64,000 nucleotides of DNA. Source: Rhizobiaceae bacterium. GTDB lineage: Bacteria > Pseudomonadota > Alphaproteobacteria > Rhizobiales > Rhizobiaceae. Under the pieces are notes generated by a model. The model saw nothing but the letters and a program-made list of their open reading frames with translations. It did no database searches and was not told the DNA's origin. How positions within the stretch are numbered: the stretch's first letter is position 1; every line of letters begins with the position of its first letter. Below, piece after piece: positions 1 through 64,000 of this stretch. The DNA lies in contig JACVCH010000009.1 of the NCBI GenBank assembly GCA_016742175.1, forward strand, positions 1 to 64,000, in the 5' to 3' direction. Made by a program: the position numbers and the translations under genes.

Positions 1-100
1 CGGCCGGCGCGCGTTACGGGGGCGCCGCGCGGGGGGGTGGCGCGGGGGCGGGGCGCTAGAAACGAGGCCCCCCACCTGGTCCCCGCCCGCCCCCCCCCCC
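1..100. other. Probable low-quality contig-end sequence
   Basis: This stretch consists of long runs of G and then C, including a run of about fourteen C around 87-101, with almost no A or T. The acetoacetyl-CoA synthetase reading frame is recognisable from about 101 onward, but upstream of that the same frame no longer gives a sensible protein although it stays open. This looks like an assembly or basecalling artefact at a contig edge and not like biology. The region should not be used for annotation. Confidence 0.6.
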
Positions 101-277
101 CGCCACGTCCCGGCCCGCATCGTCGAGGTCGCGGACATCCCGCGCACCAAGTCCGGCAAGATCACGGAACTCGCTGTGCGCGACATCGTCCACGGCCGCG
201 CGGTCAAGAACCAGGAAGCCCTCGCCAATCCCGAGGCGCTCGACCTCTACCGCGACCTGCCGGCCCTGCGCACCTGA
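101..277 (+). CDS. Acetoacetyl-CoA synthetase, C-terminal fragment
   Basis: Only the last ~58 residues of this acyl-adenylate-forming enzyme are in the window; it ends at the TGA at 275-277. The fragment reads [20 protein letters not shown] and continues [13 protein letters not shown], which is the C-terminal subdomain signature of acetoacetyl-CoA synthetases, including the conserved lysine of the TKSGK motif that adenylate-forming enzymes use in the first half-reaction. The enzyme activates acetoacetate to acetoacetyl-CoA and in rhizobia serves polyhydroxybutyrate turnover, which fits loosely with the phasin gene 7 kb away. The 5' part is missing, and the sequence before base 101 is not trustworthy. 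Confidence 0.85.
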
Positions 278-467
278 CGATGGTTAAGCAATCGTAGCGG
301 CGAAATTTACCGCATCTGCAACGTGCCTAGCATTCGGTAAAAATGTCTCCACCGCGGCAAGGTTTCGTTAAGGGTTGCCGCGCAATGGTGAGGGCAACTT
401 GAGACAAAGGCGCGCCCCACTGGCTGCGCGGCTCCGCTTCAAGTCCCTGTGTGACAAAAATTCCGTA

Positions 468-493
468 GCGCCCCTTTTCGGGGCGCTTTTTTT
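468..493 (+). terminator. Rho-independent terminator
   Basis: A GCGCCCC / GGGGCGC stem with a short T-rich loop is followed by seven T. It lies about 190 bases after the acetoacetyl-CoA synthetase stop. Bases 278-467 hold no convincing gene; the transcript could carry a 3' untranslated region or a small RNA of up to ~150 nt, but I see no clear promoter. The rest of the gap up to 590 holds only the repeat at 514-551. Confidence 0.8.
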
Positions 494-513
494 GTCTGCA
501 CGCCCACGCCGCT

Positions 514-551
514 GCCGTCATTCCTGTGCTTGTCACAGGAATCCAGGCCTC
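514..551 (+). repeat. Palindromic intergenic repeat, family 1 (copy 1)
   Basis: The core is ATTCCTGTG, a short loop CTTGT, then CACAGGAAT, followed by CCAGGCCTC. Two further copies lie at 50625-50659 (inverted) and 50714-50752. All three are intergenic, as expected for a dispersed palindromic element of Rhizobiales genomes. Confidence 0.8.
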
Positions 552-590
552 GCCATATCCTCCGGCAGTTCAATCAAGGTTGGCCACCCC

Positions 591-2297
591 TCACATCATC
601 GCTTCCCGATCCCGCGCCAATGCCCGCGACAGCAGCACCACCGGGATCAGCGACGTCACGATGATCAGCAGCGCCGCCACCGCCCCATCCTCCGGACGCC
701 CCCGCGAGGCGTTCTCGTAGACATGCGTCGCCAGCGTGTTGAAGCCGAACGGGCGCAGGAGGATCGTCGCCGACAATTCCTTGATCGTGTCGACGAAGAC
801 CAGCACGGCCGCCGTCAGGATCGCGGGGCCGAGGAGCGGCAGGATCACCGCGCGTGCGCTCTGGCCGGGCGTGCGCCCGAGGCTGCGCGCCGCCTCGTCG
901 ATGTTGGGCGGCAGCTTTTCCAGCCCCGAGCGGATCGACCCTTCGGCGAGCGCCAGGAACCGGATCGAGCAGACCAGCACCACCGCCGCCGCCGACCCGG
1001 TCAGAAGCAACCCGGTCGAGATACCGAACGCATCGCGCATCACCGCGTCGAGCGCATTGTCGAAACGGGCGAGCGCGAACAGAAGTCCGAGCCCCATCAC
1101 GGTCCCTGGCAGCGCATAGCCGACCATCGCGAATCGCGTCAGCCCGGTCACCAGATGCGAACGCGCCAGTCGCGCTGCCTGGATGAGAACGAGCGCGATG
1201 AGGATGGTGATGATGGCCGTCGCCGTCGCCGTCAGGATCGAGTTGGTCAGTGCGCGCATCAGCGCCGGATCGGCGAATTGCTGCAGGCGCCGCGAGGCGT
1301 AGTCGCCGAAGACGTAGAGCGGGATGCCGAAGCCGGCCGCGACCGGCAGCGCGGCGGCAAGCGTCGCGAGCCCGCCCTTGATGCCCGAAAGCTTCACGCG
1401 CGGCGGCTTCGCCTTCATCTGCGTCGCGCGCATCGCGTGGTAGCGCTGGCGCCGCCGCGCCCATTGCTCGGCCATCAGGAGCGCGAAGACGATGACGAGC
1501 ATGATCATCGCGATCTGCGCGGCGCCTTCGAGGCTGCCCCGGTTGAGCCAGGTGGAGAAGACGGACAGCGTCAGCGTGCGCACGCCGAGATATTCCGACG
1601 CGCCGATGTCGTTCAGCGTCTCCATCAGAACGAGCGCCACGCCGGCCGCGATCGCCGGCCGCGAGATCGGCAGCAGGATTTTCCGGAACACCTTGCCCGG
1701 CCGCGCGCCCAGCGTGCGCGCCACGTCGGCGATGTTGCGGCCCTGCATGATGAAGACGACGCGCGTCGTCAGGTACACGTAGGGGAACAGCACGGCCGAA
1801 AGCACGATCGCCGCGCCCGTCGTTGAGCGGATGTCGGGAAACCAGTAATCGTGCGTGGTCGCAAAGCCAAACATGTCGCGGATCGCGGTCTGCACCGGCC
1901 CGGTGAAATGGAAGAACTCGCCGAACGCGTAGGCCGCCAGATAGGGCGGCACGGCAAGCGGCAGGACGAGCGCCCAGGCAAGCATCCGCCGCAGCGGAAA
2001 GTCGTAGGCGACGACGAGCCAGGCCGTCGTCACGCCGATCGACGCCGTCCCGAACGCCACCAGCGCCATCAGCCACAGCGTCGTTCCCGCCGCGCGCGGC
2101 AGCACGAAATTGACCAGATGCGGCCAGTCGTCGCCGCTGCCCGAAAGCGCGATGCCGGCAAGTGTCAAAACCGGCAGCAGCACGATCGCCGCGACGAGCG
2201 CGCTCAAGGCCAGCGCCAGCGGATGGCGCTGCCGCCGCGCGCGCGGCGCGGCGGGCGGGATGGCGGCGGTCCTGTCGATCAGAAGCTGGTCGGTCAC
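591..2297 (-). CDS. Iron(III) ABC transporter permease, FbpB-like
   Basis: This 568-residue integral membrane protein is a fused double permease: two homologous halves, each with about six membrane segments, and each with an EAA loop that contacts the ATPase (one reading ARTLGARPGKVFRKILLP near residue 195, the other EAARSLGRTPGQSARAV near residue 470). This is the FbpB/SfuB/ThiP arrangement that moves substrate from a periplasmic binding protein into the cytoplasm. It starts with GTG (translated as Met) and follows the binding-protein gene by 75 bases, so the two form an operon. No ATPase gene follows: the permease is the last gene before a repeat and the oppositely oriented acetoacetyl-CoA synthetase. 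The FbpC-type ATPase must be elsewhere. Thiamine or another substrate is possible, but the iron-type binding protein and the upstream iron box favour iron. Confidence 0.88.
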   Translation of the reverse strand: MTDQLLIDRTAAIPPAAPRARRQRHPLALALSALVAAIVLLPVLTLAGIALSGSGDDWPHLVNFVLPRAAGTTLWLMALVAFGTASIGVTTAWLVVAYDFPLRRMLAWALVLPLAVPPYLAAYAFGEFFHFTGPVQTAIRDMFGFATTHDYWFPDIRSTTGAAIVLSAVLFPYVYLTTRVVFIMQGRNIADVARTLGARPGKVFRKILLPISRPAIAAGVALVLMETLNDIGASEYLGVRTLTLSVFSTWLNRGSLEGAAQIAMIMLVIVFALLMAEQWARRRQRYHAMRATQMKAKPPRVKLSGIKGGLATLAAALPVAAGFGIPLYVFGDYASRRLQQFADPALMRALTNSILTATATAIITILIALVLIQAARLARSHLVTGLTRFAMVGYALPGTVMGLGLLFALARFDNALDAVMRDAFGISTGLLLTGSAAAVVLVCSIRFLALAEGSIRSGLEKLPPNIDEAARSLGRTPGQSARAVILPLLGPAILTAAVLVFVDTIKELSATILLRPFGFNTLATHVYENASRGRPEDGAVAALLIIVTSLIPVVLLSRALARDREAMM

Positions 2298-2323
2298 GAA
2301 GCGCTCATCGGAAAAACGGCGAA

Positions 2324-2347
2324 GGCCGATCCGCTGCCGGACCGGCC
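2324..2347 (-). promoter_or_regulatory. Intercistronic hairpin between binding-protein and permease genes
   Basis: The sequence GGCCGATCC, loop GCTGCC, GGACCGGCC forms a 9-bp stem with one A-C mismatch. There is no T-tract. Hairpins in this position of ABC operons commonly protect the upstream mRNA and lower permease expression relative to the binding protein; that role is inferred. Confidence 0.5.
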
Positions 2348-2372
2348 TGAACGTCAGTTCTGGACGCGAGCT

Positions 2373-3431
2373 TTACGAGCTCGGGCCATCGTCGAGGCCA
2401 ACGCGATCCACCATTTCGGAAGCGGCGCGGCGGTTTGCGGCGATGTCGGTCAGCGGCAGCGTGTCGGCGTTGAGCTCGCCGAAGGACTGCACGTCCGCGC
2501 TCGCCTCGACGCCTTCCTTGACCGGATACTCGTAGACCTCGGCCGCGTAGATTTCCTGCGCCGCATCGGAGGAAAGGAAGCGCATCAGCTCGACGGCCTC
2601 GTCCTTGTTCGGTGCGTTCTTGGCGAGCGCCATGCCGGAGACGTTGACGTGCGTGCCCGAATCCTCGTCGATGGTCGGGAAGATCACGCGGATGGCGTTC
2701 GCCCAGTCCTTCTGCTCCGGCTCTTCCTCATTGTTCATCATGAGGCCGACATAATAGGTGTTGCCGAGCGCAAGGTCGCATTCGCCGGCCATGATGTTCT
2801 GGGCCTGGTTGCGATCGCCGCCATCGGGCGCGCGCGACAGGTTCTCCTTGAGGCCCTTCATCCATTCCTCGGTCTTTTCCTCGCCCCAATGGGCGATCAG
2901 CGAGGCGAAGAGCGCGATGTTGTAGTCGTGCTGACCCGAGCGGATGCAGATCTTGCCCTTCCACTTCGGGTCGGCGAGGTCGGCATAGGAGATCGCCTCG
3001 TCCGCGACGCGGTCCGTCGAAGCCCAGATCACGCGGCCGCGGCGGGTGACGCCGAACCAGTGGCCTTCCGCATCGCGGTATTCAGCCGGAATGTTGGCGT
3101 CGATCGTCTCGTCTTCCAGCGCCTGCGTCACGCCCTTGTCCTTCGCCGCCTGCAGGCGGGCGATGTCGACGGTGAGGATGACGTCGGCCGGCGAGTTCGT
3201 GCCTTCGGCCGCGATGCGGTCCTCGAGCCCCTTGTCGAGGAACAGGACTTCGGTCGCGATGCCGGTCTCTTCGGTGAAGGCGTCGAGCACCGGCTTGATC
3301 AGGTCGGGCTGGCGATAGGAATAGATGTTGACGGTTTCCTGCGCGAGCGCCAGCGGCGCTGCCAGCATGGTTCCGGCAAGGGCGGCGGCTGCGAAGGCCG
3401 CCTGGCGCGGCAGCATCGACTGCAAATTCAT
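2373..3431 (-). CDS. Iron(III) ABC transporter periplasmic binding protein, FbpA-like
   Basis: A 352-residue exported protein. The start at 3431 is chosen because an SD-like CGGAGGA lies 8-9 bases upstream and because it opens directly into a signal peptide (n-region with one Arg, a long Ala-rich core, cleavage after PLALA before QETVNIYSYRQ). Longer in-frame starts up to 3524 would bury the signal peptide. The mature protein has the class F/FbpA ferric-binding fold signatures: the NIYSYRQ opening, AEGTNSPADV, and a TYYVG tyrosine pair near residue 226 that coordinates Fe(III) in this family. It would hand iron to the permease encoded downstream. An Irr-type iron control element lies about 120 bases upstream, so iron-dependent transcription is likely. 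Confidence 0.9.
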   Translation of the reverse strand: MNLQSMLPRQAAFAAAALAGTMLAAPLALAQETVNIYSYRQPDLIKPVLDAFTEETGIATEVLFLDKGLEDRIAAEGTNSPADVILTVDIARLQAAKDKGVTQALEDETIDANIPAEYRDAEGHWFGVTRRGRVIWASTDRVADEAISYADLADPKWKGKICIRSGQHDYNIALFASLIAHWGEEKTEEWMKGLKENLSRAPDGGDRNQAQNIMAGECDLALGNTYYVGLMMNNEEEPEQKDWANAIRVIFPTIDEDSGTHVNVSGMALAKNAPNKDEAVELMRFLSSDAAQEIYAAEVYEYPVKEGVEASADVQSFGELNADTLPLTDIAANRRAASEMVDRVGLDDGPSS

Positions 3432-3549
3432 TTGGGTGTCCTCCGAGAAAAAGGATTGCCTGGGCGCAGGCATCGTCAAGCGCGCCAGTGCCTTGTCTTT
3501 GTTAAATCGGAGCGAACTAGTCAAGTTATTTCGCGAGGGCGATCAATAA

Positions 3550-3566
3550 GTTAGAACGATTCTAAA
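3550..3566. promoter_or_regulatory. Iron control element (ICE/Irr box)
   Basis: The 17-mer GTTAGAACGATTCTAAA is a near-perfect match to the ICE consensus TTTAGAA-N3-TTCTAAA bound by Irr in Rhizobiales. It sits immediately downstream of the histidine kinase stop codon and ~120 bases upstream of the iron-binding protein gene, both transcribed leftward, so the natural target is the fbpAB-like operon. Irr binding is inferred from the sequence match. Confidence 0.7.
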
Positions 3567-6500
3567 CTAATCCGCCAGCACCCGGGTCGGCGGAAAATCG
3601 ATCTCGACCAGCGTGCCTTCGCCCGGCTTGGAACTGATCGCAAAGCGCGCCCGGTTGGCCTCCACCATCGCCTTGGTCAGCGGCAGGCCGAGCCCGGTCC
3701 CCTCGCGGTGGCTGCGCTTCAGCGCATTGACGCGCTTGAACGGCTTCAGCGCCTGGTCGATCTCGGACGCGGTCATGCCGATACCGGTGTCGCGCACGCG
3801 AATGGCGATGCCGCCATCGGGCTCGAGCGCCGTCGACAGGATCACCTGTCCGCCCGCCGGCGTGTAGCGCACCGCGTTGGACAGGAGGTTGAGCGCGATC
3901 TGCTTGATCGAGCGCAGATCGGCGACCACCTCCGGCAGGCGCGAGGCGAAGGAGGAGCGGATGATGACGCGCTCGCGGTTCGCCTGCGGCTGCATCATCG
4001 CGACGGCCTCGCCCAGCACCTCGTTCAGCGACACCGCCTCGTAGTTCATCTCCTGCTCGCCCGCCTCGATCTTCGAGATGTCGAGGAGGTCGTTGACGAG
4101 GTCGAGCACGTGATTGCCCGAGCGGCTGATGTCGCGCAGATAGTCGCGGTAGCGCTCGGTGCCGATCGGCCCGAAGCTCTCGTTGATGATGAGTTCGGAA
4201 AAGCCGATGATGGCGTTCAGCGGCGTGCGGATCTCGTGGCTGATGCGGGCGAGGAACTCGCTCTTCTGCGAGGAGGCGCGCTCGGCCTCGGCGCGCGCCT
4301 GCGTCAGTTCCTCCTCGGCGCGCTTCCAGTGGGTGATGTCGCGCAGCACCGCGCAATAGCCGCCATCCTGCGGCAGGCGCCCGATGGTCATGAACAGCGG
4401 AATGAACCCGCCTTCCGCCTCGCGCCCGATCACCTCGCGCCCGTCATTCATCACCGAAGCGACGCCCTTGCGGGCGATCCGCTCGACATAGTCTTGCGCC
4501 GTGCGCTGGCTCTCGATGGCGAAGAGTTCGCGGAACGGCCGCCCCTCGATGGCATCTGAGTTAAAGCCGAACAGCGCCTCGGCGGGCTTCGAGATCGAGC
4601 GGACCGCAAAGTCGTTGTCGATCAGGATCACGCCGTCCGTCGCCGTGTCGATGATGGTCTGGAATTCGGCGAGCCGCGCGCGCAATTCCTCGCCATCATC
4701 GAATTCGTCCGCAGCCGGCACCGGTTCGGCTTGCGGCTGCGGCAGCAGCGTCAGCATCAGCGCCTTGCCGCCATGCCAGGGGATCGAGTGCAGATGCGCC
4801 CTGACCGGCACTTCCGCCCCGTCGGCGCGCTTCAGCGACAGGATGCCGTCTTCCCCGTCGTCGCAATCCTCGAACAGTGCGTCGAGCCCGCCGGCCTGCG
4901 TGAACGCATCGAGCGAAGCAAAGCCCGTCAGGTCGAAGAAGGCGTGGTTGGCCAGATGCAGCACCTCTCCCGAATGGATCAGCGTCGCCACCGGCAGATG
5001 GTCGATCAGCCGGTCCTCTACGCTCTCGTCCGCGCTCGCCCGCGGCGCGAAGGCCGACGGCAGGAAGTGGATGCTGGCCGGCGCGGGCCGCTCGTCCTTC
5101 GCCTCGACAGGGGCCTCCAGCGGCTCGGCGTCCCCCGCCTTCGCGTCGGTCAGCCGCACCACATTGTCGGCCGCGTCGATCCGGTCCGCGTCGATTTCGG
5201 TTTCGGACGCTTCGGCCTCGGCAAACCGCGCGCGCTCCTGCGCCTGCCGCTCCGCCTCGGCCATCGCATCGACGGGCGCCTCCGTCTCCTCGTCGCCGAT
5301 CTGCTTCTTCAGCTTGGTGCCGATTTCCTGGAACGTCTGGCGGTCGCCGGGCGAAAGCGTCTTGCCGTTCGTCCCCGGGCGCACATCGTCGAGCCGCACG
5401 ACCTTGTCGCTCGCGCGTCGCCCGAAATCCGGCAGGCCCGCCAGCACCGGCGTCTCGCCCTGGAACGGATCGTCGGGGTCGACGGGCTGCGGCTGCTTCG
5501 GGCTCATCAGCGCGAGGCCCAGTTCGTCCGGGTCGGCGACGGCATCGGCCATGCGCGCGACGCCGAAGCCGCGAAATCCTTCGAACATGCGCTCGCGGTC
5601 GTAGACGGGCAGGGCGGCGAGGTCCACCGGCACCTTCAGCGCATGCCCCTCGACCGGCCAAAGCACGGTGCGTCCCGACCACGTGTCGCGCCGGTCGAGC
5701 AGCGCCGCGATCTCCTCGTTGAGGTCGAAGCCGAACACGGTCGCCACGTCGCGGAACGAACGCCCGATCACGTCGGCGGCGTTGGCGCCGACGGCGTCGA
5801 TGAATTCCGGCGAGACCTGCGCGAACCGCCCGCTCGCATCCGTGCGCCAGACGAAGCGGATCGGCTGCGTCGGCAGCGCACGGGGTGCGTCGTCCGTTTG
5901 CGGCGTGGGGGCAGGGGCCGCATCCGCCTCGTCGACGGCGGACGTCACCTCTTCCATCACGATCTCTTCCGGCTCCGCCTCGGCGACGGCCTCCTGCGGC
6001 AACGCCGGCTGTTCGTCCGCAATCTCGGGCGCGGCCGGCACATCCTTTTCGTCCGCATCGACCTCGTTCGAGGTCAGAAGCAGATGGAGTGCCGGCTCGT
6101 CGGTCAGCCGCGCGAAGCCCACCGGCAGCGTGCCGCCTTCCACGGTCACGAGCTTCTTCACCAGCCGGTCATGCTCGCGCGAAACGTCCTCGACCAGCGT
6201 CCAGAGCGCCGTGCGCCCGAGCCCCAGCCGGTCGAACCCAGCGGTCGATGCGGTCACCGCGCCATCGGCGCTGACGAGCGCGGCGGCATAGCCCGCCTCG
6301 GCGATGCCCGCGATCGTCGCCTGCGCCCGCGCCGCGCCGCGCGTGCCGGCAAGAGCCAGCAGGATCGCCAGTTCCCCGCGCGGCAGGCGGATTTGCGCCG
6401 CCTGGAAGGTCGTCATGCGGCTTGCTATGCCCTGCGCCAGCCGAAGCGAAACGGCGCGCTCGGCCCCGATCCGCGGGAAACCCGAGAGCGAGGCGATCTG

Positions 6501-6707
6501 CCGCCGCGACTGAACCGAGAGCCCCGCCGCGCTGTCCATCGCGCTTTCGATGTCGCCATGGCCGAACAGCGCCGCGCCGGGCCCGTTCGCCCAGATCACG
6601 CGTTCGAGGTCGGGCGCCAGCAGGACGAGCGCCTCGCCGCGCGCAAACCGCTCGCGCACGCCCCCGAGTACGGCGATGTCGATGAAGGAGTAGGTCGCGG
6701 CCGTCAT
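3567..6707 (-). CDS. pdhS: PdhS-type cytosolic PAS sensor histidine kinase
   Basis: A 1046-residue protein without a signal peptide or clear membrane segments. The ATG at 6707 is chosen because an AGGAAACC SD precedes it; the frame stays open further upstream but into non-coding sequence. The order is an N-terminal PAS-like region, a long acidic Ala/Glu/Pro-rich linker (about 280-620), further PAS domains (about 330-460 and 650-790), a HisKA dimerisation domain with the phospho-acceptor His at about residue 824 (RISHEIRTPLNAIIGFSE), and a HATPase domain with DTGIGM and GTGLGLPL. The DHp sequence, including the FGPIG and DLLDISKIEAG stretches, is of the PleC/DivJ/PdhS type, which in Brucella and rhizobia controls the response regulator DivK and through it CtrA. 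A CtrA-type box 60 bases upstream suggests feedback control. Brucella PdhS has a similar length (~1035 aa). Confidence 0.82.
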   Translation of the reverse strand: MTAATYSFIDIAVLGGVRERFARGEALVLLAPDLERVIWANGPGAALFGHGDIESAMDSAAGLSVQSRRQIASLSGFPRIGAERAVSLRLAQGIASRMTTFQAAQIRLPRGELAILLALAGTRGAARAQATIAGIAEAGYAAALVSADGAVTASTAGFDRLGLGRTALWTLVEDVSREHDRLVKKLVTVEGGTLPVGFARLTDEPALHLLLTSNEVDADEKDVPAAPEIADEQPALPQEAVAEAEPEEIVMEEVTSAVDEADAAPAPTPQTDDAPRALPTQPIRFVWRTDASGRFAQVSPEFIDAVGANAADVIGRSFRDVATVFGFDLNEEIAALLDRRDTWSGRTVLWPVEGHALKVPVDLAALPVYDRERMFEGFRGFGVARMADAVADPDELGLALMSPKQPQPVDPDDPFQGETPVLAGLPDFGRRASDKVVRLDDVRPGTNGKTLSPGDRQTFQEIGTKLKKQIGDEETEAPVDAMAEAERQAQERARFAEAEASETEIDADRIDAADNVVRLTDAKAGDAEPLEAPVEAKDERPAPASIHFLPSAFAPRASADESVEDRLIDHLPVATLIHSGEVLHLANHAFFDLTGFASLDAFTQAGGLDALFEDCDDGEDGILSLKRADGAEVPVRAHLHSIPWHGGKALMLTLLPQPQAEPVPAADEFDDGEELRARLAEFQTIIDTATDGVILIDNDFAVRSISKPAEALFGFNSDAIEGRPFRELFAIESQRTAQDYVERIARKGVASVMNDGREVIGREAEGGFIPLFMTIGRLPQDGGYCAVLRDITHWKRAEEELTQARAEAERASSQKSEFLARISHEIRTPLNAIIGFSELIINESFGPIGTERYRDYLRDISRSGNHVLDLVNDLLDISKIEAGEQEMNYEAVSLNEVLGEAVAMMQPQANRERVIIRSSFASRLPEVVADLRSIKQIALNLLSNAVRYTPAGGQVILSTALEPDGGIAIRVRDTGIGMTASEIDQALKPFKRVNALKRSHREGTGLGLPLTKAMVEANRARFAISSKPGEGTLVEIDFPPTRVLAD

Positions 6708-6766
6708 CGGTTTCCTGTGCTCGCGGGGTTGGGCCCCCAACTGTGATCGTCGCGGATTCGCTCCGC

Positions 6767-6781
6767 TTAACCCTTCGTTAA
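6767..6781. promoter_or_regulatory. CtrA-type binding box upstream of pdhS
   Basis: TTAACCCTTCGTTAA is an exact TTAA-N7-TTAA, the core CtrA consensus of alphaproteobacteria. It lies 60 bases upstream of the pdhS start and ~110 bases upstream of the proposed phasin promoter, so it could act on either divergent gene. Confidence 0.6.
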
Positions 6782-6889
6782 TAAAAGCGGATCGGCTCTG
6801 CGTCCACAATCCGCACGCTTCACCGTCCATTCGTTTGGCGAAATGGTTAATCCGCGGGCAGGTTTCTTCCGCAACGCACGCGCTGCATA

Positions 6890-6918
6890 TTGCATTGCAC
6901 AAAATACCGCTGTATAAC
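6890..6918 (+). promoter_or_regulatory. Candidate sigma-70 promoter of the phasin gene
   Basis: TTGCAT, a 17-base spacer, and TATAAC resemble a housekeeping -35/-10 pair. They lie about 70 bases upstream of the phasin ATG, giving a plausible leader. Confidence 0.45.
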
Positions 6919-6986
6919 GCCCGGAACAAACCAGCGGCCTTCGATGCGACGGACCATGGCCGCACCAACCTGAAAAGGGACAGGGC

Positions 6987-7442
6987 ATGACCAAGACTGC
7001 TGCCAAGACCGCAGAGGCCATGGAAGCCGCTGCATTCGACGCCTCCAAGGCCACCGACCAGTTCCGCGCCTTCGCCGAGAACGGCATGGAACAGTCGAAG
7101 CAGGCTTACGACAAGCTTCGCTCCAACGCCGAATACGCCCAGAAGTCAATGGAATCGACCTTCGAGACCGCCAAGCAGGCTGGCACCGAAATGTCGAAGA
7201 AGTCGCTGTCGGCGATGCGCACGAATACCGAGCTCGGCTTCGCCCACATCGAGGCCCTGATGCAGGCCCGCTCGATCTCCGAGATCGTCGAGCTGCAGAC
7301 CGCCTTCGTGCGCAAGTCCATGGAACTCGCCATGGAACAGGCGCGCGACTTCCAGGCCGCCTCGACCAAGGCGACCGAAGAGGTGATGAAGCCGATGAAG
7401 GACGCTTTCGAGAAGTCCGTGAAGGAACTCGAAGCCGCCTGA
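6987..7442 (+). CDS. phaP: Phasin (polyhydroxyalkanoate granule-associated protein)
   Basis: This 151-residue Ala/Lys/Glu-rich protein is predicted to be almost entirely amphipathic helix. The middle (about residues 85-115: IEALMQARSISEIVELQTAF) matches the Phasin_2 family core that binds the surface of polyhydroxybutyrate granules. An AGGGACAGGGC SD precedes the ATG. It is monocistronic apart from the small RNA that begins ~20 bases after its stop. It would act in the cytoplasm, coating and sizing granules. Phasins of this length and composition are abundant in Hyphomicrobiales. Confidence 0.9.
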   Translation: MTKTAAKTAEAMEAAAFDASKATDQFRAFAENGMEQSKQAYDKLRSNAEYAQKSMESTFETAKQAGTEMSKKSLSAMRTNTELGFAHIEALMQARSISEIVELQTAFVRKSMELAMEQARDFQAASTKATEEVMKPMKDAFEKSVKELEAA

Positions 7443-7454
7443 CGCATTATTAAG

Positions 7455-7573
7455 CCAAGTTCCCCGGCGGGCGGAAACCTCCTCCCTTCCGCAGCCGGGC
7501 ACCGGAGCCGCCACCTCCTCCCGGCGGCATCCGGAAAATGGAAAGGCCGGGATCTCCTCCCCCCGGCCTTTTT
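7455..7573 (+). ncRNA. Small RNA with three CCTCCTCCC-loop hairpins
   Basis: Three hairpins follow each other: 7462-7499 (CCCCGGC..GGCGGAA stem), 7502-7534 (CCGGA-GCCGCC stem) and 7545-7568 (GGCCGGG / CCCGGCC), the last being a Rho-independent terminator with five T. Each exposes an ACCTCCTCCC or ATCTCCTCCC loop, an anti-Shine-Dalgarno sequence. Repeated CCUCCUCCC loops define known alphaproteobacterial sRNA families (the Rhodobacter CcsR/Cuckoo RNAs, and suhB/ar14 and MmgR/ar8 in rhizobia), which sequester or compete for ribosome binding sites; MmgR in Sinorhizobium controls polyhydroxybutyrate and phasin levels. Here the RNA begins ~20 bases after the phasin stop, so it may be processed from the phasin mRNA or start from an internal promoter. 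The 5' end is approximate. Confidence 0.8.
7545..7573 (+). terminator. Rho-independent terminator of the phasin/sRNA transcript
   Basis: A GGCCGGG / CCCGGCC stem with a CTCCTCCC loop and five T. It doubles as the third hairpin of the small RNA. Confidence 0.85.
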
Positions 7574-7752
7574 CCTATTCTAGGACTGCCCGATCCCACC
7601 GCGTCGCTTGACATTTGTCACGCCGATCCGGGATCGGGCAGCTTCCCTTCCGACAGGTCTTTTTGCGCGATACCCCCGCATTCGCGCTTGAAATCGCGCC
7701 TGAATGACCGTAATAGCCTGCCCAGCCAGTTGGTCGCGCACCAGATGGTCTT

Positions 7753-7829
7753 GCGGTTGTAGCTCAGTTGGTTAGAGCGCCGGATTGTGGATCCGGAGGT
7801 CGCTGGTTCGACCCCAGCCAACCGTACCA
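7753..7829 (+). tRNA. tRNA-His (GTG)
   Basis: A 77-base cloverleaf: acceptor GCGGTTG pairs with CAACCGT, the anticodon stem-loop CCGGA-TTGTGGA-TCCGG carries GTG, the T-loop is GGTTCGACC, and CCA is encoded. The base before position 1 is T and the discriminator is A, so there is no G-1/C73 identity pair. Loss of G-1 with A73 is a known alphaproteobacterial trait shared with their divergent HisRS. The 3' part is the phage attachment core. Confidence 0.95.
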
Positions 7830-7831
7830 TT
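7781..7831 (+). repeat. Left attachment core (51-bp direct repeat)
   Basis: Starts with CGGATTGTGG in the anticodon arm and runs through the encoded CCA plus TT. It is identical to 43229-43279. Here it is part of the intact tRNA, so the phage restored the gene on integration. Confidence 0.95.
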
Positions 7832-7888
7832 CAAAACCCCAATGAAATCAACGGATTGAGGCTTCCCCAGATTTGGGGATACCCCGCC

Positions 7889-7908
7889 GCATGTCGCGTC
7901 CATGTTGC
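7889..7908 (-). promoter_or_regulatory. Putative integrase arm-type site, left arm copy 1
   Basis: Read on the minus strand it is GCAACATGGACGCGACATGC. It matches 43175-43194 at 18 of 20 positions and 7961-7980 closely. Together these flank both attachment cores. Confidence 0.6.
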
Positions 7909-7960
7909 ATGTGGCTACCGTTGGATTTCAACGGGTTACCGTGGGGCACGGCAAATCCGT

Positions 7961-7980
7961 GCAACATGAGCGCGACATGA
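7961..7980 (+). promoter_or_regulatory. Putative integrase arm-type site, left arm copy 2
   Basis: GCAACATGAGCGCGACATGA, in the opposite orientation to the copy at 7889-7908. The surrounding 7832-8093 holds no convincing gene and looks like the attP arm: a palindrome CCGTTG-GATTT-CAACGG near 7918-7934 lies between the two sites. Confidence 0.55.
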
Positions 7981-8093
7981 AAGCTATTTCGCAGGCTGTT
8001 CCGGCTAACGGGAGAAGGTGTGGGCATGATGACCACACCTTTGGGTGCGTGTGTCATGCACGTACCTTTTGGGGTGTAACCCCCAACGCCCGC

Positions 8094-8165
8094 TCATTTC
8101 GCGCGGATCAGCCAGCCCGCGAGCGACAGCAAGCCTAAGATGATGAAGTGCCGGACGCGGATCAT
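8094..8165 (-). CDS. 23-residue hydrophobic phage peptide
   Basis: A very short reading frame starting MIRVRHFIILGLLSLAGWL and ending after four more residues (IRAK). Its ATG overlaps the TGA of the upstream gene (8162-8404) in an ATGA junction, like every other junction in this little operon, which argues for translational coupling and a real gene. The product is one basic-flanked membrane helix. Function unknown; a membrane-acting toxin, lysis helper or regulator peptide is possible but unproven. Confidence 0.45.
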   Translation of the reverse strand: MIRVRHFIILGLLSLAGWLIRAK

Positions 8166-8404
8166 GATGCGGCCCCGTCGTCCAGTCTCGTCCCGCGCTT
8201 CATGCCGACGCAGACCATCGCCAATCCGACTTCCGGGTCGTAGGTGTACCGATTGATTTCGGGGTGCAGCACACGCATTGCCAGCGCGAGTTCGCGCACA
8301 TGGAACTGGATGGTGGCGACCGGATCGGGATCGAGGGTCACTGGCGCCATAACCGCGTCGATGAACCGACGCATCTGCGCCGAACGCTTGACCGTGCGGC
8401 TCAT
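8162..8404 (-). CDS. Hypothetical phage protein (80 aa)
   Basis: Fourth gene of the leftward operon that starts at 9280; its ATG overlaps the preceding stop (8401-8404) in an ATGA junction. The protein is predicted mainly helical and has no motif I recognise. Neighbours are equally small and unknown, divergent from the Xre regulator, so expression is probably controlled by the operator region at 9306-9361. Confidence 0.6.
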   Translation of the reverse strand: MSRTVKRSAQMRRFIDAVMAPVTLDPDPVATIQFHVRELALAMRVLHPEINRYTYDPEVGLAMVCVGMKRGTRLDDGAAS

Positions 8405-8667
8405 GTCGATCCTCCCAGCTCTTCGATCCGAGCCTTGCGATACGCCGCCTGCGCGCCGGGAGCGTCGAAGTTACGGAGGAAGCGAAGGATCGGCTGAAGC
8501 TTGAACCGCACCTCGTCGATCAGAACAAGCATGTCGTGCGTGTCCTGCGCATTGAGCGTCCGACCGTCTTCGAGGGAAATCCCCGCGATGGTGAGCAACG
8601 CCAGCGCTGCGTCCAGGTCGTCCTCCGGCTCTTGGTTGGAATAGGGAAGGGGAGCGAGAATGTTCAT
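8401..8667 (-). CDS. Hypothetical phage protein (88 aa)
   Basis: Third gene of the leftward left-end operon, joined by ATGA overlaps on both sides (8664-8667 and 8401-8404). Acidic N-terminal half, helical; no recognised domain or membrane segment. Confidence 0.65.
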   Translation of the reverse strand: MNILAPLPYSNQEPEDDLDAALALLTIAGISLEDGRTLNAQDTHDMLVLIDEVRFKLQPILRFLRNFDAPGAQAAYRKARIEELGGST

Positions 8668-8900
8668 TTGGCCTTCTCCGACCGTTGGGCGTTGAATTGG
8701 GCTTCGATGTCGTCTTGCAGCTTGATGCAGGCGTCAGTGACCATCGCCACGATGCCCTGCGACCGGTCCAGGCTATGGACGTCGCTGGTCCTGAGATTTT
8801 CCCGCTGTATCTCGTGCAGCAGGTCGGCGACGCACGTGAGCGACATCTGAAGATTGAAAGCGAAGGCTTGGACGTCATCCAGATCAATTGAGTTTGCCAT
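8664..8900 (-). CDS. Hypothetical phage protein (78 aa)
   Basis: Second gene of the leftward operon. The start at 8900 (MANSIDLDDVQAFAF) is chosen because it directly follows the previous gene's stop at 8903; an upstream in-frame extension would overlap that gene entirely. The protein is predicted helical, with an amphipathic N-terminal half, and carries no motif I recognise. Confidence 0.65.
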   Translation of the reverse strand: MANSIDLDDVQAFAFNLQMSLTCVADLLHEIQRENLRTSDVHSLDRSQGIVAMVTDACIKLQDDIEAQFNAQRSEKAK

Positions 8901-8902
8901 GA

Positions 8903-9280
8903 TCAGCGCCCCCGTTCCGTCTGGACGACAGCCGAGAAGCGCGCGCCACCAGGAAGGGCGTCGACAGCGCGGCCGATCCACAATTCGGTAGCGGTCGGGT
9001 CGATTTCCTTCGCGGCCTTCGCGAACTCCTTCGCGTGGTGCTTCAGTCGCATTTCGGCGTCCTCTGCGCGCCAAGGCTGGTTCAGCAAGAAGAACGGTTC
9101 GCCCGACTTGCTGGACGGTACCTGTGCGATGAAAGTGTGCGGGTGGCCGGCGAGATCGTGCCATTCAGCTACGGCATCGGCGAGTTGACGCATCAGGCTT
9201 TCGACGCGCTCGCAGATCGGCGCGGCAGAGATTTCGGGCAAGACTTCAGCGGTCACCCGCGTGGTGTCGGTCGTAGACAT
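8903..9280 (-). CDS. Hypothetical phage protein (125 aa)
   Basis: First gene of the leftward left-end operon, divergent from the Xre regulator at 9408. The ATG at 9280 has a GGAG SD nine bases upstream. The protein is predicted alpha/beta with a helical Lys-rich central part (LKHHAKEFAKAAKEIDPTA) and no recognised family. Its promoter must lie in 9281-9407 among the repeated CGGATCA motifs, so it is probably repressed in the lysogen. Confidence 0.65.
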   Translation of the reverse strand: MSTTDTTRVTAEVLPEISAAPICERVESLMRQLADAVAEWHDLAGHPHTFIAQVPSSKSGEPFFLLNQPWRAEDAEMRLKHHAKEFAKAAKEIDPTATELWIGRAVDALPGGARFSAVVQTERGR

Positions 9281-9305
9281 GCGTGATCTCCGTTGGCTCA
9301 AATGC

Positions 9306-9361
9306 CGGATCAGGGTTGATTTGTGATCCGTTAGGGATTATTTAATCTGCATATCGGATCA
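9306..9361. promoter_or_regulatory. Putative repressor operator cluster (three CGGATCA half-sites)
   Basis: The heptamer CGGATCA occurs at 9306-9312, inverted at 9324-9330 and again direct at 9355-9361. The first two form an inverted repeat with an 11-base spacer. The cluster sits in the divergent gap between the small-gene operon and the Xre-type regulator, the expected place for a phage operator. Confidence 0.5.
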
Positions 9362-9407
9362 TTGCAATACCAAATCCGAATTTTCTGATACCAAGGGGAT
9401 CAATTGC

Positions 9408-9647
9408 ATGATGAGGGCAGATCAGTTGCGGGCAGGGCGAGCGCTCTTGCGGTGGTCACAGCAGCAACTGGCCGACAAAGCAGGCGTGTCCGTCCCGACC
9501 ATCAAGCGCTTGGAAGCCATGGACGGCGAGCTGGAGGGTCACACGAACACCATCAAATCGCTGCGCTCCGCCCTAGAGAGCGGCGGCGTGATGCTCGTCG
9601 AGTCCAACGGAAACGGACCAGGTGTCCGCCTTCGGGAAAAGCCATGA
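9408..9647 (+). CDS. Xre-family helix-turn-helix regulator
   Basis: A 79-residue protein that is essentially one HTH domain: RALLRWSQQQLADKAGVSV followed by PTIKRLEAMDG, then a GPGVRLR tail typical of small Cro/CI-like regulators in Hyphomicrobiales prophages. It probably binds the adjacent CGGATCA repeats and controls the divergent small-gene operon. It overlaps the following HNH gene in an ATGA junction. With no C-terminal protease domain it is not a LexA/CI-type self-cleaving repressor. Confidence 0.8.
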   Translation: MMRADQLRAGRALLRWSQQQLADKAGVSVPTIKRLEAMDGELEGHTNTIKSLRSALESGGVMLVESNGNGPGVRLREKP

Positions 9648-10051
9648 CCAAGAACACGCCGCGCGGCCGCATGTCGCCCAAGCGGCGGCACCACATATTT
9701 TCCGAGAACTGCACGGGCCACAATGTCGCGCCGTGCTGCATCTGCGGACAACCGGTCCATCGCAACAATGACGAATGGATCATTGAGCACAAGCGCGCGC
9801 TCGGGCTGCTAGGCCGTGACGTGAACACGAATTGCGCCCCGGCTCATGTCGCCTGCGCAAACGAGAAGACGCACACGCAGGACTTGCCCGCGATCAGGAA
9901 GGCCAAGCGTCAGGCTGAGGCGGGGAGGGTACGCAGCGAAAGGAGCGTGCATGATACACGTGCCTTCGGCCGGCCGGCTGACATGGTCTATGATTGGAAG
10001 TCGCGGAGCTATCGTTTCCAAGAACCGAGCCATGAGGAAATAGGGGCATGA
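9644..10051 (+). CDS. HNH endonuclease-like protein
   Basis: This 135-residue protein carries a zinc-stabilised HNH arrangement: CCICGQPVH near residue 31, an EH..LGLLGRD.N segment in the middle, then H..C.NEKT. These are the metal-binding and catalytic positions of small phage HNH nucleases. It is translationally coupled to the Xre regulator (ATGA overlap 9644-9647) and to the next small membrane protein. It is on the far side of the genome from terminase, so a packaging role is less evident than for HNH proteins adjacent to terL. Confidence 0.75.
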   Translation: MTKNTPRGRMSPKRRHHIFSENCTGHNVAPCCICGQPVHRNNDEWIIEHKRALGLLGRDVNTNCAPAHVACANEKTHTQDLPAIRKAKRQAEAGRVRSERSVHDTRAFGRPADMVYDWKSRSYRFQEPSHEEIGA

Positions 10052-10236
10052 TTTTCGCTGGGATGCAGGATAGCCACGACCGAAGAGCTGAAAAGCTTAG
10101 CGAACACGAGGACACGACGGCCGCCGATTTGACCCACATGAACCTCGTAGGCATCCGGCGCCGTTTGAATAACATCGAGGCCGGAGTCTGGGCGCTGGTG
10201 GCTTTGGTTGCCCTCGACATCTTCCTCTTGCGCTAG
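10048..10236 (+). CDS. Small single-pass membrane protein (62 aa)
   Basis: Starts in an ATGA overlap with the HNH gene and has an AGGGGC SD. The first 45 residues are charged and helical; the last ~18 (GVWALVALVALDIFLL) form a C-terminal membrane anchor. Family and role unknown. Confidence 0.65.
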   Translation: MIFAGMQDSHDRRAEKLSEHEDTTAADLTHMNLVGIRRRLNNIEAGVWALVALVALDIFLLR

Positions 10237-10337
10237 GCGCGCGCATGGACATCCGCCGTAGATCGAAGAGTTAATTCCTCCGACTGCAACCTCATGCCGC
10301 TAACGGCATTGAGTCGCGTTCGATGGGAGGCATGGCT

Positions 10338-10667
10338 ATGGATGAAGGGCGTTTTGATCAGCCGGTCCGCGTTTTTGTCGAGAAGCGCGGCAACATCGCC
10401 GACACCGTGACGACCACTGTCCAGGCAGCCGACATTCTCCTGCATCGGTGGCCCGGCGATCCGGGTGCCCGAAGGCATCTCGCCGCTCGTAAGGCGTGCA
10501 TTGCCGTGCTGGAAGGCATCAAGGACGCCCGAGCCGCGCGACTGGCCTTTGAGGCTGCTGCGAAGGAAGCTGATATTCTTGCGCCGGCTATCAGGCCAAT
10601 CCCGGCGAGCGACAGCCCGCAATTATGGCGCAGTGGTCGAAGGCATAAACTGAAGCGCGACCAGTAG
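10338..10667 (+). CDS. DUF982 family protein
   Basis: A 109-residue protein with the DUF982 pattern: FDQPVRVFV opening, an ALL.WPGD central motif (here ADILLHRWPGD), a conserved Cys in the ARKACIAVLEG helix and an AR.AFEAAAKEADI C-terminal helix. The start at 10338 is preferred over 10323 and 10332 because GGAGG lies seven bases upstream. DUF982 proteins are small, common in rhizobia and their plasmids and phages, and of unknown function. Confidence 0.75.
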   Translation: MDEGRFDQPVRVFVEKRGNIADTVTTTVQAADILLHRWPGDPGARRHLAARKACIAVLEGIKDARAARLAFEAAAKEADILAPAIRPIPASDSPQLWRSGRRHKLKRDQ

Positions 10668-10668
10668 C

Positions 10669-10962
10669 TCACTCGTCGCGCCAGATTATGCGCCGAACCC
10701 ACCTAATGCTGTCGATGCGCCGCAGCTTGATCGTTTGCCTGTCAGCCGCCGACAGCTTTCGAATATCCACGCGCAAGTGGTCGCGCGTGCTGCAGCGCTC
10801 ACACTTCATCTTCCGATCGACCATGTGAGTCGGCAAGTCGCCCATGAGGCGGATTAGGTCGGCGGGGTCGTAGTAGTGCTTGACCGCACAGGCGCTGCAC
10901 CGAACGAGCAAGAGTTGCCCGAACTGGTGAGCATCTGAAAGCGTGTAGACGTCGCGGCCCAT
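10669..10962 (-). CDS. Zinc-ribbon-like protein (97 aa)
   Basis: The frame MGRDVYTLSDAHQFGQ, then CSAC near residue 24 and CERC near residue 55, followed by a basic tail, matches a widespread Hyphomicrobiales family of small putative zinc-ribbon proteins. No good SD is visible before the ATG at 10962, so the start is tentative. It lies just past the terminator of the lysis operon and convergent with the DUF982 gene. Confidence 0.6.
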   Translation of the reverse strand: MGRDVYTLSDAHQFGQLLLVRCSACAVKHYYDPADLIRLMGDLPTHMVDRKMKCERCSTRDHLRVDIRKLSAADRQTIKLRRIDSIRWVRRIIWRDE

Positions 10963-11023
10963 GAGAACGGAATAGGAACACCCGCCGATTGGAGTCAAGC
11001 GAAAGCCAAGATGGCCGACAAAC

Positions 11024-11050
11024 AAAAAAGCCCGGCGGTGAGGCCGGGCT
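11024..11050 (-). terminator. Rho-independent terminator ending the lysis/late transcript
   Basis: On the minus strand AGCCCGGCC / CCGGGCT forms the stem, followed by six T. It lies ~100 bases after the stop of the last lysis-module gene (11153). Bases 11051-11152 hold no gene. Confidence 0.85.
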
Positions 11051-11152
11051 GAATGTGGAACAGTTGGCCGGCTGTCGACGGCGAACCTCGGATAGTGTGC
11101 GCCTGAAGACGCCATTCGTCTTGATGCTGATCCTATGCCGAGATGATACCAG

Positions 11153-11500
11153 TCAGCGTGCGGCCGGCGGCTGCCCTTCCAAGATCTGGCGAATGACCGC
11201 TATGTCCGTTTCAAACTTCGCCAGCTTGCTTTCGACGCTGCGCAGCACCGTGCCGGTTTCCGCTGCCTGGCTCTCGACGCGGGTGATACGCAGCTCGTGA
11301 TTGTCGAGGACGCGACCCGTCGCTTCGAGGTTTGTCATGCGCACTTCAAGCCGAGCGATGTTCTCGGCGTTGGTGGCGCGCCCGGTGCGCAGCTCGGAAA
11401 GCGTATAGCCCCAGGCAACGAAGCCCGTAGCAAAGCCGACAAGCACCGCGATGGTGTTGACGTTCCACTTCCATTCGAACTTCGGTGCAGTGACTTGCAT
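11153..11500 (-). CDS. Membrane-anchored coiled-coil protein of the lysis module
   Basis: A 115-residue protein with one N-terminal membrane segment (NTIAVLVGFATGFVAWGYTL, about 14-33) followed by a ~75-residue helical heptad-like region. The ATG at 11500 is chosen over an upstream TTG. Position (after endolysin and holin-like gene) and topology suggest an inner-membrane spanin-like or holin-associated protein, but I found no outer-membrane spanin lipoprotein overlapping it, so the role is inferred. Confidence 0.65.
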   Translation of the reverse strand: MQVTAPKFEWKWNVNTIAVLVGFATGFVAWGYTLSELRTGRATNAENIARLEVRMTNLEATGRVLDNHELRITRVESQAAETGTVLRSVESKLAKFETDIAVIRQILEGQPPAAR

Positions 11501-11581
11501 AGGTTCGTTCCGATCTGCCAAGGCCCCAGCCCCATTCTCTACAACGTGAAATGACGGGCGGCGGTTTCCCGCCGATCCCGA

Positions 11582-11806
11582 TTAGTAAAGGCCATTCGGC
11601 TCGGGCTTGTTGGCCTTGAAATAGACCGTCGCCCAATTGATCGCACCGCCCAGCGCGCCGATGATGACGTAGCCCAGCAAGGACATGCCGGCATCCGAGA
11701 CGGCATCGACGACGCCAGCGCCCCCAGCAGTCGTGAGGGCGCCAGTAATCAGGGCAATGCCGGCCTTAGCAGCGCGGCCGGTGAGGTATCCGAGGATCGC
11801 AGTCAT
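11582..11806 (-). CDS. Holin-like small membrane protein (74 aa)
   Basis: Two hydrophobic segments (about 13-30 and 41-62) with Gly/Ala-rich character and a short charged tail (KANKPEPNG). An AAAGGAACG SD precedes the ATG, and the gene follows the endolysin stop by 11 bases, so it is coupled to it. Size, topology and position fit a class II holin that would let the amidase reach the periplasm. No specific holin family is recognisable. Confidence 0.65.
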   Translation of the reverse strand: MTAILGYLTGRAAKAGIALITGALTTAGGAGVVDAVSDAGMSLLGYVIIGALGGAINWATVYFKANKPEPNGLY

Positions 11807-11817
11807 AGTCGTTCCTT

Positions 11818-12558
11818 TCAGTTGAACAGGTAGGCAGCAGCCGCCGTCAGACCGGCGATGATCAGCGCGACGATGCCGCCGGCAGCGACATCGCTGTTCG
11901 GCTTGGGAGCGGGCGCAGATGGGGCAGGACGGCGCAGCAGGAGATTGCGGCCGATGACGAGCACTTCATTCGCCGTGGCGTCGTTCATCGCCAGCAGAGC
12001 ATTGAGCGACAGGCCGTGCATCGAGGCGATCGAGAACCAGGTATCGCCCTTTTCGACGACATGGATCTTGTCTTCCGACAGGTTGCCGGTCTTCGCAGGC
12101 GCGGACGGGTCGACAGGCTTCGGAGTCGGCTGCTTGACCTTCTGCACCTTCGCCCACCACACCGGCACGTCGAAGCCGGGGCACTGCGTCGCTGCCAGGT
12201 CACGATGCCCGACGACCTTCGCGCCCGGGTAGCGCTTCAGACATGCGCGGATCAGGTGGACGAGCGCTTCCGTCTGCGCAGGCGTGCGATTGTCGACGCC
12301 CTTGTTCGGCCCCGTAGCGCGTTCGAGGCCACCAGCCCAGCAAATACCGATCTTGCCGGCGTTTTGCCCGCCGACGTGCGCGCCGACCTGACTTTCCGGC
12401 CGGCCTTCCTCGACAGTGCCATCGCGGCGAATGAACCAGTGGTAGCCGATCCCCTTCCACCCGCGTTCCTTGTGCATCTTGTCGATGTCAGCGCGGGTCA
12501 TTTCGAGGTCGCCATAGGTGGCGCTGTAGTGGATAACGATGTGCGTGATTTTGGTCAC
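11818..12558 (-). CDS. Endolysin: N-acetylmuramoyl-L-alanine amidase with LysM and C-terminal membrane helix
   Basis: A 246-residue protein starting with GTG. Residues 1-130 are an Amidase_2/T7-lysozyme-like domain with the zinc ligands His near 9 (IVIHYSAT), His in VVGHRD and the Cys in QCPG; it would cut the amide bond between N-acetylmuramic acid and L-alanine. Residues ~165-210 are a LysM domain (IHVVEKGDTWFSIA ... LLAMNDAT ... VIGRNLLLR) for peptidoglycan binding, and residues ~228-244 are hydrophobic (GGIVALIIAGLTAAAAYLF). A C-terminal membrane tail is unusual for an endolysin and might restrain activity until the holin opens the membrane. First gene of the lysis module. Confidence 0.88.
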   Translation of the reverse strand: MTKITHIVIHYSATYGDLEMTRADIDKMHKERGWKGIGYHWFIRRDGTVEEGRPESQVGAHVGGQNAGKIGICWAGGLERATGPNKGVDNRTPAQTEALVHLIRACLKRYPGAKVVGHRDLAATQCPGFDVPVWWAKVQKVKQPTPKPVDPSAPAKTGNLSEDKIHVVEKGDTWFSIASMHGLSLNALLAMNDATANEVLVIGRNLLLRRPAPSAPAPKPNSDVAAGGIVALIIAGLTAAAAYLFN

Positions 12559-12648
12559 GACGAGGCCTTTCCCCCGGCGTCGCCGGGCGATTGCGGGTTT
12601 CAGGAGTAGGTGATTGGAATTTTCGGGCTTGCGCGGTATTGAGTTCGG

Positions 12649-13002
12649 ATGCGTTACATCACCATCCTCGCCGCTACCCTTCTCGTTGGCTGCTCGTCCA
12701 AGTCGGCCCCCGTCGCTGTGGCAACGCCAACCGATCCGAACGCGATCGAGGTTATCGAGCGCCTAAACAGGGACACAGAGCGGATCGGAAAAGTCGAAGG
12801 CCTATCCTGCGAAACGGGATGGCGCGAGGTTCAAGAAGGCAAATATGAGATTGCACTAGCGGAGGCGAAGATCGCAGCTGCGGCGCTCGGCGCAGACGGC
12901 ATTGCTGAGGTCAAAGTCGCGGGACCAAAGAGCGCTTTCTCATGCGCCACCAGAGGTGGCGTTAGAGTTTCGGCTGTCGCGTATAAGAACCGGTCGTTCT
13001 AG
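12649..13002 (+). CDS. Outer-membrane lipoprotein, possibly RcsF-like
   Basis: A 117-residue protein with a lipoprotein signal (ILAATLLVGCSSK; acylated Cys at 15). The C-terminal part has GKVEGLSC, an ALAEAKIAAAALGADGI helix, a second Cys (SFSC-like) and a V.AVAY ending, which resembles the RcsF-type fold. It is on the plus strand upstream of the gtr cassette, opposite to the virion and lysis genes, so it is probably a moron expressed in the lysogen. RcsF homology is tentative. Confidence 0.6.
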   Translation: MRYITILAATLLVGCSSKSAPVAVATPTDPNAIEVIERLNRDTERIGKVEGLSCETGWREVQEGKYEIALAEAKIAAAALGADGIAEVKVAGPKSAFSCATRGGVRVSAVAYKNRSF

Positions 13003-13064
13003 CCGTTGCCTATGAGGCGTCAGAAGCAGTTGCTTTGCCCCGCATGCTCGTCTAGTCGGCAGAC

Positions 13065-14900
13065 ATGTACATTCTTGCGCTATTTGCTTCCATCGCCGGT
13101 TACGCCGCCTTAGCTATCGTCGGCGGAGTGCCTGTTGGGCATGCCGTCCTTACCGCGATCTGCACAGTGGCGCTGTTGCTCTACGCAGCATCTCTTCTGG
13201 CCATCTTGGAATTTGGTTCCTACGCCATCCTTTGCGTGGGCCTAGCAGCGCTCTTGCTCGCAGGATGGCGACAGCGCAAGAAGTTGCCAAAATTCATCAA
13301 GCAGCCCGAAGTGTGGACGCTTGCCGCTATCACGATGCTGCTGGCGATATTCGTATCCAAATGGCTGAACTCCTTCGAATTCCTTTCGTGGGACGAGTTT
13401 TCGCACTGGGGCCTGATCTCCAAATACATCGTGGCCGAAAATCGCCTCTTCGACACAGACTCCCCCATTAAGTTCCTGGCGTACCCTCCGGGAACAGCCC
13501 TATTGCAGTATCACTTTTCCAAATCAGCCGGCTATTCCGAAGGCATGGTGCTGCTTGCCCAAGTCACGTTATTCGTGACCGCGATTGTCGCCGCGATCAG
13601 TCTTACTTTTCGCACACCTCTAATTGCTATTGCGGCATCGAGCTGCGCGCTTTTCGTGACATACGCCCTCGGCTTTCAGCTCTACGAAGCCACCGTCGAT
13701 CATATTCTGGGAGCGCTGCTTGGTGCGGTCGTCGCCGTCTTCCTGACCTATAGAAGCGACTGGCGAACGATAGCAGCATTGGCGCCCGTCCTAGCCTTTC
13801 TGCCCCTTGTAAAGCACGTCGGACTTGCCTTCGCGGCAGTGGGCTTAGGCGTGACACTTGTGGCGCTGGTAACCGACTTCATCGCTGCTCGATTGACGCG
13901 CCGCGAGGCTAGAAATGGTGCGTTGGCCTGGCTGTGCGGGGCCGTCTTGACTGCCTTGGCGCACCTTTCTTGGCGAGCTTATTACAATTCCCTGGGCGTG
14001 ACCGACAGCTACGGTACATCCGTTAACCTCAGAAATGCACTCGAGTTTTTTCTTGCACCAAGCAGCGATAGGCACCTCCAGATTTGGCAGGAGTTCAGCC
14101 TGCGTTTTATGGCGCAGCCGTCAATAACGCTTGCTCTGCTTGTGGCCGCATCAGTCGTATACGTCCTGTTCGTGCCGCGCGCTGAAAAGTTGAAGGCATC
14201 GGCGGTGATCGGAGCGACCGCCGCTGGCAGCGTCGCGTTCACCATGCTTCTTCTGTTGAGTTACGGGTACTATTTTTCGGAGTACGAAGCTGTTCGTCTG
14301 GCCTCGTTCGAGCGCTATCTCAACAGCTACTATTTAGCTTGGGCGTTTGCGCTGGTTGCGGCGTTCTTCGCGCGTATAGCATCGGCCGACCGAGTGCCGA
14401 TCTTGTTTCAGTCGCTGCTATTAACCGCCGCCGTGCTGCTGCTAATGACCAACCCGCTTGCACGCCTAAGCATTTTCGCACCGGTCGACGGCAGGCTTCC
14501 CGACTATGCCTCGCGTGCCGAGCTGCGTCATCGTTCTCAAGGACTGGCGAAGACCATCGACCGCATCGCGGAGCCCGGTGAGAAAGCGTTTTACGTCGAT
14601 CAGGGCAGCGACGGCTATTCCTACTTCATGTTTCGATACGAGATGGCCCCGCGCAAAGTGAACGAATATTGCTGGTCACTCGGAGCGCCCTACCACGACA
14701 ACGATATACACACCTGCGACGAGCCTATCGCTGAACTGCTAGAGGGCTTTGACTATGTCGCAATCGCCAGCGCCGACGATCGGTTCTGGACAGACTTCGC
14801 AACCTACTTTGCGCCCGACGAGCCGATGAACCAATCTCCGGCTGTCTATCGGGTCACATGGGCCAACGACGCCCCGCTCCTTAGCCGCGTGGAAGAGTAG
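13065..14900 (+). CDS. Multi-pass membrane glycosyltransferase (type-specific Gtr)
   Basis: A 611-residue protein with about twelve membrane segments and a soluble C-terminal ~110 residues. An early periplasmic-type loop contains SWDEFSHWG (about 105-113), the acidic motif position of GT-C transferases that use polyprenyl-phosphate sugars. It stands first in a three-gene set with a GtrB-type and a GtrA-type protein (stop and next start abut at 14900/14901). In serotype-converting phages this third, variable protein transfers glucose from undecaprenyl phosphate to the O-antigen in the periplasm. The cassette is less GC-rich than its neighbours, a sign of separate acquisition. Confidence 0.72.
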   Translation: MYILALFASIAGYAALAIVGGVPVGHAVLTAICTVALLLYAASLLAILEFGSYAILCVGLAALLLAGWRQRKKLPKFIKQPEVWTLAAITMLLAIFVSKWLNSFEFLSWDEFSHWGLISKYIVAENRLFDTDSPIKFLAYPPGTALLQYHFSKSAGYSEGMVLLAQVTLFVTAIVAAISLTFRTPLIAIAASSCALFVTYALGFQLYEATVDHILGALLGAVVAVFLTYRSDWRTIAALAPVLAFLPLVKHVGLAFAAVGLGVTLVALVTDFIAARLTRREARNGALAWLCGAVLTALAHLSWRAYYNSLGVTDSYGTSVNLRNALEFFLAPSSDRHLQIWQEFSLRFMAQPSITLALLVAASVVYVLFVPRAEKLKASAVIGATAAGSVAFTMLLLLSYGYYFSEYEAVRLASFERYLNSYYLAWAFALVAAFFARIASADRVPILFQSLLLTAAVLLLMTNPLARLSIFAPVDGRLPDYASRAELRHRSQGLAKTIDRIAEPGEKAFYVDQGSDGYSYFMFRYEMAPRKVNEYCWSLGAPYHDNDIHTCDEPIAELLEGFDYVAIASADDRFWTDFATYFAPDEPMNQSPAVYRVTWANDAPLLSRVEE

Positions 14901-15875
14901 ATGAGCAATCCTCAAATTGCCGTCGTTATCCCCTGCTACAAGGTCACCGCGCACGTCATTGGAGTGATCGCTAAAATTGGTCCGGAGGTTGCCCATATCT
15001 TCGCTGTTGATGACTGTTGTCCAGATAACTCCGGCCAATTCATCAAGGACAACTGTCATGACCTGCGTGTGAAGGTAATCCGTCACGCCATCAATAGGGG
15101 CGTTGGCGGCGCTGTCATGACCGGCTACCGTGAGGCGATCAATGTTGGCGCTGAAATCATCGTCAAGATCGATGGCGATGGGCAGATGAACCCAGCTCTT
15201 CTCCCGGCTTTCGTTCGACCGATAGTCAGCGGTGAAGCCGACTACACCAAGGGCAATCGTTTTTTTGACCTGGACGAGGTAGCAGCGATGCCGCGTATTC
15301 GCCTGATTGCCAACGCGGGCCTCTCAATGATGAACAAGCTGTCATCGGGGTACTGGAATATCTTCGACCCCACGAATGGCTATACCGCGATCCACGCTGA
15401 AATTGCCAAAAGTCTTCCCCTGAACAAGATCCACAATCGATACTTTTTTGAAACCGACATGCTCTTTCGGTTGAACTCAATTCGAGCGGTCGTGGTCGAC
15501 GTTCCCATGTCGGCCGTTTACGGCGATGAAGTGAGCAATCTGAGCCACCGCCGCGCGCTGTGGGATTTTGGCATCGGCCACCTACGCAACCTGGCGAAGC
15601 GGATCGGGTACAACTACTTTCTTCGCGACATGTCGCTTGCGTCGATCGAGCTGGTTTTAGGAATTGCCCTTCTTCTTTTCGGGTTGACGTTCGGCACTTT
15701 CGCGTGGGCCAAGTCCATACTTCACGATGCGACAGCTTCGGCGGGCACTGTCATGCTTGCTGCCCTCCCGATTGTGCTGGGAACCCAGCTAATTCTCTCG
15801 TTTCTGTCATACGACATCAGCAACGTGCCAACCCGCCCCAAGCATCGCTTTTCAAATGCGCCGCGCGTCGAATGA
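14901..15875 (+). CDS. gtrB: Bactoprenol glucosyltransferase, GtrB-like
   Basis: A family-2 glycosyltransferase of 324 residues: N-terminal GT-A domain with VVIPCYK, a VDD motif (FAVDDCCPDNS, about 37) and the metal-binding DGDGQ (about 92), and two C-terminal membrane helices (about 248-272 and 281-305), as in GtrB/DPM1-type enzymes. It would move glucose from UDP-glucose onto undecaprenyl phosphate on the cytoplasmic face. Its stop overlaps the gtrA start. Together the three gtr genes are a lysogenic conversion module altering the host O-antigen, plausibly blocking superinfection by the same phage through the tail-spike receptor. Confidence 0.85.
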   Translation: MSNPQIAVVIPCYKVTAHVIGVIAKIGPEVAHIFAVDDCCPDNSGQFIKDNCHDLRVKVIRHAINRGVGGAVMTGYREAINVGAEIIVKIDGDGQMNPALLPAFVRPIVSGEADYTKGNRFFDLDEVAAMPRIRLIANAGLSMMNKLSSGYWNIFDPTNGYTAIHAEIAKSLPLNKIHNRYFFETDMLFRLNSIRAVVVDVPMSAVYGDEVSNLSHRRALWDFGIGHLRNLAKRIGYNYFLRDMSLASIELVLGIALLLFGLTFGTFAWAKSILHDATASAGTVMLAALPIVLGTQLILSFLSYDISNVPTRPKHRFSNAPRVE

Positions 15876-16237
15876 TGATTGGACGATACACCGCTGTCCA
15901 GGTCGCCTGCTTCCTTCTGGACTTCCTCATATTCACGATTTTGATCTGGGCCGGCCTCCACCCAGTCGCAAGCAATCTAGGCTCTCGGATAATTTCGGGT
16001 CTCACGGCCTTCATGGCTCACCGGCATTTGACGTTCGAGGCAACAAGCGGGCCTGTGCATCAGCAGGCCCGTCGATATTTTGCTCTCTGGGTGATCAACC
16101 TACCCGCCACCAGCCTGATGGTGGGGCTGTTCGCATGGATTTCAGGTAATCCCTTCCTAGCCAAGATTGCATCGGACGGGGTCAGCTTCGTCGCCAACTA
16201 TCTGTTGTCCCGACGATTGATATTCACGGCGCGCTAA
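15872..16237 (+). CDS. gtrA: GtrA-like flippase
   Basis: A 121-residue protein with four membrane segments and a GtrA-family pattern: RYTAVQVACFLLDFLIF opening, a HRHLTF motif between helices two and three, and FVANYLLSRRLIF at the C terminus. It is coupled to gtrB by an ATGA overlap at 15872-15875. GtrA proteins are thought to flip undecaprenyl-phosphate-glucose to the periplasmic side. Its TAA overlaps the TAG of the convergent tail-spike gene. Confidence 0.85.
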   Translation: MMIGRYTAVQVACFLLDFLIFTILIWAGLHPVASNLGSRIISGLTAFMAHRHLTFEATSGPVHQQARRYFALWVINLPATSLMVGLFAWISGNPFLAKIASDGVSFVANYLLSRRLIFTAR

Positions 16238-18189
16238 ACATCCGTCATCGTGCTGGTAATGACGCCGGAGGTATTGGTTTTGACGCAACCGAACGTGCGA
16301 TAAGAACCAATCCCCGTAATGCCCAGCGATGCGTTGTCGCTGAACACGCAGCCGTCAAAGATCGTGTTCGCAGAAGGACTTTGCAGGTTTGCCCAGCGGA
16401 CATAGCAGTCCCGAAAGCGAAACGCTTTGCCGGTGGGCAAATTGACCGTGCCCAGTGATCCGGCGGATTGGAAATTGCAGGCGTCGAACGAGTTGAGAAA
16501 GCCGCGCCCGACCAGATCCGCGTATGTGTTTGCTTCACACCAGAGCGACTTGAAACTGTTGCGCTGGTTGGTGTTCGAGTCCTGAATGTCTATTCCCGTC
16601 CCGCAGCCCTCAGACGTTCCACCGAGGAAGACATTTCCAGCAGCGCGCTCAATGTTGATGCCCTGGCTGATGCCGCCTTCCATTCGAACATTGATGAAGG
16701 TGCAGTCCGCCGTGAAGTAGCCCTCGCTGCTGTGGTTCAGCCAGATGCCGCGATCCGCCTTATACGTCTGCCCGAACGTGTCCGGTCGATACTGCAAATC
16801 CTTGAAGACCGATGCGACGGCGAAGTTGATGTTGAAGGCGGCGCTGTAGGGCGTGACGCCTGGGCTGATCGCGGCCCGCACATTGCGAACCTCAATGTCG
16901 TCGATATCGGCATGGACCATGCCGCGCATGTAAAGGCCGTCGATCGTGGCAGAGTTGCCCTTGAGGATCAGGCTCTTGATCGTCATACCTGACATGTTGG
17001 CGCCGGTCGCGGCACCCACGTCGCATTTGAAGATTGGTCCAGTCCCGATCGCCTCGATAATCGGATGACCCACACCGAGGATCGAGCGACCAGCAGCCGC
17101 CCAATTCGTTCCAGCCTGAACCGGATACGAAAGCGACCGGTCAAGGATGTGCATCGGCTTGCCAAGGTAGTCAGCAGCGGCAAGGCAATCGAGGAAAGCC
17201 TGCGTGCAATCCGATTGACCTTCCGCGCCGAACATCAGCGGATGCAGGAAGGTGGTGTCGACACGCGCCCAGACCTTTTCACTGGCCGGAGCATCGTCCG
17301 CCGCGACGAACACGCCTTCCGCGACGTCGGCCGTCACCGCAGCGGTGTAGTCGCCTTCGCGCAGTACAAACGGTCCCTCGCGACCCGGTTCGGTCAGGAA
17401 GCGAAAACTGTTTTCGGAAGTGTCAAGAGCCGCCAGCGCGGAGCGGGTGCTAACCGACACGCCCGGCGGAACCGGAAAGCCGCCGACGATGTAGCCATCG
17501 CCTGCCGGATTAACGACCAGAGGATTGCCCGCATCGGCAACCGTGATAGGCGGAAAATTGAGCGCGTCCAAAACCGCTTCAGCAGCGTCCGCCGCTGTCT
17601 CCGCACGGCTCGCCGCATCTTCGGCCGCAGCAACGGCGATGTGGATCGGTGCCACCTTGTTCAGAACGGCGAACGCGGCGCCGGTGAAGAGCAGCAGCGC
17701 GGCATTGCCGGCCGACAGCTCCTTCGCTTCGAGGTCCGTCCCATCGATGTAGCGGATCGGATACGTGCCGACGCCCGTCACCTGGACCGTGGCGGCGCCA
17801 GTATTATCGGCAGCGGGCGTCAGGCTGTAGAGCCGGTTGTTCATGAAGGGCGAGGGCTGCGCAACGATCAGCGCATCCGCCGTTCCAGTCGGCGCAGCGA
17901 GCGGCGTCACGACCGCGCGGCCGAACAGACGGTCGAACGTCATCGGCTCCCAGGCCGAGCCGGTCGCGTCCCATTCCTTCAGCACTGCCGGGTCAAGGTT
18001 CTTGTCCAGCCACAGCTTATCCGTCGCCGGGGGCGTCATGCCGTCGACCATGTTGTCGAACACGCCGGCAGCACGCAGCGCGGCCAGCGTCAATTCGGAC
18101 TGGCGCACCATCTTGCCGGTGTTGCTCGTCAAGGTCGGCGAGGTCGTGAAGACGCCGTAGTGCAGGCTGTCGTCGAATTCAGTCGGCAT
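16234..18189 (-). CDS. Tail spike/tail fibre with right-handed beta-helix
   Basis: A 651-residue structural protein. The first ~110 residues probably attach to the tail; a short Ala/Glu helix (about 188-210, AAAEDAASRAETAADAAEA) separates them from a glycine/asparagine-rich region (about 345-620) with repeated short strands, e.g. NMSGMTIKSLILKGNS and GIWLNHSSEGYFTADC, typical of a pectate-lyase-like beta-helix. Such domains bind and often cut surface polysaccharide, here probably the host O-antigen, which links this gene to the adjacent gtr cassette. No catalytic residue can be named with certainty. It is the last virion gene of the leftward operon. Confidence 0.78.
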   Translation of the reverse strand: MPTEFDDSLHYGVFTTSPTLTSNTGKMVRQSELTLAALRAAGVFDNMVDGMTPPATDKLWLDKNLDPAVLKEWDATGSAWEPMTFDRLFGRAVVTPLAAPTGTADALIVAQPSPFMNNRLYSLTPAADNTGAATVQVTGVGTYPIRYIDGTDLEAKELSAGNAALLLFTGAAFAVLNKVAPIHIAVAAAEDAASRAETAADAAEAVLDALNFPPITVADAGNPLVVNPAGDGYIVGGFPVPPGVSVSTRSALAALDTSENSFRFLTEPGREGPFVLREGDYTAAVTADVAEGVFVAADDAPASEKVWARVDTTFLHPLMFGAEGQSDCTQAFLDCLAAADYLGKPMHILDRSLSYPVQAGTNWAAAGRSILGVGHPIIEAIGTGPIFKCDVGAATGANMSGMTIKSLILKGNSATIDGLYMRGMVHADIDDIEVRNVRAAISPGVTPYSAAFNINFAVASVFKDLQYRPDTFGQTYKADRGIWLNHSSEGYFTADCTFINVRMEGGISQGINIERAAGNVFLGGTSEGCGTGIDIQDSNTNQRNSFKSLWCEANTYADLVGRGFLNSFDACNFQSAGSLGTVNLPTGKAFRFRDCYVRWANLQSPSANTIFDGCVFSDNASLGITGIGSYRTFGCVKTNTSGVITSTMTDV

Positions 18190-18287
18190 GTGTTTACCCC
18201 AATAGGACGCGAGCCGCCCAGGCGACTTGCGTTGGTCTGCGATTTGCGGTTGAGATGCGATCCCATGCGGAGCCAGGAGGCAGCGGC

Positions 18288-18494
18288 ATGAAATTCGTAG
18301 TTTCCGGCCTAACGGTCGCGTTCTGCTTCTGGATGTGGATGCGGTATCAGGACACCGACAAGTGGCGGTATCTCGTGATCGGCGGCGTCGCGCTGGTCAT
18401 CGGCTTGGCGGTTCACAGCTACGTTCGCGGCCCGGTGCCATATGGCGACGACGAGCTTGCCTGCTACCGCTTTCGTGGCAACGAGTGCCTTTAG
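18288..18494 (+). CDS. Small membrane protein (68 aa) of unknown role
   Basis: The ATG at 18288 has an AGGAGG SD seven bases upstream. Two hydrophobic segments (about 1-17 and 28-44) are followed by a short charged tail with two Cys (ACYRFRGNEC). It is on the plus strand between two leftward virion genes, and its TAG overlaps the TAA of the large internal virion gene. It could be a moron or an antisense-encoded lysis or exclusion protein; nothing more specific can be said. Confidence 0.6.
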   Translation: MKFVVSGLTVAFCFWMWMRYQDTDKWRYLVIGGVALVIGLAVHSYVRGPVPYGDDELACYRFRGNECL

Positions 18495-21400
18495 CGCACG
18501 GCGTCCTGCATCTCGGGCTTGAAACCTCGAAATGCTGAGTTGTCTTGCAGCCCGAACCCGCCTTCGATCAGCCACCTGAAATACGGCAGCGACTTTCCCG
18601 GCACCATATTGAACATCGTCGTGACGTCGCCAGGCGTCGGGTCCGCCCGTCCGAAGCTCGCCTGCGCTCCTAGCCCCAGCAACGTCGTCAGGTCCGTACC
18701 GAGCTGGAACGTCGGCCCCATTGCCGCACCGAAGGCATTTCGTGTGGCATAGCGCGAGGCCGGCTGCGCTTGGCTCCGTTCAGGAAAGAGCGCCGCCATC
18801 CCCGTATAGACGCCTGTTCCCCCCAGCTTCTCCCAGGTGTTGTTGATTTCGAAGCCGATCGACATGACGCCCGAACGGTCGAGGCCTTCAGCGATCCATG
18901 TGCCGGGATTGTCGGACACTTCGCGGCCGGACTCGATCTGCTTCAGCGCGTAGACGAGCGCGCCGAGCGTCGCCATGCCGATAAAGCCAGTCATGACCGA
19001 ACCCGGCCCTTCCTGAAGGCCACGCATGAGCATGCGCTGATGCGAGGCGAGCGCGAAGGACTTGAACTGCCCGAGAGCGCGACCGCCCGGCGTGTTCATG
19101 AACAGCGGCACGTCGCCCATTCCCTTGGTGACGATCGTGCCGTCGACATCCTTGTTCAGGGCCGCAGCGAAGGCACGCCGCGCGCCGTCATCCGTCCAGC
19201 GCTCGACACCCGGAATATGGACGTTGCCTTCCACCTGCCCGAATTCCTGAAACTGGCGCGCGATGCGCTCAGCCATGAAGCGGTCGATGCCGACAAAACC
19301 CATGTATTTCATTTCGCGCGGATCAAGCGCGTCGAAGTCGCCAAGCGTGTTCTTGAGCACCCGGTTCTGCACGAGCACCGACGTGATCGACTTCTGCATG
19401 TCGTTCCACCAGGGCAGCAACGTCAGCTTGGAGAAGACCGACGTTGTGTTCTGAAGGAACCGCTCGAAAGGCGAGTTCTGTGCGTAAGGGTCGGCAAGTT
19501 CGGCCATGGTGGCGAGGCGCGACTGAAGCATCCGCTCCGTGACGGCGCCCATGATCTTCGCATCCTGCACCGAGAGCTTTATCGCCCTGAAGTTCGTGAT
19601 CAGCGGCTTGATGCCCTCGTTCATGTAGCGGCCGAGGCCGTTCACCATCGCCGGCCGATAGGCATCGGACAGCGACGAGAACCAGACGCCACCGAGGATG
19701 CGGATGTAGTTGAAGGCCATCGCCGCGTTGAGCACGCGGGCGAAATTGGTGTGCTGGCTGTCAAGCTTGTACTGCCCGCGCAGCACGTCGCGCATGGCCG
19801 CAACGTCCTCGACATCGCGCTTCTCTCGCGCGGCAAGCGACTGAAGCTCGCTTTCCTTCTTGGCCGGCGACAGGTCCGAGGCGCGCACGCCCTCACGCAG
19901 GCTGGCATAGTCGGCTGCAATGCCTTCGATCTGCTCCTTCATCGTCGGGCTGCCAAACTTGCGCGCCAGCTCGACATCAGCCGCCATGACGCGTGCATAG
20001 CGCCGCGCGATCAGCTCGATATCCTGTTCAAGGAATTCCTCAATCACCTCGTCGGGAATGTTGAAGGTGCGATCCTTCAGCGGCCCGCGCGCGGCGATCG
20101 TCATGTCATAGGACGGCATGCCCTGCGAAGCACGGCCGGTCAGCGTCGAGAAGATATCGTCAAGGATGCCCTCGACATAATCCGCGCGGTCGGCTTCCGA
20201 GATGAATTCAGGGATTTCCTGCTTCACCTTCGGAACCATAGGCTCGAGTTTGTCGGCCTTGGTCTTCAGCCCGTCGATCAGCGCGTCGGAGCGGCCGAGT
20301 TCGATTTCCTTGGCGCGCAGTTCCGCGATCATCTCGTCGGTTGCCGAGCCTTCCGCTTCCATGCGCTTCAGCGCGTCGATACGGCGGCGCATCGGCCGTT
20401 GTGCGAGCTTCGCCTTGAAGAGGTCGCGCTTGGTCGTGGCATAGTCGACGACGAGCGACACACGCGGCGAGGCGTTCGCCAGGTCGGCCACCTGATCCAG
20501 CTCGCTTTCCAGCTCGTCGAGCGCTTCACGCAGCGGCTTCGCTTCGGCTTCCGTGATCTGGCGTTCGCCAGCCATCTTGTCGGTGATCGCGTCGAAGTCT
20601 TCGAGTTCCTGCTCGAAGCGGCTGATCCGCGTGTCGAGGCCATCGACGTTCTGTTCGGCCCGTCGCACGCCAGCAATGAAGTCGCGGACCTGGCGCACTG
20701 TCGAATTCGGATCGAGGCCAACGCTTTCCAGCCATTCGCTGGCGACGCGATCAATGTTCTCGGCGAACTCTTCCGCCGCCGCCTCATCGGCCGTGCGCAA
20801 CGGTCGACCGGCCAGCTCGTCGCGAATGGCTTCCATAACCGAGATGGGATCGGCATAGCCGGCGCCGTCTTCCGGCAGGTCGGCCAGAACGTCATGTTCC
20901 GACTTCACGAAGTTGTCGACATCGCCAATGCCGCTATCCTTGCGGAACAGGCCGGGGTTCGTCTTCGGCGTCACGTCCAGCGCCCGCAATTCGCGATCCA
21001 GCTTCGAGCCGATCCGCACGCCGCCCTTGGCACGGATGATCGACAGGACCGGGCTGCGCTCGCTGAAGGGCCGCTTGCGGTTGGCCGAGCGGGCAGCAGC
21101 GCGCGCGTCCTTGACCGCCTGCACCATGCCCTGCGTTTCGTCGAGGTTGCGCAGGGCGGCGACAAGCTGTTGGGGCGCGCGTTCGGTCAAGGCGCTGGCA
21201 CGCTGCCGGCGCATCCCTTCGAGCGACCCCACCTTGCGCCCACGGATGGCGGCGCGCTCGGCAAGACGTTCTTCCAAATTGTCGAGCCGTCCGGTCACCC
21301 GGTCCAGCGCCTCGCGCTGCTTGTCCGCATCGACGATCCGATTGCCGATCCTGATTTCGTCGGCCTTGAACTGTATCTGGTCGATCTGGTCGGAGAGCCA

Positions 21401-22708
21401 AGGACGCACGACTTCGCGGAAACGGTCTTCCTGAGCATTCAGCTTTCGCGAATTCCAGATGCGCGTGAGGTAGGAGACAGCGGTCTTCACATCCACATCA
21501 GGCGGGAGAAGTCCGACTTCGATAGCCGCTTGCTTCAGAGGCTCGAACAGATTGCGACGCCAGGCTGACGCCGCCTTGGACACCGCGTCGTTGGGGCCGA
21601 CATCGCCCCGGCGCATGGCCCGGCTGACTTCCTCGCGGAACGCGGTCGGAGACATATTCAGGCCGGTTTTACGCGCGTCGCGGTAGATCTGGTTTTGCTC
21701 TTCCAGACCCTTCGTCAGGACGCCACGGTCCCAATATTTCACCGCGGACTCGACAGCGATGTTGCCTTCGCCGCGCGTGTTCTTCTCGATGTAGAAGCCG
21801 GTTTCGGTGATATCGGCCATGACCGACCGATGAGCCTTTGACGGGCTTTGCGCTGCCCGCAGGATTGGGCTGACCTTCGCCATGGCCTTGCCCGCGACCT
21901 TGGCCGCGCCGCCTTCGATCGCGAAGTCTTCAAGGTTCACCCGATCGACAGCCGCCGCACCCGCGCTTTGTCCTTCGCGCATACCTTCACGGATGCCGGA
22001 CATCGCCTCGTCGGTGATGTCGGGTTCTGCACGCGCGCGCTCGACCGCCTGAAGCGCAGCAGCCCTTTCCGCCTTCGAGAACAGGGCACCAGCGCCCGCG
22101 CCGAGCAAACCGCCCAGAACAGCGCCCGCACCCACCGCCATAGCGCTTTCGCTCATAGGGCGCGTTTGCTGCGTCGCCTGCAATGCAGTTTCCGAGACAC
22201 CGGCAGCAAGGGCACCCGCAGCGCCCGTCGACAGCGCCGTGCGGGCCACAGTCGCGCCAGTGGTCGCGCCTCGCACCAGAGCGCCGCCCGGCAGGAGTGT
22301 CGGCAGGTCAAAGATGGCCGCTCCGAACGATGCAGCAATGCCGCCCCAGCCGCCGGCTTCCAGCGTGCGACGGTCTTCGCGCTCCATGTCGATTTGCGAT
22401 TTCATGGCCGCAAGCGCGCGGCGGTTGGCGACCGGCGCGAACCGATCCCAATGCTCTTCGTAGGGCGTGCCCTCGATTTCCTTCCACACGACATCGCCGG
22501 TGACGCCTTCTTCCGGCTCGTGGATGTCGATGCCCGCCAGGTGATTGTTGACGGCCGATCCAATGATGTTGTCTTGGCGAAACGCGGCACCGACCAGTTC
22601 GCCGACGCCCGGTCCCGCCTGATCGGCAAGACCGACATCGGGGCGGTAGTCGATGCCACCATAGGAAGCCAGCGCCGGCCGGTCGTCATCGTATCGAATG
22701 ATCGGCAT
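18491..22708 (-). CDS. Large internal virion (ejection) protein, T7 gp16 position
   Basis: A 1405-residue protein. It has a Gly/Ala-rich hydrophobic stretch (about 125-215), long helical, charged regions with coiled-coil character (about 440-540 and 690-860) and a more hydrophobic C-terminal 350 residues (for example GFIGMATLGALVYAL near 1245). Size, composition and position directly after the transglycosylase protein match the large ejection proteins of T7-like podoviruses (T7 gp16), which leave the virion and form a channel across the cell envelope during DNA entry. Its start overlaps the upstream stop by one base. The sequence is not closely T7-like, so the assignment rests on context. Confidence 0.72.
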   Translation of the reverse strand: MPIIRYDDDRPALASYGGIDYRPDVGLADQAGPGVGELVGAAFRQDNIIGSAVNNHLAGIDIHEPEEGVTGDVVWKEIEGTPYEEHWDRFAPVANRRALAAMKSQIDMEREDRRTLEAGGWGGIAASFGAAIFDLPTLLPGGALVRGATTGATVARTALSTGAAGALAAGVSETALQATQQTRPMSESAMAVGAGAVLGGLLGAGAGALFSKAERAAALQAVERARAEPDITDEAMSGIREGMREGQSAGAAAVDRVNLEDFAIEGGAAKVAGKAMAKVSPILRAAQSPSKAHRSVMADITETGFYIEKNTRGEGNIAVESAVKYWDRGVLTKGLEEQNQIYRDARKTGLNMSPTAFREEVSRAMRRGDVGPNDAVSKAASAWRRNLFEPLKQAAIEVGLLPPDVDVKTAVSYLTRIWNSRKLNAQEDRFREVVRPWLSDQIDQIQFKADEIRIGNRIVDADKQREALDRVTGRLDNLEERLAERAAIRGRKVGSLEGMRRQRASALTERAPQQLVAALRNLDETQGMVQAVKDARAAARSANRKRPFSERSPVLSIIRAKGGVRIGSKLDRELRALDVTPKTNPGLFRKDSGIGDVDNFVKSEHDVLADLPEDGAGYADPISVMEAIRDELAGRPLRTADEAAAEEFAENIDRVASEWLESVGLDPNSTVRQVRDFIAGVRRAEQNVDGLDTRISRFEQELEDFDAITDKMAGERQITEAEAKPLREALDELESELDQVADLANASPRVSLVVDYATTKRDLFKAKLAQRPMRRRIDALKRMEAEGSATDEMIAELRAKEIELGRSDALIDGLKTKADKLEPMVPKVKQEIPEFISEADRADYVEGILDDIFSTLTGRASQGMPSYDMTIAARGPLKDRTFNIPDEVIEEFLEQDIELIARRYARVMAADVELARKFGSPTMKEQIEGIAADYASLREGVRASDLSPAKKESELQSLAAREKRDVEDVAAMRDVLRGQYKLDSQHTNFARVLNAAMAFNYIRILGGVWFSSLSDAYRPAMVNGLGRYMNEGIKPLITNFRAIKLSVQDAKIMGAVTERMLQSRLATMAELADPYAQNSPFERFLQNTTSVFSKLTLLPWWNDMQKSITSVLVQNRVLKNTLGDFDALDPREMKYMGFVGIDRFMAERIARQFQEFGQVEGNVHIPGVERWTDDGARRAFAAALNKDVDGTIVTKGMGDVPLFMNTPGGRALGQFKSFALASHQRMLMRGLQEGPGSVMTGFIGMATLGALVYALKQIESGREVSDNPGTWIAEGLDRSGVMSIGFEINNTWEKLGGTGVYTGMAALFPERSQAQPASRYATRNAFGAAMGPTFQLGTDLTTLLGLGAQASFGRADPTPGDVTTMFNMVPGKSLPYFRWLIEGGFGLQDNSAFRGFKPEMQDAVR

Positions 22709-25410
22709 CAGCGATTGCCTTCCGTGCCATAGGGACGCCCGCGCAGGAGATTGCCGGCGTTCGTGCGCTCACGCTCCAGATATTCGCGGCGCTGGCGCTC
22801 AGTCTCTTCCGCCGCCGCGCGACGTGCGCGCGCTTCAGGCCGGTTGTCGGCTTCGATCTGGTCGGCAGTGGTTCGACCGCCTTCGCGAGCCGCTTCCGCA
22901 GCTCGTGCGCGCATCCAGTCCGGCCCGACAGTCTCGTCGAGTGCAGCATCAGCAGCCGCACCGCTTTCATCGCGCACCGCCGCAGCGCGTTCAGCCGTTG
23001 CCCGACGCTCGTCGAAGTCACGACGCTGGGACTGGCGCTGCTCGTCCATGCGCGTCTTGATGTCGGCTTCCGGCAGCCCCCAGGGGCCGGCGAAAACCTC
23101 GTCGTACCGCGTCTGCCCGTCTTCCTGATACTGGTAGAACAGGCGATAGCGCGGAGGGCGCCCATTCTGGATATCCGCCCGCGTGTTTTCGTCGGCTCGC
23201 ACGGCCACGTTCTCGACTTTGCGACCCGGAAAGAGTTCGGCGACGTAGCTTTCTGCCGTCTCCAAGGCATCGACGCGCAGATATTCGTGCGAGCCGTTGA
23301 CCGCCGGATAGTGCATCTCGGGAGGCAGGCGCATGACGTGGGGCTTGCCGCTGATCTGCGACACGTTCCAGCGCTTTCGCATCTCACCGAGTGCAATGGC
23401 CTTTGCAGCGGCCGGATCGCCGCCGGTTTCGTAGAAAGCATCCTCGGCGAGTTCGCGGAATTCGGCCGTCATCTGGCTCGTCTGCGCCGGATCGATGCCG
23501 ACGCCCGGTGCCGACAAGATGCCACCGAACGAGTTGGCAACGTCGCGGGCCGATAGGTCTTTCGTGAACTTGTCCGCTTCCGGCTTCAGCACTTCGCGGT
23601 TCATCACGCGCGCCGGATCGGTCGCACGGATGATCCGGTTCACCGCGTCTTCGCCCGACATGCCGAGGTTGTTGACGAAGTGCCGGTACATTTCGAGCCG
23701 GTCACCGATCGCCTTGCTGCCCTCGAATGCGCCGAACGCAATCGGAGCCGTGCGCTGGTAGAGGTCAGCGGTCGAAAGCGCCGTCGCCAGCGTGCTCGGA
23801 TCGGTCGACATGGCGCCCTGACGCAATTCAGCCTGGACCGCCTTCGGGATATGTCCCGTTCGCTCGATGAAGTCGGCAGTCACCGCCTGACGCTGCGCAG
23901 GCTCGGAAATGCCGGTCGAAACCTTGTCATAGGTCTTGTCGGCAATGCGCGTCTGCTCGCTATCAAACGGGTTCACCGACACCTGTCCCGCCGCCATAGC
24001 GCCGATCATGGCATTGACCGCGCCAGTATCTTTCATAGCAGTGCGGAGCGACGTGATGAGCGTTGCCTTATCGCCATTGTCGATGTTCGGATCAGCCAAA
24101 ATCACGCTTTCCCGAACCTGCTCGGGCTGGGTGGCGATCATCAGCGAATAGGTGTCTTTCGTCGCGGCGCGCTGCTGGGTAACCTGCTGGTTATACTGCG
24201 TCTCACCCCATGCGGCGAGCTGTTCGCGGCGCTCGTACGGGATAGCGTCATAGGTCGTCGTGACACCCGCGCCACCCATCTTCTTGTCGGCCCAAGCGAT
24301 GACGTCGGCAGCGCTCTTGCCCTTCAGAAACGGATTGGCGCGCACCACGTCCTGCCCGACCACCGAAGCAATGGACGCGGACGGATCGGCCTTGAGCACT
24401 TGCGCCGCGCCACGCGGGCCGAGGAAGTGCGCCAGATAGGCGTTGCCGTCCGTCGTCTGCAGGCCTTGGTTCGCCAGGAACGCCTTGTTCTCGTCGGCAT
24501 AGCGAGCGACCATTTCGCGGGACAGCGTACCGTCGCGCTTCAGCGCAAGGATCTCGTTCGCTGATTTTCCCTCGGCAACGTCCGGCCGGTACTTCTTGAT
24601 CATCGAAAGCCACGTCGAGTCGATGAACTGGCCCGCGCCTTCCGCGCTGCTGAGCGGGTTCTTGGCGCTGTCGTTGCCGCCGCTTTCGACACCAACGATC
24701 TTGTCGACGAGCGAGCCGGGCCGGCCCTTAACCTCTTGAATGGCCTGCGTCGGGTTCTGGCTGAACTCCCAGCGCCATTTGCTTTCGGCCGCGTCGGACT
24801 CCCAGATGGCACGGCGTTCGGCCTTCCATGGCTCCGGCATGTTGGTGGCGTTGATCGCGTCAATGCCCTGTCGCTTCAGGTCGTCGAAGTTGGCCGCGTT
24901 ATTGCCGATCTGTGTCCGGTAGGTGTCCAGCGACGTGTTCGTGGTGCGCTCGTAGTAGGCGCCCTTCGTCTGAGTTTCGAACGCGGTCGCCTTCTCGAAC
25001 AGCGAATTGCCGCGCGACAGGATGTTGTTCACATAGCCCGTCTGCGCATCCTCGCTCAGCCCCTCGAAATTGGTCTTCGCGAACTCATCGGCGCGCTGCT
25101 GGTATCCTTCCATGAACTGGCGCGTGAAGCCGATGCCGCTTTCGCTCGTGCCCTCGCGCGCCTTCACGAAGCGCTCTTCCTCGTCGGCCAGGAAGCGCGT
25201 CAGGCTGGTCGATACCTCGTTGGCCCGGTTGTTTAGCCGATCGGCGTTCTCCTGTTCGCGCAGGTCGTTCAGGTTGAACCCGGCTTGCGTGAGGCCTTGA
25301 CCAAGGTTCGCCAACGCCGCCCCGACCATCGGAGTCGGGCCGGACGGCGCAATGCGGCCAGAGCGCGTGCCGACATAGCCGACATCGCGTGAAGTGGGGA
25401 TTTGGACCAT
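22708..25410 (-). CDS. Internal virion protein with lytic transglycosylase domain
   Basis: A 900-residue virion protein. Residues about 230-340 form an SLT lysozyme-like domain: KIVGVESGGNDSAKNPLSS with the catalytic Glu, then EGAGQFIDSTW and a NAYLAHFLGPRGA helix. The remainder is long amphipathic helix, very charged at the C terminus (about 780-900, Arg/Glu-rich). It would open peptidoglycan locally during DNA ejection. In T7 the equivalent domain sits at the N terminus of gp16; here it is on a separate protein placed like gp15. Coupled to its downstream neighbour by a TGATG-type overlap. Confidence 0.85.
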   Translation of the reverse strand: MVQIPTSRDVGYVGTRSGRIAPSGPTPMVGAALANLGQGLTQAGFNLNDLREQENADRLNNRANEVSTSLTRFLADEEERFVKAREGTSESGIGFTRQFMEGYQQRADEFAKTNFEGLSEDAQTGYVNNILSRGNSLFEKATAFETQTKGAYYERTTNTSLDTYRTQIGNNAANFDDLKRQGIDAINATNMPEPWKAERRAIWESDAAESKWRWEFSQNPTQAIQEVKGRPGSLVDKIVGVESGGNDSAKNPLSSAEGAGQFIDSTWLSMIKKYRPDVAEGKSANEILALKRDGTLSREMVARYADENKAFLANQGLQTTDGNAYLAHFLGPRGAAQVLKADPSASIASVVGQDVVRANPFLKGKSAADVIAWADKKMGGAGVTTTYDAIPYERREQLAAWGETQYNQQVTQQRAATKDTYSLMIATQPEQVRESVILADPNIDNGDKATLITSLRTAMKDTGAVNAMIGAMAAGQVSVNPFDSEQTRIADKTYDKVSTGISEPAQRQAVTADFIERTGHIPKAVQAELRQGAMSTDPSTLATALSTADLYQRTAPIAFGAFEGSKAIGDRLEMYRHFVNNLGMSGEDAVNRIIRATDPARVMNREVLKPEADKFTKDLSARDVANSFGGILSAPGVGIDPAQTSQMTAEFRELAEDAFYETGGDPAAAKAIALGEMRKRWNVSQISGKPHVMRLPPEMHYPAVNGSHEYLRVDALETAESYVAELFPGRKVENVAVRADENTRADIQNGRPPRYRLFYQYQEDGQTRYDEVFAGPWGLPEADIKTRMDEQRQSQRRDFDERRATAERAAAVRDESGAAADAALDETVGPDWMRARAAEAAREGGRTTADQIEADNRPEARARRAAAEETERQRREYLERERTNAGNLLRGRPYGTEGNR

Positions 25411-25419
25411 GGGTGCCGA

Positions 25420-25941
25420 TCAACCGTATGCGTAAGGGAGCTTCACCGAACTCGTCGGCGCCGTCTTCTTGGCCTGCTGCCCGAAGCGGCTGTACATCGA
25501 CGAGATGCCCGAGAAGAGGTTAGCGCCGGCATTAAGGTAAGCCGCGCTCATCGCGTTCTTGGCGTTGACGCCCGCGACCGCCGCCGCGTCGTTGTAGCCG
25601 CGCGCCTGCTGCTTGCCCTTGTAGATTTCCGTGTCGACGGCGAGGCCAATCTGGTCCTGCGTATCACCCATCAGATCGATAACAGACGGATCATCGAGAC
25701 TGCCACCGGCGGCAAGGCCCGCGCGCTGCTGGGAAAGGATGAACTGGCCTTCACGGTTGCGGGCATAGGCGTCGCGCTGGCTTGCAGCTTCCGCCTCGTC
25801 GGCCTGCATCGCGGCGACCTTCTGCTCGTACTGAAAGCGCGCCTTCTGTTCGCGGCCCTGCTGGATCGCCCCAGCAGTCGACAGCAGCGTGCCGCCGATC
25901 GCGGCGATCTGCGCAAGTGGAGCTAGTGCTGCAAGCTGCAT
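25420..25941 (-). CDS. Internal virion protein, T7 gp14-like
   Basis: A 173-residue protein. The ATG at 25941 is chosen because it follows a GGAAAGG stretch and gives a compact frame MQLAALAPLAQIAAIGG. A hydrophobic Gly/Ala N terminus is followed by helical Gln/Ala/Glu-rich sequence (REQKARFQYEQKVAAMQADE) and a Ser-Asp-Asp-Pro turn, a pattern shared with gp14-type ejection proteins in podoviruses. It overlaps the preceding acetyltransferase-like gene by 19 bases. Confidence 0.7.
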   Translation of the reverse strand: MQLAALAPLAQIAAIGGTLLSTAGAIQQGREQKARFQYEQKVAAMQADEAEAASQRDAYARNREGQFILSQQRAGLAAGGSLDDPSVIDLMGDTQDQIGLAVDTEIYKGKQQARGYNDAAAVAGVNAKNAMSAAYLNAGANLFSGISSMYSRFGQQAKKTAPTSSVKLPYAYG

Positions 25942-26294
25942 GTCCAGACGGCCTTTCCGTTGATCTGTTCGTAGGTCTGGCAAAAGCCCAGCCGCAGCAT
26001 GAGCGCTTCGGAGCGCGGGATATCGGGATCGCAGCACGCACGGATTGTGTGCGCGCCGCGTGCCTTCGCTTCCTTGAAGCCGTCGAGAATGCGCCGGTAA
26101 AGCATCGGCTTGCGCTCATTGGCCGGCACTTCGAGGAAGGCAAGCCATTCGCCTTCGCCTGTTTCGATCATGCCGCCGAAACCGGCGACCAGCCGACCGC
26201 GCCACAGCGCATGCCCGAACCAGTCGCTTGCGACCTGGACAGGCCCGTAGAAGCGGGCGAAGTCGATTGCGTCGGCCGGGCGAATGTCAGCCAT
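25923..26294 (-). CDS. GNAT-fold protein in the T7 gp13 position
   Basis: A 123-residue protein with GNAT-like features: a GEWLAFLEVPANERK strand-loop, a helix FKEAKARGAHTIRACCD, and a C-terminal RSEALMLRLGFCQTYEQING that corresponds to motif B of the fold. The typical Q/R-x-x-G-x-G/A acetyl-CoA loop is not clear, so catalytic activity is doubtful. It lies between the tail tubular B gene and the gp14-like gene, exactly where T7 encodes gp13. T7 gp13-family proteins have been grouped with the acetyltransferase fold. Confidence 0.65.
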   Translation of the reverse strand: MADIRPADAIDFARFYGPVQVASDWFGHALWRGRLVAGFGGMIETGEGEWLAFLEVPANERKPMLYRRILDGFKEAKARGAHTIRACCDPDIPRSEALMLRLGFCQTYEQINGKAVWTCSLQH

Positions 26295-28962
26295 TGGTCT
26301 TGAGGTCCAGGACCAGCGACGCAGCGGTGAACGGGTAAGGCGAGCGCGCTTCGATGCAGATGCGGCTATCGGTGTCCCAATCGCTCGACACGCTCATCAT
26401 GTCCGCGTCGAACTCGTCCCAGAGGTGGTTTGCCGGGATCGGCTTGTCGTTCTTCGTCGTCGTCAGCTTGCGCAGCGTGGCGAAGTCTTTACCGACCCGC
26501 AGCCCGTCGAGCATGGTATCGGTCAGATACATGCCGAGCTGGGAAACCCGCTTCTTCTGGAACAGCGCCGTCCCGCCAGCTGCGCCGTAGGCCAGCTTCG
26601 TCGACTGCCATTTTCCGGCATATGGCAGGCCGATGACGACCTTTGCCCCTTCAGTCTGGGGCGGCAGCACCACTTGACCGCCCGCGACGGTGTAGAGGCC
26701 CGCCTGATCGTGCAGCGCCGCGCCGTTCGCCCATACCGTGACAGCCAGCCCGTCGAGGTGCGGCACCGGGAACGTCGTTTGACCGGCCGTCGCGGTGAAC
26801 TTCGAGAAGCCATCGGCGAGGCAATTGAGCGCGCCGCCCCGGCAGTCGTCGAGGTCCGACAGGCGTTCAAGCCGCTGCGTGCCGTCACGCTCGATCGCGA
26901 AATACACATTGTCCTGTTTCGCGCCCCGGATCGCAGCAACGCGCTTGAACAGCCCGTCCGTCACGATCCGCGACCAGGCAATGACCTTCTGGCCCGGTCG
27001 ATAGGTCAAAGCGCGCGCTTCGCCATTGGCGAGGACGAACCAGACCATCGAGTCCGGCCGGCGCTGCACCGCCAGATCGACAACGGGCGAGCCGTCGCAG
27101 ATCAGCTCGTGCATTTCCGTCAGGTCGAGCGCGCCGTAGTCCAGCGAGCCTTGCTGCGTAGCCGACAGCGAGAAGATGCCCGTTCCCGAGCTTTGGACGA
27201 AGATGCCGTCCGTGTCGCACTGGACAGCACGCAGGCTCTTGGAACCCTGCGTCGAGGTCGCCAGCGGCAACCAACGGTCAACGGTCAGCGGCTCGTCGAA
27301 GCTCGACGACTTGATCGACACTTCCGCGCTATCCGTGCCGGCGATGAGGCGTTGCAGACCAATAAGCCAGAGAATGCCGCGATCCGTTCCCGAACCAATC
27401 GAGCGCGCGATCGGCGCGGAGTCGCCTTCGATTTGGTCGTCGAACGTCCGGTAGGAGCCGGGCACAGATCCATAAACAAGATCGCCCTTGCCCCAATAAA
27501 GCCGCGCGCCGAATGCCTCGACAGCGGTAGGCCAGCCGTCATAGTCGGACCAAGTTGAAAAGTCCCATTCGAACGTCGTCTGCGTGGACAGCAGGCGCTC
27601 GATGACTTCGACGGAAATGCTCGTCGGACTGGTGTAACCCGCCATGCGCACGATGCCGACAGCGCTGCCGCCTGCATAGCTCAGCGTGCAGATCGCCGAC
27701 CCGCTGCTGATGCTGGTCGCCGAGAAACGCAGATACTTGATGACGTTGTTGTCGGGGTCTTCATAGACGTCGTAGGCATCGCCGCCGGTGAATGTGTAGA
27801 GCGTCGACCAGGCCCCCGGATTGCCCGAGCCGTCGTCAGTCGCGATTTGCAGCGTGACCGAGCCTGTCCATGACCCGGAGGTGCTATAGTTGAAGCGACG
27901 AGCCGAACCGACGCCGGAAATGCGGATGGGCGCACCGACCGCCGGCCCGGTCGTGAACGTTTCCGTGACCACCTGTCCGGCCGGCACCAATCGGAACAGC
28001 CGCCCAAGCATCGACGGATCGAAATAGTTGCGGTTCGAAGTGAGCGTGCCGTTGCCCGTATAAACGCTTGGCGTTAGGCCAATGCTGGCCTCGCCTCGCA
28101 CGAACGGCCCATCATAGACCTTGTACGCCTGCACGCCCCAGCTTCGATCGCTGCGGCGCTGAATTTCGCGCTGCTGATAGAAGCCGGATGCGGTGTAGAT
28201 GACATCGATGTTCTGCTTGTAGCGGATGATGTTGGCCGCGAGGTCGCTGCTCGTCCAAGGCGTGGGGATGACGACCGTTCCCGATGCTTCAATCTGGCAG
28301 GTGTCGACATACACGAGGCGCGGCACGTCTGCGAACAGCTCGACATAGATCGAGGCCGTCGTCGGTGTGAACGCGATCGAGTGCGTGCCGTCTTCCAGCA
28401 TCGCTTCGGGGATCAGGTCGTCCGCACCAGCGGAAGAGCCGAGGCGAAGCTTGACAGGCCCGCGCGATACGTCGATCCGCAAGCCGTGCTCGACATTGCG
28501 ATCAGCCAGCGCCACGGAAACCGTCTGCCGAGCTGATGCCCGGTTCTGCGTGGTCGGGGAAAGACGCAGCAAGCCAGCCTGGACGGTCGCGGTCGCCACA
28601 CCGTCACTGGCATCAGTCCATCCGCTGAAGGAAGCGAAAGCGCCGTTTGTGACCGTCGTAGCCACGGCGGCGCGCGAGATGAAGGCATTGTCCTGCACAA
28701 CGCGCATCTCGCCATTGGAGAGCACCGGGATGAACGCGGAACCGCCCGAATAGGCGTATTCGATCAATTGCACTTCGCCGAGGTCGATGTCAGCGATGTG
28801 TTCGAGGCCAGGGCGCAGAGTCATCGAACCGATGATGCGCGGCAGGATGTTCGAATAGAGCGAGCCGGCGAACTGAAGGCGTTCGAGGTCAAGGCGCGCC
28901 AGCGCTTCCTTGCCGACTTCGCCACCGTTGAGCGAATAGACGGGCGCGTTGACGCGAGGCAT
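26287..28962 (-). CDS. Tail tubular protein B (T7 gp12-like nozzle protein)
   Basis: An 891-residue beta-rich protein starting MPRVNAPVYSLNGGEVGKEA, the typical N terminus of podoviral gp12 proteins, with LARLDLERLQFAGSLYSNIL and PRIIGSMTLRPGLEHI in the same region. Such proteins form the hexameric tail nozzle below the gatekeeper ring. It overlaps the tail tubular A stop by one base and the GNAT-like start by eight bases, so translation is coupled along the tail genes. Confidence 0.87.
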   Translation of the reverse strand: MPRVNAPVYSLNGGEVGKEALARLDLERLQFAGSLYSNILPRIIGSMTLRPGLEHIADIDLGEVQLIEYAYSGGSAFIPVLSNGEMRVVQDNAFISRAAVATTVTNGAFASFSGWTDASDGVATATVQAGLLRLSPTTQNRASARQTVSVALADRNVEHGLRIDVSRGPVKLRLGSSAGADDLIPEAMLEDGTHSIAFTPTTASIYVELFADVPRLVYVDTCQIEASGTVVIPTPWTSSDLAANIIRYKQNIDVIYTASGFYQQREIQRRSDRSWGVQAYKVYDGPFVRGEASIGLTPSVYTGNGTLTSNRNYFDPSMLGRLFRLVPAGQVVTETFTTGPAVGAPIRISGVGSARRFNYSTSGSWTGSVTLQIATDDGSGNPGAWSTLYTFTGGDAYDVYEDPDNNVIKYLRFSATSISSGSAICTLSYAGGSAVGIVRMAGYTSPTSISVEVIERLLSTQTTFEWDFSTWSDYDGWPTAVEAFGARLYWGKGDLVYGSVPGSYRTFDDQIEGDSAPIARSIGSGTDRGILWLIGLQRLIAGTDSAEVSIKSSSFDEPLTVDRWLPLATSTQGSKSLRAVQCDTDGIFVQSSGTGIFSLSATQQGSLDYGALDLTEMHELICDGSPVVDLAVQRRPDSMVWFVLANGEARALTYRPGQKVIAWSRIVTDGLFKRVAAIRGAKQDNVYFAIERDGTQRLERLSDLDDCRGGALNCLADGFSKFTATAGQTTFPVPHLDGLAVTVWANGAALHDQAGLYTVAGGQVVLPPQTEGAKVVIGLPYAGKWQSTKLAYGAAGGTALFQKKRVSQLGMYLTDTMLDGLRVGKDFATLRKLTTTKNDKPIPANHLWDEFDADMMSVSSDWDTDSRICIEARSPYPFTAASLVLDLKTNG

Positions 28963-29621
28963 CAGACGTCGCCTTCGCCAAGCACGATTTCGCCGCCGAC
29001 CAGCGAGCCGCCGCTATGGCAACCGCTGCCCCAGCCGTGCCGCGCGCGCAGCCAGGAGCCGGGCGCCAGAACCTTGTTGTTCTCATTGCGCGCATCGACG
29101 TTCTTCGCCAGCCGCAAGGCCTTGTCCATGCGCTTTTCAAGCTTGTCTTCGAGCGAGTCGCCCGAGGTCAGCCGGCCGCAGGTGTCATAGGCGAGCTTCA
29201 GCGCAACATAGCGCCAGAACATCGTCGGCCACTGGTCGACATGCTCGTCGGCCGTGAACGTGTCGCTGATGTAGCGCAGATAGAGCGGGTTCGTGTTCGA
29301 GTGCAGGAACCCGCCTTCGTCCGCATAGTCGCGGAATGCAAACCGCAAATCAGCCGAATTGCCAACCGCGACCGTCCGCACCCAATCGTCGGGATAGGCG
29401 AACGCATTCGTCCAGCCGATCGCCGCCGGATCGACGGCAGGCGACAAGGCTACAGTGACCTTGGCAAAGTTCCAGTCACCCGCATTGAAGGCCTCTTCCA
29501 CCACGCCGGCCCATGCCGAGTTGAAGACGTAGACCGCTTCAACGTCGTCATCGAGCGTGACGATGGTTGCCTTCTGCAGGTGAACGAGAGCCTGCTTCCA
29601 GACCTGTAGCTTGTCTGCCAT
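28962..29621 (-). CDS. Tail tubular protein A (T7 gp11-like gatekeeper)
   Basis: A 219-residue protein with the gp11 family pattern: a helical start (LQVWKQALVHL), WAGVVEEAFNAGDWNFAK, YPDDWVRTVAV and a YVALKLAYDTCGRLT helix. It would form the ring that joins the portal to the tail nozzle and closes the DNA exit. Confidence 0.85.
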   Translation of the reverse strand: MADKLQVWKQALVHLQKATIVTLDDDVEAVYVFNSAWAGVVEEAFNAGDWNFAKVTVALSPAVDPAAIGWTNAFAYPDDWVRTVAVGNSADLRFAFRDYADEGGFLHSNTNPLYLRYISDTFTADEHVDQWPTMFWRYVALKLAYDTCGRLTSGDSLEDKLEKRMDKALRLAKNVDARNENNKVLAPGSWLRARHGWGSGCHSGGSLVGGEIVLGEGDV

Positions 29622-29624
29622 CGC

Positions 29625-30062
29625 TTATGCGCCCTTCATCTGCTCGAAGTAGGTGGCAGCAGCTTTCTCCGCCTCCTCCTTGCTGTCGAAGCCCATTTCG
29701 ATGATCTCGCCGTCATGGGTGAACCGCCACTTGTGCGCCGGCCCGCCGTGGCTGACCTTCGGAGCGGTGATTTCCAGCGTCTCGATTGCCTGCGCGTTCG
29801 GATCGAAGAGGCGCAGCAGCCGAACCTTGGCCGTCGTCTTCGTGATGCTCAGCACCCGCAGCGTGCAGTCGAGTTTCATGTCGTCCGACAGCACGTCGAT
29901 CGTCATGCCCGGCCGGATGCTGGCGAGGTGGTTGCAGAAATATTCGGGGTGCATGACGTCTGCGATCGTCGTTTCGTCCGGCACCTTGGCCGCATAGCGA
30001 CCGATGGCGAAGTCTGCGGGCTGGAAACGCTCGCGACCGCCCAGCTTTGTCACCTTGGACAT
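29625..30062 (-). CDS. Hypothetical phage structural-region protein (145 aa)
   Basis: Starts at the ATG at 30062 after an AAGGAA SD. The protein is alpha/beta with a PGMTIDVLSDD and LRVLSITKTTAKVRLLRL beta-rich core and a helical Lys/Glu C terminus. No family recognised. It sits between the capsid terminator and tail tubular A, so it is probably a virion or head-completion protein. Confidence 0.7.
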   Translation of the reverse strand: MSKVTKLGGRERFQPADFAIGRYAAKVPDETTIADVMHPEYFCNHLASIRPGMTIDVLSDDMKLDCTLRVLSITKTTAKVRLLRLFDPNAQAIETLEITAPKVSHGGPAHKWRFTHDGEIIEMGFDSKEEAEKAAATYFEQMKGA

Positions 30063-30089
30063 GGGGGTATTCCTTGATCTGAAATGGAA

Positions 30090-30120
30090 AAGGAAAAGGC
30101 GGGAGCGCGAGGCCCCCGCC
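30090..30120 (-). terminator. Terminator after the capsid/decoration genes
   Basis: On the minus strand GGCGGGGG ... CCCGCC is followed by TTTTCCTTTT. It lies right behind the capsid and its small companion, the place where T7 has its T-phi terminator after gene 10. It would lower expression of the tail genes relative to the capsid. Confidence 0.7.
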
Positions 30121-30127
30121 ACGTTCG

Positions 30128-30433
30128 TTAGTCGGTGTCGGTCGCGGCAACTTCGGTGCCGTCCGTGATGTCGACGCCGTAACCGTCCGAGCCGGTGCCG
30201 ACGTCCTTCACCCACGCGAAGTACTGCGCAGAGACGGCGCCGAGCGGGAGCGACGCGCGGACCTTCACCAGGACTGTATCGCCCTGCTGCATGCCGCGAG
30301 ACACGCCGTCCGAGATGTAGTTGGACGTGTTGACCGTCGCGATTGCGTCGGTCGTGTTCAGCATCCACAGACGGTCATTCGTATTGGACATGCCGGGAAT
30401 GACGTTGTGGAGGCCCTTGGGATCGTATGCCAT
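30128..30433 (-). CDS. Small structural protein following the capsid (101 aa)
   Basis: The frame MAYDPKGLHNVIPGMSNTND, then a TTDAIATVNTSNYISDG..RGMQQGD segment, is a pattern often found in the gene just after the major capsid in podoviruses. It is beta-rich and acidic at the C terminus and probably a head decoration or minor capsid protein. The start is 14 bases from the capsid stop. Confidence 0.72.
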   Translation of the reverse strand: MAYDPKGLHNVIPGMSNTNDRLWMLNTTDAIATVNTSNYISDGVSRGMQQGDTVLVKVRASLPLGAVSAQYFAWVKDVGTGSDGYGVDITDGTEVAATDTD

Positions 30434-30447
30434 CAGGTGTTGCTCCT

Positions 30448-31284
30448 TTAGGCCGCAATCGCGGCGGTGTCGTCGTGGGTGACTTCGAGCACGCCGGCCT
30501 GCTGGAGGATGACCGCACGATGGTAGATCGTGGCGCGATCCCAGGAATAATCCTGTTCCTCGTTGTAGCCGGCAGCGACCTTGATTTCGTCCGTCGCGAG
30601 GGCATGACCCACGGCCGACTTGGCGTAGACGAACATCTTCGCCGCGTTGCTCGTGCGGCCGACGAGGCCGTTGTGCATCATGTGCCAGGCATTGGCGAAC
30701 ATCAGCGGGCGCGGTGCGTCCGCCATCAGCGGCTTCCGGTCGACGTAATCGGAGCTGGTGAACGTCTGCATCTTCAGCAGACGCGCCCAGCTCTTGGGCG
30801 TGTGCAGGAAGGTCACGCGCTCGTCGACGTTGCCTTCCCAGAGTTCCGACACGATGTCGACGATGCGGTCGAACGTCATCGTGATTGCCGTGCCGCTATT
30901 GTACTCGTTGGTAGCGGTCGACAGGGCACGAATGATTTCGTCGTCGATTTCGCGGGCAGCGTCCATGCGAGAACGATGCTGCATCACGGCGCGGAGCTTG
31001 CCGCCCTGCGACGTGAAGACGTTGAAATTCGTCTGGTTCTCAAGGGAGTGCTTTTCCTTGAGCTGCGCAGACACCTGACGGTCGGTCGCATTGCGGGTCG
31101 GGATGAGGCCGTTTGCGCCTCGTTCGGTCATGCCCGAAGACTGACCGGCGATAGCCCAGGTGGCCGACGAGTGACCCTGGATGATGGTTTCCTTGGAGAC
31201 CGTATCCTTGAGATAGGTTTCACCACGCTGAAACTCGTGGATCCACTCATCGCGATACTGAGCCGCCGTGACGGGATAAGCCAT
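30448..31284 (-). CDS. Major capsid protein
   Basis: A 278-residue protein between the scaffold and decoration-type genes. The N-terminal arm (YRDEWIHEFQRGETYLKDTV), the RMDAAREIDDEIIRAL spine-like helix near residues 105-120 and a C-terminal beta-rich domain fit the HK97 fold. It would assemble on the scaffold encoded upstream into the procapsid. The 186-base gap upstream (31285-31470) contains no gene and may hold translational or promoter signals. Confidence 0.8.
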   Translation of the reverse strand: MAYPVTAAQYRDEWIHEFQRGETYLKDTVSKETIIQGHSSATWAIAGQSSGMTERGANGLIPTRNATDRQVSAQLKEKHSLENQTNFNVFTSQGGKLRAVMQHRSRMDAAREIDDEIIRALSTATNEYNSGTAITMTFDRIVDIVSELWEGNVDERVTFLHTPKSWARLLKMQTFTSSDYVDRKPLMADAPRPLMFANAWHMMHNGLVGRTSNAAKMFVYAKSAVGHALATDEIKVAAGYNEEQDYSWDRATIYHRAVILQQAGVLEVTHDDTAAIAA

Positions 31285-31470
31285 GGCTTTTGTTCCTTGA
31301 TGATCGATGGGGGAGGTTGAAGTTTCAGCCGTTGCTCAGGGTGCCGCTGATCGCTTTCGCGGGGTGCCTTCGCGCATGGCAAAGGGGCCGCTAATCACGA
31401 TCAACGGGGCGTCACGTCAGCTTGTCTCGGGTAGGTGCGCGGGGCCGTTGCCGGGGTGCCGCAGGTCGTG

Positions 31471-32400
31471 TCAGCCCTTGCGGGCTTCGAGCTTTTCCTT
31501 CTGTGCGTACAGCTTCGCAACTGCTTCCTGCACTTGGGGAGAGCGATACTTTTCAGGATCGTCCGTCTGCATCTTGCGATACTCGGCGATCCGTTCGTCG
31601 ATCGACTTCGAGGTGGTTTCGATGTCGCCGTTCAGGATGGCATTCCCGCCAAAATAGTCGACGCCGATGTCGGCCATCATCTTGACGAAACCGGCATGGT
31701 CCTGAAGGCGGGAGCCGTCCATGAGGCGCAGGCCCATCATGTCTTCGAACCCGTCGTGACCAAGATGCTGGGTCATGAGCTGGGTCGCGGCGCTAATGTT
31801 GCCGTCGTACTCGCCGCCCCATTCGGTGCGCAGGGCCGTCTGCGTCTCCTTCGCCACCTTGGCGAGGTTCGCGTTCAATTCCTGCTGCTGTGCCTGTGCG
31901 AAGTCCTGATACCAATCGAGCGCGGCGGCAGCGGCCGAGGGCGGCACGTTCTTGCCGTGCATCGCGACCTTGAACTCGCCAAGGATCGCCTTGTCCGCAT
32001 CGGTCGGAGTGAACCCTTCGCGGAAGTCGCCAGGATAGGCCGCAGCGTCTTCAGGGATGCCGTTCGCCTCGCGATAGGCCTTGACCTCTTCCGGCGTCGA
32101 CTTGTCCGTCAGCGTGACCGGCTTCTTGCCGTTCTTGGCAGTGTTGTAGGCCTCGCGAAACTGCTTCGAGATGGCATCAGCCGACTTGTAGCGGGAGAGC
32201 TGCCGAAGCATCGCCTCGTCACCGCCCGCCAGCTTTTCACGGAGGGCCTGCAATTCGGCATCGCCGCCGCCAGAACCGCCATCGCCATCATTTCCACCGC
32301 CAGCATTGACGTTCGGATCGGCGCTATTCTGGCCGTGCTCGTTCTGCGTTTCGGTCGTCTGCTGGCCGTCCGGTGCGCCGTTCGTGTTCGTGTCGCTCAT
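31471..32400 (-). CDS. Capsid scaffolding protein
   Basis: A 309-residue acidic protein with a disordered Asn/Gly/Asp-rich N terminus (about 1-45) and a helical, charged remainder. The ATG at 32400 is favoured by AGGTG six bases upstream over a GTG at 32409. Position between portal and capsid, low complexity and helical content fit a T7 gp9-like scaffold. Its 5' end overlaps the preceding gene by 77 bases. Confidence 0.78.
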   Translation of the reverse strand: MSDTNTNGAPDGQQTTETQNEHGQNSADPNVNAGGGNDGDGGSGGGDAELQALREKLAGGDEAMLRQLSRYKSADAISKQFREAYNTAKNGKKPVTLTDKSTPEEVKAYREANGIPEDAAAYPGDFREGFTPTDADKAILGEFKVAMHGKNVPPSAAAAALDWYQDFAQAQQQELNANLAKVAKETQTALRTEWGGEYDGNISAATQLMTQHLGHDGFEDMMGLRLMDGSRLQDHAGFVKMMADIGVDYFGGNAILNGDIETTSKSIDERIAEYRKMQTDDPEKYRSPQVQEAVAKLYAQKEKLEARKG

Positions 32401-32716
32401 CGTGTTCACCTGTCAAAATGGAAAGGGAATGCGTGATCAGCTTCTTGATCTGGAAGCCGACATGCTGCTTGCCGGCGGCGAATGACGTGTCGCGCTCGCC
32501 GCCGTGTTCAGCCGGCATCCATGCCATCTGCGTCAGTCCGCAAATGTGCAGGATGGCCGACAGAGCCTGTTTCTGCTGATCCTCGTTAGCGATGCCCGCA
32601 GCGAGCGCCTGAAGCGCCACGCAATCACCCTTGCGGATTTCGAGGTCGCTGAGTGGCGGCGCATTATCAGCGCGCACCGTGACGGGGTGCCAAGGCCGAT
32701 ACCGACGTTCCGTCAT
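32324..32716 (-). CDS. Bbp19-like phage protein (130 aa)
   Basis: The protein has a KGDCVALQAL start of the domain, an ICGLTQMAW centre and a DTSFAAGKQHVGFQIKKLI end, which matches the Bbp19-type domain found next to portal genes. It is coupled to the portal by an ATGA overlap at 32713-32716 and runs 77 bases into the scaffold gene in another frame; the final ~25 His/Arg-rich residues are probably a by-product of that overlap. Function unknown. Confidence 0.65.
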   Translation of the reverse strand: MTERRYRPWHPVTVRADNAPPLSDLEIRKGDCVALQALAAGIANEDQQKQALSAILHICGLTQMAWMPAEHGGERDTSFAAGKQHVGFQIKKLITHSLSILTGEHDERHEHERRTGRPADDRNAERARPE

Positions 32717-34386
32717 GCTGCCAGCCCCGCACGGACGGACTGCGCGGCATCGCCGACCTGTTCAGCCACCGCAGCCGCGCCACCGAGGTTCTGCACTTCC
32801 TGCTGTCCCGCCATCGCGGCCTGCATCTGCTCACGCGCGGCTTGAGCCTGCTTCTGGTCGACGAGCCAGTCAGCACGCCCACCAGGCACCGCACCGAAGG
32901 CGTCGCGGAACATGGTGCCCGCATCGACATCGGCCCGAAGAGACGGATCGAGCGTCGCGGCAACCTGGAGGATGCCGGCGCTTTCCTGAAAGCCGTTGAT
33001 GATCTGGCGGTCGCGGGCTTCCTTCAGCGCATTGTTGAACTCGTAGGTGACGTTCTGCCCGAGCAGGGCGTCGGGCATGTCGACGGGAACGCCGTTGCGA
33101 TCGACCGGCCCATAGCCGCCCGCGCGCATGACCTTTTCCGTGACCAGATCGAGCGTGGCGCCGGTCCACTCGACTTCGATCGGGTCGAACAGCGGCAACG
33201 CGTGGCGAATGTACTCCTGCACCATCTGCGACGCCTGATAGGCCGTCACGTCCTGCCCTTGCAGCGATGCCATGGGAGCGAGCTTGTTGATGTAGAACGC
33301 ATCCGCCAGCGTGTTGCGCGTGTCGTTCAGGATGTCGACGCCGAGGCCGACGTTCTTGCCGAACTCCATCGGGCGGATCGCTGCGCCGAACTTCTCGTCA
33401 TATTCCGCGTCGATGAACGTGACCGCGCTTGGCGACATGTCGATCGGCGACATCAACGCGTCTTGGACAGCCAGAAGCGGAGGATCGACCTGCCGTTCGC
33501 CGGCCTCGATGATTGTCATCGCCATGCGCTGAAGCATGCGTGCCTGCGGCAGGGCCACGGTGACAGCCGGCGACATGGCATAAGCCGATCCCCCGAGCGT
33601 CGCCCAGCGCGGCGCGATGTAGTCGAACGTGAAGGCCGGAAGCTCCTGAAGGATGACGCCTTCTTCCGTGACGTAGATGTCCGCCCACTTCGCGCCCTTG
33701 GGGAACTTGCGATGCGCCTCGTACAGGTCGACCGGGATGAAGATGTGCCGAACCTTAAACTTGCGCGTCGTGTCCTTGTCGCGCAGCGCGTCCTTGGCCT
33801 TCTGGGGAAGCTTCGCCTCGCCGAACAGGTGCGCCATCGCCTGAGCGGTCATATCGCACTTGCGGTGGACGTGGTTGATCCTGCCGTCCGGCCCCTCTTG
33901 CGCGGCACAATTCTTCGGGTGGTGGCAGCGGAACAGCAGATTATCGCGGTTCTTGCTGTAGGACACCTGCATCCAGCCCATGCCGAACGCCGAAAAGTCG
34001 TGCTCGACTTCCTTCGCCGCGCGCCGATAGCCGCTGTCGTTCGAATAGAGGATGGCCCGATTGACGTCGGTCATGAACTCGAGAAAATCGGCCGCTGCCG
34101 CATCCCGAGCCACGAGCTTGTTGGACGCCGCCGCCTTGAACCACTGCCGATCCGAAGGACGCACCATCGAGCCGATCTGGTCACCAAGCTCCCGGCGTAC
34201 CCGGATCGGATGCGAGTCGGTCAGGTCCGCAACAAAGTCGGCTCCAAGCGTGCGGTCCTGCGTGAAGTTAGCGCGCTCGGGATAGAAGAAGTCGGCAACT
34301 TCCTGATGGAAGCTGTCGAGCGTTCCCTTGGCCTTGAACAGGCGCTCGTCGATTTCGAGCAGATCGCGGCCAGCCTGATCACTCAT
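32713..34386 (-). CDS. Portal (head-tail connector) protein, T7 gp8-like
   Basis: A 557-residue protein with the head-to-tail connector pattern: DSFHQEVADFFYPERANF near the N terminus, QIGSMVRPSDRQWF (about 90), FEFMTD-like helix region and LAPMASLQGQDVTAYQASQMVQ in the C-terminal half. Twelve copies would form the portal vertex through which DNA is packaged and ejected. It lies downstream of terL via a small linker gene, with overlapping stop/start codons. Confidence 0.88.
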   Translation of the reverse strand: MSDQAGRDLLEIDERLFKAKGTLDSFHQEVADFFYPERANFTQDRTLGADFVADLTDSHPIRVRRELGDQIGSMVRPSDRQWFKAAASNKLVARDAAAADFLEFMTDVNRAILYSNDSGYRRAAKEVEHDFSAFGMGWMQVSYSKNRDNLLFRCHHPKNCAAQEGPDGRINHVHRKCDMTAQAMAHLFGEAKLPQKAKDALRDKDTTRKFKVRHIFIPVDLYEAHRKFPKGAKWADIYVTEEGVILQELPAFTFDYIAPRWATLGGSAYAMSPAVTVALPQARMLQRMAMTIIEAGERQVDPPLLAVQDALMSPIDMSPSAVTFIDAEYDEKFGAAIRPMEFGKNVGLGVDILNDTRNTLADAFYINKLAPMASLQGQDVTAYQASQMVQEYIRHALPLFDPIEVEWTGATLDLVTEKVMRAGGYGPVDRNGVPVDMPDALLGQNVTYEFNNALKEARDRQIINGFQESAGILQVAATLDPSLRADVDAGTMFRDAFGAVPGGRADWLVDQKQAQAAREQMQAAMAGQQEVQNLGGAAAVAEQVGDAAQSVRAGLAA

Positions 34387-34586
34387 CAGGAAGCGCCCAG
34401 CGTCGAACGCGAGAACTCACGGCCGAGCGTGCCCGGCACCGTCGACAGCTTGTCCGTCGTTGCACTGTTGGCGAGCGTGCCGCCCTGACGACGGCGCGTG
34501 CGCTTCGCCAGCGGGTCTTGCGGATCGGGCATTGCCGCCGGCGGTTCCGGTTCCGGCATCTTGGGCTTCGAAAATAGTCCGCTCAT
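34386..34586 (-). CDS. Small phage protein between terL and portal (66 aa)
   Basis: A Pro/Ser/Arg-rich, probably disordered protein (MSGLFSKPKMPEPEPPAAMP start). It is overlapped on both sides by neighbouring stop/start codons, and similar short proteins commonly stand between terminase and portal in podoviruses. Function unknown. Confidence 0.7.
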   Translation of the reverse strand: MSGLFSKPKMPEPEPPAAMPDPQDPLAKRTRRRQGGTLANSATTDKLSTVPGTLGREFSRSTLGAS

Positions 34587-36157
34587 GTTCGTTTGCCTCG
34601 TAGTCTGGCCTTCATGGCAGCGTTGGACGTGACGGCTTGCAGGCGGCGAAGGGATTGATCGCGGCGCTCTTGTGCGGCCTTCGGACGCTTCAGCCCGCCC
34701 ATGTTGGAAGCGAAGAGCATGACCGTCGTGTCGCCCTTGTCAGGCGATCGACCGAGCATTTCCTTCATGTCCTCTTTCGGCAGGACGACCACTTGCTCGC
34801 CACGGCCACCAGGACGGATTTCGAACCGGAAGGCGCAGAGGTCAGCGACCATCTCACCGTCAGGCGGCAGGGCGATTTGCGATCCGTAGTCTGGGTCGAG
34901 CGCTTCGCGGAACTGCCAGACGACCTGAGAACGCAGGTTCTTGAAGCCGTACATGCCGTCGCGTGTTGACGAGGCAGAGCCGGAACCGCCCTTGAAGCCG
35001 TAGCAGTCAATATCCGTGTGAGCGAGCTGGGTTAGCGTGTCGCCACCATAACCGCCGCCCGCATCGACCACGACGCGGCACCTATCGCGCATTTCCTTGA
35101 TGATCAGCCCGGCCACTGTCGGGCCGTCCGGCGTCTCGCTGCCCTTGTAGCTGGTAAAGGCAGAATACCACCAATCCCGGCGGGACTGGATTTGCGTCTT
35201 GTCCGCACCGCCTTGCGCCACGTCGCAGGCCACCGCCGTCATCGGCAGGTCAGGCGGCGTCGATGTCCAGCGTGCTTGAGCAGCCTTGATCCACCGTGTG
35301 GGGATCACCTGCCATTCGTCATCGCCCTCGTCAGGCGTGAAGTCACCATCGCGGAGACGTGCCCGAAGTTCCGCCGGCATAGCTTCCAGCGTCGAGGAAT
35401 AGCCCGAGGCCATGAGGTCGGGATTGTCTTCAAGCTTCGAGCGGATGAACGTGCGCGACCGAGGCCTTTCACCGTTCGGTCCCACATAGTCGCGGCTGAC
35501 TTCTACGTCCTCGCCGTCGATCGTCGTGAACCAGCGCAGTTCGCCAGGCTTGGCAGGGTTCGCATGCGACGGATCGAGCCACGGCCCCCAATACTTGATG
35601 ACCCACATGCCCTGCGCCGAGGTAGGCGGGTTGCCAGTTGCCACCACACGGCAGCGCCGGCCGAGTGCGTCACGGTTCCAGCCGATGATGTAGCGGTACT
35701 GGCTTTCCGAGAACTGAGTTATCTCGTCAAAGCCCTTCAGACGATGCGGCCGGCCCTGATACTTTTCCTTGTCGACTTCGTGCGGGACGCCGCCCAGCTC
35801 GATCGAGCCGCCACCCGGCAGGCGCCAGACGTGGCTTTGCGAATTGTAGCCGTCCCGCGTGTTGAGGATGCGGGCAAGCTCGTCCTCGACACCCTTGATC
35901 TGTGTGGCCTGCCTGCGAAGGATCAGCGCCGGTTGATATTCCGTCGCAGCCAGTCCGCAGAGTAGGGCGGTCTTTCCGCCACCTGCCGCGCCGCCATAGA
36001 ACGTTTCATCGGCCTCCGAGAACCAGGCATCCGTCTGAGGCCCGAGGTTCGGCACGAATGCCATCGCCTTCGTCTCGTCGAGCGCCAGCCGCTTAAGCTC
36101 TTCCTGCTCTTGAGGCGGTAGCCCCTGAAGCGCGGCGAGGACTTGGCTAAGCTCCAC
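34583..36157 (-). CDS. terL: Terminase large subunit
   Basis: A 524-residue packaging motor. The ATPase domain has the Walker A loop GGAAGGGKT (about 55-63) and the Walker B segment LKGFDEITQF (about 137-146); the nuclease domain begins with an acidic motif in VACDVAQGGAD (about 300) and has VVDAGGGYG downstream. It starts with GTG and overlaps terS by 11 bases. It would cut and translocate phage DNA into the prohead. The cutting mode (cos, pac or terminal repeats) cannot be deduced. Confidence 0.93.
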   Translation of the reverse strand: MELSQVLAALQGLPPQEQEELKRLALDETKAMAFVPNLGPQTDAWFSEADETFYGGAAGGGKTALLCGLAATEYQPALILRRQATQIKGVEDELARILNTRDGYNSQSHVWRLPGGGSIELGGVPHEVDKEKYQGRPHRLKGFDEITQFSESQYRYIIGWNRDALGRRCRVVATGNPPTSAQGMWVIKYWGPWLDPSHANPAKPGELRWFTTIDGEDVEVSRDYVGPNGERPRSRTFIRSKLEDNPDLMASGYSSTLEAMPAELRARLRDGDFTPDEGDDEWQVIPTRWIKAAQARWTSTPPDLPMTAVACDVAQGGADKTQIQSRRDWWYSAFTSYKGSETPDGPTVAGLIIKEMRDRCRVVVDAGGGYGGDTLTQLAHTDIDCYGFKGGSGSASSTRDGMYGFKNLRSQVVWQFREALDPDYGSQIALPPDGEMVADLCAFRFEIRPGGRGEQVVVLPKEDMKEMLGRSPDKGDTTVMLFASNMGGLKRPKAAQERRDQSLRRLQAVTSNAAMKARLRGKRT

Positions 36158-36680
36158 CGGCCTGCATTCCCTTGGTCAGCAGGAAGGCGATGCGGCGCAG
36201 CGTCTCGTTCTCGGAAACGTCCGTCTCAGTCTTGATCGGGTCCATGTCCTTGGAGCCGCCCAGCGCCAGCTTGTCACCGTACTTCTTCGGCAACAGGCGA
36301 GACGCGATCCACTTGCGCGTGTCGACGCGGAGAGCGGAGCGGCGCAAAGCCTCGCCATTCTCTCGCCAGCCGATCAACTCGCCTTCCGCGTCCTTGCGTT
36401 CCATCCAGTCGTTGGAACCGTCGTCCGCAATTTCGACCAGCTCGTCGGCCATGAGTTCGGCCTGGGCTTCGCGCGCGTGTGAGTACTGTTCGCGGAAGTC
36501 GTCGTGCTTGGCGAGCCACCGGCAGACTGTCCCGGCATGGGGCATGTCGTCATCGCGGCAGATTGCCCGCAGGCTTTCGCCCTGTGTCAGGCGCTCGCAG
36601 ATCGTATCGGCCAGCGCTTCCGAATAATCGGAAGGACGGCCCATGCGTGCAGGAGGGATCAGAACCTCATGTTCATCCAT
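36147..36680 (-). CDS. terS: Terminase small subunit
   Basis: A 177-residue DNA-binding protein: an N-terminal HTH-like part (ALADTICERLTQGESLRAICRDDDMPHAGTVCRWLAKH region, about 22-60), a helical oligomerisation core (FREQYSHAREAQAELMADEL) and a basic, Trp/Arg-rich stretch with LLPKKYGDKL, as in many small terminases. It overlaps terL and would recognise the packaging site; a perfect palindrome lies 55 bases upstream of its start. Confidence 0.85.
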   Translation of the reverse strand: MDEHEVLIPPARMGRPSDYSEALADTICERLTQGESLRAICRDDDMPHAGTVCRWLAKHDDFREQYSHAREAQAELMADELVEIADDGSNDWMERKDAEGELIGWRENGEALRRSALRVDTRKWIASRLLPKKYGDKLALGGSKDMDPIKTETDVSENETLRRIAFLLTKGMQAGGA

Positions 36681-36734
36681 GCGTCACCTTTGAAATTGAA
36701 AACCGCTTAGGCCCATGCGGCGGGGGGCAGATCA

Positions 36735-36753
36735 AAAGCCAAACTTTGGCTTT
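36735..36753. promoter_or_regulatory. Perfect palindrome upstream of terS
   Basis: AAAGCCAAACTTTGGCTTT has two 9-base arms around one base. With no loop and only three T it is a poor terminator; a protein-binding site (operator or packaging site) is more likely. Confidence 0.45.
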
Positions 36754-36761
36754 AGGTCCGT

Positions 36762-37058
36762 TCAGTCTTCAGGCGGGAAGCCATGTCCATCAGCGATGAA
36801 CGACACGAACATGCCGCCGCCGATCCCCGCCAGTTCGCGATGCTGCCCGGCGAAGACGCGGCGGGACTTGCCTACCGCTGCCTTGTCCTTCTGCTCACGC
36901 GAGACGTGGAGCCAGCCGCATTCGTCAGACGACACCGTTAGTGCATCGAAGGAGCCGTGCAGCTTCACGCCGAACGCGCCGCTGACCAGCTCGACAGGCG
37001 CGGGGCCGACAGCAGGGAAGACGCGGCCGGAATGCCCCGTCTCAATGTAGCAGGCCAT
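36762..37058 (-). CDS. Hypothetical phage protein (98 aa)
   Basis: First gene of the packaging/virion operon, with an AGGTGACGC SD before the ATG at 37058. Predicted beta-rich (MFVSFIADG ending, GKLHGSFDAL centre) and globular; no family recognised. It is 42 bases from the divergent membrane-protein gene at 37101. Confidence 0.6.
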   Translation of the reverse strand: MACYIETGHSGRVFPAVGPAPVELVSGAFGVKLHGSFDALTVSSDECGWLHVSREQKDKAAVGKSRRVFAGQHRELAGIGGGMFVSFIADGHGFPPED

Positions 37059-37100
37059 GCGTCACCTATCGTGCTAAGGAACTTGTGAAGGGGAGGCTTC

Positions 37101-37541
37101 ATGGAGATCGTCAAATATCTGAGAGAGCGCCAAGAGTTGGCCGTCTTGGAAGCCGAGATTGCGGAGGCGGAGGCTTACTTCCAGCCACGATTAGCCACGC
37201 TCCGAGGAAAGGACCACGACGAGTATGGCGAACTGCTCTACGATTACATTTCTGCGGTCGAAGAACCTCGCAGCGCCATCAACGCTATTCTCCACCAGCG
37301 TCTAATGCGCAAAGCCAGATTTCACGGAGTGGTCATTCCAACAACCACCGAGCACGCCGAGTTTTGGGAACAGTCAAAGTTCGATGGCACTTGGACTCTT
37401 ACGGCTGAAGGCCGGCAACACGTTCGTCGAGAGATTGCACTTGAGCGCGATAACCTCTGGCGCCCTGTCTGGCACGGCCTACCAATTCTGATAAGCGTCA
37501 TCAGTCTGGTGGTTTCGTTTTTCGCAGTGGTAAGCAGTTAA
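37101..37541 (+). CDS. Coiled-coil protein with C-terminal membrane anchor (146 aa)
   Basis: The ATG has a GGGGAGG SD. Residues ~5-30 form a heptad-type helix (RERQELAVLEAEIAEAEA), the middle looks helical to mixed (EHAEFWEQSKFDGTWTLTAEG resembles a short winged segment), and residues ~124-144 are a membrane helix (LPILISVISLVVSFFAVV). It is the only rightward gene between the early and late leftward operons and has its own SD and spacing, so it is probably a moron expressed from the prophage. Membrane-anchored coiled-coil morons can act in superinfection exclusion or defence; that is only a possibility here. Confidence 0.65.
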   Translation: MEIVKYLRERQELAVLEAEIAEAEAYFQPRLATLRGKDHDEYGELLYDYISAVEEPRSAINAILHQRLMRKARFHGVVIPTTTEHAEFWEQSKFDGTWTLTAEGRQHVRREIALERDNLWRPVWHGLPILISVISLVVSFFAVVSS

Positions 37542-37658
37542 TTCAGCCACCGATTGCCACAAGCCGCCCTAGCGCCCAGAGCATATGCCTGGGCTGGGTC
37601 GGCTCCGCTGGCAGCGCCCGAAGGCCCCCAAACATGACGAGCAAATCATCCAGTCCAA

Positions 37659-37687
37659 TATATAGCGGATGTGCGGATTTTCGACAA
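37659..37687 (-). promoter_or_regulatory. Candidate leftward promoter before the late region
   Basis: On the minus strand TTGTCG, a 17-base spacer and TATATA (within CTATATATTGG). Only a moderate match to sigma-70. It is well placed to drive the packaging/virion genes, crossing the 37101-37541 gene on the opposite strand. The rest of 37542-37720 holds no gene. Confidence 0.35.
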
Positions 37688-37720
37688 GTCTAATCACCTG
37701 CACGCCGTTTTATGCACAAT

Positions 37721-38371
37721 TCATGCGGCTTTTGGCCGTGAACCGGTAGGGTTGACCTCTTCGAGTTGGCGAGGCTCAAAGTCGACGGGCACCAGCCGGC
37801 CGAAGATGTCGACGAGCGCCTTCACCCGGTCCTGCTGCGATAGGCTCTCCACTGTTGCCATGAACGAGGCGAATGGACCGTCCTTGACCTGGACGGTAGC
37901 ACCAGCCTTGAAGCGCTCTTCCAATTTCCGGCGAGCAGTTTCACCCCGCACGCTCTTGGCCGCGCTCGTCTCGTCATAAGCGCTGGCAAACTCGGCCTGC
38001 ATGATGCGCTCTATGACTGGCACAGGAATTTGCAGCGGACCGTGGATGCTCCCAAGCGGCCCGAGAACGCCGTCAATTGCCTTGACCTCGGACCAGTCGT
38101 CGACAGGCCGGCCGGCGCGAGGATGGGCGATGAAGAGATATCCCGGCATCAAAGGCTCCGACCATTCGGCCATGACCCGAAGGCGGCGATTGTGTCGATC
38201 GTACCGGCGACGCGGAAGATAGACGTCGTATCCCGCCGCGTGCATCTCTTCGAACACCTGATCGGTCAGCCCACCCTTCGTGCTGAGATTGTATGCGGAG
38301 CGAAGCCGGACGACGAACCAGCGCCGCTCGGGAACCGTCAACGCCATGCACCCTGGAACCTGAATTTTCAT
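37721..38371 (-). CDS. Phage-encoded NusG paralogue (transcription antitermination factor)
   Basis: A 216-residue protein. Residues ~14-115 form an NGN domain (RRWFVVRLRSAYNL, VYLPRRRYDRHN, EPLMPGYLFIAH) and residues ~160-210 a KOW domain (FKAGATVQVKDGPFASFM ... VDIFGRLVPVDF ... RQLEEV). The start at 38371 is chosen by a GAGGGC SD; an in-frame ATG lies six codons upstream. Specialised NusG paralogues such as RfaH and LoaP bind RNA polymerase and make it ignore terminators on long operons. This is the last gene of the early leftward operon, immediately upstream of the ~26-kb late operon, so an antitermination role in late gene expression is the natural inference. Confidence 0.82.
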   Translation of the reverse strand: MKIQVPGCMALTVPERRWFVVRLRSAYNLSTKGGLTDQVFEEMHAAGYDVYLPRRRYDRHNRRLRVMAEWSEPLMPGYLFIAHPRAGRPVDDWSEVKAIDGVLGPLGSIHGPLQIPVPVIERIMQAEFASAYDETSAAKSVRGETARRKLEERFKAGATVQVKDGPFASFMATVESLSQQDRVKALVDIFGRLVPVDFEPRQLEEVNPTGSRPKAA

Positions 38372-38388
38372 GCTGCCCTCGTTGCCCA

Positions 38389-38757
38389 TCAGTTGTCGTC
38401 TGCCCGCCAGTAGAGTTTGTACTTCTTCGGCTTCTCGTACATTCGGCCGCCGCGCCATTCGTACTTGCTGTCCGACCGCTCTATGACCGACCGTTGACGC
38501 CATTTGCTCAGCACGATGCCGCGCGATCGGAACTCCACGATTGGTTCATATCGATAGAGCTTGCGAGGAGGTTCGATCTGATACCAAGCCTCGCCATCGT
38601 AGAAGAACCGTCGCAAGCCCATGTCCTCGAACGTGTTGTACATAGACACGCGCAGCTCGCAGATGTGGCCATAGAGGTCGGTGGTCATTTCCCTGAGAGG
38701 GCGCCATGGGTTTGCGCGATCGTATTCCTCGCGCGCCTTCCGCTCCGCAATGGTCAT
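38389..38757 (-). CDS. Hypothetical phage protein (122 aa)
   Basis: A basic protein rich in Arg, Tyr and Trp (WRPLREMTTDLYGHI, FFYDGEAWYQIEPPR) with no recognised domain. It follows rnhA in an ATGA overlap and precedes the NusG paralogue by 17 bases. The composition suggests nucleic-acid binding, but no family is known to me. Confidence 0.6.
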   Translation of the reverse strand: MTIAERKAREEYDRANPWRPLREMTTDLYGHICELRVSMYNTFEDMGLRRFFYDGEAWYQIEPPRKLYRYEPIVEFRSRGIVLSKWRQRSVIERSDSKYEWRGGRMYEKPKKYKLYWRADDN

Positions 38758-39284
38758 GCCGGCACCGCCAGTTGCTGCCGTATCGCGGCGAGCATGTCGT
38801 CAGGACAAGAGGCGAGGGCACCGAGACGCCCCATTTCGGCCAGCTCATCGGCGCGCTCGTTGCCGAGAATACCGGCGTGGCCCTTCACCCATTCGAGCGT
38901 GATCGGCACCGACGTCAGAACGTCGTCGAGTTCCTTCCAGAGTTCTAGATTAGCGATGACCGAGTTCTTCAGCTTGGCATTAGGCCCGCCGCGCTTCCAG
39001 CCCTTGCGTTTCCAGCTATGCCGCCACTCGTTGCAGCCCTTCACGACATACTGGCTGTCGCACAGAAGACGCGGCGTTGAACCAGATATGGTTTTACCAG
39101 CAGCGGCGACCCAGCGTAGCGCCATAAGCGCGCCCGTCATTTCCATGATGTTGTTCGTCGAGGGATCGGCGGCGCCGTACTCGGAATGGATCTCTATGCC
39201 GTCACGATAAACGACAAAGCCCCACCCGCCTTCGCCGGGATTGGGTTCGCAGGTGCCGTCGCAGTAGATTACCAGGCCAGTCAT
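38754..39284 (-). CDS. rnhA: Ribonuclease HI
   Basis: A 176-residue RNase H. The four acidic residues are visible: D in YCDGTCEPNPGEGGWG (8), E in NIMEMTGALMAL, D in LLCDSQYVVKG and D in GHAGILGNERADELAEMG; the last segment also carries the active-site His. It degrades RNA in RNA-DNA hybrids, for example primers during phage replication. The ATG at 39284 has a GAGG SD and overlaps the small upstream gene. About 20 residues longer than host-type RNase HI at the C terminus. Confidence 0.93.
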   Translation of the reverse strand: MTGLVIYCDGTCEPNPGEGGWGFVVYRDGIEIHSEYGAADPSTNNIMEMTGALMALRWVAAAGKTISGSTPRLLCDSQYVVKGCNEWRHSWKRKGWKRGGPNAKLKNSVIANLELWKELDDVLTSVPITLEWVKGHAGILGNERADELAEMGRLGALASCPDDMLAAIRQQLAVPA

Positions 39285-39439
39285 ATGGACCTCGCCTTGA
39301 TTAGTTCTGCTTCGCGGATGGCCTCGACCGCCTGAAGCGGCGTCAGGTCGAAGCTCTTGCGCAGGTGCGGGATGATGGGGTGCGGCTTCTCGTCGTCGGG
39401 CGTCGTCGCCAGCCACTTCGCTGCCTTCTGAACGCTCAT
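39281..39439 (-). CDS. Small phage protein (52 aa)
   Basis: The frame MSVQKAAKWLATTPDDEKPH, then PIIPHLRKSFDLTPLQAVEA and IREAELIKARSI, is joined by ATGA-type overlaps to the genes on both sides, which argues strongly that it is real. The FDLTPLQAVEAIREAELI part looks like a small helical DNA- or protein-binding motif. Short proteins of this pattern recur in Hyphomicrobiales phages. Confidence 0.7.
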   Translation of the reverse strand: MSVQKAAKWLATTPDDEKPHPIIPHLRKSFDLTPLQAVEAIREAELIKARSI

Positions 39440-39735
39440 GAGGGCATCACGCGCGAGAACAGCTCGTCGACCGCTCGCTTCGCATCAGCGGCCATCGGAA
39501 TAGGTTCGCCCTCTAGAAGTGGCTCGACGTCCGGGAAGCCTTCCAGCATGTTCACGTTTCGCTGCCAGATGCTTTCGTCTTCATCCCGCCAACTCGAAAT
39601 CAGGTTCTCGCCGACGCACCAGCGAACTTCATGCTCGGGGCAGTAGCACCAGTGAACACGTCCGACGTTCGCCCACCGCGCGGTGCCGCAGTGAGGGCAG
39701 CCGCCGAAATACTCTTCGCAAACCAACTGTGTCAT
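39436..39735 (-). CDS. Zinc-binding phage protein (99 aa)
   Basis: N-terminal CEEYFGGCPHCG and HWCYCPEHEVRWC supply seven Cys/His ligands of a compact zinc module; the C-terminal half is acidic (MLEGFPDVEPLLEGEPI). It is in the early operon with ATGA overlaps both sides. Exact role unknown. Confidence 0.7.
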   Translation of the reverse strand: MTQLVCEEYFGGCPHCGTARWANVGRVHWCYCPEHEVRWCVGENLISSWRDEDESIWQRNVNMLEGFPDVEPLLEGEPIPMAADAKRAVDELFSRVMPS

Positions 39736-39998
39736 CCCGCTGTCCTTTCTCCGAACATGTCCTCTCCGCCCTTGTGGAGCTGGACGTGGTGCAACCGGCA
39801 GAGCCAGCGCACCGCGAGCGGTTCGTCGTAGTTGTCGTGATGGGCGTCGATCCGGCCATGGGTCGTGCCACACACTTCGCAGGGCTGCTTGACCAGTTCG
39901 CCCCGAGCCAGGGCCTTGCCGACCGCGACATGTGCCCGGTAGCGGCTTGGGTTCTCGTTCCGCCAGCGCGTCTGGCGCGTGTCGCTGGTGAGGTTCAT
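39732..39998 (-). CDS. HNH-like zinc-finger protein (88 aa)
   Basis: The sequence QPCEVCG.THGRIDAHHDNYDEP followed by LCRLHHVQLH is a small HNH-type zinc module with an upstream helix YRAHVAVGKALARGEL. Such proteins are frequent in phage early regions and may nick DNA or only bind it. Confidence 0.75.
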   Translation of the reverse strand: MNLTSDTRQTRWRNENPSRYRAHVAVGKALARGELVKQPCEVCGTTHGRIDAHHDNYDEPLAVRWLCRLHHVQLHKGGEDMFGERTAG

Positions 39999-40279
39999 CA
40001 GGCAGCCCCTCCAGTCTCACGGTTCTCGCCGGCCATGCGGACCATCTCGCGCTGAACCGCGTGGAAGAACTCGCGAAGCTCCTGCCGGATTTCGTCCTGG
40101 TCGACGCCGTTCCGGTCCATCTGGTTGGCAATGGTCGCCACCGACTGTTTCCAGTAGGCCTCGGCGGCGCTGCCGTTCTTGCCGGCCAAGTTCGTCGCCA
40201 CCGCGCGGATTTTCCCAATGCGTCGGGTGAGCGGGAAGGCGACAATCGCGGCCGATTTTGTCTCGATGGGGTTCGTCAT
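39998..40279 (-). CDS. DUF6074 family protein (93 aa)
   Basis: Has the family pattern: FPLTRRIGKIRAVATNLAGK, AYWKQ, a D..EIRQELREFFHAVQREM helix. DUF6074 proteins are restricted largely to Hyphomicrobiales and their mobile elements; function unknown. Overlaps its neighbours by one and four bases. Confidence 0.78.
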   Translation of the reverse strand: MTNPIETKSAAIVAFPLTRRIGKIRAVATNLAGKNGSAAEAYWKQSVATIANQMDRNGVDQDEIRQELREFFHAVQREMVRMAGENRETGGAA

Positions 40280-41073
40280 GCTGCCCGAAGCCTCCGCTGT
40301 TCTTCGACCATGTTCATGGTGAGCCGACCCGCCAGCAGTTCCTGCCGGAAGTAGTCCACCACGACAGGCGAGCAGCCGATCATCACGAAGTCAGCGATGG
40401 CGCTCGCCAGTTCCTCGTCGGTTTCTGGGATGGGGAAGGGCTCGTCAGGGTCGATATCGGGGACCTGACCGTACGACTGCACGTTGAGGTCGAGGACAGT
40501 GTTGTCCTTCTTCGGAGCCATATCCTGAGGGGTATCTGCGGGGATATTACCAGCATTCGTTGCGGGGACGTCACACTCACCTAGTGACTGTGACAGGGTC
40601 TGTTTTGTATCGGCAACGGCTGCGGGGACGCGCTTCAGCCGACGCCGTTCAGCCTGACGCTCCGCTTGCTGCTCTCGCAGATATTCGGTCTGAATAGCTA
40701 CGTGCTGACGGCAGTCGTCTCGCCATGGGTTTTCAATTCGAAACACCTGCGTCAGGCCGGACATGCGAACGGGGTTGAGATACTGGCGCTTAGCCTTGTT
40801 CGCACCGCTGAGGCGGCGCCGACTGTTCGTTACCGCTCTTTCCGACAGGCCCGTCATGGCGCGGGCGCGGCTGGTCGAAAGCCAGGCCTCGCGCTTGGGC
40901 CACTGCATGAGCGCCGCGTAAGCCGCGATGAGCTTCAGGTCGCTCGGCTCCATCAACGGGTCCGCGTTCACTGTCTCAATCAGGTCGAGCTTGAACGACG
41001 CCTTGGACGCGTTCTCGGCGCGGGTGCCAGCGGTGTCCTCGTGGATGACACCATCCTCGTCGACATACTCCAT
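40276..41073 (-). CDS. Winged-helix protein, possible replication initiator
   Basis: A 265-residue protein. The start at 41073 is chosen by a GAGGGGG SD. Residues ~30-125 resemble a helix-turn-helix_36-type winged helix (DLKLIAAYAALMQWPKREAWLSTSRARAMTGLSERAVTNSRRRL), found in phage and plasmid replication initiators; the middle is basic (RQAERRRLKRVP), and the C-terminal 60 residues are acidic. No other replication protein is present in the prophage, which makes this the best candidate for recognising the origin. Confidence 0.65.
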   Translation of the reverse strand: MEYVDEDGVIHEDTAGTRAENASKASFKLDLIETVNADPLMEPSDLKLIAAYAALMQWPKREAWLSTSRARAMTGLSERAVTNSRRRLSGANKAKRQYLNPVRMSGLTQVFRIENPWRDDCRQHVAIQTEYLREQQAERQAERRRLKRVPAAVADTKQTLSQSLGECDVPATNAGNIPADTPQDMAPKKDNTVLDLNVQSYGQVPDIDPDEPFPIPETDEELASAIADFVMIGCSPVVVDYFRQELLAGRLTMNMVEEQRRLRAA

Positions 41074-41230
41074 TAGCACCCCCTCATTCGTGAGTGCTGG
41101 GTTGCCGACTCGGGCACGGCGGCGGTATAACTGCCGACGTTCAGAATAATATCCTTTTGGGAGGGATTGTTTGAACACCGGCTCGGCATTGAGGCTGCAA
41201 CCTCTGCCGGGCCTTTTGTTTTCGCGAGCA

Positions 41231-41422
41231 TCAAGCAGCGTCCTCCATGAAGAACGCGATGAGCTTGCTGCGTTCGGCGACCCATCGCCCGCCGACTTTG
41301 CGCGCCGGAAGTTCTCCTTTCTCAAGCATGTAAAAGGTGGCGCGGGCGGATCGCCCAATGAGCGAGGCTATCGCCTCTGCCCCCCATACCAATGCCAAAT
41401 CCTTCTCGACGATATCGGGCAA
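41231..41422 (-). CDS. Excisionase/AlpA-type helix-turn-helix protein (63 aa)
   Basis: The sequence GAEAIASLIGRSARATFYML, then EKGELPARKVGGRWVAERS, is a MerR-like excisionase domain. It starts with TTG, decided by a strong GGAAGGAG SD six bases upstream. It is divergent from the arc-int operon and first in the leftward early operon, as expected for a recombination directionality factor. Bases 41074-41230 hold no gene. Confidence 0.8.
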   Translation of the reverse strand: MPDIVEKDLALVWGAEAIASLIGRSARATFYMLEKGELPARKVGGRWVAERSKLIAFFMEDAA

Positions 41423-41449
41423 TTAGTTCTCCTTCCATTCAGGGTATCA

Positions 41450-41518
41450 ACTCGCTACAAATGAAGCGTAGCGACTCGCGAGGATTGCGGCAACGTCCGA
41501 AATATCGCAAGTCGCTAC
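41450..41518. promoter_or_regulatory. Putative operator triad between excisionase and arc/int
   Basis: The nonamer AGTCGCTAC is found at 41510-41518, inverted and perfect at 41468-41476, and with one change (ACTCGCTAC) at 41450-41458. The array fills the divergent promoter region, which makes it the likely binding site of the Arc-type repressor encoded next to it. Confidence 0.6.
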
Positions 41519-41548
41519 TATCCACATTTGGGCGATCACGTTTTTGTT

Positions 41549-41980
41549 ATGAGTAAGAAACCACGTTACCCCAGCGACGAGCAGGCGCAGTTCATGGTGC
41601 GCATGTCGCACGATCTACGTGAGCGATTGAAAGCCCATGCAAAAATGGTCGGCCGATCGATGAACGCCGAAATTGTTGATCGGTTGGAGGCGTCCATCAC
41701 GTGGCCGAAAATAGATCTGCCGCGCGATTTGTTCGAACGCGCTCTAGACTTGCCGATCGAAATGCTGCTCGCGCTGGAAGAAGAGATCCAGGAAATGGCA
41801 GCCGCGAAGGTCGAGCGGGCTGTTCGCGACCATCGTCCCACGACTTGGTTCGACTTTGTCCACTCGTTTTACGACCTTACTCCCGACCTGGATAAAAAAG
41901 ACCAGCAGCGGTTGGCCGAAGAAATGGAAGCCATCCTTGAGCGCGCCGGACTGAAGTCCATTCCCGGTCGAAGCGAATGA
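41549..41980 (+). CDS. Arc-type ribbon-helix-helix repressor
   Basis: A 143-residue protein: a ribbon-helix-helix domain at residues ~10-52 (AQFMVRMSHDLRERLKAHAK then RSMNAEIVDRLEAS) and an acidic helical C-terminal domain of unknown role. Arc-family phage repressors bind operator repeats as dimers; the AGTCGCTAC triad lies immediately upstream. No SD is evident before the ATG, so translation may be weak. The stop overlaps the integrase start (ATGA), so Arc and integrase are made together, perhaps to hold the prophage integrated. Confidence 0.8.
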   Translation: MSKKPRYPSDEQAQFMVRMSHDLRERLKAHAKMVGRSMNAEIVDRLEASITWPKIDLPRDLFERALDLPIEMLLALEEEIQEMAAAKVERAVRDHRPTTWFDFVHSFYDLTPDLDKKDQQRLAEEMEAILERAGLKSIPGRSE

Positions 41981-43173
41981 GCGTCCGCAAACGGCTTTGG
42001 CCTGACCCGAAGACTGGACCCAAGTCTGCCTGGGTGGTCGACTACACCGATGCCTCTGGAAAGCGCCGCCTCAAGAGCTTTAAGCTTAAGAAGAAGGCGG
42101 ACGAATTCGCAGCTACCGCATCGGTCGAGGTGAGGGAAGGCATTCACGTTGCGGACAGCGCGAGCGCGACGGTCAAACAAGCCGGCGCTTTCTGGATAGC
42201 AAGCGCAGAGGCGGCAGGCTTGGAAAGGACGACCGTCGACAGTTACCAGTCACACCTGAAGCTGCACATCGTCCCGTTGATCGGCGACCTGAAGCTAACA
42301 GCGCTCAACATCCCGGCAGTTCGCCAATTCGAGGACCAGTTGCGCGACGGGGGGCGTTCGCCTGCAATGGTTCGGAAAGTGATGGTGAGCTTGGGATCGG
42401 TGCTCGCGGACGCCCAGGAACGCGGCCTGACGGGCCGAAACGTGGTGCGCGATATTCGCGGCAGACGCAAAGGCGGTGACAGGCGACAGGAGAAGCGTCA
42501 GAAGGGGCGGCTGAAGGTCGGTGTCGACATTCCAACCCGCGAAGAGGTGAAGGCGATTGTCGGGGCGCTTGAGGGTCGCTGGCGGCCGCTGCTGCTGACC
42601 GCGATCTTCACCGGCCTGCGGGCTTCAGAATTGCGCGGGCTGCGGTGGAAGGACATCGACCTCGACAAGCGCACGATCCATGTTCATCAGCGTGCCGACC
42701 GCTTCAACGAAATCGGCAAGCCGAAGACGATAGCCGGCGACCGCACCGTGCCGGCGCCGCCGATCGTCGTCAACGCTCTGCGGGAATGGAAGCTTGCATG
42801 TCCGAAGGGACGGGCCGACCTCGTGTTCCCGAACGGTGCTGGGAAGGTCGAGCAACTGAACAACATCGTGCGCCGAGGTTTCCAGCCTGCACAGGTGAGG
42901 GCAGGGGTGGCGGATGGTTCTGGTGAGGTCGACAAGAACGGCGAGCCTATCCTCGTCGCGCGGTACAAAGGGCTGCACGCCTTGAGGCACTTCTACGCCT
43001 CGTGGTGCATCAACCGGCCGGCCGATGGCGGGCTCGGTCTTCCTCCGAAAGTGGTGCAGGAGCGGATGGGGCACGGCTCGATCACGATGACGATGGACGT
43101 CTACGGCCACCTGTTTCCGCGCGGTGATGATGCCGAGGAACTGGCGGCTGCGGAGGCGGCGCTGTTGGCTTGA
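41977..43173 (+). CDS. int: Tyrosine-type site-specific integrase
   Basis: A 398-residue recombinase with an N-terminal AP2-like arm-binding part (about 1-60), a SAM-like core-binding domain (about 65-160) and a catalytic domain. Catalytic residues are visible: Arg in GLRASELRGL (about 215), HALRH (about 334-338), the second His in RMGHGSI (about 365) and Tyr in MDVYGHLF (about 375). It ends 55 bases from the attachment core and would integrate the phage into the tRNA-His 3' end, using the GCGACATG-type arm repeats. Confidence 0.95.
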   Translation: MSVRKRLWPDPKTGPKSAWVVDYTDASGKRRLKSFKLKKKADEFAATASVEVREGIHVADSASATVKQAGAFWIASAEAAGLERTTVDSYQSHLKLHIVPLIGDLKLTALNIPAVRQFEDQLRDGGRSPAMVRKVMVSLGSVLADAQERGLTGRNVVRDIRGRRKGGDRRQEKRQKGRLKVGVDIPTREEVKAIVGALEGRWRPLLLTAIFTGLRASELRGLRWKDIDLDKRTIHVHQRADRFNEIGKPKTIAGDRTVPAPPIVVNALREWKLACPKGRADLVFPNGAGKVEQLNNIVRRGFQPAQVRAGVADGSGEVDKNGEPILVARYKGLHALRHFYASWCINRPADGGLGLPPKVVQERMGHGSITMTMDVYGHLFPRGDDAEELAAAEAALLA

Positions 43174-43174
43174 T

Positions 43175-43194
43175 GCGACATGGATGCGACATGC
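43175..43194 (+). promoter_or_regulatory. Putative integrase arm-type site, right arm
   Basis: GCGACATGGATGCGACATGC, immediately after the integrase stop and 34 bases before the attachment core. It matches the two left-arm copies at 7889 (inverted) and 7961. Confidence 0.6.
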
Positions 43195-43228
43195 AGCCAA
43201 AAACACCAATGATTTCAACGGCCGAATT

Positions 43229-43279
43229 CGGATTGTGGATCCGGAGGTCGCTGGTTCGACCCCAGCCAACCGTACCATT
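43229..43279 (+). repeat. Right attachment core (51-bp direct repeat)
   Basis: Identical to 7781-7831: the tRNA-His 3' portion from the anticodon arm through CCATT. It lacks the 5' half of the tRNA, so it is not a functional tRNA gene. Confidence 0.95.
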
Positions 43280-43473
43280 TCCTTCTGCGTGTGCAGCTTC
43301 CCGTAAAATTTGGTGGTCGAGAAAGCTCGCTTCTTTTAGTCGAGTTCTGGACCGGTCGATCGTCGTATTGAACACTTGGAGTGAAGTGGTCATACACGCC
43401 AATGCGTACACTCTGGATTTTTCCCGATCGGCAAATTAGACAAAGAAGAGTTGCGAAGTAGGGCGGGAGCGAT

Positions 43474-43914
43474 TTGGCTGGCGTGAAAGGTATTCAATTT
43501 CCACCGGTGCCGGGCCAAGTATTGATTTGCGATTATCAGACGGGATTTCGCGAACCAGAGATGGTGAAGGAACGCCTAGTGGTTGTCGTGTCTCCGCGCC
43601 TACCCTACCGCGACGGTCTATGCACCGTGGTGCCGTTGAGCCAGACACCGCCACGATCCGGTCTGCGGTATCAGTGCAAGATCGAACTTCCGTACGAGGC
43701 ACCCAAGCCCTATGAGGGTTCTTTCAAATTCGCCAAGGCCGACATGCTTGCTACGGTCGCTTTTCGCCGACTGTCGATGCCGTATACGGGAAGAGATCCG
43801 GTGTCAGGGAAGCGGCGATATCTGAAGATGGTCGTTGACCCGATTGAGCTCCGCAAAGTTCGTACATGTCTCCTGCACGCACTTGGGCTGGATCACTTGA
43901 CGGGTTACTTGTAA
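43474..43914 (+). CDS. PemK/MazF-family toxin-like protein
   Basis: A 146-residue protein with the PemK-like barrel pattern: PGQVLICDYQTGFREPEMVK start, VVVVSPRLPYRDGLCTVVPL and KADMLATVAFRRL, as in a family of Hyphomicrobiales PemK/MazF-like proteins whose best-known relatives cut mRNA. It probably starts with TTG behind GGGCGGGAGC (GTG at 43483 is an alternative). No antitoxin gene precedes or follows it, so it is an orphan or its partner is unusual. It lies just outside the prophage, ~200 bases after the attachment core; bases 43280-43473 hold no gene. Confidence 0.75.
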   Translation: MAGVKGIQFPPVPGQVLICDYQTGFREPEMVKERLVVVVSPRLPYRDGLCTVVPLSQTPPRSGLRYQCKIELPYEAPKPYEGSFKFAKADMLATVAFRRLSMPYTGRDPVSGKRRYLKMVVDPIELRKVRTCLLHALGLDHLTGYL

Positions 43915-43960
43915 CGCCACATATTGATGTCGATAGCGCTTGCGGGGGTATACTCGTAGT

Positions 43961-44053
43961 GCGCCTCAAGTCCACTGAAAGGTGGCGAACCTGGATTGGC
44001 GACACCAAGCCCGAAGGTTGACAGCCCCGACTTCCGAGCCGGGGCTTTTTTTT
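43961..44053 (+). ncRNA. Candidate small RNA ending in a strong terminator
   Basis: A TATACT -10-like box at 43949-43954 (a TTGATG lies 19 bases further upstream, a long spacer) is followed by ~90 non-coding bases with hairpin potential and a terminator (AGCCCCG / CGGGGCT, eight T, 44023-44053). It could be an independent sRNA or the 3' untranslated region of the pemK-like gene. I do not recognise the family. Confidence 0.4.
44023..44053 (+). terminator. Rho-independent terminator
   Basis: A 7-bp AGCCCCG / CGGGGCT stem, loop ACTTCCGAGC, and eight T. It follows the pemK-like gene and candidate sRNA. Confidence 0.85.
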
Positions 44054-44097
44054 GACCTGCGCACCGATCTCGCAAACGTTGGTGCATTGGAGTTTTA

Positions 44098-44292
44098 ATG
44101 CTGGCTGCACGCATTCCGTCAAAGGTCGTAATCCCGACCCTCGCCGCAGCTCTCCTGCTCACCGCCTGCGGCGCGGGCGGCATGGCGCGCGCCGTCACGA
44201 CGGCAGGCGAGGGGTTCGATCGCGGCGAGTGCCTGTCAGAGCAGTTCCGCACCGGCGAACCCTGCGACCAGGACCAGTTCTCGGTCGACTAG
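44098..44292 (+). CDS. Small lipoprotein (64 aa)
   Basis: The ATG has a GGAG SD seven bases upstream. A lipoprotein signal ends in LAAALLLTACG (acylated Cys at about 24); the mature part is 40 residues with two more Cys (GECLSEQF, GEPCDQD), likely a disulphide pair. Function unknown. Located between the strong terminator at 44023-44053 and the convergent ferritin-like gene. Confidence 0.7.
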   Translation: MLAARIPSKVVIPTLAAALLLTACGAGGMARAVTTAGEGFDRGECLSEQFRTGEPCDQDQFSVD

Positions 44293-44320
44293 AAAAGAAA
44301 AGGGCGCCGATATGGCGCCC
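44293..44320 (-). terminator. Rho-independent terminator of the yciE/F-like gene
   Basis: On the minus strand GGGCGCC-ATATC-GGCGCCC is followed by TTTTCTTTT. It lies 23 bases downstream of the stop of the 44343-44843 gene. Confidence 0.8.
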
Positions 44321-44342
44321 TCGTCCTGTTCGGCAGATGCGC

Positions 44343-44843
44343 TCAGGCGGCTTTCATCGCGGCCGGATTGGCGGTCTTGTCGGCAAGCATCGTCAGGTCC
44401 TCGTCGGTCCGCGATTCTTCCTGCAAGGTCGCATCGAGCAGCTTGGCCGCATCCTTCATGCCGAGCGTCTCGGCCCAGCGCTTCAGCGTTCCGTAGCGTG
44501 TGATCTCGTAGTGCTCGACAGCCTGCGCGGCGGAGATCAGGCCGGCATCCAGCGCGGCCGTTCCCTTGTATTCTTCGAGGATCTCCTCGCCTTCTGCGAT
44601 GATCCCCTCGATCGCATCACAGGTCTTGCCCTGGGCGCGTTTGCCGATGATGTCGAACACCTGCTGCAGGCGCTCCACATGGGTCTCGGTCTGCTCGCGA
44701 TGCTTCTCGAACGCCTGCTTCAGCGCCGGGGCCGTCGCGCCGCGCGCCATCTTCGGCAGCGCCTTCAGGATCTTGCGCTCGGCGTAGTAGATGTCCTTGA
44801 GCGTATCGTGGAAGAGGTCTTCGAGTGTCTTTTCCTTGGCCAT
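44343..44843 (-). CDS. Ferritin-like YciE/YciF (DUF892) protein
   Basis: A 166-residue four-helix-bundle protein. The DUF892 pattern is clear: TLEDLFHDTLKDIYYAERKILKALPKMA with Glu ligands, EKHREQTETHVERLQQVF, and later YEITRYGTLKRWAETLG and EESRTDEDL. These supply Glu/His residues of a di-iron site. Family members are induced in stationary phase and stress. Monocistronic with its own terminator. Confidence 0.88.
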   Translation of the reverse strand: MAKEKTLEDLFHDTLKDIYYAERKILKALPKMARGATAPALKQAFEKHREQTETHVERLQQVFDIIGKRAQGKTCDAIEGIIAEGEEILEEYKGTAALDAGLISAAQAVEHYEITRYGTLKRWAETLGMKDAAKLLDATLQEESRTDEDLTMLADKTANPAAMKAA

Positions 44844-44944
44844 GGGAAGTATCCTTCTGCATCGATGAGGTTAGCTCACGAAACCGTGAGGAACCTTCCG
44901 AAGCATCCGGATCGGCCGATGTTCCATCGGAAAATTGGATGGCG

Positions 44945-46498
44945 TTAGAAAAGCGTGCCCTGGCCGCCGGTCGGCGTCGCGGGCTTGGCCTTCGGTTTTG
45001 GCTTGGCGGCCTCCCCCGCCGCCACCGCATTGACGTCGCCATCGGCGAAGCGGATCGCCAGCGCATCGCCCGTCGCGATTTCCGCCGCCCGTTTGATCAG
45101 GTTGCCGTCCCCATCGCGCACCATCGCAAACCCGCGCTCCAATATGCTCGTATAGGACAGCGACCCTGCCAGCCGCGCCGCCTGCTCGAAGCGCTGGCGG
45201 CGCATTTCAAGCGCCCGGTCGATCGACTGGCGCTGCCGGCGCTCGAAGGTCTTGAGCCGCTGGCCCGCCATCTCGATGCGCCGCATCAGCGCGTTCGGCG
45301 TGACCCGCGCGGCATCGCGGGCGAGCCGGTTGCGCCGGTTGGTGACCATCGCCGAAAAGCACCCCGGCAGTCGCCCCGCGGCCCGCTCGCTGCGCAGCTT
45401 CGCGTCGCTCAGCCGCCGCGACAGGATCGCCGGCGACAGGCGCAGCCCGCGGAATTTCTGCTTCTTGGCCTCGGTGTTGGCGATCAGGGCGCGTTGCAGC
45501 CGGCTCGCCGCCTCGTCGAAGCGACGGCGCGGCAAGGCGAGCAGCGCATCGGCCGAGGGCAGGGCGCGTGACGTTGCGCGCAGCGCGTCGCGCTTTCTCT
45601 GCGTGCAGCGCGAGACCGCGCCCTTGACCCGCGCCGAAAGCCGCGAGACGGCGGCTTCGAGTTCGGCCTTCACCGGCACCGCCATTTCGGCCGCGCCCGT
45701 CGGCGTCGGCGCGCGCCGGTCGGCAACGAGGTCGATCAGCGTCCAGTCCGTCTCGTGCCCGACCGCCGAGATCACCGGGATGCGCGACGCCGCCACCGCG
45801 CGCACCACGGCCTCGTCGTTGAAGCCCCAGAGGTCCTCGAGGCTGCCGCCGCCGCGCGCGACGATCAAAAGGTCCGGCCGCGTCATGCCGTCCGGCAGCG
45901 CGTTGAAGCCCGCCACCGCGTTCGACACTTCCGCCCCCGTCGTCTCGCCCTGCACACGCACCGGCCACACGATCACATGCACCGGAAACCGGTCCGTGAT
46001 GCGGTGGATGATGTCGCGGATCACCGCCCCGGTCGGCGAGGTGATGACGCCGATCGTCTTGGGCATGAAGGGCAGGGGCCGCTTTCGGCCCGTCTCGAAC
46101 AGGCCTTCGGCGGCGAGCCGGCGCTTGCGCTCCTCCAGCAGCGCCATCAGCGCGCCGGCGCCCGCCGGCTCGATATTGTCGATGACGATCTGGTATTTCG
46201 ACGAGCCGGGATAGGTGGTCAGCTTCCCCGAAGCGATCACCTCCATGCCCTCTTCGGGCCGGAAACGCAGCTTCGAGAACGTGCCCTTCCAGATCACCGC
46301 CTCGATCCGCGCCCGGTCGTCCTTCAGCGCGAAATAGGCGTGGCCCGACGAATGCGGCCCGCGATAGCCGGAAATCTCGCCGCGCACCCGCACGTTTCCG
46401 AACGTGTCCTCGACGACGCGCTTCAGCGCACCGGAAATCTCCGAGACGGAATATTCAGCCGCATTGGTCTTCGAATCGGTGGCGAGAAGGTCTGACAT
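44945..46498 (-). CDS. xseA: Exodeoxyribonuclease VII large subunit
   Basis: A 517-residue protein: an N-terminal OB-fold ([20 protein letters not shown], about 35-55), a catalytic domain with [34 protein letters not shown] and [25 protein letters not shown], then coiled-coil helices and a GTLF C terminus. The start at 46498 (MSDLLATDS) matches the family. ExoVII degrades single-stranded DNA in repair. The small subunit gene xseB is not in the window. Confidence 0.95.
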
Positions 46499-46508
46499 GC
46501 GGCTATTT

Positions 46509-47474
46509 CTACCAACCGGGAAGCATCTGGCTAGGCCGCAGCCGCTTGCCGCGCCCATAGGCGACGCCGGCAAAGTCGAAATGCGCGCCGCTCTCCTCGG
46601 CCGCCGGTGGCACGACCGAGATGTTGTCGAGGCTTTCCGAAATGTGCCGCGCCAGCGCGTCGACGATCTGCGGCTGGCTGGAATGCCCGCGCAGGATTCC
46701 GATCCGGCAGTCGGGCAGGGCGCCGAACCCGTCCGATTCGCCGAGGATGCGCATGCCGGGCCGCAGCGCGCATTCGGGCAGCACGGAGACGGCGAGGCCG
46801 GAGAGCACCGCCGCCATGATGACCGTCGCCGACCAACTCGTGAAGATGATGCGGTAGTCGCGGTTCATCTGGTCGAGCACGTCGCAGGCCGTGCGCCGCC
46901 ACAGGCAGCTCGGCCGCCCGAGCGCCAGCGGCAGGATGTCTTCCTGGTGCACCTCGTGGTTCATCGACGAGACCCAGAGCAGCGGCTCGCGCCGCACGAC
47001 TTCCGAGCCGCGCGCGTCGTCATGGGTGATCAGCGCGATGTCGAGATGCCCGCGCTTGATCTGCTCGACGAGGTTGGCCGTCGGCTCGCACACGACCGAA
47101 AGCTCGACGCGCGGATTGGAGCGCAGGAACCGCGCCATGATCTCGGGCAGGAAGCGGTCGGCATAGTCGTCCGGCGTGCCGATGCGGATATGCCCTTCGA
47201 GCGAGGCGTCGTCGAAGGCCGCCAGCGTCTCGCGGTTCAGCCGGATCAGCCGCCGCGCATAGGCGAGCAGCCGCTCGCCGTCCTCCGTCAGCCGGTTGGT
47301 GCGCCCGTCCTTCTCGAACAGCGGCTTGCCGACGCGCTCCTCCAGCCGGCGCATCTGCATGGAGACGGCGGACTGCGTGCGGTGCACTTCCTCCGCGGCC
47401 CGCGTGAACGAGCCGAAATCGGCAATGGAGATGAAGGTCTGGAGCTGGTCGAGGTCGAGCGGGGCGGCGGGCAT
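46509..47474 (-). CDS. LysR-family transcriptional regulator
   Basis: A 321-residue regulator with an N-terminal winged HTH ([36 protein letters not shown] region, residues 13-48) and a periplasmic-binding-protein-like effector domain. The substrate is unknown. It is divergent from the DUF1127 gene at 47667 and probably controls it, since LysR proteins usually act on a divergent neighbour. It ends 11 bases from the xseA start. Confidence 0.9.
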
Positions 47475-47666
47475 CGGATCAATCCATCATGATCGTTGAT
47501 GCTAAATATTAGAAACATTCGTTCGACTAATCAATCGAAGCAGCGCATCTTCCGAAACGTAACTGACACCCGACCACTCGGCTTGCCCGCCGGGCCGCGC
47601 CTCCCAAGCGCCGCCCGGATGCGAAGCCGCTCGTCCATCGACCACTGGCAATAAAGGAGACCAGTC

Positions 47667-47954
47667 ATGACCGCCCTCGATCACCGGACCGCATATTCCG
47701 GTGTCGCCCCGCTGCGCACGGATGTGGCGTCGCGCGTGACGACCGGGCTCAAGACGGTCCTCCGCGCGCTGTTCAACCGACGCCATATCGGCAATCTGGC
47801 CGAACTGTCGGACCATCACCTGGCCGACATCGGCCTCTTGCGCACCGACCTCCACCAGGCCGCCCGCACCGGCATCGTCGCCGACCCGACCGCGACGCTC
47901 GCCACCCTCCGCCGCCGCCGCGAGGAAGAACGCTTCGCCCGCCAGGTCTGCTGA
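47667..47954 (+). CDS. DUF1127 domain protein
   Basis: A 95-residue protein with the DUF1127 core ALFNRRHIGNLAELSDHHLADIGLLRTDL (given here in outline: R-R rich helix, L..LSDH.LADIGL..TDL) and an Arg-rich tail RRRREEERFARQVC. The SD AAAGGAG precedes the ATG. DUF1127 proteins are RNA-associated small proteins that influence phosphate and stress metabolism in Agrobacterium. Divergent from the LysR gene. Confidence 0.85.
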   Translation: MTALDHRTAYSGVAPLRTDVASRVTTGLKTVLRALFNRRHIGNLAELSDHHLADIGLLRTDLHQAARTGIVADPTATLATLRRRREEERFARQVC

Positions 47955-47987
47955 TCCTACCGGCACCCCGACGCCGGCGTCATCCCG

Positions 47988-48106
47988 GCCGAAGTCCGAG
48001 CGCAGCGAGGCGAGAGCCGGGATCCATTCCGTGACGTCCCAAAAGACACGGAATGGCTCCCGGATAGCCACCTTTCGCTGCGCTCAAGCGGGCTTCCGGG
48101 ATGACC
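47988..48106. repeat. Palindromic intergenic repeat, family 2 (inverted pair)
   Basis: One unit begins CGTCATCCCGGCCGAAGTCC and runs into GAGAGCCGGGATCCA; the second, in opposite orientation, ends GGCTTCCGGGATGAC. ATTCCGTG and CACGGAAT pair across the centre. The element fills the gap between the DUF1127 and DUF937 genes. It is a typical dispersed palindrome of alphaproteobacterial genomes. Confidence 0.75.
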
Positions 48107-48123
48107 CCAAACATGCCGACGCT

Positions 48124-48930
48124 TCACCCCCGCGGCTTCCCTCGCACGAAAAAATCGTCCACCAGCTTCGTCATCGCCTTCTGATAGTCCGCCTGCTGCT
48201 TGCGGCCGGTCTCGAACATCTCGCCGAAGAAGTTCTCGAACGGAAAGACCTGCGCATCGGTGACCTGATCGCGCGGTGTCCTCGCCTCCGGCTGGCCGAA
48301 CTGCATCATCTCCTCGAACATCTTCATGAACGGGTTGTGCGCGTAAGGATCGGGCGCCGCCTTCGGCTTCTCGGCCGCCTTCGGTGCGAACATCTCCTGC
48401 ATCATCTTGGCGTAGGGGTTGCCGAACGGATCGGCGCTCGCCGTCGGCGCCTGCGGCATCATCTGGCGGAACGCGTCGAGGAACGGGTTCGCGCCCGAAC
48501 CCGGCATCTGCCCTGTCGCCTGCTTGAAGAAACCGCCCATCATCATGGCCGCGAGCGACGGCATCATCTGGCGATAGGCCTCCTGCGCGATTCCTGTCGC
48601 CTGCGCGGCCTGGGCCGCCACCGCGCTCACCAGTTCCTTCGAACCGAAGATCTTGCCCAGCGCATCGTTGCCCGCCGAGATGCCCTCCGGCGTGAACGCC
48701 CGCGCCGCGTCCTCGAAATACTTCGCGTATTGCCCGCCGCCCATGGCCGTCATGAACTGCGAAAACCCGAACGGATCGGCCGTGTTGCGCTTCAGCGCCT
48801 CGGAAAACGCCGGCAGCAACGCCTCAAGCGCCAGTTCCCCCTGCTGGCGCGTCAGGTTCATCTGCCGCGCGAGAAGATCGGCCGTCCGCCCGTTCTGCGC
48901 CTTCATCATCATGTCGTAGAGCGGCAGCAT
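48124..48930 (-). CDS. DUF937 domain protein
   Basis: A 268-residue protein; the ATG at 48930 is chosen by a GGGAGGACG SD. The N-terminal 150 residues (MLPLYDMMMKAQNG, EALLPAFSEALKRN, YAKYFEDAARAFTPEG, MGGFFKQATG) follow the DUF937 pattern common in Hyphomicrobiales; the C-terminal part is Met/Phe/Pro-rich and probably flexible. Function unknown. Confidence 0.82.
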   Translation of the reverse strand: MLPLYDMMMKAQNGRTADLLARQMNLTRQQGELALEALLPAFSEALKRNTADPFGFSQFMTAMGGGQYAKYFEDAARAFTPEGISAGNDALGKIFGSKELVSAVAAQAAQATGIAQEAYRQMMPSLAAMMMGGFFKQATGQMPGSGANPFLDAFRQMMPQAPTASADPFGNPYAKMMQEMFAPKAAEKPKAAPDPYAHNPFMKMFEEMMQFGQPEARTPRDQVTDAQVFPFENFFGEMFETGRKQQADYQKAMTKLVDDFFVRGKPRG

Positions 48931-49035
48931 GTCGTCCTCCCGGGATTGGTCTGGGGAAAGACTAGCTGAACCGGCGAACGACACAAGCGGCGGTCGAAGA
49001 AGGCGGCGGTTGGTCGCCTGAGTGCTTACGCCACC

Positions 49036-50409
49036 CTAATACGCATACTCCAGGAACGCCGGCTCGATCGACCCGCCCCAGCGCGTATGATACGCCCGCA
49101 CCATCTCCTCGGCACTCGTGGTCCCGCGCGCGATCACCTCGTCGAGCGGCGCCAAAAACCCCGTCTCGTCATAGCCTTCGCGGTTCTTGCGCGCCCGGTT
49201 GGTCAAACCCATCCGCGAAATCGCCAGAACCTCGCGGCCGATCTCGCGCAGCGTGTGGTTGCGGAATGGCGTCGCGAGGCCCTGCGCCGGCACCGCGTCG
49301 CGCTGCTCCAGGCACTCCTGATAGTTCCAGTCGGCCGTCAGTTCCTCGGCCGCATCCAGCGCCGCCTCGTCATAGAGCAGCCCAACCCAGAAGGCCGGCA
49401 GCGCGCAGATGCGCCGCCACGGCCCGCCATCGGCCCCGCGCATCTCGAGGAAACGCTTCAGCCGCACGTCGGGAAAGAGCGTCGACAGATGGTTCGCCCA
49501 GTCGCCCATCGTCGGCAGGCCGTTCGGGATTTCGTTCTTCAGCGCGCCGTCCATGAACTGCCGGAAGGTGACGTGCGTGACGTCGAAATAGCGGCCGTCG
49601 CGGATCAGGAAATACATCGGCACGTCGAGCGCCCACTCGACATAGTCCGCAAAGCCGAAATCGCGGCCAAAGCACATTTCGAGCATCCCGGCGCGCGCAT
49701 TGTCCGTGTCGCGCCAGATCTCGCCGCGCCAGCTCTGCAGCCCGTTCGGCTTGCCTTCGGTAAAGGGCGAATTGGCGAAGAGCGCGGTCGAGAGCGGCTG
49801 CAGCTTCAGCGACAACTGCATCTTGCGGCGCATGTCCTCTTCGGACGCGAAGTCGAGATTCACCTGGATCGTGCAGGTCCGGTACATCATGTCGAGCCCG
49901 TGGCTGCCGACCTTCGGCATGTAGGCGGTCATGATGTCGTAGCGCGATTTGGGCATGCGCGGCGTCTCGGCCAGCGTCCATTTCGGGCTGCCGCCGAGGC
50001 CGAGGAAGCGAATGCCGAGCGGCTCGGCGATCTCGCGAAGCTGCGCCAGATGCGCGTTCCCCTCGCGGCAGGTCTGGTGGATCGTTTCGAGCGGCGCACC
50101 GGACAGTTCGAACTGCCCGCCCGGCTCGAGCGAGATCGCGCCCTGTCCGGTCGGCTCGACGAGCCCGATAATGTGCCCGGCATCGACGATCGGGTCCCAC
50201 CCGAGCGTCTTCTGCATCCCTTCGAGCAGCGCCTTGATGCCCTTCTCGCCGCCATAGGGCACCGGCGCATGGCCGTCGACATAGAACGGAAACTTCTCGT
50301 GCTCGGTCCCGATCCGCCACTTGTCCTTCGGCTTGCAGCCTTCGGCGAGGTGAGCGACGAGCTCCGATTTCTCTTCGATCGGCCGGAAATCGGTCGTGTC
50401 GCGTGCCAT
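49036..50409 (-). CDS. gshA: Glutamate-cysteine ligase (class 3, plant/alphaproteobacterial type)
   Basis: A 457-residue GCS2-family enzyme: KWRIGTEHEKFPFYVDG with catalytic acidic residues, GAISLEPGGQFELSGAPL, a CTIQVNLDFASE strand and FRNHTLREIGREVLAISR near the C terminus. It makes gamma-glutamylcysteine, the first step of glutathione synthesis, from glutamate, cysteine and ATP. The start at 50409 (MARDTTDF) has a GGGGAC SD. It lies in the order usual for Hyphomicrobiales, next to rsmE, with a 380-base gap containing repeats. Confidence 0.95.
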   Translation of the reverse strand: MARDTTDFRPIEEKSELVAHLAEGCKPKDKWRIGTEHEKFPFYVDGHAPVPYGGEKGIKALLEGMQKTLGWDPIVDAGHIIGLVEPTGQGAISLEPGGQFELSGAPLETIHQTCREGNAHLAQLREIAEPLGIRFLGLGGSPKWTLAETPRMPKSRYDIMTAYMPKVGSHGLDMMYRTCTIQVNLDFASEEDMRRKMQLSLKLQPLSTALFANSPFTEGKPNGLQSWRGEIWRDTDNARAGMLEMCFGRDFGFADYVEWALDVPMYFLIRDGRYFDVTHVTFRQFMDGALKNEIPNGLPTMGDWANHLSTLFPDVRLKRFLEMRGADGGPWRRICALPAFWVGLLYDEAALDAAEELTADWNYQECLEQRDAVPAQGLATPFRNHTLREIGREVLAISRMGLTNRARKNREGYDETGFLAPLDEVIARGTTSAEEMVRAYHTRWGGSIEPAFLEYAY

Positions 50410-50624
50410 GAAATGTCCCCGGTCCCGAGCCTTGCGCCCGGGCCTTGCGCCAGAGCCGTGCGGATGAATGTGGGTGTGTTGGCCGCAAATGCCACCGCCG
50501 ATCAAGCGAAAAATCCTGACCGCTGCGTCAACGCTGGTTGATGGGCTGGCCCCATCCCTCGAAGAGGGCGCAACCGGGTGCCATTCCGTCATCTCGATGA
50601 AGGAGGCAAGCTCGATGAGCGAGG

Positions 50625-50659
50625 CGGCCTGGATTCCTGTGACAAGCACAGGAATGACG
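50625..50659 (-). repeat. Palindromic intergenic repeat, family 1 (copy 2, inverted)
   Basis: The same GGATTCCTGTG-ACAAG-CACAGGAATGACG core as at 514-551, in the opposite orientation. With copy 3 it forms an inverted pair around a 55-base spacer. The gap 50410-50788 holds these repeats and no gene. Confidence 0.8.
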
Positions 50660-50713
50660 ACTGCGCGAAGGCACTTGCAAAGCACGCAAGTAGGCGTTCG
50701 GCACTCCTTTCGA

Positions 50714-50752
50714 TGCCGTCATTCCTGTGCTTGTCACAGGAATCCAGGCCTC
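50714..50752 (+). repeat. Palindromic intergenic repeat, family 1 (copy 3)
   Basis: Nearly identical to 514-551 over its full length (GTCATTCCTGTG-CTTGT-CACAGGAATCC). Confidence 0.8.
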
Positions 50753-50788
50753 TCCTTCCGATGCCAATCGTAACTCCGATCGAAAGCC

Positions 50789-51523
50789 CTACCAATCCCC
50801 CACCGTCGCCTGGATCACCGCCAGCGCCGCCACCGCTGCCGTATCCGCCCGCAATATCCGCGGCCCGAGCGGAATCGCGGTCACGAAATCGAGCGCGTGC
50901 AACTGCCGCCGCTCATCCTCCGAAAACCCGCCCTCCGGCCCGACGATCAGCGCCAGCCTGCGCCCCTTCAATCCCGTCAGCGCCGCGACCGGATTATCCC
51001 CCGCCGCGCTCTCGTCGCAGAACACCAGCGCCCGCTCCGCAGCCCACTCGGCCAGCAATCTCTCCAGCTTCACCGGCTCGCGAACAGTGGGCACCGCCAG
51101 CACGCCGCATTGCTCTGCCGCCTCCACCGCGTTCGCCTGCAGCCGATCCGTGCCGATCTTCGTCATCTGTGTATGCTGCGTGATGACCGGCTGCAGCACG
51201 CCCGCGCCCATCTCCACCGCCTTTTGAACCATGTAGTCCAGCCGCCCGGCCTTGATCGGCGCGAAGCAGTAGACGAGATCGGGCGTTGCTGGCTGCGGGC
51301 GCGTCTGCTCGGCGAGCGACAGCGTCACGCTCTTCTTCGAAACTGCCGTGACCCCGGCGCGCCACTCGCCGTCGCGTCCGTTGAAGACGAGCACTTCGCC
51401 GCCCTCGCGCATTCGCATGACGTTGGTGAGATAATGGCTCTGCTGCGCGGAAAGGGCGACCGTTCCGTCACCGGAAAGGCCGCCCTCCACGAAGAGCCGT
51501 TGCATCCTGTAATTCGCTCGCAT
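50789..51523 (-). CDS. rsmE: 16S rRNA (uracil-1498-N3)-methyltransferase
   Basis: A 244-residue SPOUT methyltransferase: an N-terminal PUA-like part ([24 protein letters not shown]) and the knot region with [13 protein letters not shown] and [19 protein letters not shown], which bind S-adenosylmethionine. It modifies U1498 of 16S rRNA. Start at 51523; the Met six codons in is an alternative. Confidence 0.95.
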
Positions 51524-51580
51524 GGCGAACCAGATGGGGCAGGGGCCGGCCCGCGGTCAAGTGCGGACCGGCCGCCGAAT

Positions 51581-52003
51581 TCACTCGGCGGGCGCTTCGT
51601 CCGTCTGCTCGGTCGGCGCCGTGCGCTCGGCCCTGTCGGCGCGCTTGCCGCGCTCGCCGCGCATTCCGCCGCGGAACGGGCGGTCCTCGCCGGTCAGCAT
51701 GCCGTCATCGTTGCGGTCCATCCGCGCGAACTGGCGCTCGACGCGGTTGTCGATATTGGCCAGGAACTCCTCGCGCGAAATCTGCCCGTCGCCGTCGGCA
51801 TCGAGACGGTCGAAGCGAGCCTCGGCGCGCTCCGTGACGAAGGAGGCGAAGCGCTCCTGGTCGACGCCGTCGGCGCGGATTTCCTTGCGCAGCTCGCGCA
51901 TCATCTGGCGCGGCGACTGGTCGCTCTCGCCCGCGTCCTGCGCAAAGGCGGCGGTGGAGGCGGCGAAGCTGGTGATCAGCACGGCGGCGATTGTCTTCTT
52001 CAT
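51581..52003 (-). CDS. Exported EF-hand protein
   Basis: A 140-residue protein with a signal peptide (MKKTIAAVLITSFAASTAAF, cleavage after AFA) and two EF-hand loops: DADGDGQISREEF and a second RNDDGMLTGED. It would bind calcium in the periplasm. The C-terminal 35 residues are Arg/Glu-rich and low complexity. Target unknown. Confidence 0.85.
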   Translation of the reverse strand: MKKTIAAVLITSFAASTAAFAQDAGESDQSPRQMMRELRKEIRADGVDQERFASFVTERAEARFDRLDADGDGQISREEFLANIDNRVERQFARMDRNDDGMLTGEDRPFRGGMRGERGKRADRAERTAPTEQTDEAPAE

Positions 52004-52084
52004 GGCAATTGTCCTCGTCGGTCAGGCAGAAGCGCCTAACAACAACGATGCCCGCCGCAACCTTACCGCGAGTTGTCCGGCGGA

Positions 52085-52732
52085 TTAATTCGCCGTAATG
52101 GGCCGCTTCAGCGCTTGCCGCTCGCGCTCGACTTCGGCGCGGCAAAAGCAGCCTTCAATATGGTCGTTGACCAGCCCCATCGCCTGCATGAACGCATAGA
52201 CCGTGGTCGGCCCGACGAAGCTCCAGCCCTTCTTCTTCAGGAGTTTCGAGATGCGCGTCGAAACCTCCGTCTTCGGGTTGGCCCGGAGCGCATCGAAGTC
52301 GAACACCTCCGGCCGCTCATGCGCCTGCGGCTCGAACGACCAGAAGAACGCGGCCAGCGAGCCATGCTCGTCGACGAGTTCCATCGCCCGCCGCGCATTG
52401 TTGTAGACCGAGGCGATCTTGCCGCGATGGCGGACGATGCCGGCATTATGCAGATGCCGCTCGATCTCGCTTTCGGGCCGCGTCGCCAGAACGCGAAAAT
52501 CGAAACCCTCGAAGGCCTCGCGGAAATTCTCGCGCTTCCTGAGGATCGTCAGCCAGGAAAGGCCCGACTGGAAGCCTTCGAGGCACAGCTTTTCGAATAG
52601 CCGAATGTCGGCCGTCACCGGCCGCCCCCATTCGGCGTCATGATAGGTCAGATAGTCGGGCAGATTACCGTGCCAGGCGCAGCGCAGCTTGCCGTCCCCA
52701 CCCTCGATCAACCCCGCAATATCAGCCGCCAT
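52085..52732 (-). CDS. tag: DNA-3-methyladenine glycosylase I
   Basis: A 215-residue Tag enzyme: CAWHG and YHDAEWG near the N terminus, LCLEGFQSGLSWLTILRKRE with the catalytic Glu, SFVGPTTVYAFMQAMGLVNDH and the C-terminal zinc ligands in the HIEGCFCR segment. It excises 3-methyladenine from alkylated DNA. The start at 52732 is chosen by spacing; a GAGG lies 15 bases upstream and an upstream in-frame Met exists. Confidence 0.93.
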   Translation of the reverse strand: MAADIAGLIEGGDGKLRCAWHGNLPDYLTYHDAEWGRPVTADIRLFEKLCLEGFQSGLSWLTILRKRENFREAFEGFDFRVLATRPESEIERHLHNAGIVRHRGKIASVYNNARRAMELVDEHGSLAAFFWSFEPQAHERPEVFDFDALRANPKTEVSTRISKLLKKKGWSFVGPTTVYAFMQAMGLVNDHIEGCFCRAEVERERQALKRPITAN

Positions 52733-52904
52733 CGCCTTGTTTTTCCTCGTTAACGCCGCATTCACCACCGTCATGAACCGGCCGGTAACCACACCTGAAG
52801 CTTTACGCGAAGAACGGCATTTTATGAAAGCTGATTCACGCTTTCGTGGCAGCGCCTCCTGACAATGCGCGTTGAAACGACTGTCAATTCAGGTGAGACC
52901 GTCC

Positions 52905-53675
52905 ATGAAATCCATTCTCCTTTGCGCGGCTTTGGCCGCGCTCCTGCCGGCCTCGGCCATGGCGCAGGACCGTTATGCGGAGCGCCCGCCGCTGGTCGTC
53001 AGCCCCGACCTTTCGGCCCCGTGGGTCATGCAGTTGCAGCGCGCGCCAAACGGCGCCCCGATCCGCGAGCGCGCCGTTCGCCGGCAGGTTGCGCCCGGTG
53101 CCCGCATGGCCGTCGCGCCAGCTCCGATCATCCGCCAGCGCGCGGTCGTCGTCGCGCCCGATCCGGTGCACACGGCGGCGATGGCGCCTGCCGCGCCGCG
53201 CGATTCCGCCCCGCAGATGGACCCGATCTTCCTGCCGCAGGAAGTCGCCTATACCGGCCGCGAGAAGCCCGGCACGATCGTCATCGATACGAATGCCAAG
53301 TTCCTCTACCTCGTGCAGGAAGGCGGAACCGCGCGGCGCTATGGCGTCGGCGTCGGCAAGGAGGGCTTTTCCTGGCGCGGGTCGGAAACCATCACCCGCA
53401 AGGCCGAATGGCCGGGCTGGACGCCGCCCGCGCAGATGATCGCGCGCGAACGCGCCAAGGGCAAGATTTTGCCAGCGCACATGCCCGGCGGCCCGGAAAA
53501 TCCGCTCGGCGCCCGCGCCCTCTATCTCGGCTCCACGCTCTACCGCATCCACGGCACCAACGCGCCCTGGACCATCGGCCAGGCCGTCTCGTCCGGCTGC
53601 ATCCGCATGCGCAACGAAGACGTCACCGACCTTTACGAACGCGTCAAAGTCGGTACAAGGGTTGTGGTCAGCTAA
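52905..53675 (+). CDS. L,D-transpeptidase (YkuD family)
   Basis: A 256-residue exported enzyme. The ATG at 52905 follows an AGGTGAG SD and opens into a signal peptide (SILLCAALAALLPASAMA). Residues ~125-255 form the YkuD domain, with the catalytic motif HGTN..WTIGQAVSSGCIRM (His and the nucleophile Cys). Such enzymes cross-link peptidoglycan through 3-3 bonds or attach outer-membrane proteins. The N-terminal ~95 residues are Ala/Pro/Arg-rich and probably flexible. Confidence 0.92.
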   Translation: MKSILLCAALAALLPASAMAQDRYAERPPLVVSPDLSAPWVMQLQRAPNGAPIRERAVRRQVAPGARMAVAPAPIIRQRAVVVAPDPVHTAAMAPAAPRDSAPQMDPIFLPQEVAYTGREKPGTIVIDTNAKFLYLVQEGGTARRYGVGVGKEGFSWRGSETITRKAEWPGWTPPAQMIARERAKGKILPAHMPGGPENPLGARALYLGSTLYRIHGTNAPWTIGQAVSSGCIRMRNEDVTDLYERVKVGTRVVVS

Positions 53676-53792
53676 GGATTGCCCGGCGTGGTGGAAACCG
53701 CGTCAGGCGACAACGAATTCCCGGAGAGGGGAAAGCGGGCATCGGGGGACGGTGACCGCGGCGACGGGAAGAACAATCAGAACCGTCGCTTG

Positions 53793-53826
53793 AAGGGCAG
53801 TGCGATCCGTCGCGCTGCCCTTTCGC
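53793..53826. terminator. Bidirectional hairpin between ldt and glcF
   Basis: AAGGGCAG and CTGCCCTT form the stem around a GC-rich loop, followed by TTCGCTTTCT on the plus strand. T content is weak for a Rho-independent terminator, but it lies between two convergent genes. Confidence 0.55.
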
Positions 53827-53829
53827 TTT

Positions 53830-55158
53830 CTACTCCGCCGCTTCCAGTGCCCGCGCCTCGGGCACCCCCGCCGGCTTCGGTCCGCCATAGGCCCAGTCGA
53901 GCAGCGCCACCGTATGCACGATCGGCAGGCTCGACCCCGACGCGATCTGCGTCATGCAGCCGATATTACCGGTCGCGACGAGATCGGCACCCGTCGCCTC
54001 GATGTTCGCCACCTTGCGGTCTCGCAGCTTGGCCGAAATCTCCGGCTGCAGAATGTTGTAAGTCCCCGCCGACCCGCAGCACAGATGCCCCTCGCGCGGC
54101 TCGCGCACCGTGAACCCCGCGCCCTGCAAAAGCATCTTCGGCAGGCTCGTGATCTTCTGTCCATGCTGCATCGAACAGGCCGAATGATAGGCGACGGCCA
54201 ACCCCGGCCGCATAGCCGGCTCCGGCAGGTCCAGCCCGGCCAGATACTCCGTCACGTCCTTCGCCAGCCCCGACACCCGCGCTGCCTTTTCCGCATAGGC
54301 CGGATCGAGCCGCAGCATGAAGCCGTAATCCTTGATCGTCGTCCCGCAGCCCGACGCCGTGATGACGATCGCATCGAGCCCGCCCTTGTCGATCTCGCGC
54401 ATCCACGCATCGACATTCGCCCGCGCAAAATCGAGCGCCTGTTCTTCGCGCCCCATGTGATGCGTCAGCGCCCCGCAACACCCTTCGCCGGCCGGCACCA
54501 CCACCTCGACACCGAGCCGCGTCAACAGCCGCACCGTCGCCTCGTTGATGCCCGGATCGAGCACCGACTGCGCGCATCCGGTCAGGATCGCCACGCGCCC
54601 ACGCTTTGGCGCCTCGGCAGCATGCACCGCCGGCCGCGCCACATCCGAAGCCGCCGGCACGCTCCTCGGCGCCAGTTCCAGCATCGCGGCAATCGGCTTC
54701 AGCCCCGGCACGGCGCGGAACAACCCCGCAAAGGCCCGCCCGATCCCCGCCAGCTTGAGGCTCGCGCGCATCCGGTCCGGATAGGGCAGGGTGACCGCAA
54801 GCAGCCCGCGCACCAGCCGGTCCAACAGCGGCCGTCGATACGTCTTCTCGATATGCGCGCGCGCATGGTCGACGAGGTGCATGTAATGCACGCCCGACGG
54901 GCAGGTCGTCATGCAGGAGAGGCACGACAGGCACCGGTCGATATGCGTCACGACCGTCTCGTCGGCCGGCCGGTAGTTCTCCAGCATGTCCTTGATCAGG
55001 TAGATGCGCCCGCGCGGACTGTCGAGCTCGTTGCCGAGCGTCACATAGGTCGGACAGGTCGCGGTGCAGAACCCGCAATGCACGCAGGTCCGAAGAATCT
55101 TCTCGGACTCCGCCACATGCGGATCGGCAAGCTGCGCGAGGGAGAAATTCGTCTGCAT
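53830..55158 (-). CDS. glcF: Glycolate oxidase iron-sulphur subunit
   Basis: A 442-residue subunit with two [4Fe-4S] motifs (CVHCGFCTATCP near 25 and CLSCLSCMTTCP near 75) and two CCG domains with GCCGALTHHMG and LCCGSAGTYNIL. It passes electrons from the flavin subunits GlcD/GlcE to the quinone pool. Its ATG overlaps the glcE stop by one base. Last gene of the glcD-(DUF559)-glcE-glcF operon. Confidence 0.95.
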   Translation of the reverse strand: MQTNFSLAQLADPHVAESEKILRTCVHCGFCTATCPTYVTLGNELDSPRGRIYLIKDMLENYRPADETVVTHIDRCLSCLSCMTTCPSGVHYMHLVDHARAHIEKTYRRPLLDRLVRGLLAVTLPYPDRMRASLKLAGIGRAFAGLFRAVPGLKPIAAMLELAPRSVPAASDVARPAVHAAEAPKRGRVAILTGCAQSVLDPGINEATVRLLTRLGVEVVVPAGEGCCGALTHHMGREEQALDFARANVDAWMREIDKGGLDAIVITASGCGTTIKDYGFMLRLDPAYAEKAARVSGLAKDVTEYLAGLDLPEPAMRPGLAVAYHSACSMQHGQKITSLPKMLLQGAGFTVREPREGHLCCGSAGTYNILQPEISAKLRDRKVANIEATGADLVATGNIGCMTQIASGSSLPIVHTVALLDWAYGGPKPAGVPEARALEAAE

Positions 55159-56360
55159 CAGCCCATCCTGCCCGGATTGAGAATTCCCTTGGGGTCGAAC
55201 TGATCTTTCAGCCGCCGCGCCAAGGCGCCCAGCGCCCCCGCCTGCGGCTGGAACACCTGTGTCGCCGCGCGCACCGGCCCGCTCGCGCGCACCAGCGTCG
55301 CGTGCCCGCCGCCGAAATGCGCGATCAGCCCCCGCAGCCCTTCGGCATCCGGCTCGGCTTCCATGCGCGCCCAGATCAGCCCGCCCTGCCAGTCGTAGAA
55401 AACGTCCGCGCCGGCATGGAGCCGCAATTCGGCGACCATCTTCCACCCCTGGCTCGGCGCCATCGAAATCCGCCAGATCGGCCGGCTGGTGCCGTCGGCA
55501 TAGGGCAGGCAATCGCGGATTTCGCGCCACACCTGTCGCGACTGCCCCTCCTCCAGAACCTCGATCGTGCCCTGCGCGGCAAGCAGCCCGGTCAGCGTCG
55601 CGAGCCGATAGTCGACCGAGGGCCCGAAGCCTTCGAGCCGCAGCAGCGTCGACGCCGGCCCCTTCAGCGCGCCGTCGAGCACGCGCCCCGTAACGCTCGC
55701 CGGCAGATGCGCGGCGGACGAAACCTCCGCGCTCGATCCCATCGCCGCCGCCATCGCAAAGGCCGCCGGCCCGTCGTCGAGCCCGCGAATGACGAACGTC
55801 TTCTCTGTCTCCGCCGCCGGCAGCACCTTGAAGGTGAGGTCGGTGACGACGGCCAGCGTGCCCCACGAGCCCGCGAGCCCCTTGGAAAGGTCGTAGCCGG
55901 TGACGTTCTTGACCACCCGCCCGCCGGACTTGAACGCCTCGCCGCGCCCCGAAACCGCATGAACGCCCAGAATATGATCCCGCGCCGCGCCCGATTTCAG
56001 CCTTCGCGGACCGGACAGATTAGCCGCCAGCGCCCCACCCACCGTGCCGCGCCCCGGCTCGGTCCCGAGCAGCGGCCCGTAGTCCATCGGCTCGAACGCA
56101 AACTCCTGCCGATGCGCCTTCAACAGCGCCTCGATCTCCGCGATCGGCGTCCCCGCCCGCGCCGAAAGCACCAGTTCCTCCGACTCGTAGAGCGTCACGC
56201 CCGTCAGCCCGGAAAGGTCGACCGCATGCTCCGTCTGCGCCGGCCGCCCGATCCCCCGCTTCGACCCATGCCCGAGGATTTCGAGCGGCGTCTCCTCGGA
56301 GACAGCCCATTGCACGACATCGAGCGTTTCCGCAGCGGAGGAGGGGGTGAATGTGGTCAT
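55158..56360 (-). CDS. glcE: Glycolate oxidase FAD-binding subunit
   Basis: A 400-residue FAD_binding_4 protein: LEILGHGSKRGIGRPAQTEH, GPLLGTEPGRGTVGGALAAN and the VVKNVTGYDLSKGLAGSWGTLA segment typical of GlcE. It works with GlcD and GlcF in oxidising glycolate to glyoxylate. The SD before the ATG at 56360 is weak, and the gene is separated from glcD by a ~730-base insert of repeats and a DUF559 gene, although it should be coupled to it. Confidence 0.93.
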   Translation of the reverse strand: MTTFTPSSAAETLDVVQWAVSEETPLEILGHGSKRGIGRPAQTEHAVDLSGLTGVTLYESEELVLSARAGTPIAEIEALLKAHRQEFAFEPMDYGPLLGTEPGRGTVGGALAANLSGPRRLKSGAARDHILGVHAVSGRGEAFKSGGRVVKNVTGYDLSKGLAGSWGTLAVVTDLTFKVLPAAETEKTFVIRGLDDGPAAFAMAAAMGSSAEVSSAAHLPASVTGRVLDGALKGPASTLLRLEGFGPSVDYRLATLTGLLAAQGTIEVLEEGQSRQVWREIRDCLPYADGTSRPIWRISMAPSQGWKMVAELRLHAGADVFYDWQGGLIWARMEAEPDAEGLRGLIAHFGGGHATLVRASGPVRAATQVFQPQAGALGALARRLKDQFDPKGILNPGRMG

Positions 56361-56394
56361 GAGCGGACCCCCGCGTAGGTCGGTCGACGATGCG

Positions 56395-56455
56395 CCCCCT
56401 CTCCGTCTCGGGCTTCGCCCGAGCCACCTCTCCCCCGCAAGGCGGGGGCGAGGAA
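56395..56455 (+). repeat. Palindromic repeat, family 3 (copy A)
   Basis: Starts CCCCCTCTCCGTCTCGGGCT and contains two hairpins, CTCGGGC-TTC-GCCCGAG and TCCCCCGC-AAG-GCGGGGGCGA. It is in the same orientation as copy C at 57001-57061, and the two flank the DUF559 gene. Confidence 0.85.
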
Positions 56456-56490
56456 GGCTGCCGCGACGCCGCCGCCATTCCAGCCAGGGT

Positions 56491-56547
56491 TTCCTCGCCC
56501 CCAACGGGGGAGAGGTGGCTCGGGCGCAGCCCGAGACGGAGAGGGGG
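56491..56547 (-). repeat. Palindromic repeat, family 3 (copy B, inverted)
   Basis: The reverse complement of copy A with small changes (TTCCTCGCCCCCAACGGGGG start, AGACGGAGAGGGGG end), 35 bases from it. Copies A and B together form a large inverted repeat. Confidence 0.85.
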
Positions 56548-56598
56548 CTGCAACCTCCCCGAAACCCACGACCTCAATCCATCTCGATCCAGCGGAAC

Positions 56599-57087
56599 TC
56601 ACGTCCGCACCGCCCGCACGTATCGAACCTCGTGATTGTCCATTTCCTCAAGTCGCCCCTCGACCGCCGCCAATATCGTTTCGCACACGCTCGCCCGCTG
56701 CTTCAGCACGTCCAAATTCCAGAACCGCAACACCGAATACCCTTTCGCCTGCATGAACCGGTCCCGCCGCCTGTCATGGTCGGAATCGGCATGCTGGCTG
56801 CCGTCGACCTCGACGATCAGCCGGACGCTCCGGCAGGCGAAATCGGCGAAATACGGCCCGCACGGCATCTGGCGAACGAATTTGTGCCCGCCGAGCTTCT
56901 TCGCCTTCAACTCGGTCCAAAGCATCGCTTCGGCGATATTGTCGCCCTGCCGCAAATCCCGCGCTCGCGCTATCGAGGTCGCCGCGCGGCGCGCGGAGGT
57001 CCCCCTCTCCGTCTCGGGCTTCGCCCGAGCCACCTCTCCCCCGCTATGCAGGGGCGAGGAACCCTGATCCTGCAAGGTCCCGCCCAT
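56599..57087 (-). CDS. DUF559 endonuclease-like protein fused at its N terminus to repeat sequence
   Basis: A 162-residue protein. Residues ~40-155 are a DUF559 domain, a Vsr/PD-(D/E)XK-like nuclease fold: ARDLRQGDNIAEAMLWTELK, KLGGHKFVRQMPCGPYFADF, LIVEVDGSQH with the acidic residues, and GYSVLRFWNLDVL. The ATG at 57087 is supported by GAGG five bases upstream and overlaps the glcD stop by one base. The first ~30 residues (SPLHSGGEVARAKPETERG) are the translation of repeat copy C, so the natural start may lie further in. No function has been established for the family. Confidence 0.75.
   Translation of the reverse strand: MGGTLQDQGSSPLHSGGEVARAKPETERGTSARRAATSIARARDLRQGDNIAEAMLWTELKAKKLGGHKFVRQMPCGPYFADFACRSVRLIVEVDGSQHADSDHDRRRDRFMQAKGYSVLRFWNLDVLKQRASVCETILAAVEGRLEEMDNHEVRYVRAVRT
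57001..57061 (+). repeat. Palindromic repeat, family 3 (copy C)
   Basis: Nearly identical to copy A over ~58 bases (CCCCCTCTCCGTCTCGGGCT start, GGGGCGAGGAA end). It lies inside the 5' part of the DUF559 reading frame. Confidence 0.85.
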
Positions 57088-58583
57088 CAAAACCTCGGAA
57101 TATCCGGAAACGCCACCTGACCACGGCTGATATGCATCCGGCCCATTTCCGCACATCGATGCAACTGCGGAAACACCTTCCCCGGGTTGAGCAGATGCTC
57201 CGGATCGAACGCGCATTTCACCCGGATCTGCTGGTTGAGATCGATCTCGGTGAACATCTCGGGCATCAAATCGCGCTTCTCCACCCCCACCCCATGCTCA
57301 CCGGTCAGCACCCCGCCGACCTCGACGCACAGCCGCAAGATGTCCGAGCCGAACGCCTCGGCGCGGTCGAGTTCGCCCGGCTTGTTGGCATCGTACAGGA
57401 TCAGCGGATGCAGGTTCCCGTCACCGGCATGAAACACGTTGGCGACGTCCAGCCCGTATTTCACCGAGAGTTCGCGCATCCGCGCCAGCACGGTCGGCAG
57501 TTCCTTGCGCGGGATCGTGCCGTCCATGCAGTAATAGTCGGGCGAGATGCGCCCCACGGCCGGGAACGCCGCCTTGCGGCCCGCCCAGAAGACCGCGCGC
57601 TCGGCGTCGGAGGTCGAAATCCGGCTCGTCGTCGCGCCATTCTGCGCCGCCAGTCGCTCCACCTCGCCGATGAGGTGATCGATCTCCGCCACCGGCCCGT
57701 CGAGTTCGACGATCAGCAGCGCCTCGACGTCGAGCGGGTAGCCGGCATGGACGAACGCTTCGGCGGCGTGGATCGCCGGCCGGTCCATCATCTCCATTCC
57801 GCCGGGAATAATGCCCGCGCCGATGATGTCGGCGACGCACTGGCCCGCCTGTTCGGAGGAGGGGAAGCCGACCAGCATCGCCCGCGCGGCCTCCGGCTTC
57901 TGCAAAATGCGCACCGTCACTTCGGTGACGACGCCGAGCAGCCCTTCGGAGCCCGTCATCAGGCCGAGCAGGTCGTAGCCTTCCGCGTCGAGATGCTTGC
58001 CGCCGAGGCGGATCACTTCGCCGTCGATCAGCACCATTTCGAGGCCCAGCACGTTGTTCGCCGTCAGCCCGTATTTGAGGCAGTGCACGCCGCCCGAATT
58101 CTCCGCGACATTGCCGCCGATCGAGCACGCGATCTGCGAGGAGGGGTCCGGCGCGTAGTAGAACCCTTCCTCCTCGACGGCCTTGGTGATGCCGAGATTG
58201 GTCACGCCCGGCTGCGCGGTCACGGTGCGGTTGGGAAAGTCGATGTCGAGGATGCGGTTGAACCGGCTCATGACGAGCAGCACGGCATCGGCGAGCGGCA
58301 GCGCGCCGCCCGAAAGCGAGGTGCCCGAACCGCGCGGCACGACGCGGATGTTGCGCTCGTTGCAATATTTCAGGATGCGCGAAACCTGCGCCGTCGTCTC
58401 CGGCAGCACCACGACCAGCGGCAACTGGCGATAAGCCGTCAGCCCGTCGCTCTCGAAGGCGCGCATGGCGTGCTCGGCCTCCACCACGCCTTCGCCCGGC
58501 ACGATGATGCGCATGTCGGCGACGATTTCGGCGCGCCGCGACAAGGTCGCCTGGTCGGCGGCCGGCATGACGGGTCCTGACAT
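57087..58583 (-). CDS. glcD: Glycolate oxidase subunit GlcD (FAD-linked)
   Basis: A 498-residue oxidase: FAD_binding_4 domain with VVPRGSGTSLSGGALPL, VTAQPGVTNLGI, GGNVAENSGGVHCLKYG and GYDLLGLMTGSEGLLGVVTE, and a C-terminal FAD-oxidase domain with FHAGDGNLHPLI and GVLTGEHGVGVEKRDLMP. It oxidises glycolate (or D-lactate-type 2-hydroxy acids) with GlcE and GlcF. The SD GGGGAGGAG is strong. It is 118 bases from the divergent lutA. Confidence 0.95.
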   Translation of the reverse strand: MSGPVMPAADQATLSRRAEIVADMRIIVPGEGVVEAEHAMRAFESDGLTAYRQLPLVVVLPETTAQVSRILKYCNERNIRVVPRGSGTSLSGGALPLADAVLLVMSRFNRILDIDFPNRTVTAQPGVTNLGITKAVEEEGFYYAPDPSSQIACSIGGNVAENSGGVHCLKYGLTANNVLGLEMVLIDGEVIRLGGKHLDAEGYDLLGLMTGSEGLLGVVTEVTVRILQKPEAARAMLVGFPSSEQAGQCVADIIGAGIIPGGMEMMDRPAIHAAEAFVHAGYPLDVEALLIVELDGPVAEIDHLIGEVERLAAQNGATTSRISTSDAERAVFWAGRKAAFPAVGRISPDYYCMDGTIPRKELPTVLARMRELSVKYGLDVANVFHAGDGNLHPLILYDANKPGELDRAEAFGSDILRLCVEVGGVLTGEHGVGVEKRDLMPEMFTEIDLNQQIRVKCAFDPEHLLNPGKVFPQLHRCAEMGRMHISRGQVAFPDIPRF

Positions 58584-58701
58584 CGAAGCTCCTCCCCTCG
58601 CTTGCCCCTCATGCAGTTATAACGAGCCAGGCCCGACTGGCCACTTGAAAAAACGCCCTCCGGGTCTATCGTGCCGGCCAACGAGAAGACGGGAAAAGCT
58701 C

Positions 58702-59475
58702 TTGCAACATCAATCGACGAGACGACCGACGGTGGGCCTGTTCGTTACCTGCCTGGTCGACCTTTTCCGGCCGAGCGTCGGGTTTGCGGCGGTCAAGCTG
58801 ATCGAGGACGCGGGCTGCGCGGTCGACGTGCCGATGGCGCAGACCTGCTGCGGCCAGCCGGCCTACAATTCGGGCGACCGCGAGGACACGCGCGAAATCG
58901 CCAAGGCCACCATCGCCGCCTTCGAGGAGTTCGACTACGTCGTCGCGCCGTCGGGCTCGTGCACCGGCATGCTGAAGAAGCACTATCCGGCCCTCTTTGC
59001 CGGCGATCCGGCATGGGAAAGCCGCGCAGCGGAGTTTTCCAAGAAGGTCCACGAACTCGTCTCCTTCCTCACGGATGAGATGAAGGTTGAGGGCGTCACC
59101 GCCAAGCTCGCCGCGACCGCGACGTATCACGATTCCTGCTCCGGCCTGCGCGAACTCGGCATCCACGACCAGCCGCGCAAGCTGCTCGCCTCGGTCGAGG
59201 GGCTGAAGATCGCCGAGATGCAGGAAGCGGACGTGTGCTGCGGCTTCGGTGGCACGTTCTGCGTCAAATATTCCGACATCTCGAATGCCATCGTCACCAA
59301 GAAGACCGCCAACATCGAAACCGCCGGCGCCGACATGCTGCTCGCAGGCGACCTCGGCTGCCTGATGAACATGGCCGGCAAGTTGAAGCGCGACGGCTCG
59401 GCCATCGAAGTCCGCCACGTCGCCGAAGTGCTGGCAGGCATGACCGACCAGCCGCCGATCGGGGGAAAGTTGTGA
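58702..59475 (+). CDS. lutA: Lactate utilisation protein A (iron-sulphur, LutA/LldE)
   Basis: A 257-residue protein of two CCG domains: VGLFVTCLVDLFRPSVGFAA, AQTCCGQPAYNSGDRE, HDSCSGLRELG and VCCGFGGTFCVKY. The only reasonable start is TTG at 58702 after GGGAAAAG; GTG at 58732 would also fit the family's N terminus. It acts with LutB and LutC in L-lactate oxidation to pyruvate. It is divergent from glcD, so both 2-hydroxy-acid systems may share control. Confidence 0.93.
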   Translation: MQHQSTRRPTVGLFVTCLVDLFRPSVGFAAVKLIEDAGCAVDVPMAQTCCGQPAYNSGDREDTREIAKATIAAFEEFDYVVAPSGSCTGMLKKHYPALFAGDPAWESRAAEFSKKVHELVSFLTDEMKVEGVTAKLAATATYHDSCSGLRELGIHDQPRKLLASVEGLKIAEMQEADVCCGFGGTFCVKYSDISNAIVTKKTANIETAGADMLLAGDLGCLMNMAGKLKRDGSAIEVRHVAEVLAGMTDQPPIGGKL

Positions 59476-59496
59476 TGAACACTCACGCCCTACGTT

Positions 59497-59646
59497 GCCC
59501 CCCTCTGGCCTGCCGGCCATCTCCCCCGCAGGTGGGGAGATTAGTCTCGCCATCGACACCGCGTGATCTCCCCCCTCGCGGGGGGTCCGAAGGACGGGCC
59601 GAGACCCGTGGCTCGGGCCAGGGCGCCCGGCAGGGCAGAGGGGGGC
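59497..59646. repeat. 150-bp MITE-like element with 20-bp terminal inverted repeats
   Basis: GCCCCCCTCTGGCCTGCCGG at 59497-59516 and its reverse complement at 59627-59646 match at 19 of 20 positions. Internal hairpins (ATCTCCCC..GGGGAGAT, and another GATCTCCCCCC/GGGGGGTCC) and no coding potential. No clear target duplication. It sits between lutA and lutB. Confidence 0.75.
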
Positions 59647-59683
59647 GTGACGGAGCGCTGCCTTCCAGGTTGGGAGCCATCTG

Positions 59684-61120
59684 ATGCAAATCACCTCCCC
59701 AACCTTCAAGGCCAATTCCGCCAAGGCCCTCTCCGACGCCCAGCTTCAAAAAGCCCTTGGCAACGTCCGCGCGGGCTTCATCGACAAGCGCAAAAAAGCC
59801 GTCGACGCGCTGCCGGAATTCGAGGCGCTGCGCGAAAACGGCAAGGCGATCAAGGATCACGCGCTCGCCCATCTTGACCTGTACCTGGAGAACTACGAGG
59901 CACAGGTGAAGGCGGCCGGCGGGCATGTCCATTGGGCGCAAACCGCCGAAGACGCGCGGAACATCATCCTCGACCTCTGCGCATCGCGCGGCGTCAAGAC
60001 CGTCACCAAGGGCAAGTCGATGATCTCCGAGGAGATCGCGCTGAACGATGCGCTCGAGGCCGCAGGCGTCCGCCCGGTCGAGACTGATCTCGGCGAATAC
60101 ATCATCCAGCTCCGCGGCGAGCATCCGAGCCACATCATCGCGCCTGCCGTGCACCTCAACAAGGAGCAGATCGAGGCCGATTTCCGCCGCGTCCACACCC
60201 ATCTGCCGGCTGACCGCGAACTCGTCGAGCACGAGAAGCTTTTGACCGAGGCCCGCGCCGTCCTCCGCGCCGAATATTTCAAGGCCGATCTCGGCATCAC
60301 CGGCGCCAACTTTCTCGTCGCCGAAACCGGCTCGTCGATCATCGTCACCAATGAGGGCAATGGCGACCTGACGCAGATCCTGCCGCGCGTCCATGTCGTC
60401 ATCGCCTCGATCGAGAAGATCGTGCCGACGCTGGAAGACGCCGCGCAGATCCTGCGCCTTCTCGCCCGCTCGGCCACCGGCCAGGACATGAGCGTCTACA
60501 CCACCGTATCGACCGGCGGGCGCCGCGAGGGCGACCCGGACGGGCCGGACGAATATCACGTCGTCCTGCTCGACAACGGCCGCTCGTCCATGCTCGGCAC
60601 CGAGTTCCAGGAGATGCTGCGCTGCATCCGCTGCGGCGCCTGCATGAACCATTGCCCGGTCTATCACGCCGTCGGCGGCCACGCCTATGGCTGGGTCTAT
60701 CCGGGCCCGATGGGCGCGGTGCTGACGCCCTCGCTGATCGGCGTCGACAAGGGCGGGCACCTGCCCAACGCGTCGACCTTCTGCGGCCGCTGCGAAAGCG
60801 TCTGCCCGATGAAGATCCCGCTGCCGAAGATGATGCGCCACTGGCGCGAGCGCGAGTTCGAGCGTGGGCTGAACCCGGCCGCGGCGCGCTACGGCCTTAA
60901 GGCCTGGGCCTTCTTCGCCAAGCGCCCGTCGCTCTACCGCTTTTTCGCCTCGCTCGGCATCCCGGCGCTGTCGGCCGCCGGCGGCGCGAAGCACCGCTTC
61001 TCCTGGCTGCCCTTCGCCGGCGGCTGGACGAAGCATCGCGAACTGCCCGCACCGGAAGGGCGAACCTTCCTGCAGCAATGGGCGCAGCGCGAAGCCAGGA
61101 AGCAGGAGCCCGCCCGATGA
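59684..61120 (+). CDS. lutB: Lactate utilisation protein B (iron-sulphur, LutB/LldF)
   Basis: A 478-residue protein: an N-terminal LUD domain (residues ~60-290: VTKGKSMISEEIALN, ITGANFLVAETGSSIIVTNE, VIASIEKIVPTLEDA) and a [4Fe-4S] ferredoxin domain with CIRCGACMNHCPVY and CGRCESVCPMKIPLPKMM. It transfers electrons during L-lactate oxidation. Coupled to lutC by an ATGA overlap at 61117-61120. Confidence 0.95.
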   Translation: MQITSPTFKANSAKALSDAQLQKALGNVRAGFIDKRKKAVDALPEFEALRENGKAIKDHALAHLDLYLENYEAQVKAAGGHVHWAQTAEDARNIILDLCASRGVKTVTKGKSMISEEIALNDALEAAGVRPVETDLGEYIIQLRGEHPSHIIAPAVHLNKEQIEADFRRVHTHLPADRELVEHEKLLTEARAVLRAEYFKADLGITGANFLVAETGSSIIVTNEGNGDLTQILPRVHVVIASIEKIVPTLEDAAQILRLLARSATGQDMSVYTTVSTGGRREGDPDGPDEYHVVLLDNGRSSMLGTEFQEMLRCIRCGACMNHCPVYHAVGGHAYGWVYPGPMGAVLTPSLIGVDKGGHLPNASTFCGRCESVCPMKIPLPKMMRHWREREFERGLNPAAARYGLKAWAFFAKRPSLYRFFASLGIPALSAAGGAKHRFSWLPFAGGWTKHRELPAPEGRTFLQQWAQREARKQEPAR

Positions 61121-61785
61121 GCGCCCGCGACGCCATCCTCAACAAGGTCCGCGCCTCGCTCGGCGCCGGCAGTGCCAACCGCGCCGACACCGTCCGCGAT
61201 CGCCTCGCCGGCGCCCCGCGCGGCCTCATCCCCGAACGCGGCCAACTGCCCGACGCCGCCCGCATCGACCTCTTCACCACTCAGGCGGAAAAGGTCCACG
61301 CGACGACCGAGCGCCTTGCCTCCTATGCCGACCTCCCGGCCGCGATTGCCGCCTATCTGCGCTCGAAAAACCTGCCGGCCTCGATCCGCATGGGCGACGA
61401 TGCGCGCCTCGTCGGCGCCGACTGGTCGAGCCAACCCGCGCTCGAAATCCTGCGCGGCCCCTCCGACGGCAATGACGAGACCGGCCTCAGCCACGCCTTC
61501 GGGGCCGTCGCCGAGACGGGAACGCTGGTGCTCCATTCGGGCGGCGACAATCCGACCACCGTCAACTTCCTGCCCGAGCATCACCTGGTGGTGGTCGATG
61601 CAAAGGACGTCGCCGGCGACCTCGAAACCGTGCTCGCCCGCATCCGCGGCAAGTTCGGCAAGGGGCAGATGCCGCGCACCTTGAACATGATCACCGGCCC
61701 CTCGCGCTCCGGCGACATCGAGCAGAAGATGCTGCTCGGCGCCCACGGCCCGCGCGCGCTCCACATCATGGTCGTCGGCGGGTAG
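61117..61785 (+). CDS. lutC: Lactate utilisation protein C (LutC)
   Basis: A 222-residue LUD-domain protein: GLSHAFGAVAETGTLVLHSG, LPEHHLVVVDAKDVAGDLET and MITGPSRSGDIEQKMLLGAHGP at the C terminus. It completes the LutABC complex that oxidises L-lactate. The SD CAGGAG precedes the ATG, which overlaps lutB. Confidence 0.93.
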   Translation: MSARDAILNKVRASLGAGSANRADTVRDRLAGAPRGLIPERGQLPDAARIDLFTTQAEKVHATTERLASYADLPAAIAAYLRSKNLPASIRMGDDARLVGADWSSQPALEILRGPSDGNDETGLSHAFGAVAETGTLVLHSGGDNPTTVNFLPEHHLVVVDAKDVAGDLETVLARIRGKFGKGQMPRTLNMITGPSRSGDIEQKMLLGAHGPRALHIMVVGG

Positions 61786-61786
61786 C

Positions 61787-62527
61787 ATGGAGCCCGGCGT
61801 CCGATACGAGGACGCCGCCGCGCCCGCAGGCATGCGCCTTTACGCCATCGGCGACATCCACGGCCGCGCCGATCTCCTGGCGAAGATGCTGGCCTTGATC
61901 GAGGGCGAGATCGTCCGCGACAGGCCGGCCGACTGGCGCGTCGTCTATCTCGGCGACTATGTCGACCGCGGGCCCGACAGCGCCGGCGTCATCGAAATGA
62001 TCGCCCGGCGCGTCGCGGCAAACCCGCGCCACGTCGCGCTCCTCGGCAATCACGACAAGGTGCTGGCGGAGTTCCTTGCTGATGCCGAAACCTGGTGGCG
62101 CTTCGCGGATTTCGAGGGCGAGACGACCGCGCGCTCCTATGGCGTCCGGATCGACTTCTCGTCCGACGCCGCCATTCACCAGAGCCGCGAAGCACTCCTC
62201 GCCGCCATGCCGCCGGCGCATATCGCGTTCCTAAGCGGTCTTAGGCTCTCGGCGACGTTCGGAGATTTCTTCTTCTGCCACGCCGGCATCCGCCCCGGCG
62301 TCGCGCTCGACGCGCAGGACCCGCAGGACCTGATCTGGATCAGGCGCGAGTTCTCGGATTATCCCGGTCTTCATCCCAAGCTGATCGTTCACGGCCACAC
62401 ACCGCATCACGAACCGGAAATGCGCGCCAACCGCGTCAATGTCGATACATATGCTTTCGCCAGCGGCCGGTTGACAGCGCTGGCGATAGAGGGCCGCGAC
62501 AAGCGGTTTCTGGAAGTGACCGGCTAG
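61787..62527 (+). CDS. Serine/threonine protein phosphatase-like metallophosphoesterase
   Basis: A 246-residue enzyme with all PPP-family motifs: GDIHGR (about 22), GDYVDRG (about 55), GNHD (about 85), FCHAGI (about 162) and VHGHTP (about 203). The active site holds two metal ions. It could be a protein phosphatase or an ApaH-like hydrolase. It starts one base after the lutC stop and is therefore in the same operon, although a role in lactate use is not obvious. Confidence 0.9.
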   Translation: MEPGVRYEDAAAPAGMRLYAIGDIHGRADLLAKMLALIEGEIVRDRPADWRVVYLGDYVDRGPDSAGVIEMIARRVAANPRHVALLGNHDKVLAEFLADAETWWRFADFEGETTARSYGVRIDFSSDAAIHQSREALLAAMPPAHIAFLSGLRLSATFGDFFFCHAGIRPGVALDAQDPQDLIWIRREFSDYPGLHPKLIVHGHTPHHEPEMRANRVNVDTYAFASGRLTALAIEGRDKRFLEVTG

Positions 62528-62558
62528 CCTGCCAATTGCAGGCCGCTCAGGGCCGAAA

Positions 62559-62693
62559 TTACTCGGCGACGACGCCGTAGCCGTCAACCACGACGAAATC
62601 GCCCGCTGCGTCGGCCGTGTAGATGCCGGCGCCCCAGAACACGATGGCGGAAAGCATGGAGAGGGTAATGAGGGTGGCGCGCACGGTGTTCAT
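62559..62693 (-). CDS. Small membrane/exported peptide (44 aa)
   Basis: The ATG at 62693 has an AGGAC SD. The first 30 residues hold one hydrophobic helix (TLITLSMLSAIVFWGAGIYT) and the last 14 are acidic and Val/Gly-rich. It could be a signal-anchored small protein. Unknown function. The gap 62694-62929 holds no other gene that I can see. Confidence 0.5.
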   Translation of the reverse strand: MNTVRATLITLSMLSAIVFWGAGIYTADAAGDFVVVDGYGVVAE

Positions 62694-62929
62694 CTCGGTT
62701 GTGTCCTGCAACTCTTACAACGGGGTCCGTTACAAATCGGTTTCATCAGGAGAATCCGTGGCGCGAAATTTCGTTCCCCGCGATTTGTTTCGCGGTGGTT
62801 TCGAAAGGGCGCGTTTGGGCGAAATCTCCGTCTGATGCGGCCGCTGATCTAGGCTTCCAATCGGGCGAAAGCCAGACGGTCCAAGGCTTTGCCACGCCTA
62901 TTTTTGGTCAGTTGCATTTCTGCAACTCT

Positions 62930-63634
62930 TCAGCCTCGGATGGTGGAAACCCAGGCCTTCGCAAGTGCCGCGCCCGCCGCATCGGCGGCCGGGCCGAAGC
63001 GTTCGGCCTGCCGTTCGTGGCGGCTGCCCCAATCGGGTTCGCGCTCTGCGATCCATCCGGCGAATCGTTCGCTCCACGCGGCGACGAGCGCCCGGTCGGC
63101 CTCGAAATGGAACTGGATGCCATAGGCGCGCTCGCCGATCCGGAAGGCCTGGTTGTGCGAGACGAGGTTGCCGGCAAGCCGCGACGCGCCGCGCGGCAGC
63201 ATGTAATGGTCGTCATGCCACTGGAAGGTCGGGAAACGGGCGGGCAGGGCGCCCAGCACCGGGTCTTCGGCGCCTTCCGGCGTCAGCGCCACCTCGCGCC
63301 AGCCGAACTCCCGCGCCCCGCCGATCAAATTCTGCGCGCCATGCGCGCGGGCCAGAAGCTGCGCCCCAAGGCAGATGCCGAGCACGGCCTTCCCGCTGGC
63401 GGTGAACTCGCGGATGAAGTCGACGAGCCCCGGCAGATAGGGATGTTCGTCGTCGGCGAGTGCGTTCTGCCCGCCGCCGAGCACGACCAGCCCGTCATGC
63501 CCGTCGATCCGCTCCGGCAGCGCGCCGCCATCGTGCAGCGCGCGGATGTCGATCTCGGCGCTCGCCGCGTCGAGCGCCGGGCGCAACTGGCCGAGCCCGG
63601 TGCCGTCGAAATTCTGGATGACGAGAACGCGCAT
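62930..63634 (-). CDS. Class I glutamine amidotransferase-like protein
   Basis: A 234-residue protein of the GATase-1 fold: LVIQNFDGTGLGQL start, GLVVLGGGQNA, AVLGICLGAQLLARAHGA with the nucleophile Cys (about 87), WHDDHYMLPRGA and AYGIQFHFEAD with the catalytic His. Members are annotated as GMP synthase-like amidotransferases acting on uncertain substrates. The start at 63634 (MRVLVIQNF) is preferred over 63655. Confidence 0.85.
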   Translation of the reverse strand: MRVLVIQNFDGTGLGQLRPALDAASAEIDIRALHDGGALPERIDGHDGLVVLGGGQNALADDEHPYLPGLVDFIREFTASGKAVLGICLGAQLLARAHGAQNLIGGAREFGWREVALTPEGAEDPVLGALPARFPTFQWHDDHYMLPRGASRLAGNLVSHNQAFRIGERAYGIQFHFEADRALVAAWSERFAGWIAEREPDWGSRHERQAERFGPAADAAGAALAKAWVSTIRG

Positions 63635-63704
63635 CGGCCTGCCTGATTTGCCCATCGATATTCGGCGGGTAACATGGACGGCGAAGCTCTGCCAAGGGAT
63701 CGAA

Positions 63705-64000
63705 ATGCCGCTGCAAAATCGTGCCGACCCGTCCGGCGCCCTCCACGCCGTCGCCGCCCGCGGCCTGTTCACCGGCAATCGCGGCATCCTGCACGATCCC
63801 GAAACAAAGCGCCTCGCCGGCCGGCGGTGGACGACCCGCGCCTGGATCGTCTGCACCTGCACATGGAAGGGCAGGCACCGCGACGTCTGGGGCCACAACG
63901 GACGCGGGGGCGGCGCCGGCTGGACCGAGTTGTTCTTCGCCGACGAGGTGACCGCGCTCGCCGCCGGCCATCGTCCCTGCTTCACCTGCCGCCGCGACGC
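63705..64000 (+). CDS. Conserved hypothetical protein, N-terminal part (truncated by window end)
   Basis: The first 98 residues are present. The ATG at 63705 follows an AAGGGATCG SD. The pattern GLFTGNRGILHDPETKRL, RRWTTRAWIVC, GWTELFFADEVTALAAGHRP and CFTCRR matches a Hyphomicrobiales family with two nearby Cys that may bind zinc. Function unknown. Divergent from the amidotransferase. Confidence 0.8.
   Translation, partial: MPLQNRADPSGALHAVAARGLFTGNRGILHDPETKRLAGRRWTTRAWIVCTCTWKGRHRDVWGHNGRGGGAGWTELFFADEVTALAAGHRPCFTCRRD

Follow-up and report, generated by a model that had tools for sequence, protein, structure and literature searches.

The DUF559 nuclease gene between glcD and glcE in the 64,000-nucleotide stretch of DNA analysed here (the window) is enclosed by palindromic repeats, and similar palindromes enclose many DUF559 genes of other genomes, where the type of repeat mostly goes with the nuclease clade rather than with the host genome. 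The pairing of nuclease and palindrome is established at the level of sequence comparison. The association, the geometry of the repeats and their co-variation with the nuclease make it very likely that DUF559 and its repeats form a functional pair. The gene and the surrounding palindromes are probably one two-part selfish module, in which the nuclease would recognise, cut and spread the repeats; that DUF559 drives their spread is, on balance, the best explanation of the data.

In the window three cousin palindromes (A, B and C) and the DUF559 gene part glcD from glcE, with coordinates and identities that agree with the preliminary description of this DNA. The features are as follows.

glcE, 55158..56360, minus strand; downstream operon neighbour, start at 56360
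Inserted module, 56361..57086, no strand assigned; from the glcD stop to the glcE start, missing in genome G001 (8-nt gap)
Doublet A-spacer-B, 56395..56548, no strand assigned; layout and spacer type as in the dispersed copies
Repeat A, about 56395-56460, plus strand; half of the doublet, adjoins glcE
Repeat B, about 56491-56548, minus strand; half of the doublet, with its 'box' end CCCCCTCTCC towards the DUF559 gene
DUF559 nuclease gene, 56599..57087, minus strand; 162 aa, assigned by Pfam match, conserved residues and fold
Repeat C, about 57001-57066, plus strand; single half on the glcD side, within the 5' coding part of DUF559, box end towards the nuclease core
glcD (glycolate oxidase subunit), 57087..58583, minus strand; upstream operon neighbour

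Repeat C (57001-57061) shares 95% identity with A (56395-56455) over 61 nt, inverted B (56491-56547) 89%. The inverted arms reach 98% complementarity both for A/B (44 nt) and for B/C (43 nt). A and B are the halves of one inverted doublet with a 35-nt gap, whereas C, across the nuclease gene from them, is a lone half. The glcD stop (57087-57089) shares one base with the DUF559 ATG at 57087, as TGATG; the identical overlap joins the glcE stop to the glcF ATG at 55156-55160. Because repeat C codes for about residues 9-29, the N terminus of the window DUF559 is translated repeat, as had been proposed. The wider suggestion that repeat-derived N termini are common in DUF559 was not borne out: many of the genes have only about 10-25 in-frame residues ahead of the core, and the orthologue in G004 lacks repeat C. 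The latter has the same start codon as the window gene, an in-frame difference of 57 nt and still a short stretch resembling the repeat edge. Insertion of C into an already resident DUF559 gene was considered at first; given the stretch that remains in G004, loss of C there is equally likely. A comparison of the repeat with Rfam gave 11 matches, none of which reached the gathering score, and those to microRNAs are chance hairpins. A second palindromic doublet, of L002-type, lies at 59497-59646 of the window between a CCG-domain gene and a LUD-domain gene; its type matches the repeats of the DUF559 gene G000:C1:53834.

The gene glcD was sought in 61 genomes; the stretch downstream of it was examined at a single locus in each of 30 genomes (5 of the same genus, 25 of other genera). 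DUF559 lies between glcD and glcE in G000 (the window genome) and in G004 of the same genus; in G002 it follows glcD, and the contig stops inside repeat B, before any glcE. In G001 of the same genus the junction is empty, with an 8-nt gap TTTTGATCATCACATG, so that DUF559 in glcDE is not a property of all relatives. G003, also of the genus, carries a different ORF at this place (191 aa, helix-turn-helix match). The idea that the overlap at 57087 preserves the former glcD/glcE junction needs a small correction, since the empty junction of G001 is this gap and not a one-base overlap; the exact TGATG overlap of glcD and glcE occurs in G032, which belongs to another genus.

Among the loci from other genera, 19 of 25 have no insert, glcD and glcE being spaced by about -6 to 105 nt, and the remaining six hold inserts of about 650-720 nt. 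The insert of G036 resembles a MazE/AbrB-like and PIN pair, both Pfam matches being just under the cut-offs; those of G011 and G034 look like such a pair by eye, and G024, G026 and G031 carry Uma2 inserts. The glcD-glcE junction is apparently a recurrent insertion site within the operon (L009, L010, L013, L014, L023, L024, L026). Nucleotide identity of glcD to that of G000 is 0.951 in G002, 0.920 in G004, 0.900 in G001 and 0.858 in G003, and the relations of the species within the genus are taken from these values alone. As G001 falls outside the three carriers by glcD identity, one gain explains the distribution of DUF559, which is consistent with a single module having entered the junction in the ancestor of three species.

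The window protein matches DUF559 (PF04480) with 116.3 bits against a gathering cut-off of 20.6 (Pfam E 7.7e-34). Residues E14, D43, E54, D56 and H60 are invariant in 42 aligned DUF559 cores (E, D, E-x-D, H), a pattern that fits an active nuclease of the kind which we take to be PD-(D/E)XK / Vsr. The core spans about residues 40-142. In the AlphaFold2 model (mean pLDDT 72.9) the core is confident, and pLDDT falls under 50 in nearly all of residues 1-45, a stretch that repeat C partly encodes. The best fold match in the PDB is 3hrl, a solved DUF559-like protein (Foldseek E 6e-7); the homing endonuclease I-Bth0305I (3r3p) matches with Foldseek E 2e-3, a TM-score to the target of 0.76 and a profile E of 5.6e-4, and Vsr (1vsr) with Foldseek E 0.026 and a TM-score to the target of 0.56. 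DUF559 has no transposase or integrase domain, which counts against the reading that the nuclease spreads the repeats. No methylase was found among the five neighbouring proteins scanned at the window locus. Assignment to a defence system was rejected, the PADLOC matches being marginal (E 0.00099 and 0.01) and to parts of very long models; weak sequence matches in the PDB to cholera and heat-labile toxin B chains (E 0.17 and worse) are due to chance. In the literature YcjD is classed, in the part of the source used here, among the PD-(D/E)XK nucleases (PMC1189080). For the Caulobacter DUF559 protein VsrA, the corresponding part of a recent report proposes a Vsr-like repair enzyme behind the DNA damage in a methylase mutant (PMC12907096); this mismatch-repair proposal counts against a selfish module.

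A total of 76 DUF559 matches was obtained in 35 of 61 genomes, and 73 loci were analysed, oriented on the nuclease core (left out were G007:C1:1519575, G033:C1448 and a contig-edge fragment in G038). Six 8-mers characteristic of the repeats reach 8.2 per kb in the 200 nt ahead of the core, 6.6 per kb in the 200 nt behind it, and 1.4-1.6 per kb at a distance of 200-400 nt; beyond 400 nt, about 193 kb hold 13 of them (0.07 per kb; bins 0 to 0.40), so that motif density is about 100-fold higher within 200 nt of the 73 genes than beyond 400 nt. The control consisted of 30 loci of Uma2, a small accessory nuclease family, among the matches listed in the same genome set. Motifs within 400 nt were found at 48 of 73 DUF559 loci, flanking the gene on both sides at 30 of them, and at 3 of 30 Uma2 loci, always on one side only; in the genomes sampled for both families the figures are 22 of 31 vs 3 of 30. 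Some loci had already been viewed when the motifs (six 8-mers and six box 9-mers) were picked; a test for inverted arms of at least 14 nt, which needs no motif, was passed by 60 of 73 DUF559 and 5 of 30 Uma2 loci.

A further set comprised the best 80 of 551 DUF559 loci from genome contigs. Most are from Alphaproteobacteria; beta- and gammaproteobacteria account for some, and metagenome-assembled genomes labelled Desulfobacteraceae, Syntrophaceae, Chloroflexi and Phycisphaeraceae for a few. In these best 80 the fraction in inverted arms falls from 0.14-0.15 within 200 nt to 0.008-0.018 beyond 400 nt, and the inverted-arm test was passed near the gene at 59 of 80 loci vs 9 of 80 at 1000-1400 nt. 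Repeats of this layout thus flank DUF559 far more often than the controls, as had been anticipated. Against the association count 13 of the 73 and 21 of the 80 loci, which stay below the inverted-repeat threshold nearby. Five of 32 DUF559 records from a plasmid collection were chosen with their flanks still unseen and then inspected by eye. In Sinorhizobium meliloti, Azospirillum, a cyanobacterium and Deinococcus, palindromes lie on either side of the gene; the Escherichia coli record has BoxC-like repeats only downstream of its DUF559 gene ycjD and counts against.

The repeat unit consists of a 'box' and one or more hairpins. Over 153 loci the nearest box is turned towards the DUF559 gene in 79 of 92 cases upstream of it and in 70 of 80 downstream; in dispersed doublets the boxes form the outer ends. 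For co-variation two loci (L097, L117) were dropped, leaving 151, of which 149 have repeat segments; the limits of these were set from inverted arms and motifs, and some coding sequence may be included. Repeats were called similar at 40 bits or more, and pairs were drawn strictly from different sites in different genomes. Close nuclease cores have similar repeats in 121 of 194 such pairs, and with rising core distance the count is 138 of 702, 188 of 3681 and 117 of 6004. Within one genome repeats are similar in 4 of 58 pairs with distant nucleases and in 3 of 7 closer pairs. A repeat is nearer to that of the closest nuclease elsewhere in 39 cases and to that of another DUF559 gene of its own genome in 17, with one tie; where nuclease kinship is clear the comparison gives 34 for nuclease and 5 for genome. 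The Mantel correlation of nuclease and repeat distances is r 0.30 (p 0.001). Each DUF559 clade tends to have its own palindrome of box and hairpin, and a random placement of the repeats relative to DUF559, which the preliminary description had named as the contrary outcome, does not agree with repeats that both flank and co-vary with the nuclease.

Away from the nuclease gene the window repeat is abundant. The A-type query at E<=0.001 gave at least 46 matches in G000 (4.3 Mb), at least 27 in G002 and at least 11 in G004; with 46 matches in a genome at this E-value the similarity of the repeats is not due to chance. The large counts are minimum values, since 40 of 108 candidates were scored in G000 and at most 40 per genome, and they mix two families because the query also catches the related L004-type. 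In G001 and G003 of the same genus, where all candidates were scored, A-type matches number zero, so that the three of five genus genomes with the glcD-linked nuclease are exactly those with the A family.

For the other families the queries L100/L078 and L002/L001 each joined two types, which were split by query coordinates among the matches listed. The joined-query totals for L100-type are 69 in G001, 77 in G002 and 30 in G004, all of which have the L100-type nuclease; up to 10 L100-type copies in G000, which has no matching nuclease, count against the rule. G003 has no L100-type copy, its three joined-query matches being of L078-type. The latter occurs in the genus only in G003, with two copies at its DUF559 gene and one elsewhere, a hint that DUF559 genes may reach repeat-free genomes carrying their repeat along. 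L002-type copies are many in the carriers G000 and G002 and few in G001 and G004. The clearest exception is G003, where about 70 L002-type copies were found and no L002-type DUF559 was detected, which counts against the pairing; these copies may have survived a loss of the nuclease, or a nuclease may have escaped detection. L001-type copies number, among the matches listed, seven in G000 and two in G004, both carriers, and three in G002, which is without a matching nuclease and counts against. The 25-cell presence test gives p 3e-4, with cells that are not independent because the counts are rounded and the genomes related.

Across the 61 genomes DUF559 is accessory, being present in 35. The hairpin TCTCCC-N2-14-GGGAGA has a median count of 39 in the 35 DUF559-positive vs 2 in the 26 negative genomes, with a Spearman correlation between count and DUF559 of 0.72, and 0.66 given genome size. 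On the other side stand four positive genomes with 0-3 hairpins and five of the 26 negative genomes with at least 15 (G015 59, G041 46, G040 21, G037 19, G027 18). These five may carry another nuclease or relics.

The dispersed copies differ between close relatives. Of 22 repeat sites of G000 sought in G001, 21 were found, and none held a repeat. Fifteen A/L004-type sites were viewed: 11 are plain doublets and 4 have extra halves (L049, L056, L059, L063). No clear target-site duplication was seen at the empty-site comparisons, and the insertions carry 0-45 nt of extra sequence; such imprecise junctions without clean target duplication count against a selfish module. The L060 copy is missing from G001, G002 and G004, which have one common empty sequence there. 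The L064 copy is present in G000 and G002 and missing in G004 and G001. At L061 (G000 C21, about 46.6 kb) an A/L004-type doublet in G000 corresponds to an L100-type one in G002 and G004, where one repeat type seems to have replaced another. From the species differences at L060, L064 and L061 it follows that repeat gains continued after the species split. The L064 copies of G000 and G002 have the same site and outer ends and differ in spacer and inner stem, which suggests exchange between copies. Two further differences from G001 are a 507-bp stretch at L040 (G000 C31, about 41 kb), by appearance a small accessory module, and a 151-nt insertion at L058 (G000 C13, about 99 kb) that resembles another kind of repeat element.

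The course of events that we consider most likely is as follows. DUF559 would recognise its own palindrome, probably folded or single-stranded during replication or repair, and would cut at it or beside it. Repair of the break would then place copies of the palindromes, and now and then one of the nuclease gene, at further intergenic positions; we infer such cutting of the folded palindrome and copying by repair. Non-autonomous inverted doublets of the same palindrome would in this way scatter through the genome. In the window lineage the module may have arrived between glcD and glcE in a common ancestor of three species of the genus, after which its repeat family would have spread.

Four other explanations were weighed against a nuclease that acts on its repeats. 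DUF559 could be mobile by other means and land in pre-existing palindromes without acting on them, as the repeats are common intergenic landing sites and the part of a study of ISPpu9 used here describes IS insertion into REPs (PMC8450116). Against this, distant DUF559 genes of one genome share repeats in 4 of 58 pairs, related ones at different sites of different genomes in 121 of 194. The box faces the gene on both sides at most loci, and the A family is missing from the congeners without the glcD-linked nuclease, so that we consider such landing unlikely. To a similarly small degree we would credit palindromes that serve as portable homology, with recombination moving the enclosed gene, a generic accident of replication or repair spreading the repeats and DUF559 as a passenger. 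Imprecise junctions, the lack of target duplication, the different repeat types held by L061 in different species and the internally different L064 copies agree with this. A passenger role is hard to reconcile with Uma2 genes that are not bracketed, and with the listed G000 matches (at least 46), among which no gene-size interval other than DUF559 separates neighbouring copies less than 2 kb apart.

Both remaining explanations are given still less weight. The Vsr-like fold and the part of the Caulobacter VsrA study cited above (PMC12907096) would suit a housekeeping nuclease for mismatch repair of the VSP type, with hairpins that serve in cis as terminators or in regulation. The many dispersed copies far from any DUF559 gene, the repeat abundance that tracks nuclease presence, the accessory distribution (35 of 61 genomes) and the PIT/BoxC elements, which in the cited part of their description lack promoter and terminator activity (PMC4666352), make a housekeeping role very improbable. 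Hardly more can be said for classical MITEs moved by another, unseen transposase, with DUF559 as the cargo of one element. The doublets are MITE-like in having terminal inverted repeats, but the Y1 transposase (PF01797), the family searched, was detected in none of the five draft genomes of the genus and in 5 of 14 control genomes, and among the listed G000 matches the A-type copies enclose no further gene-size interval. On the same search RAYT enzymes, which the preliminary description had brought in as movers of REP palindromes in gammaproteobacteria, are rejected as movers here, these five genomes having no match.

A nuclease that acts on its cognate palindromes is best read as a system that would work like REPIN-RAYT by analogy, with an unrelated nuclease of the Vsr/homing type. 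In REP/REPIN-RAYT systems, too, palindromes flank the enzyme gene, enzyme clade and repeat type co-vary, and non-autonomous inverted doublets are scattered in intergenic DNA; the enzyme there is an HUH Y1 transposase, whereas it is a PD-(D/E)XK nuclease here, and Y1 was not found in the five genus genomes. Dispersed inverted doublets and the co-occurrence of a family with its enzyme are likewise found here, with the exceptions of L002-type in G003, L001-type in G002, L100-type in G000 and the five hairpin-rich DUF559-negative genomes. Palindromic elements of Rickettsia are translated in frame inside genes, as is repeat C in DUF559 (window case only); we know of no nuclease link for them. EDxHD / Vsr-like homing endonucleases such as I-Bth0305I (3r3p) share the fold and are small selfish nuclease genes; unlike in these, no intron or intein was seen, and many dispersed palindromes occur instead of one homing site. 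Vsr and Caulobacter VsrA share the fold, and VsrA, in the part of its description used, has the same Pfam domain (PMC12907096), whereas DUF559 of the window type is a multi-copy accessory gene between palindromes with no methylase among the five scanned neighbours. In the open-licence literature, searched in titles and the starts of abstracts, no paper among the matches listed tied DUF559, Vsr or ycjD to such repeats, and the letters of the repeat led only to unrelated papers among the matches listed.

The BoxC, PIT or triplex-motif (TM) repeats are a further relative. According to the parts of a survey drawn on here, they have been known since the 1990s and were counted in more than 260 genomes; strain MG1655 has 23 copies with five inverted pairs, the sites vary between strains, and intrastrand triplex folding is reported for E. 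coli oligonucleotides (PMC4666352). The same parts state that genes for mobility have never been seen near the copies of E. coli, and they tie no enzyme to the repeats (PMC4666352). The window repeats share with them the order of C-rich stem, loop, G-rich stem, short loop and mirror-like G-rich box, the wide intergenic distribution and the occurrence of some copies as inverted pairs. In family A of the window the box CCCCCTCTCC mirrors the stem CCTCTCCCCC, but the two are set apart by an additional hairpin of about 20 nt that is not part of the TM layout, so that the family misses the strict triplex pattern, CCCTCNCCC N3-6 GGGNGAGGG N3 GGGNGAGGG. In a number of DUF559 clades the palindrome does fit the intrastrand-triplex pattern: with at most 2 mismatches it occurs within 400 nt of 34 of 153 DUF559 loci (10 of 153 exact) vs 0 of 30 Uma2 loci, and 54 matches lie near DUF559 vs 3 beyond 500 nt. 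DUF559 is thus the best candidate so far for the enzyme behind the BoxC-type repeat family. The balance tips slightly towards the larger claim that it is their long-missing mobilising enzyme, a lone Vsr-type PD-(D/E)XK nuclease which, with no transposase or integrase, would spread its cognate doublets, the two co-diversifying across phyla. If true, a function would be found for both the nuclease family and the BoxC-like repeats, and REPIN-like systems, until now based on HUH transposases, would gain a new enzyme class. Many intergenic 'junk' palindromes and odd translated repeats at protein ends could then be footprints of one system.

The E. coli DUF559 gene ycjD lies between sapF and fabI, and the repeat beside it is, by map position, presumably TM no. 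9. The letters common to TM nos. 9, 16 and 19, as printed in the part of the survey used (PMC4666352), are found 167 nt after ycjD in strain WG5. With a query from the ycjD locus, 60 of 5393 matching records were compared, two small ones being dropped; the median number of repeat-like places is 20 (12-31) in 36 chromosomes with ycjD vs 12 (1-21) in 22 without it, a comparison that lends weak support because ycjD is structured by phylogroup in E. coli, as the part of the source used here describes (PMC12817139). The inverted repeat just upstream of ycjD (L300) is A/T-rich and differs in kind from the BoxC-type repeats on the downstream side.
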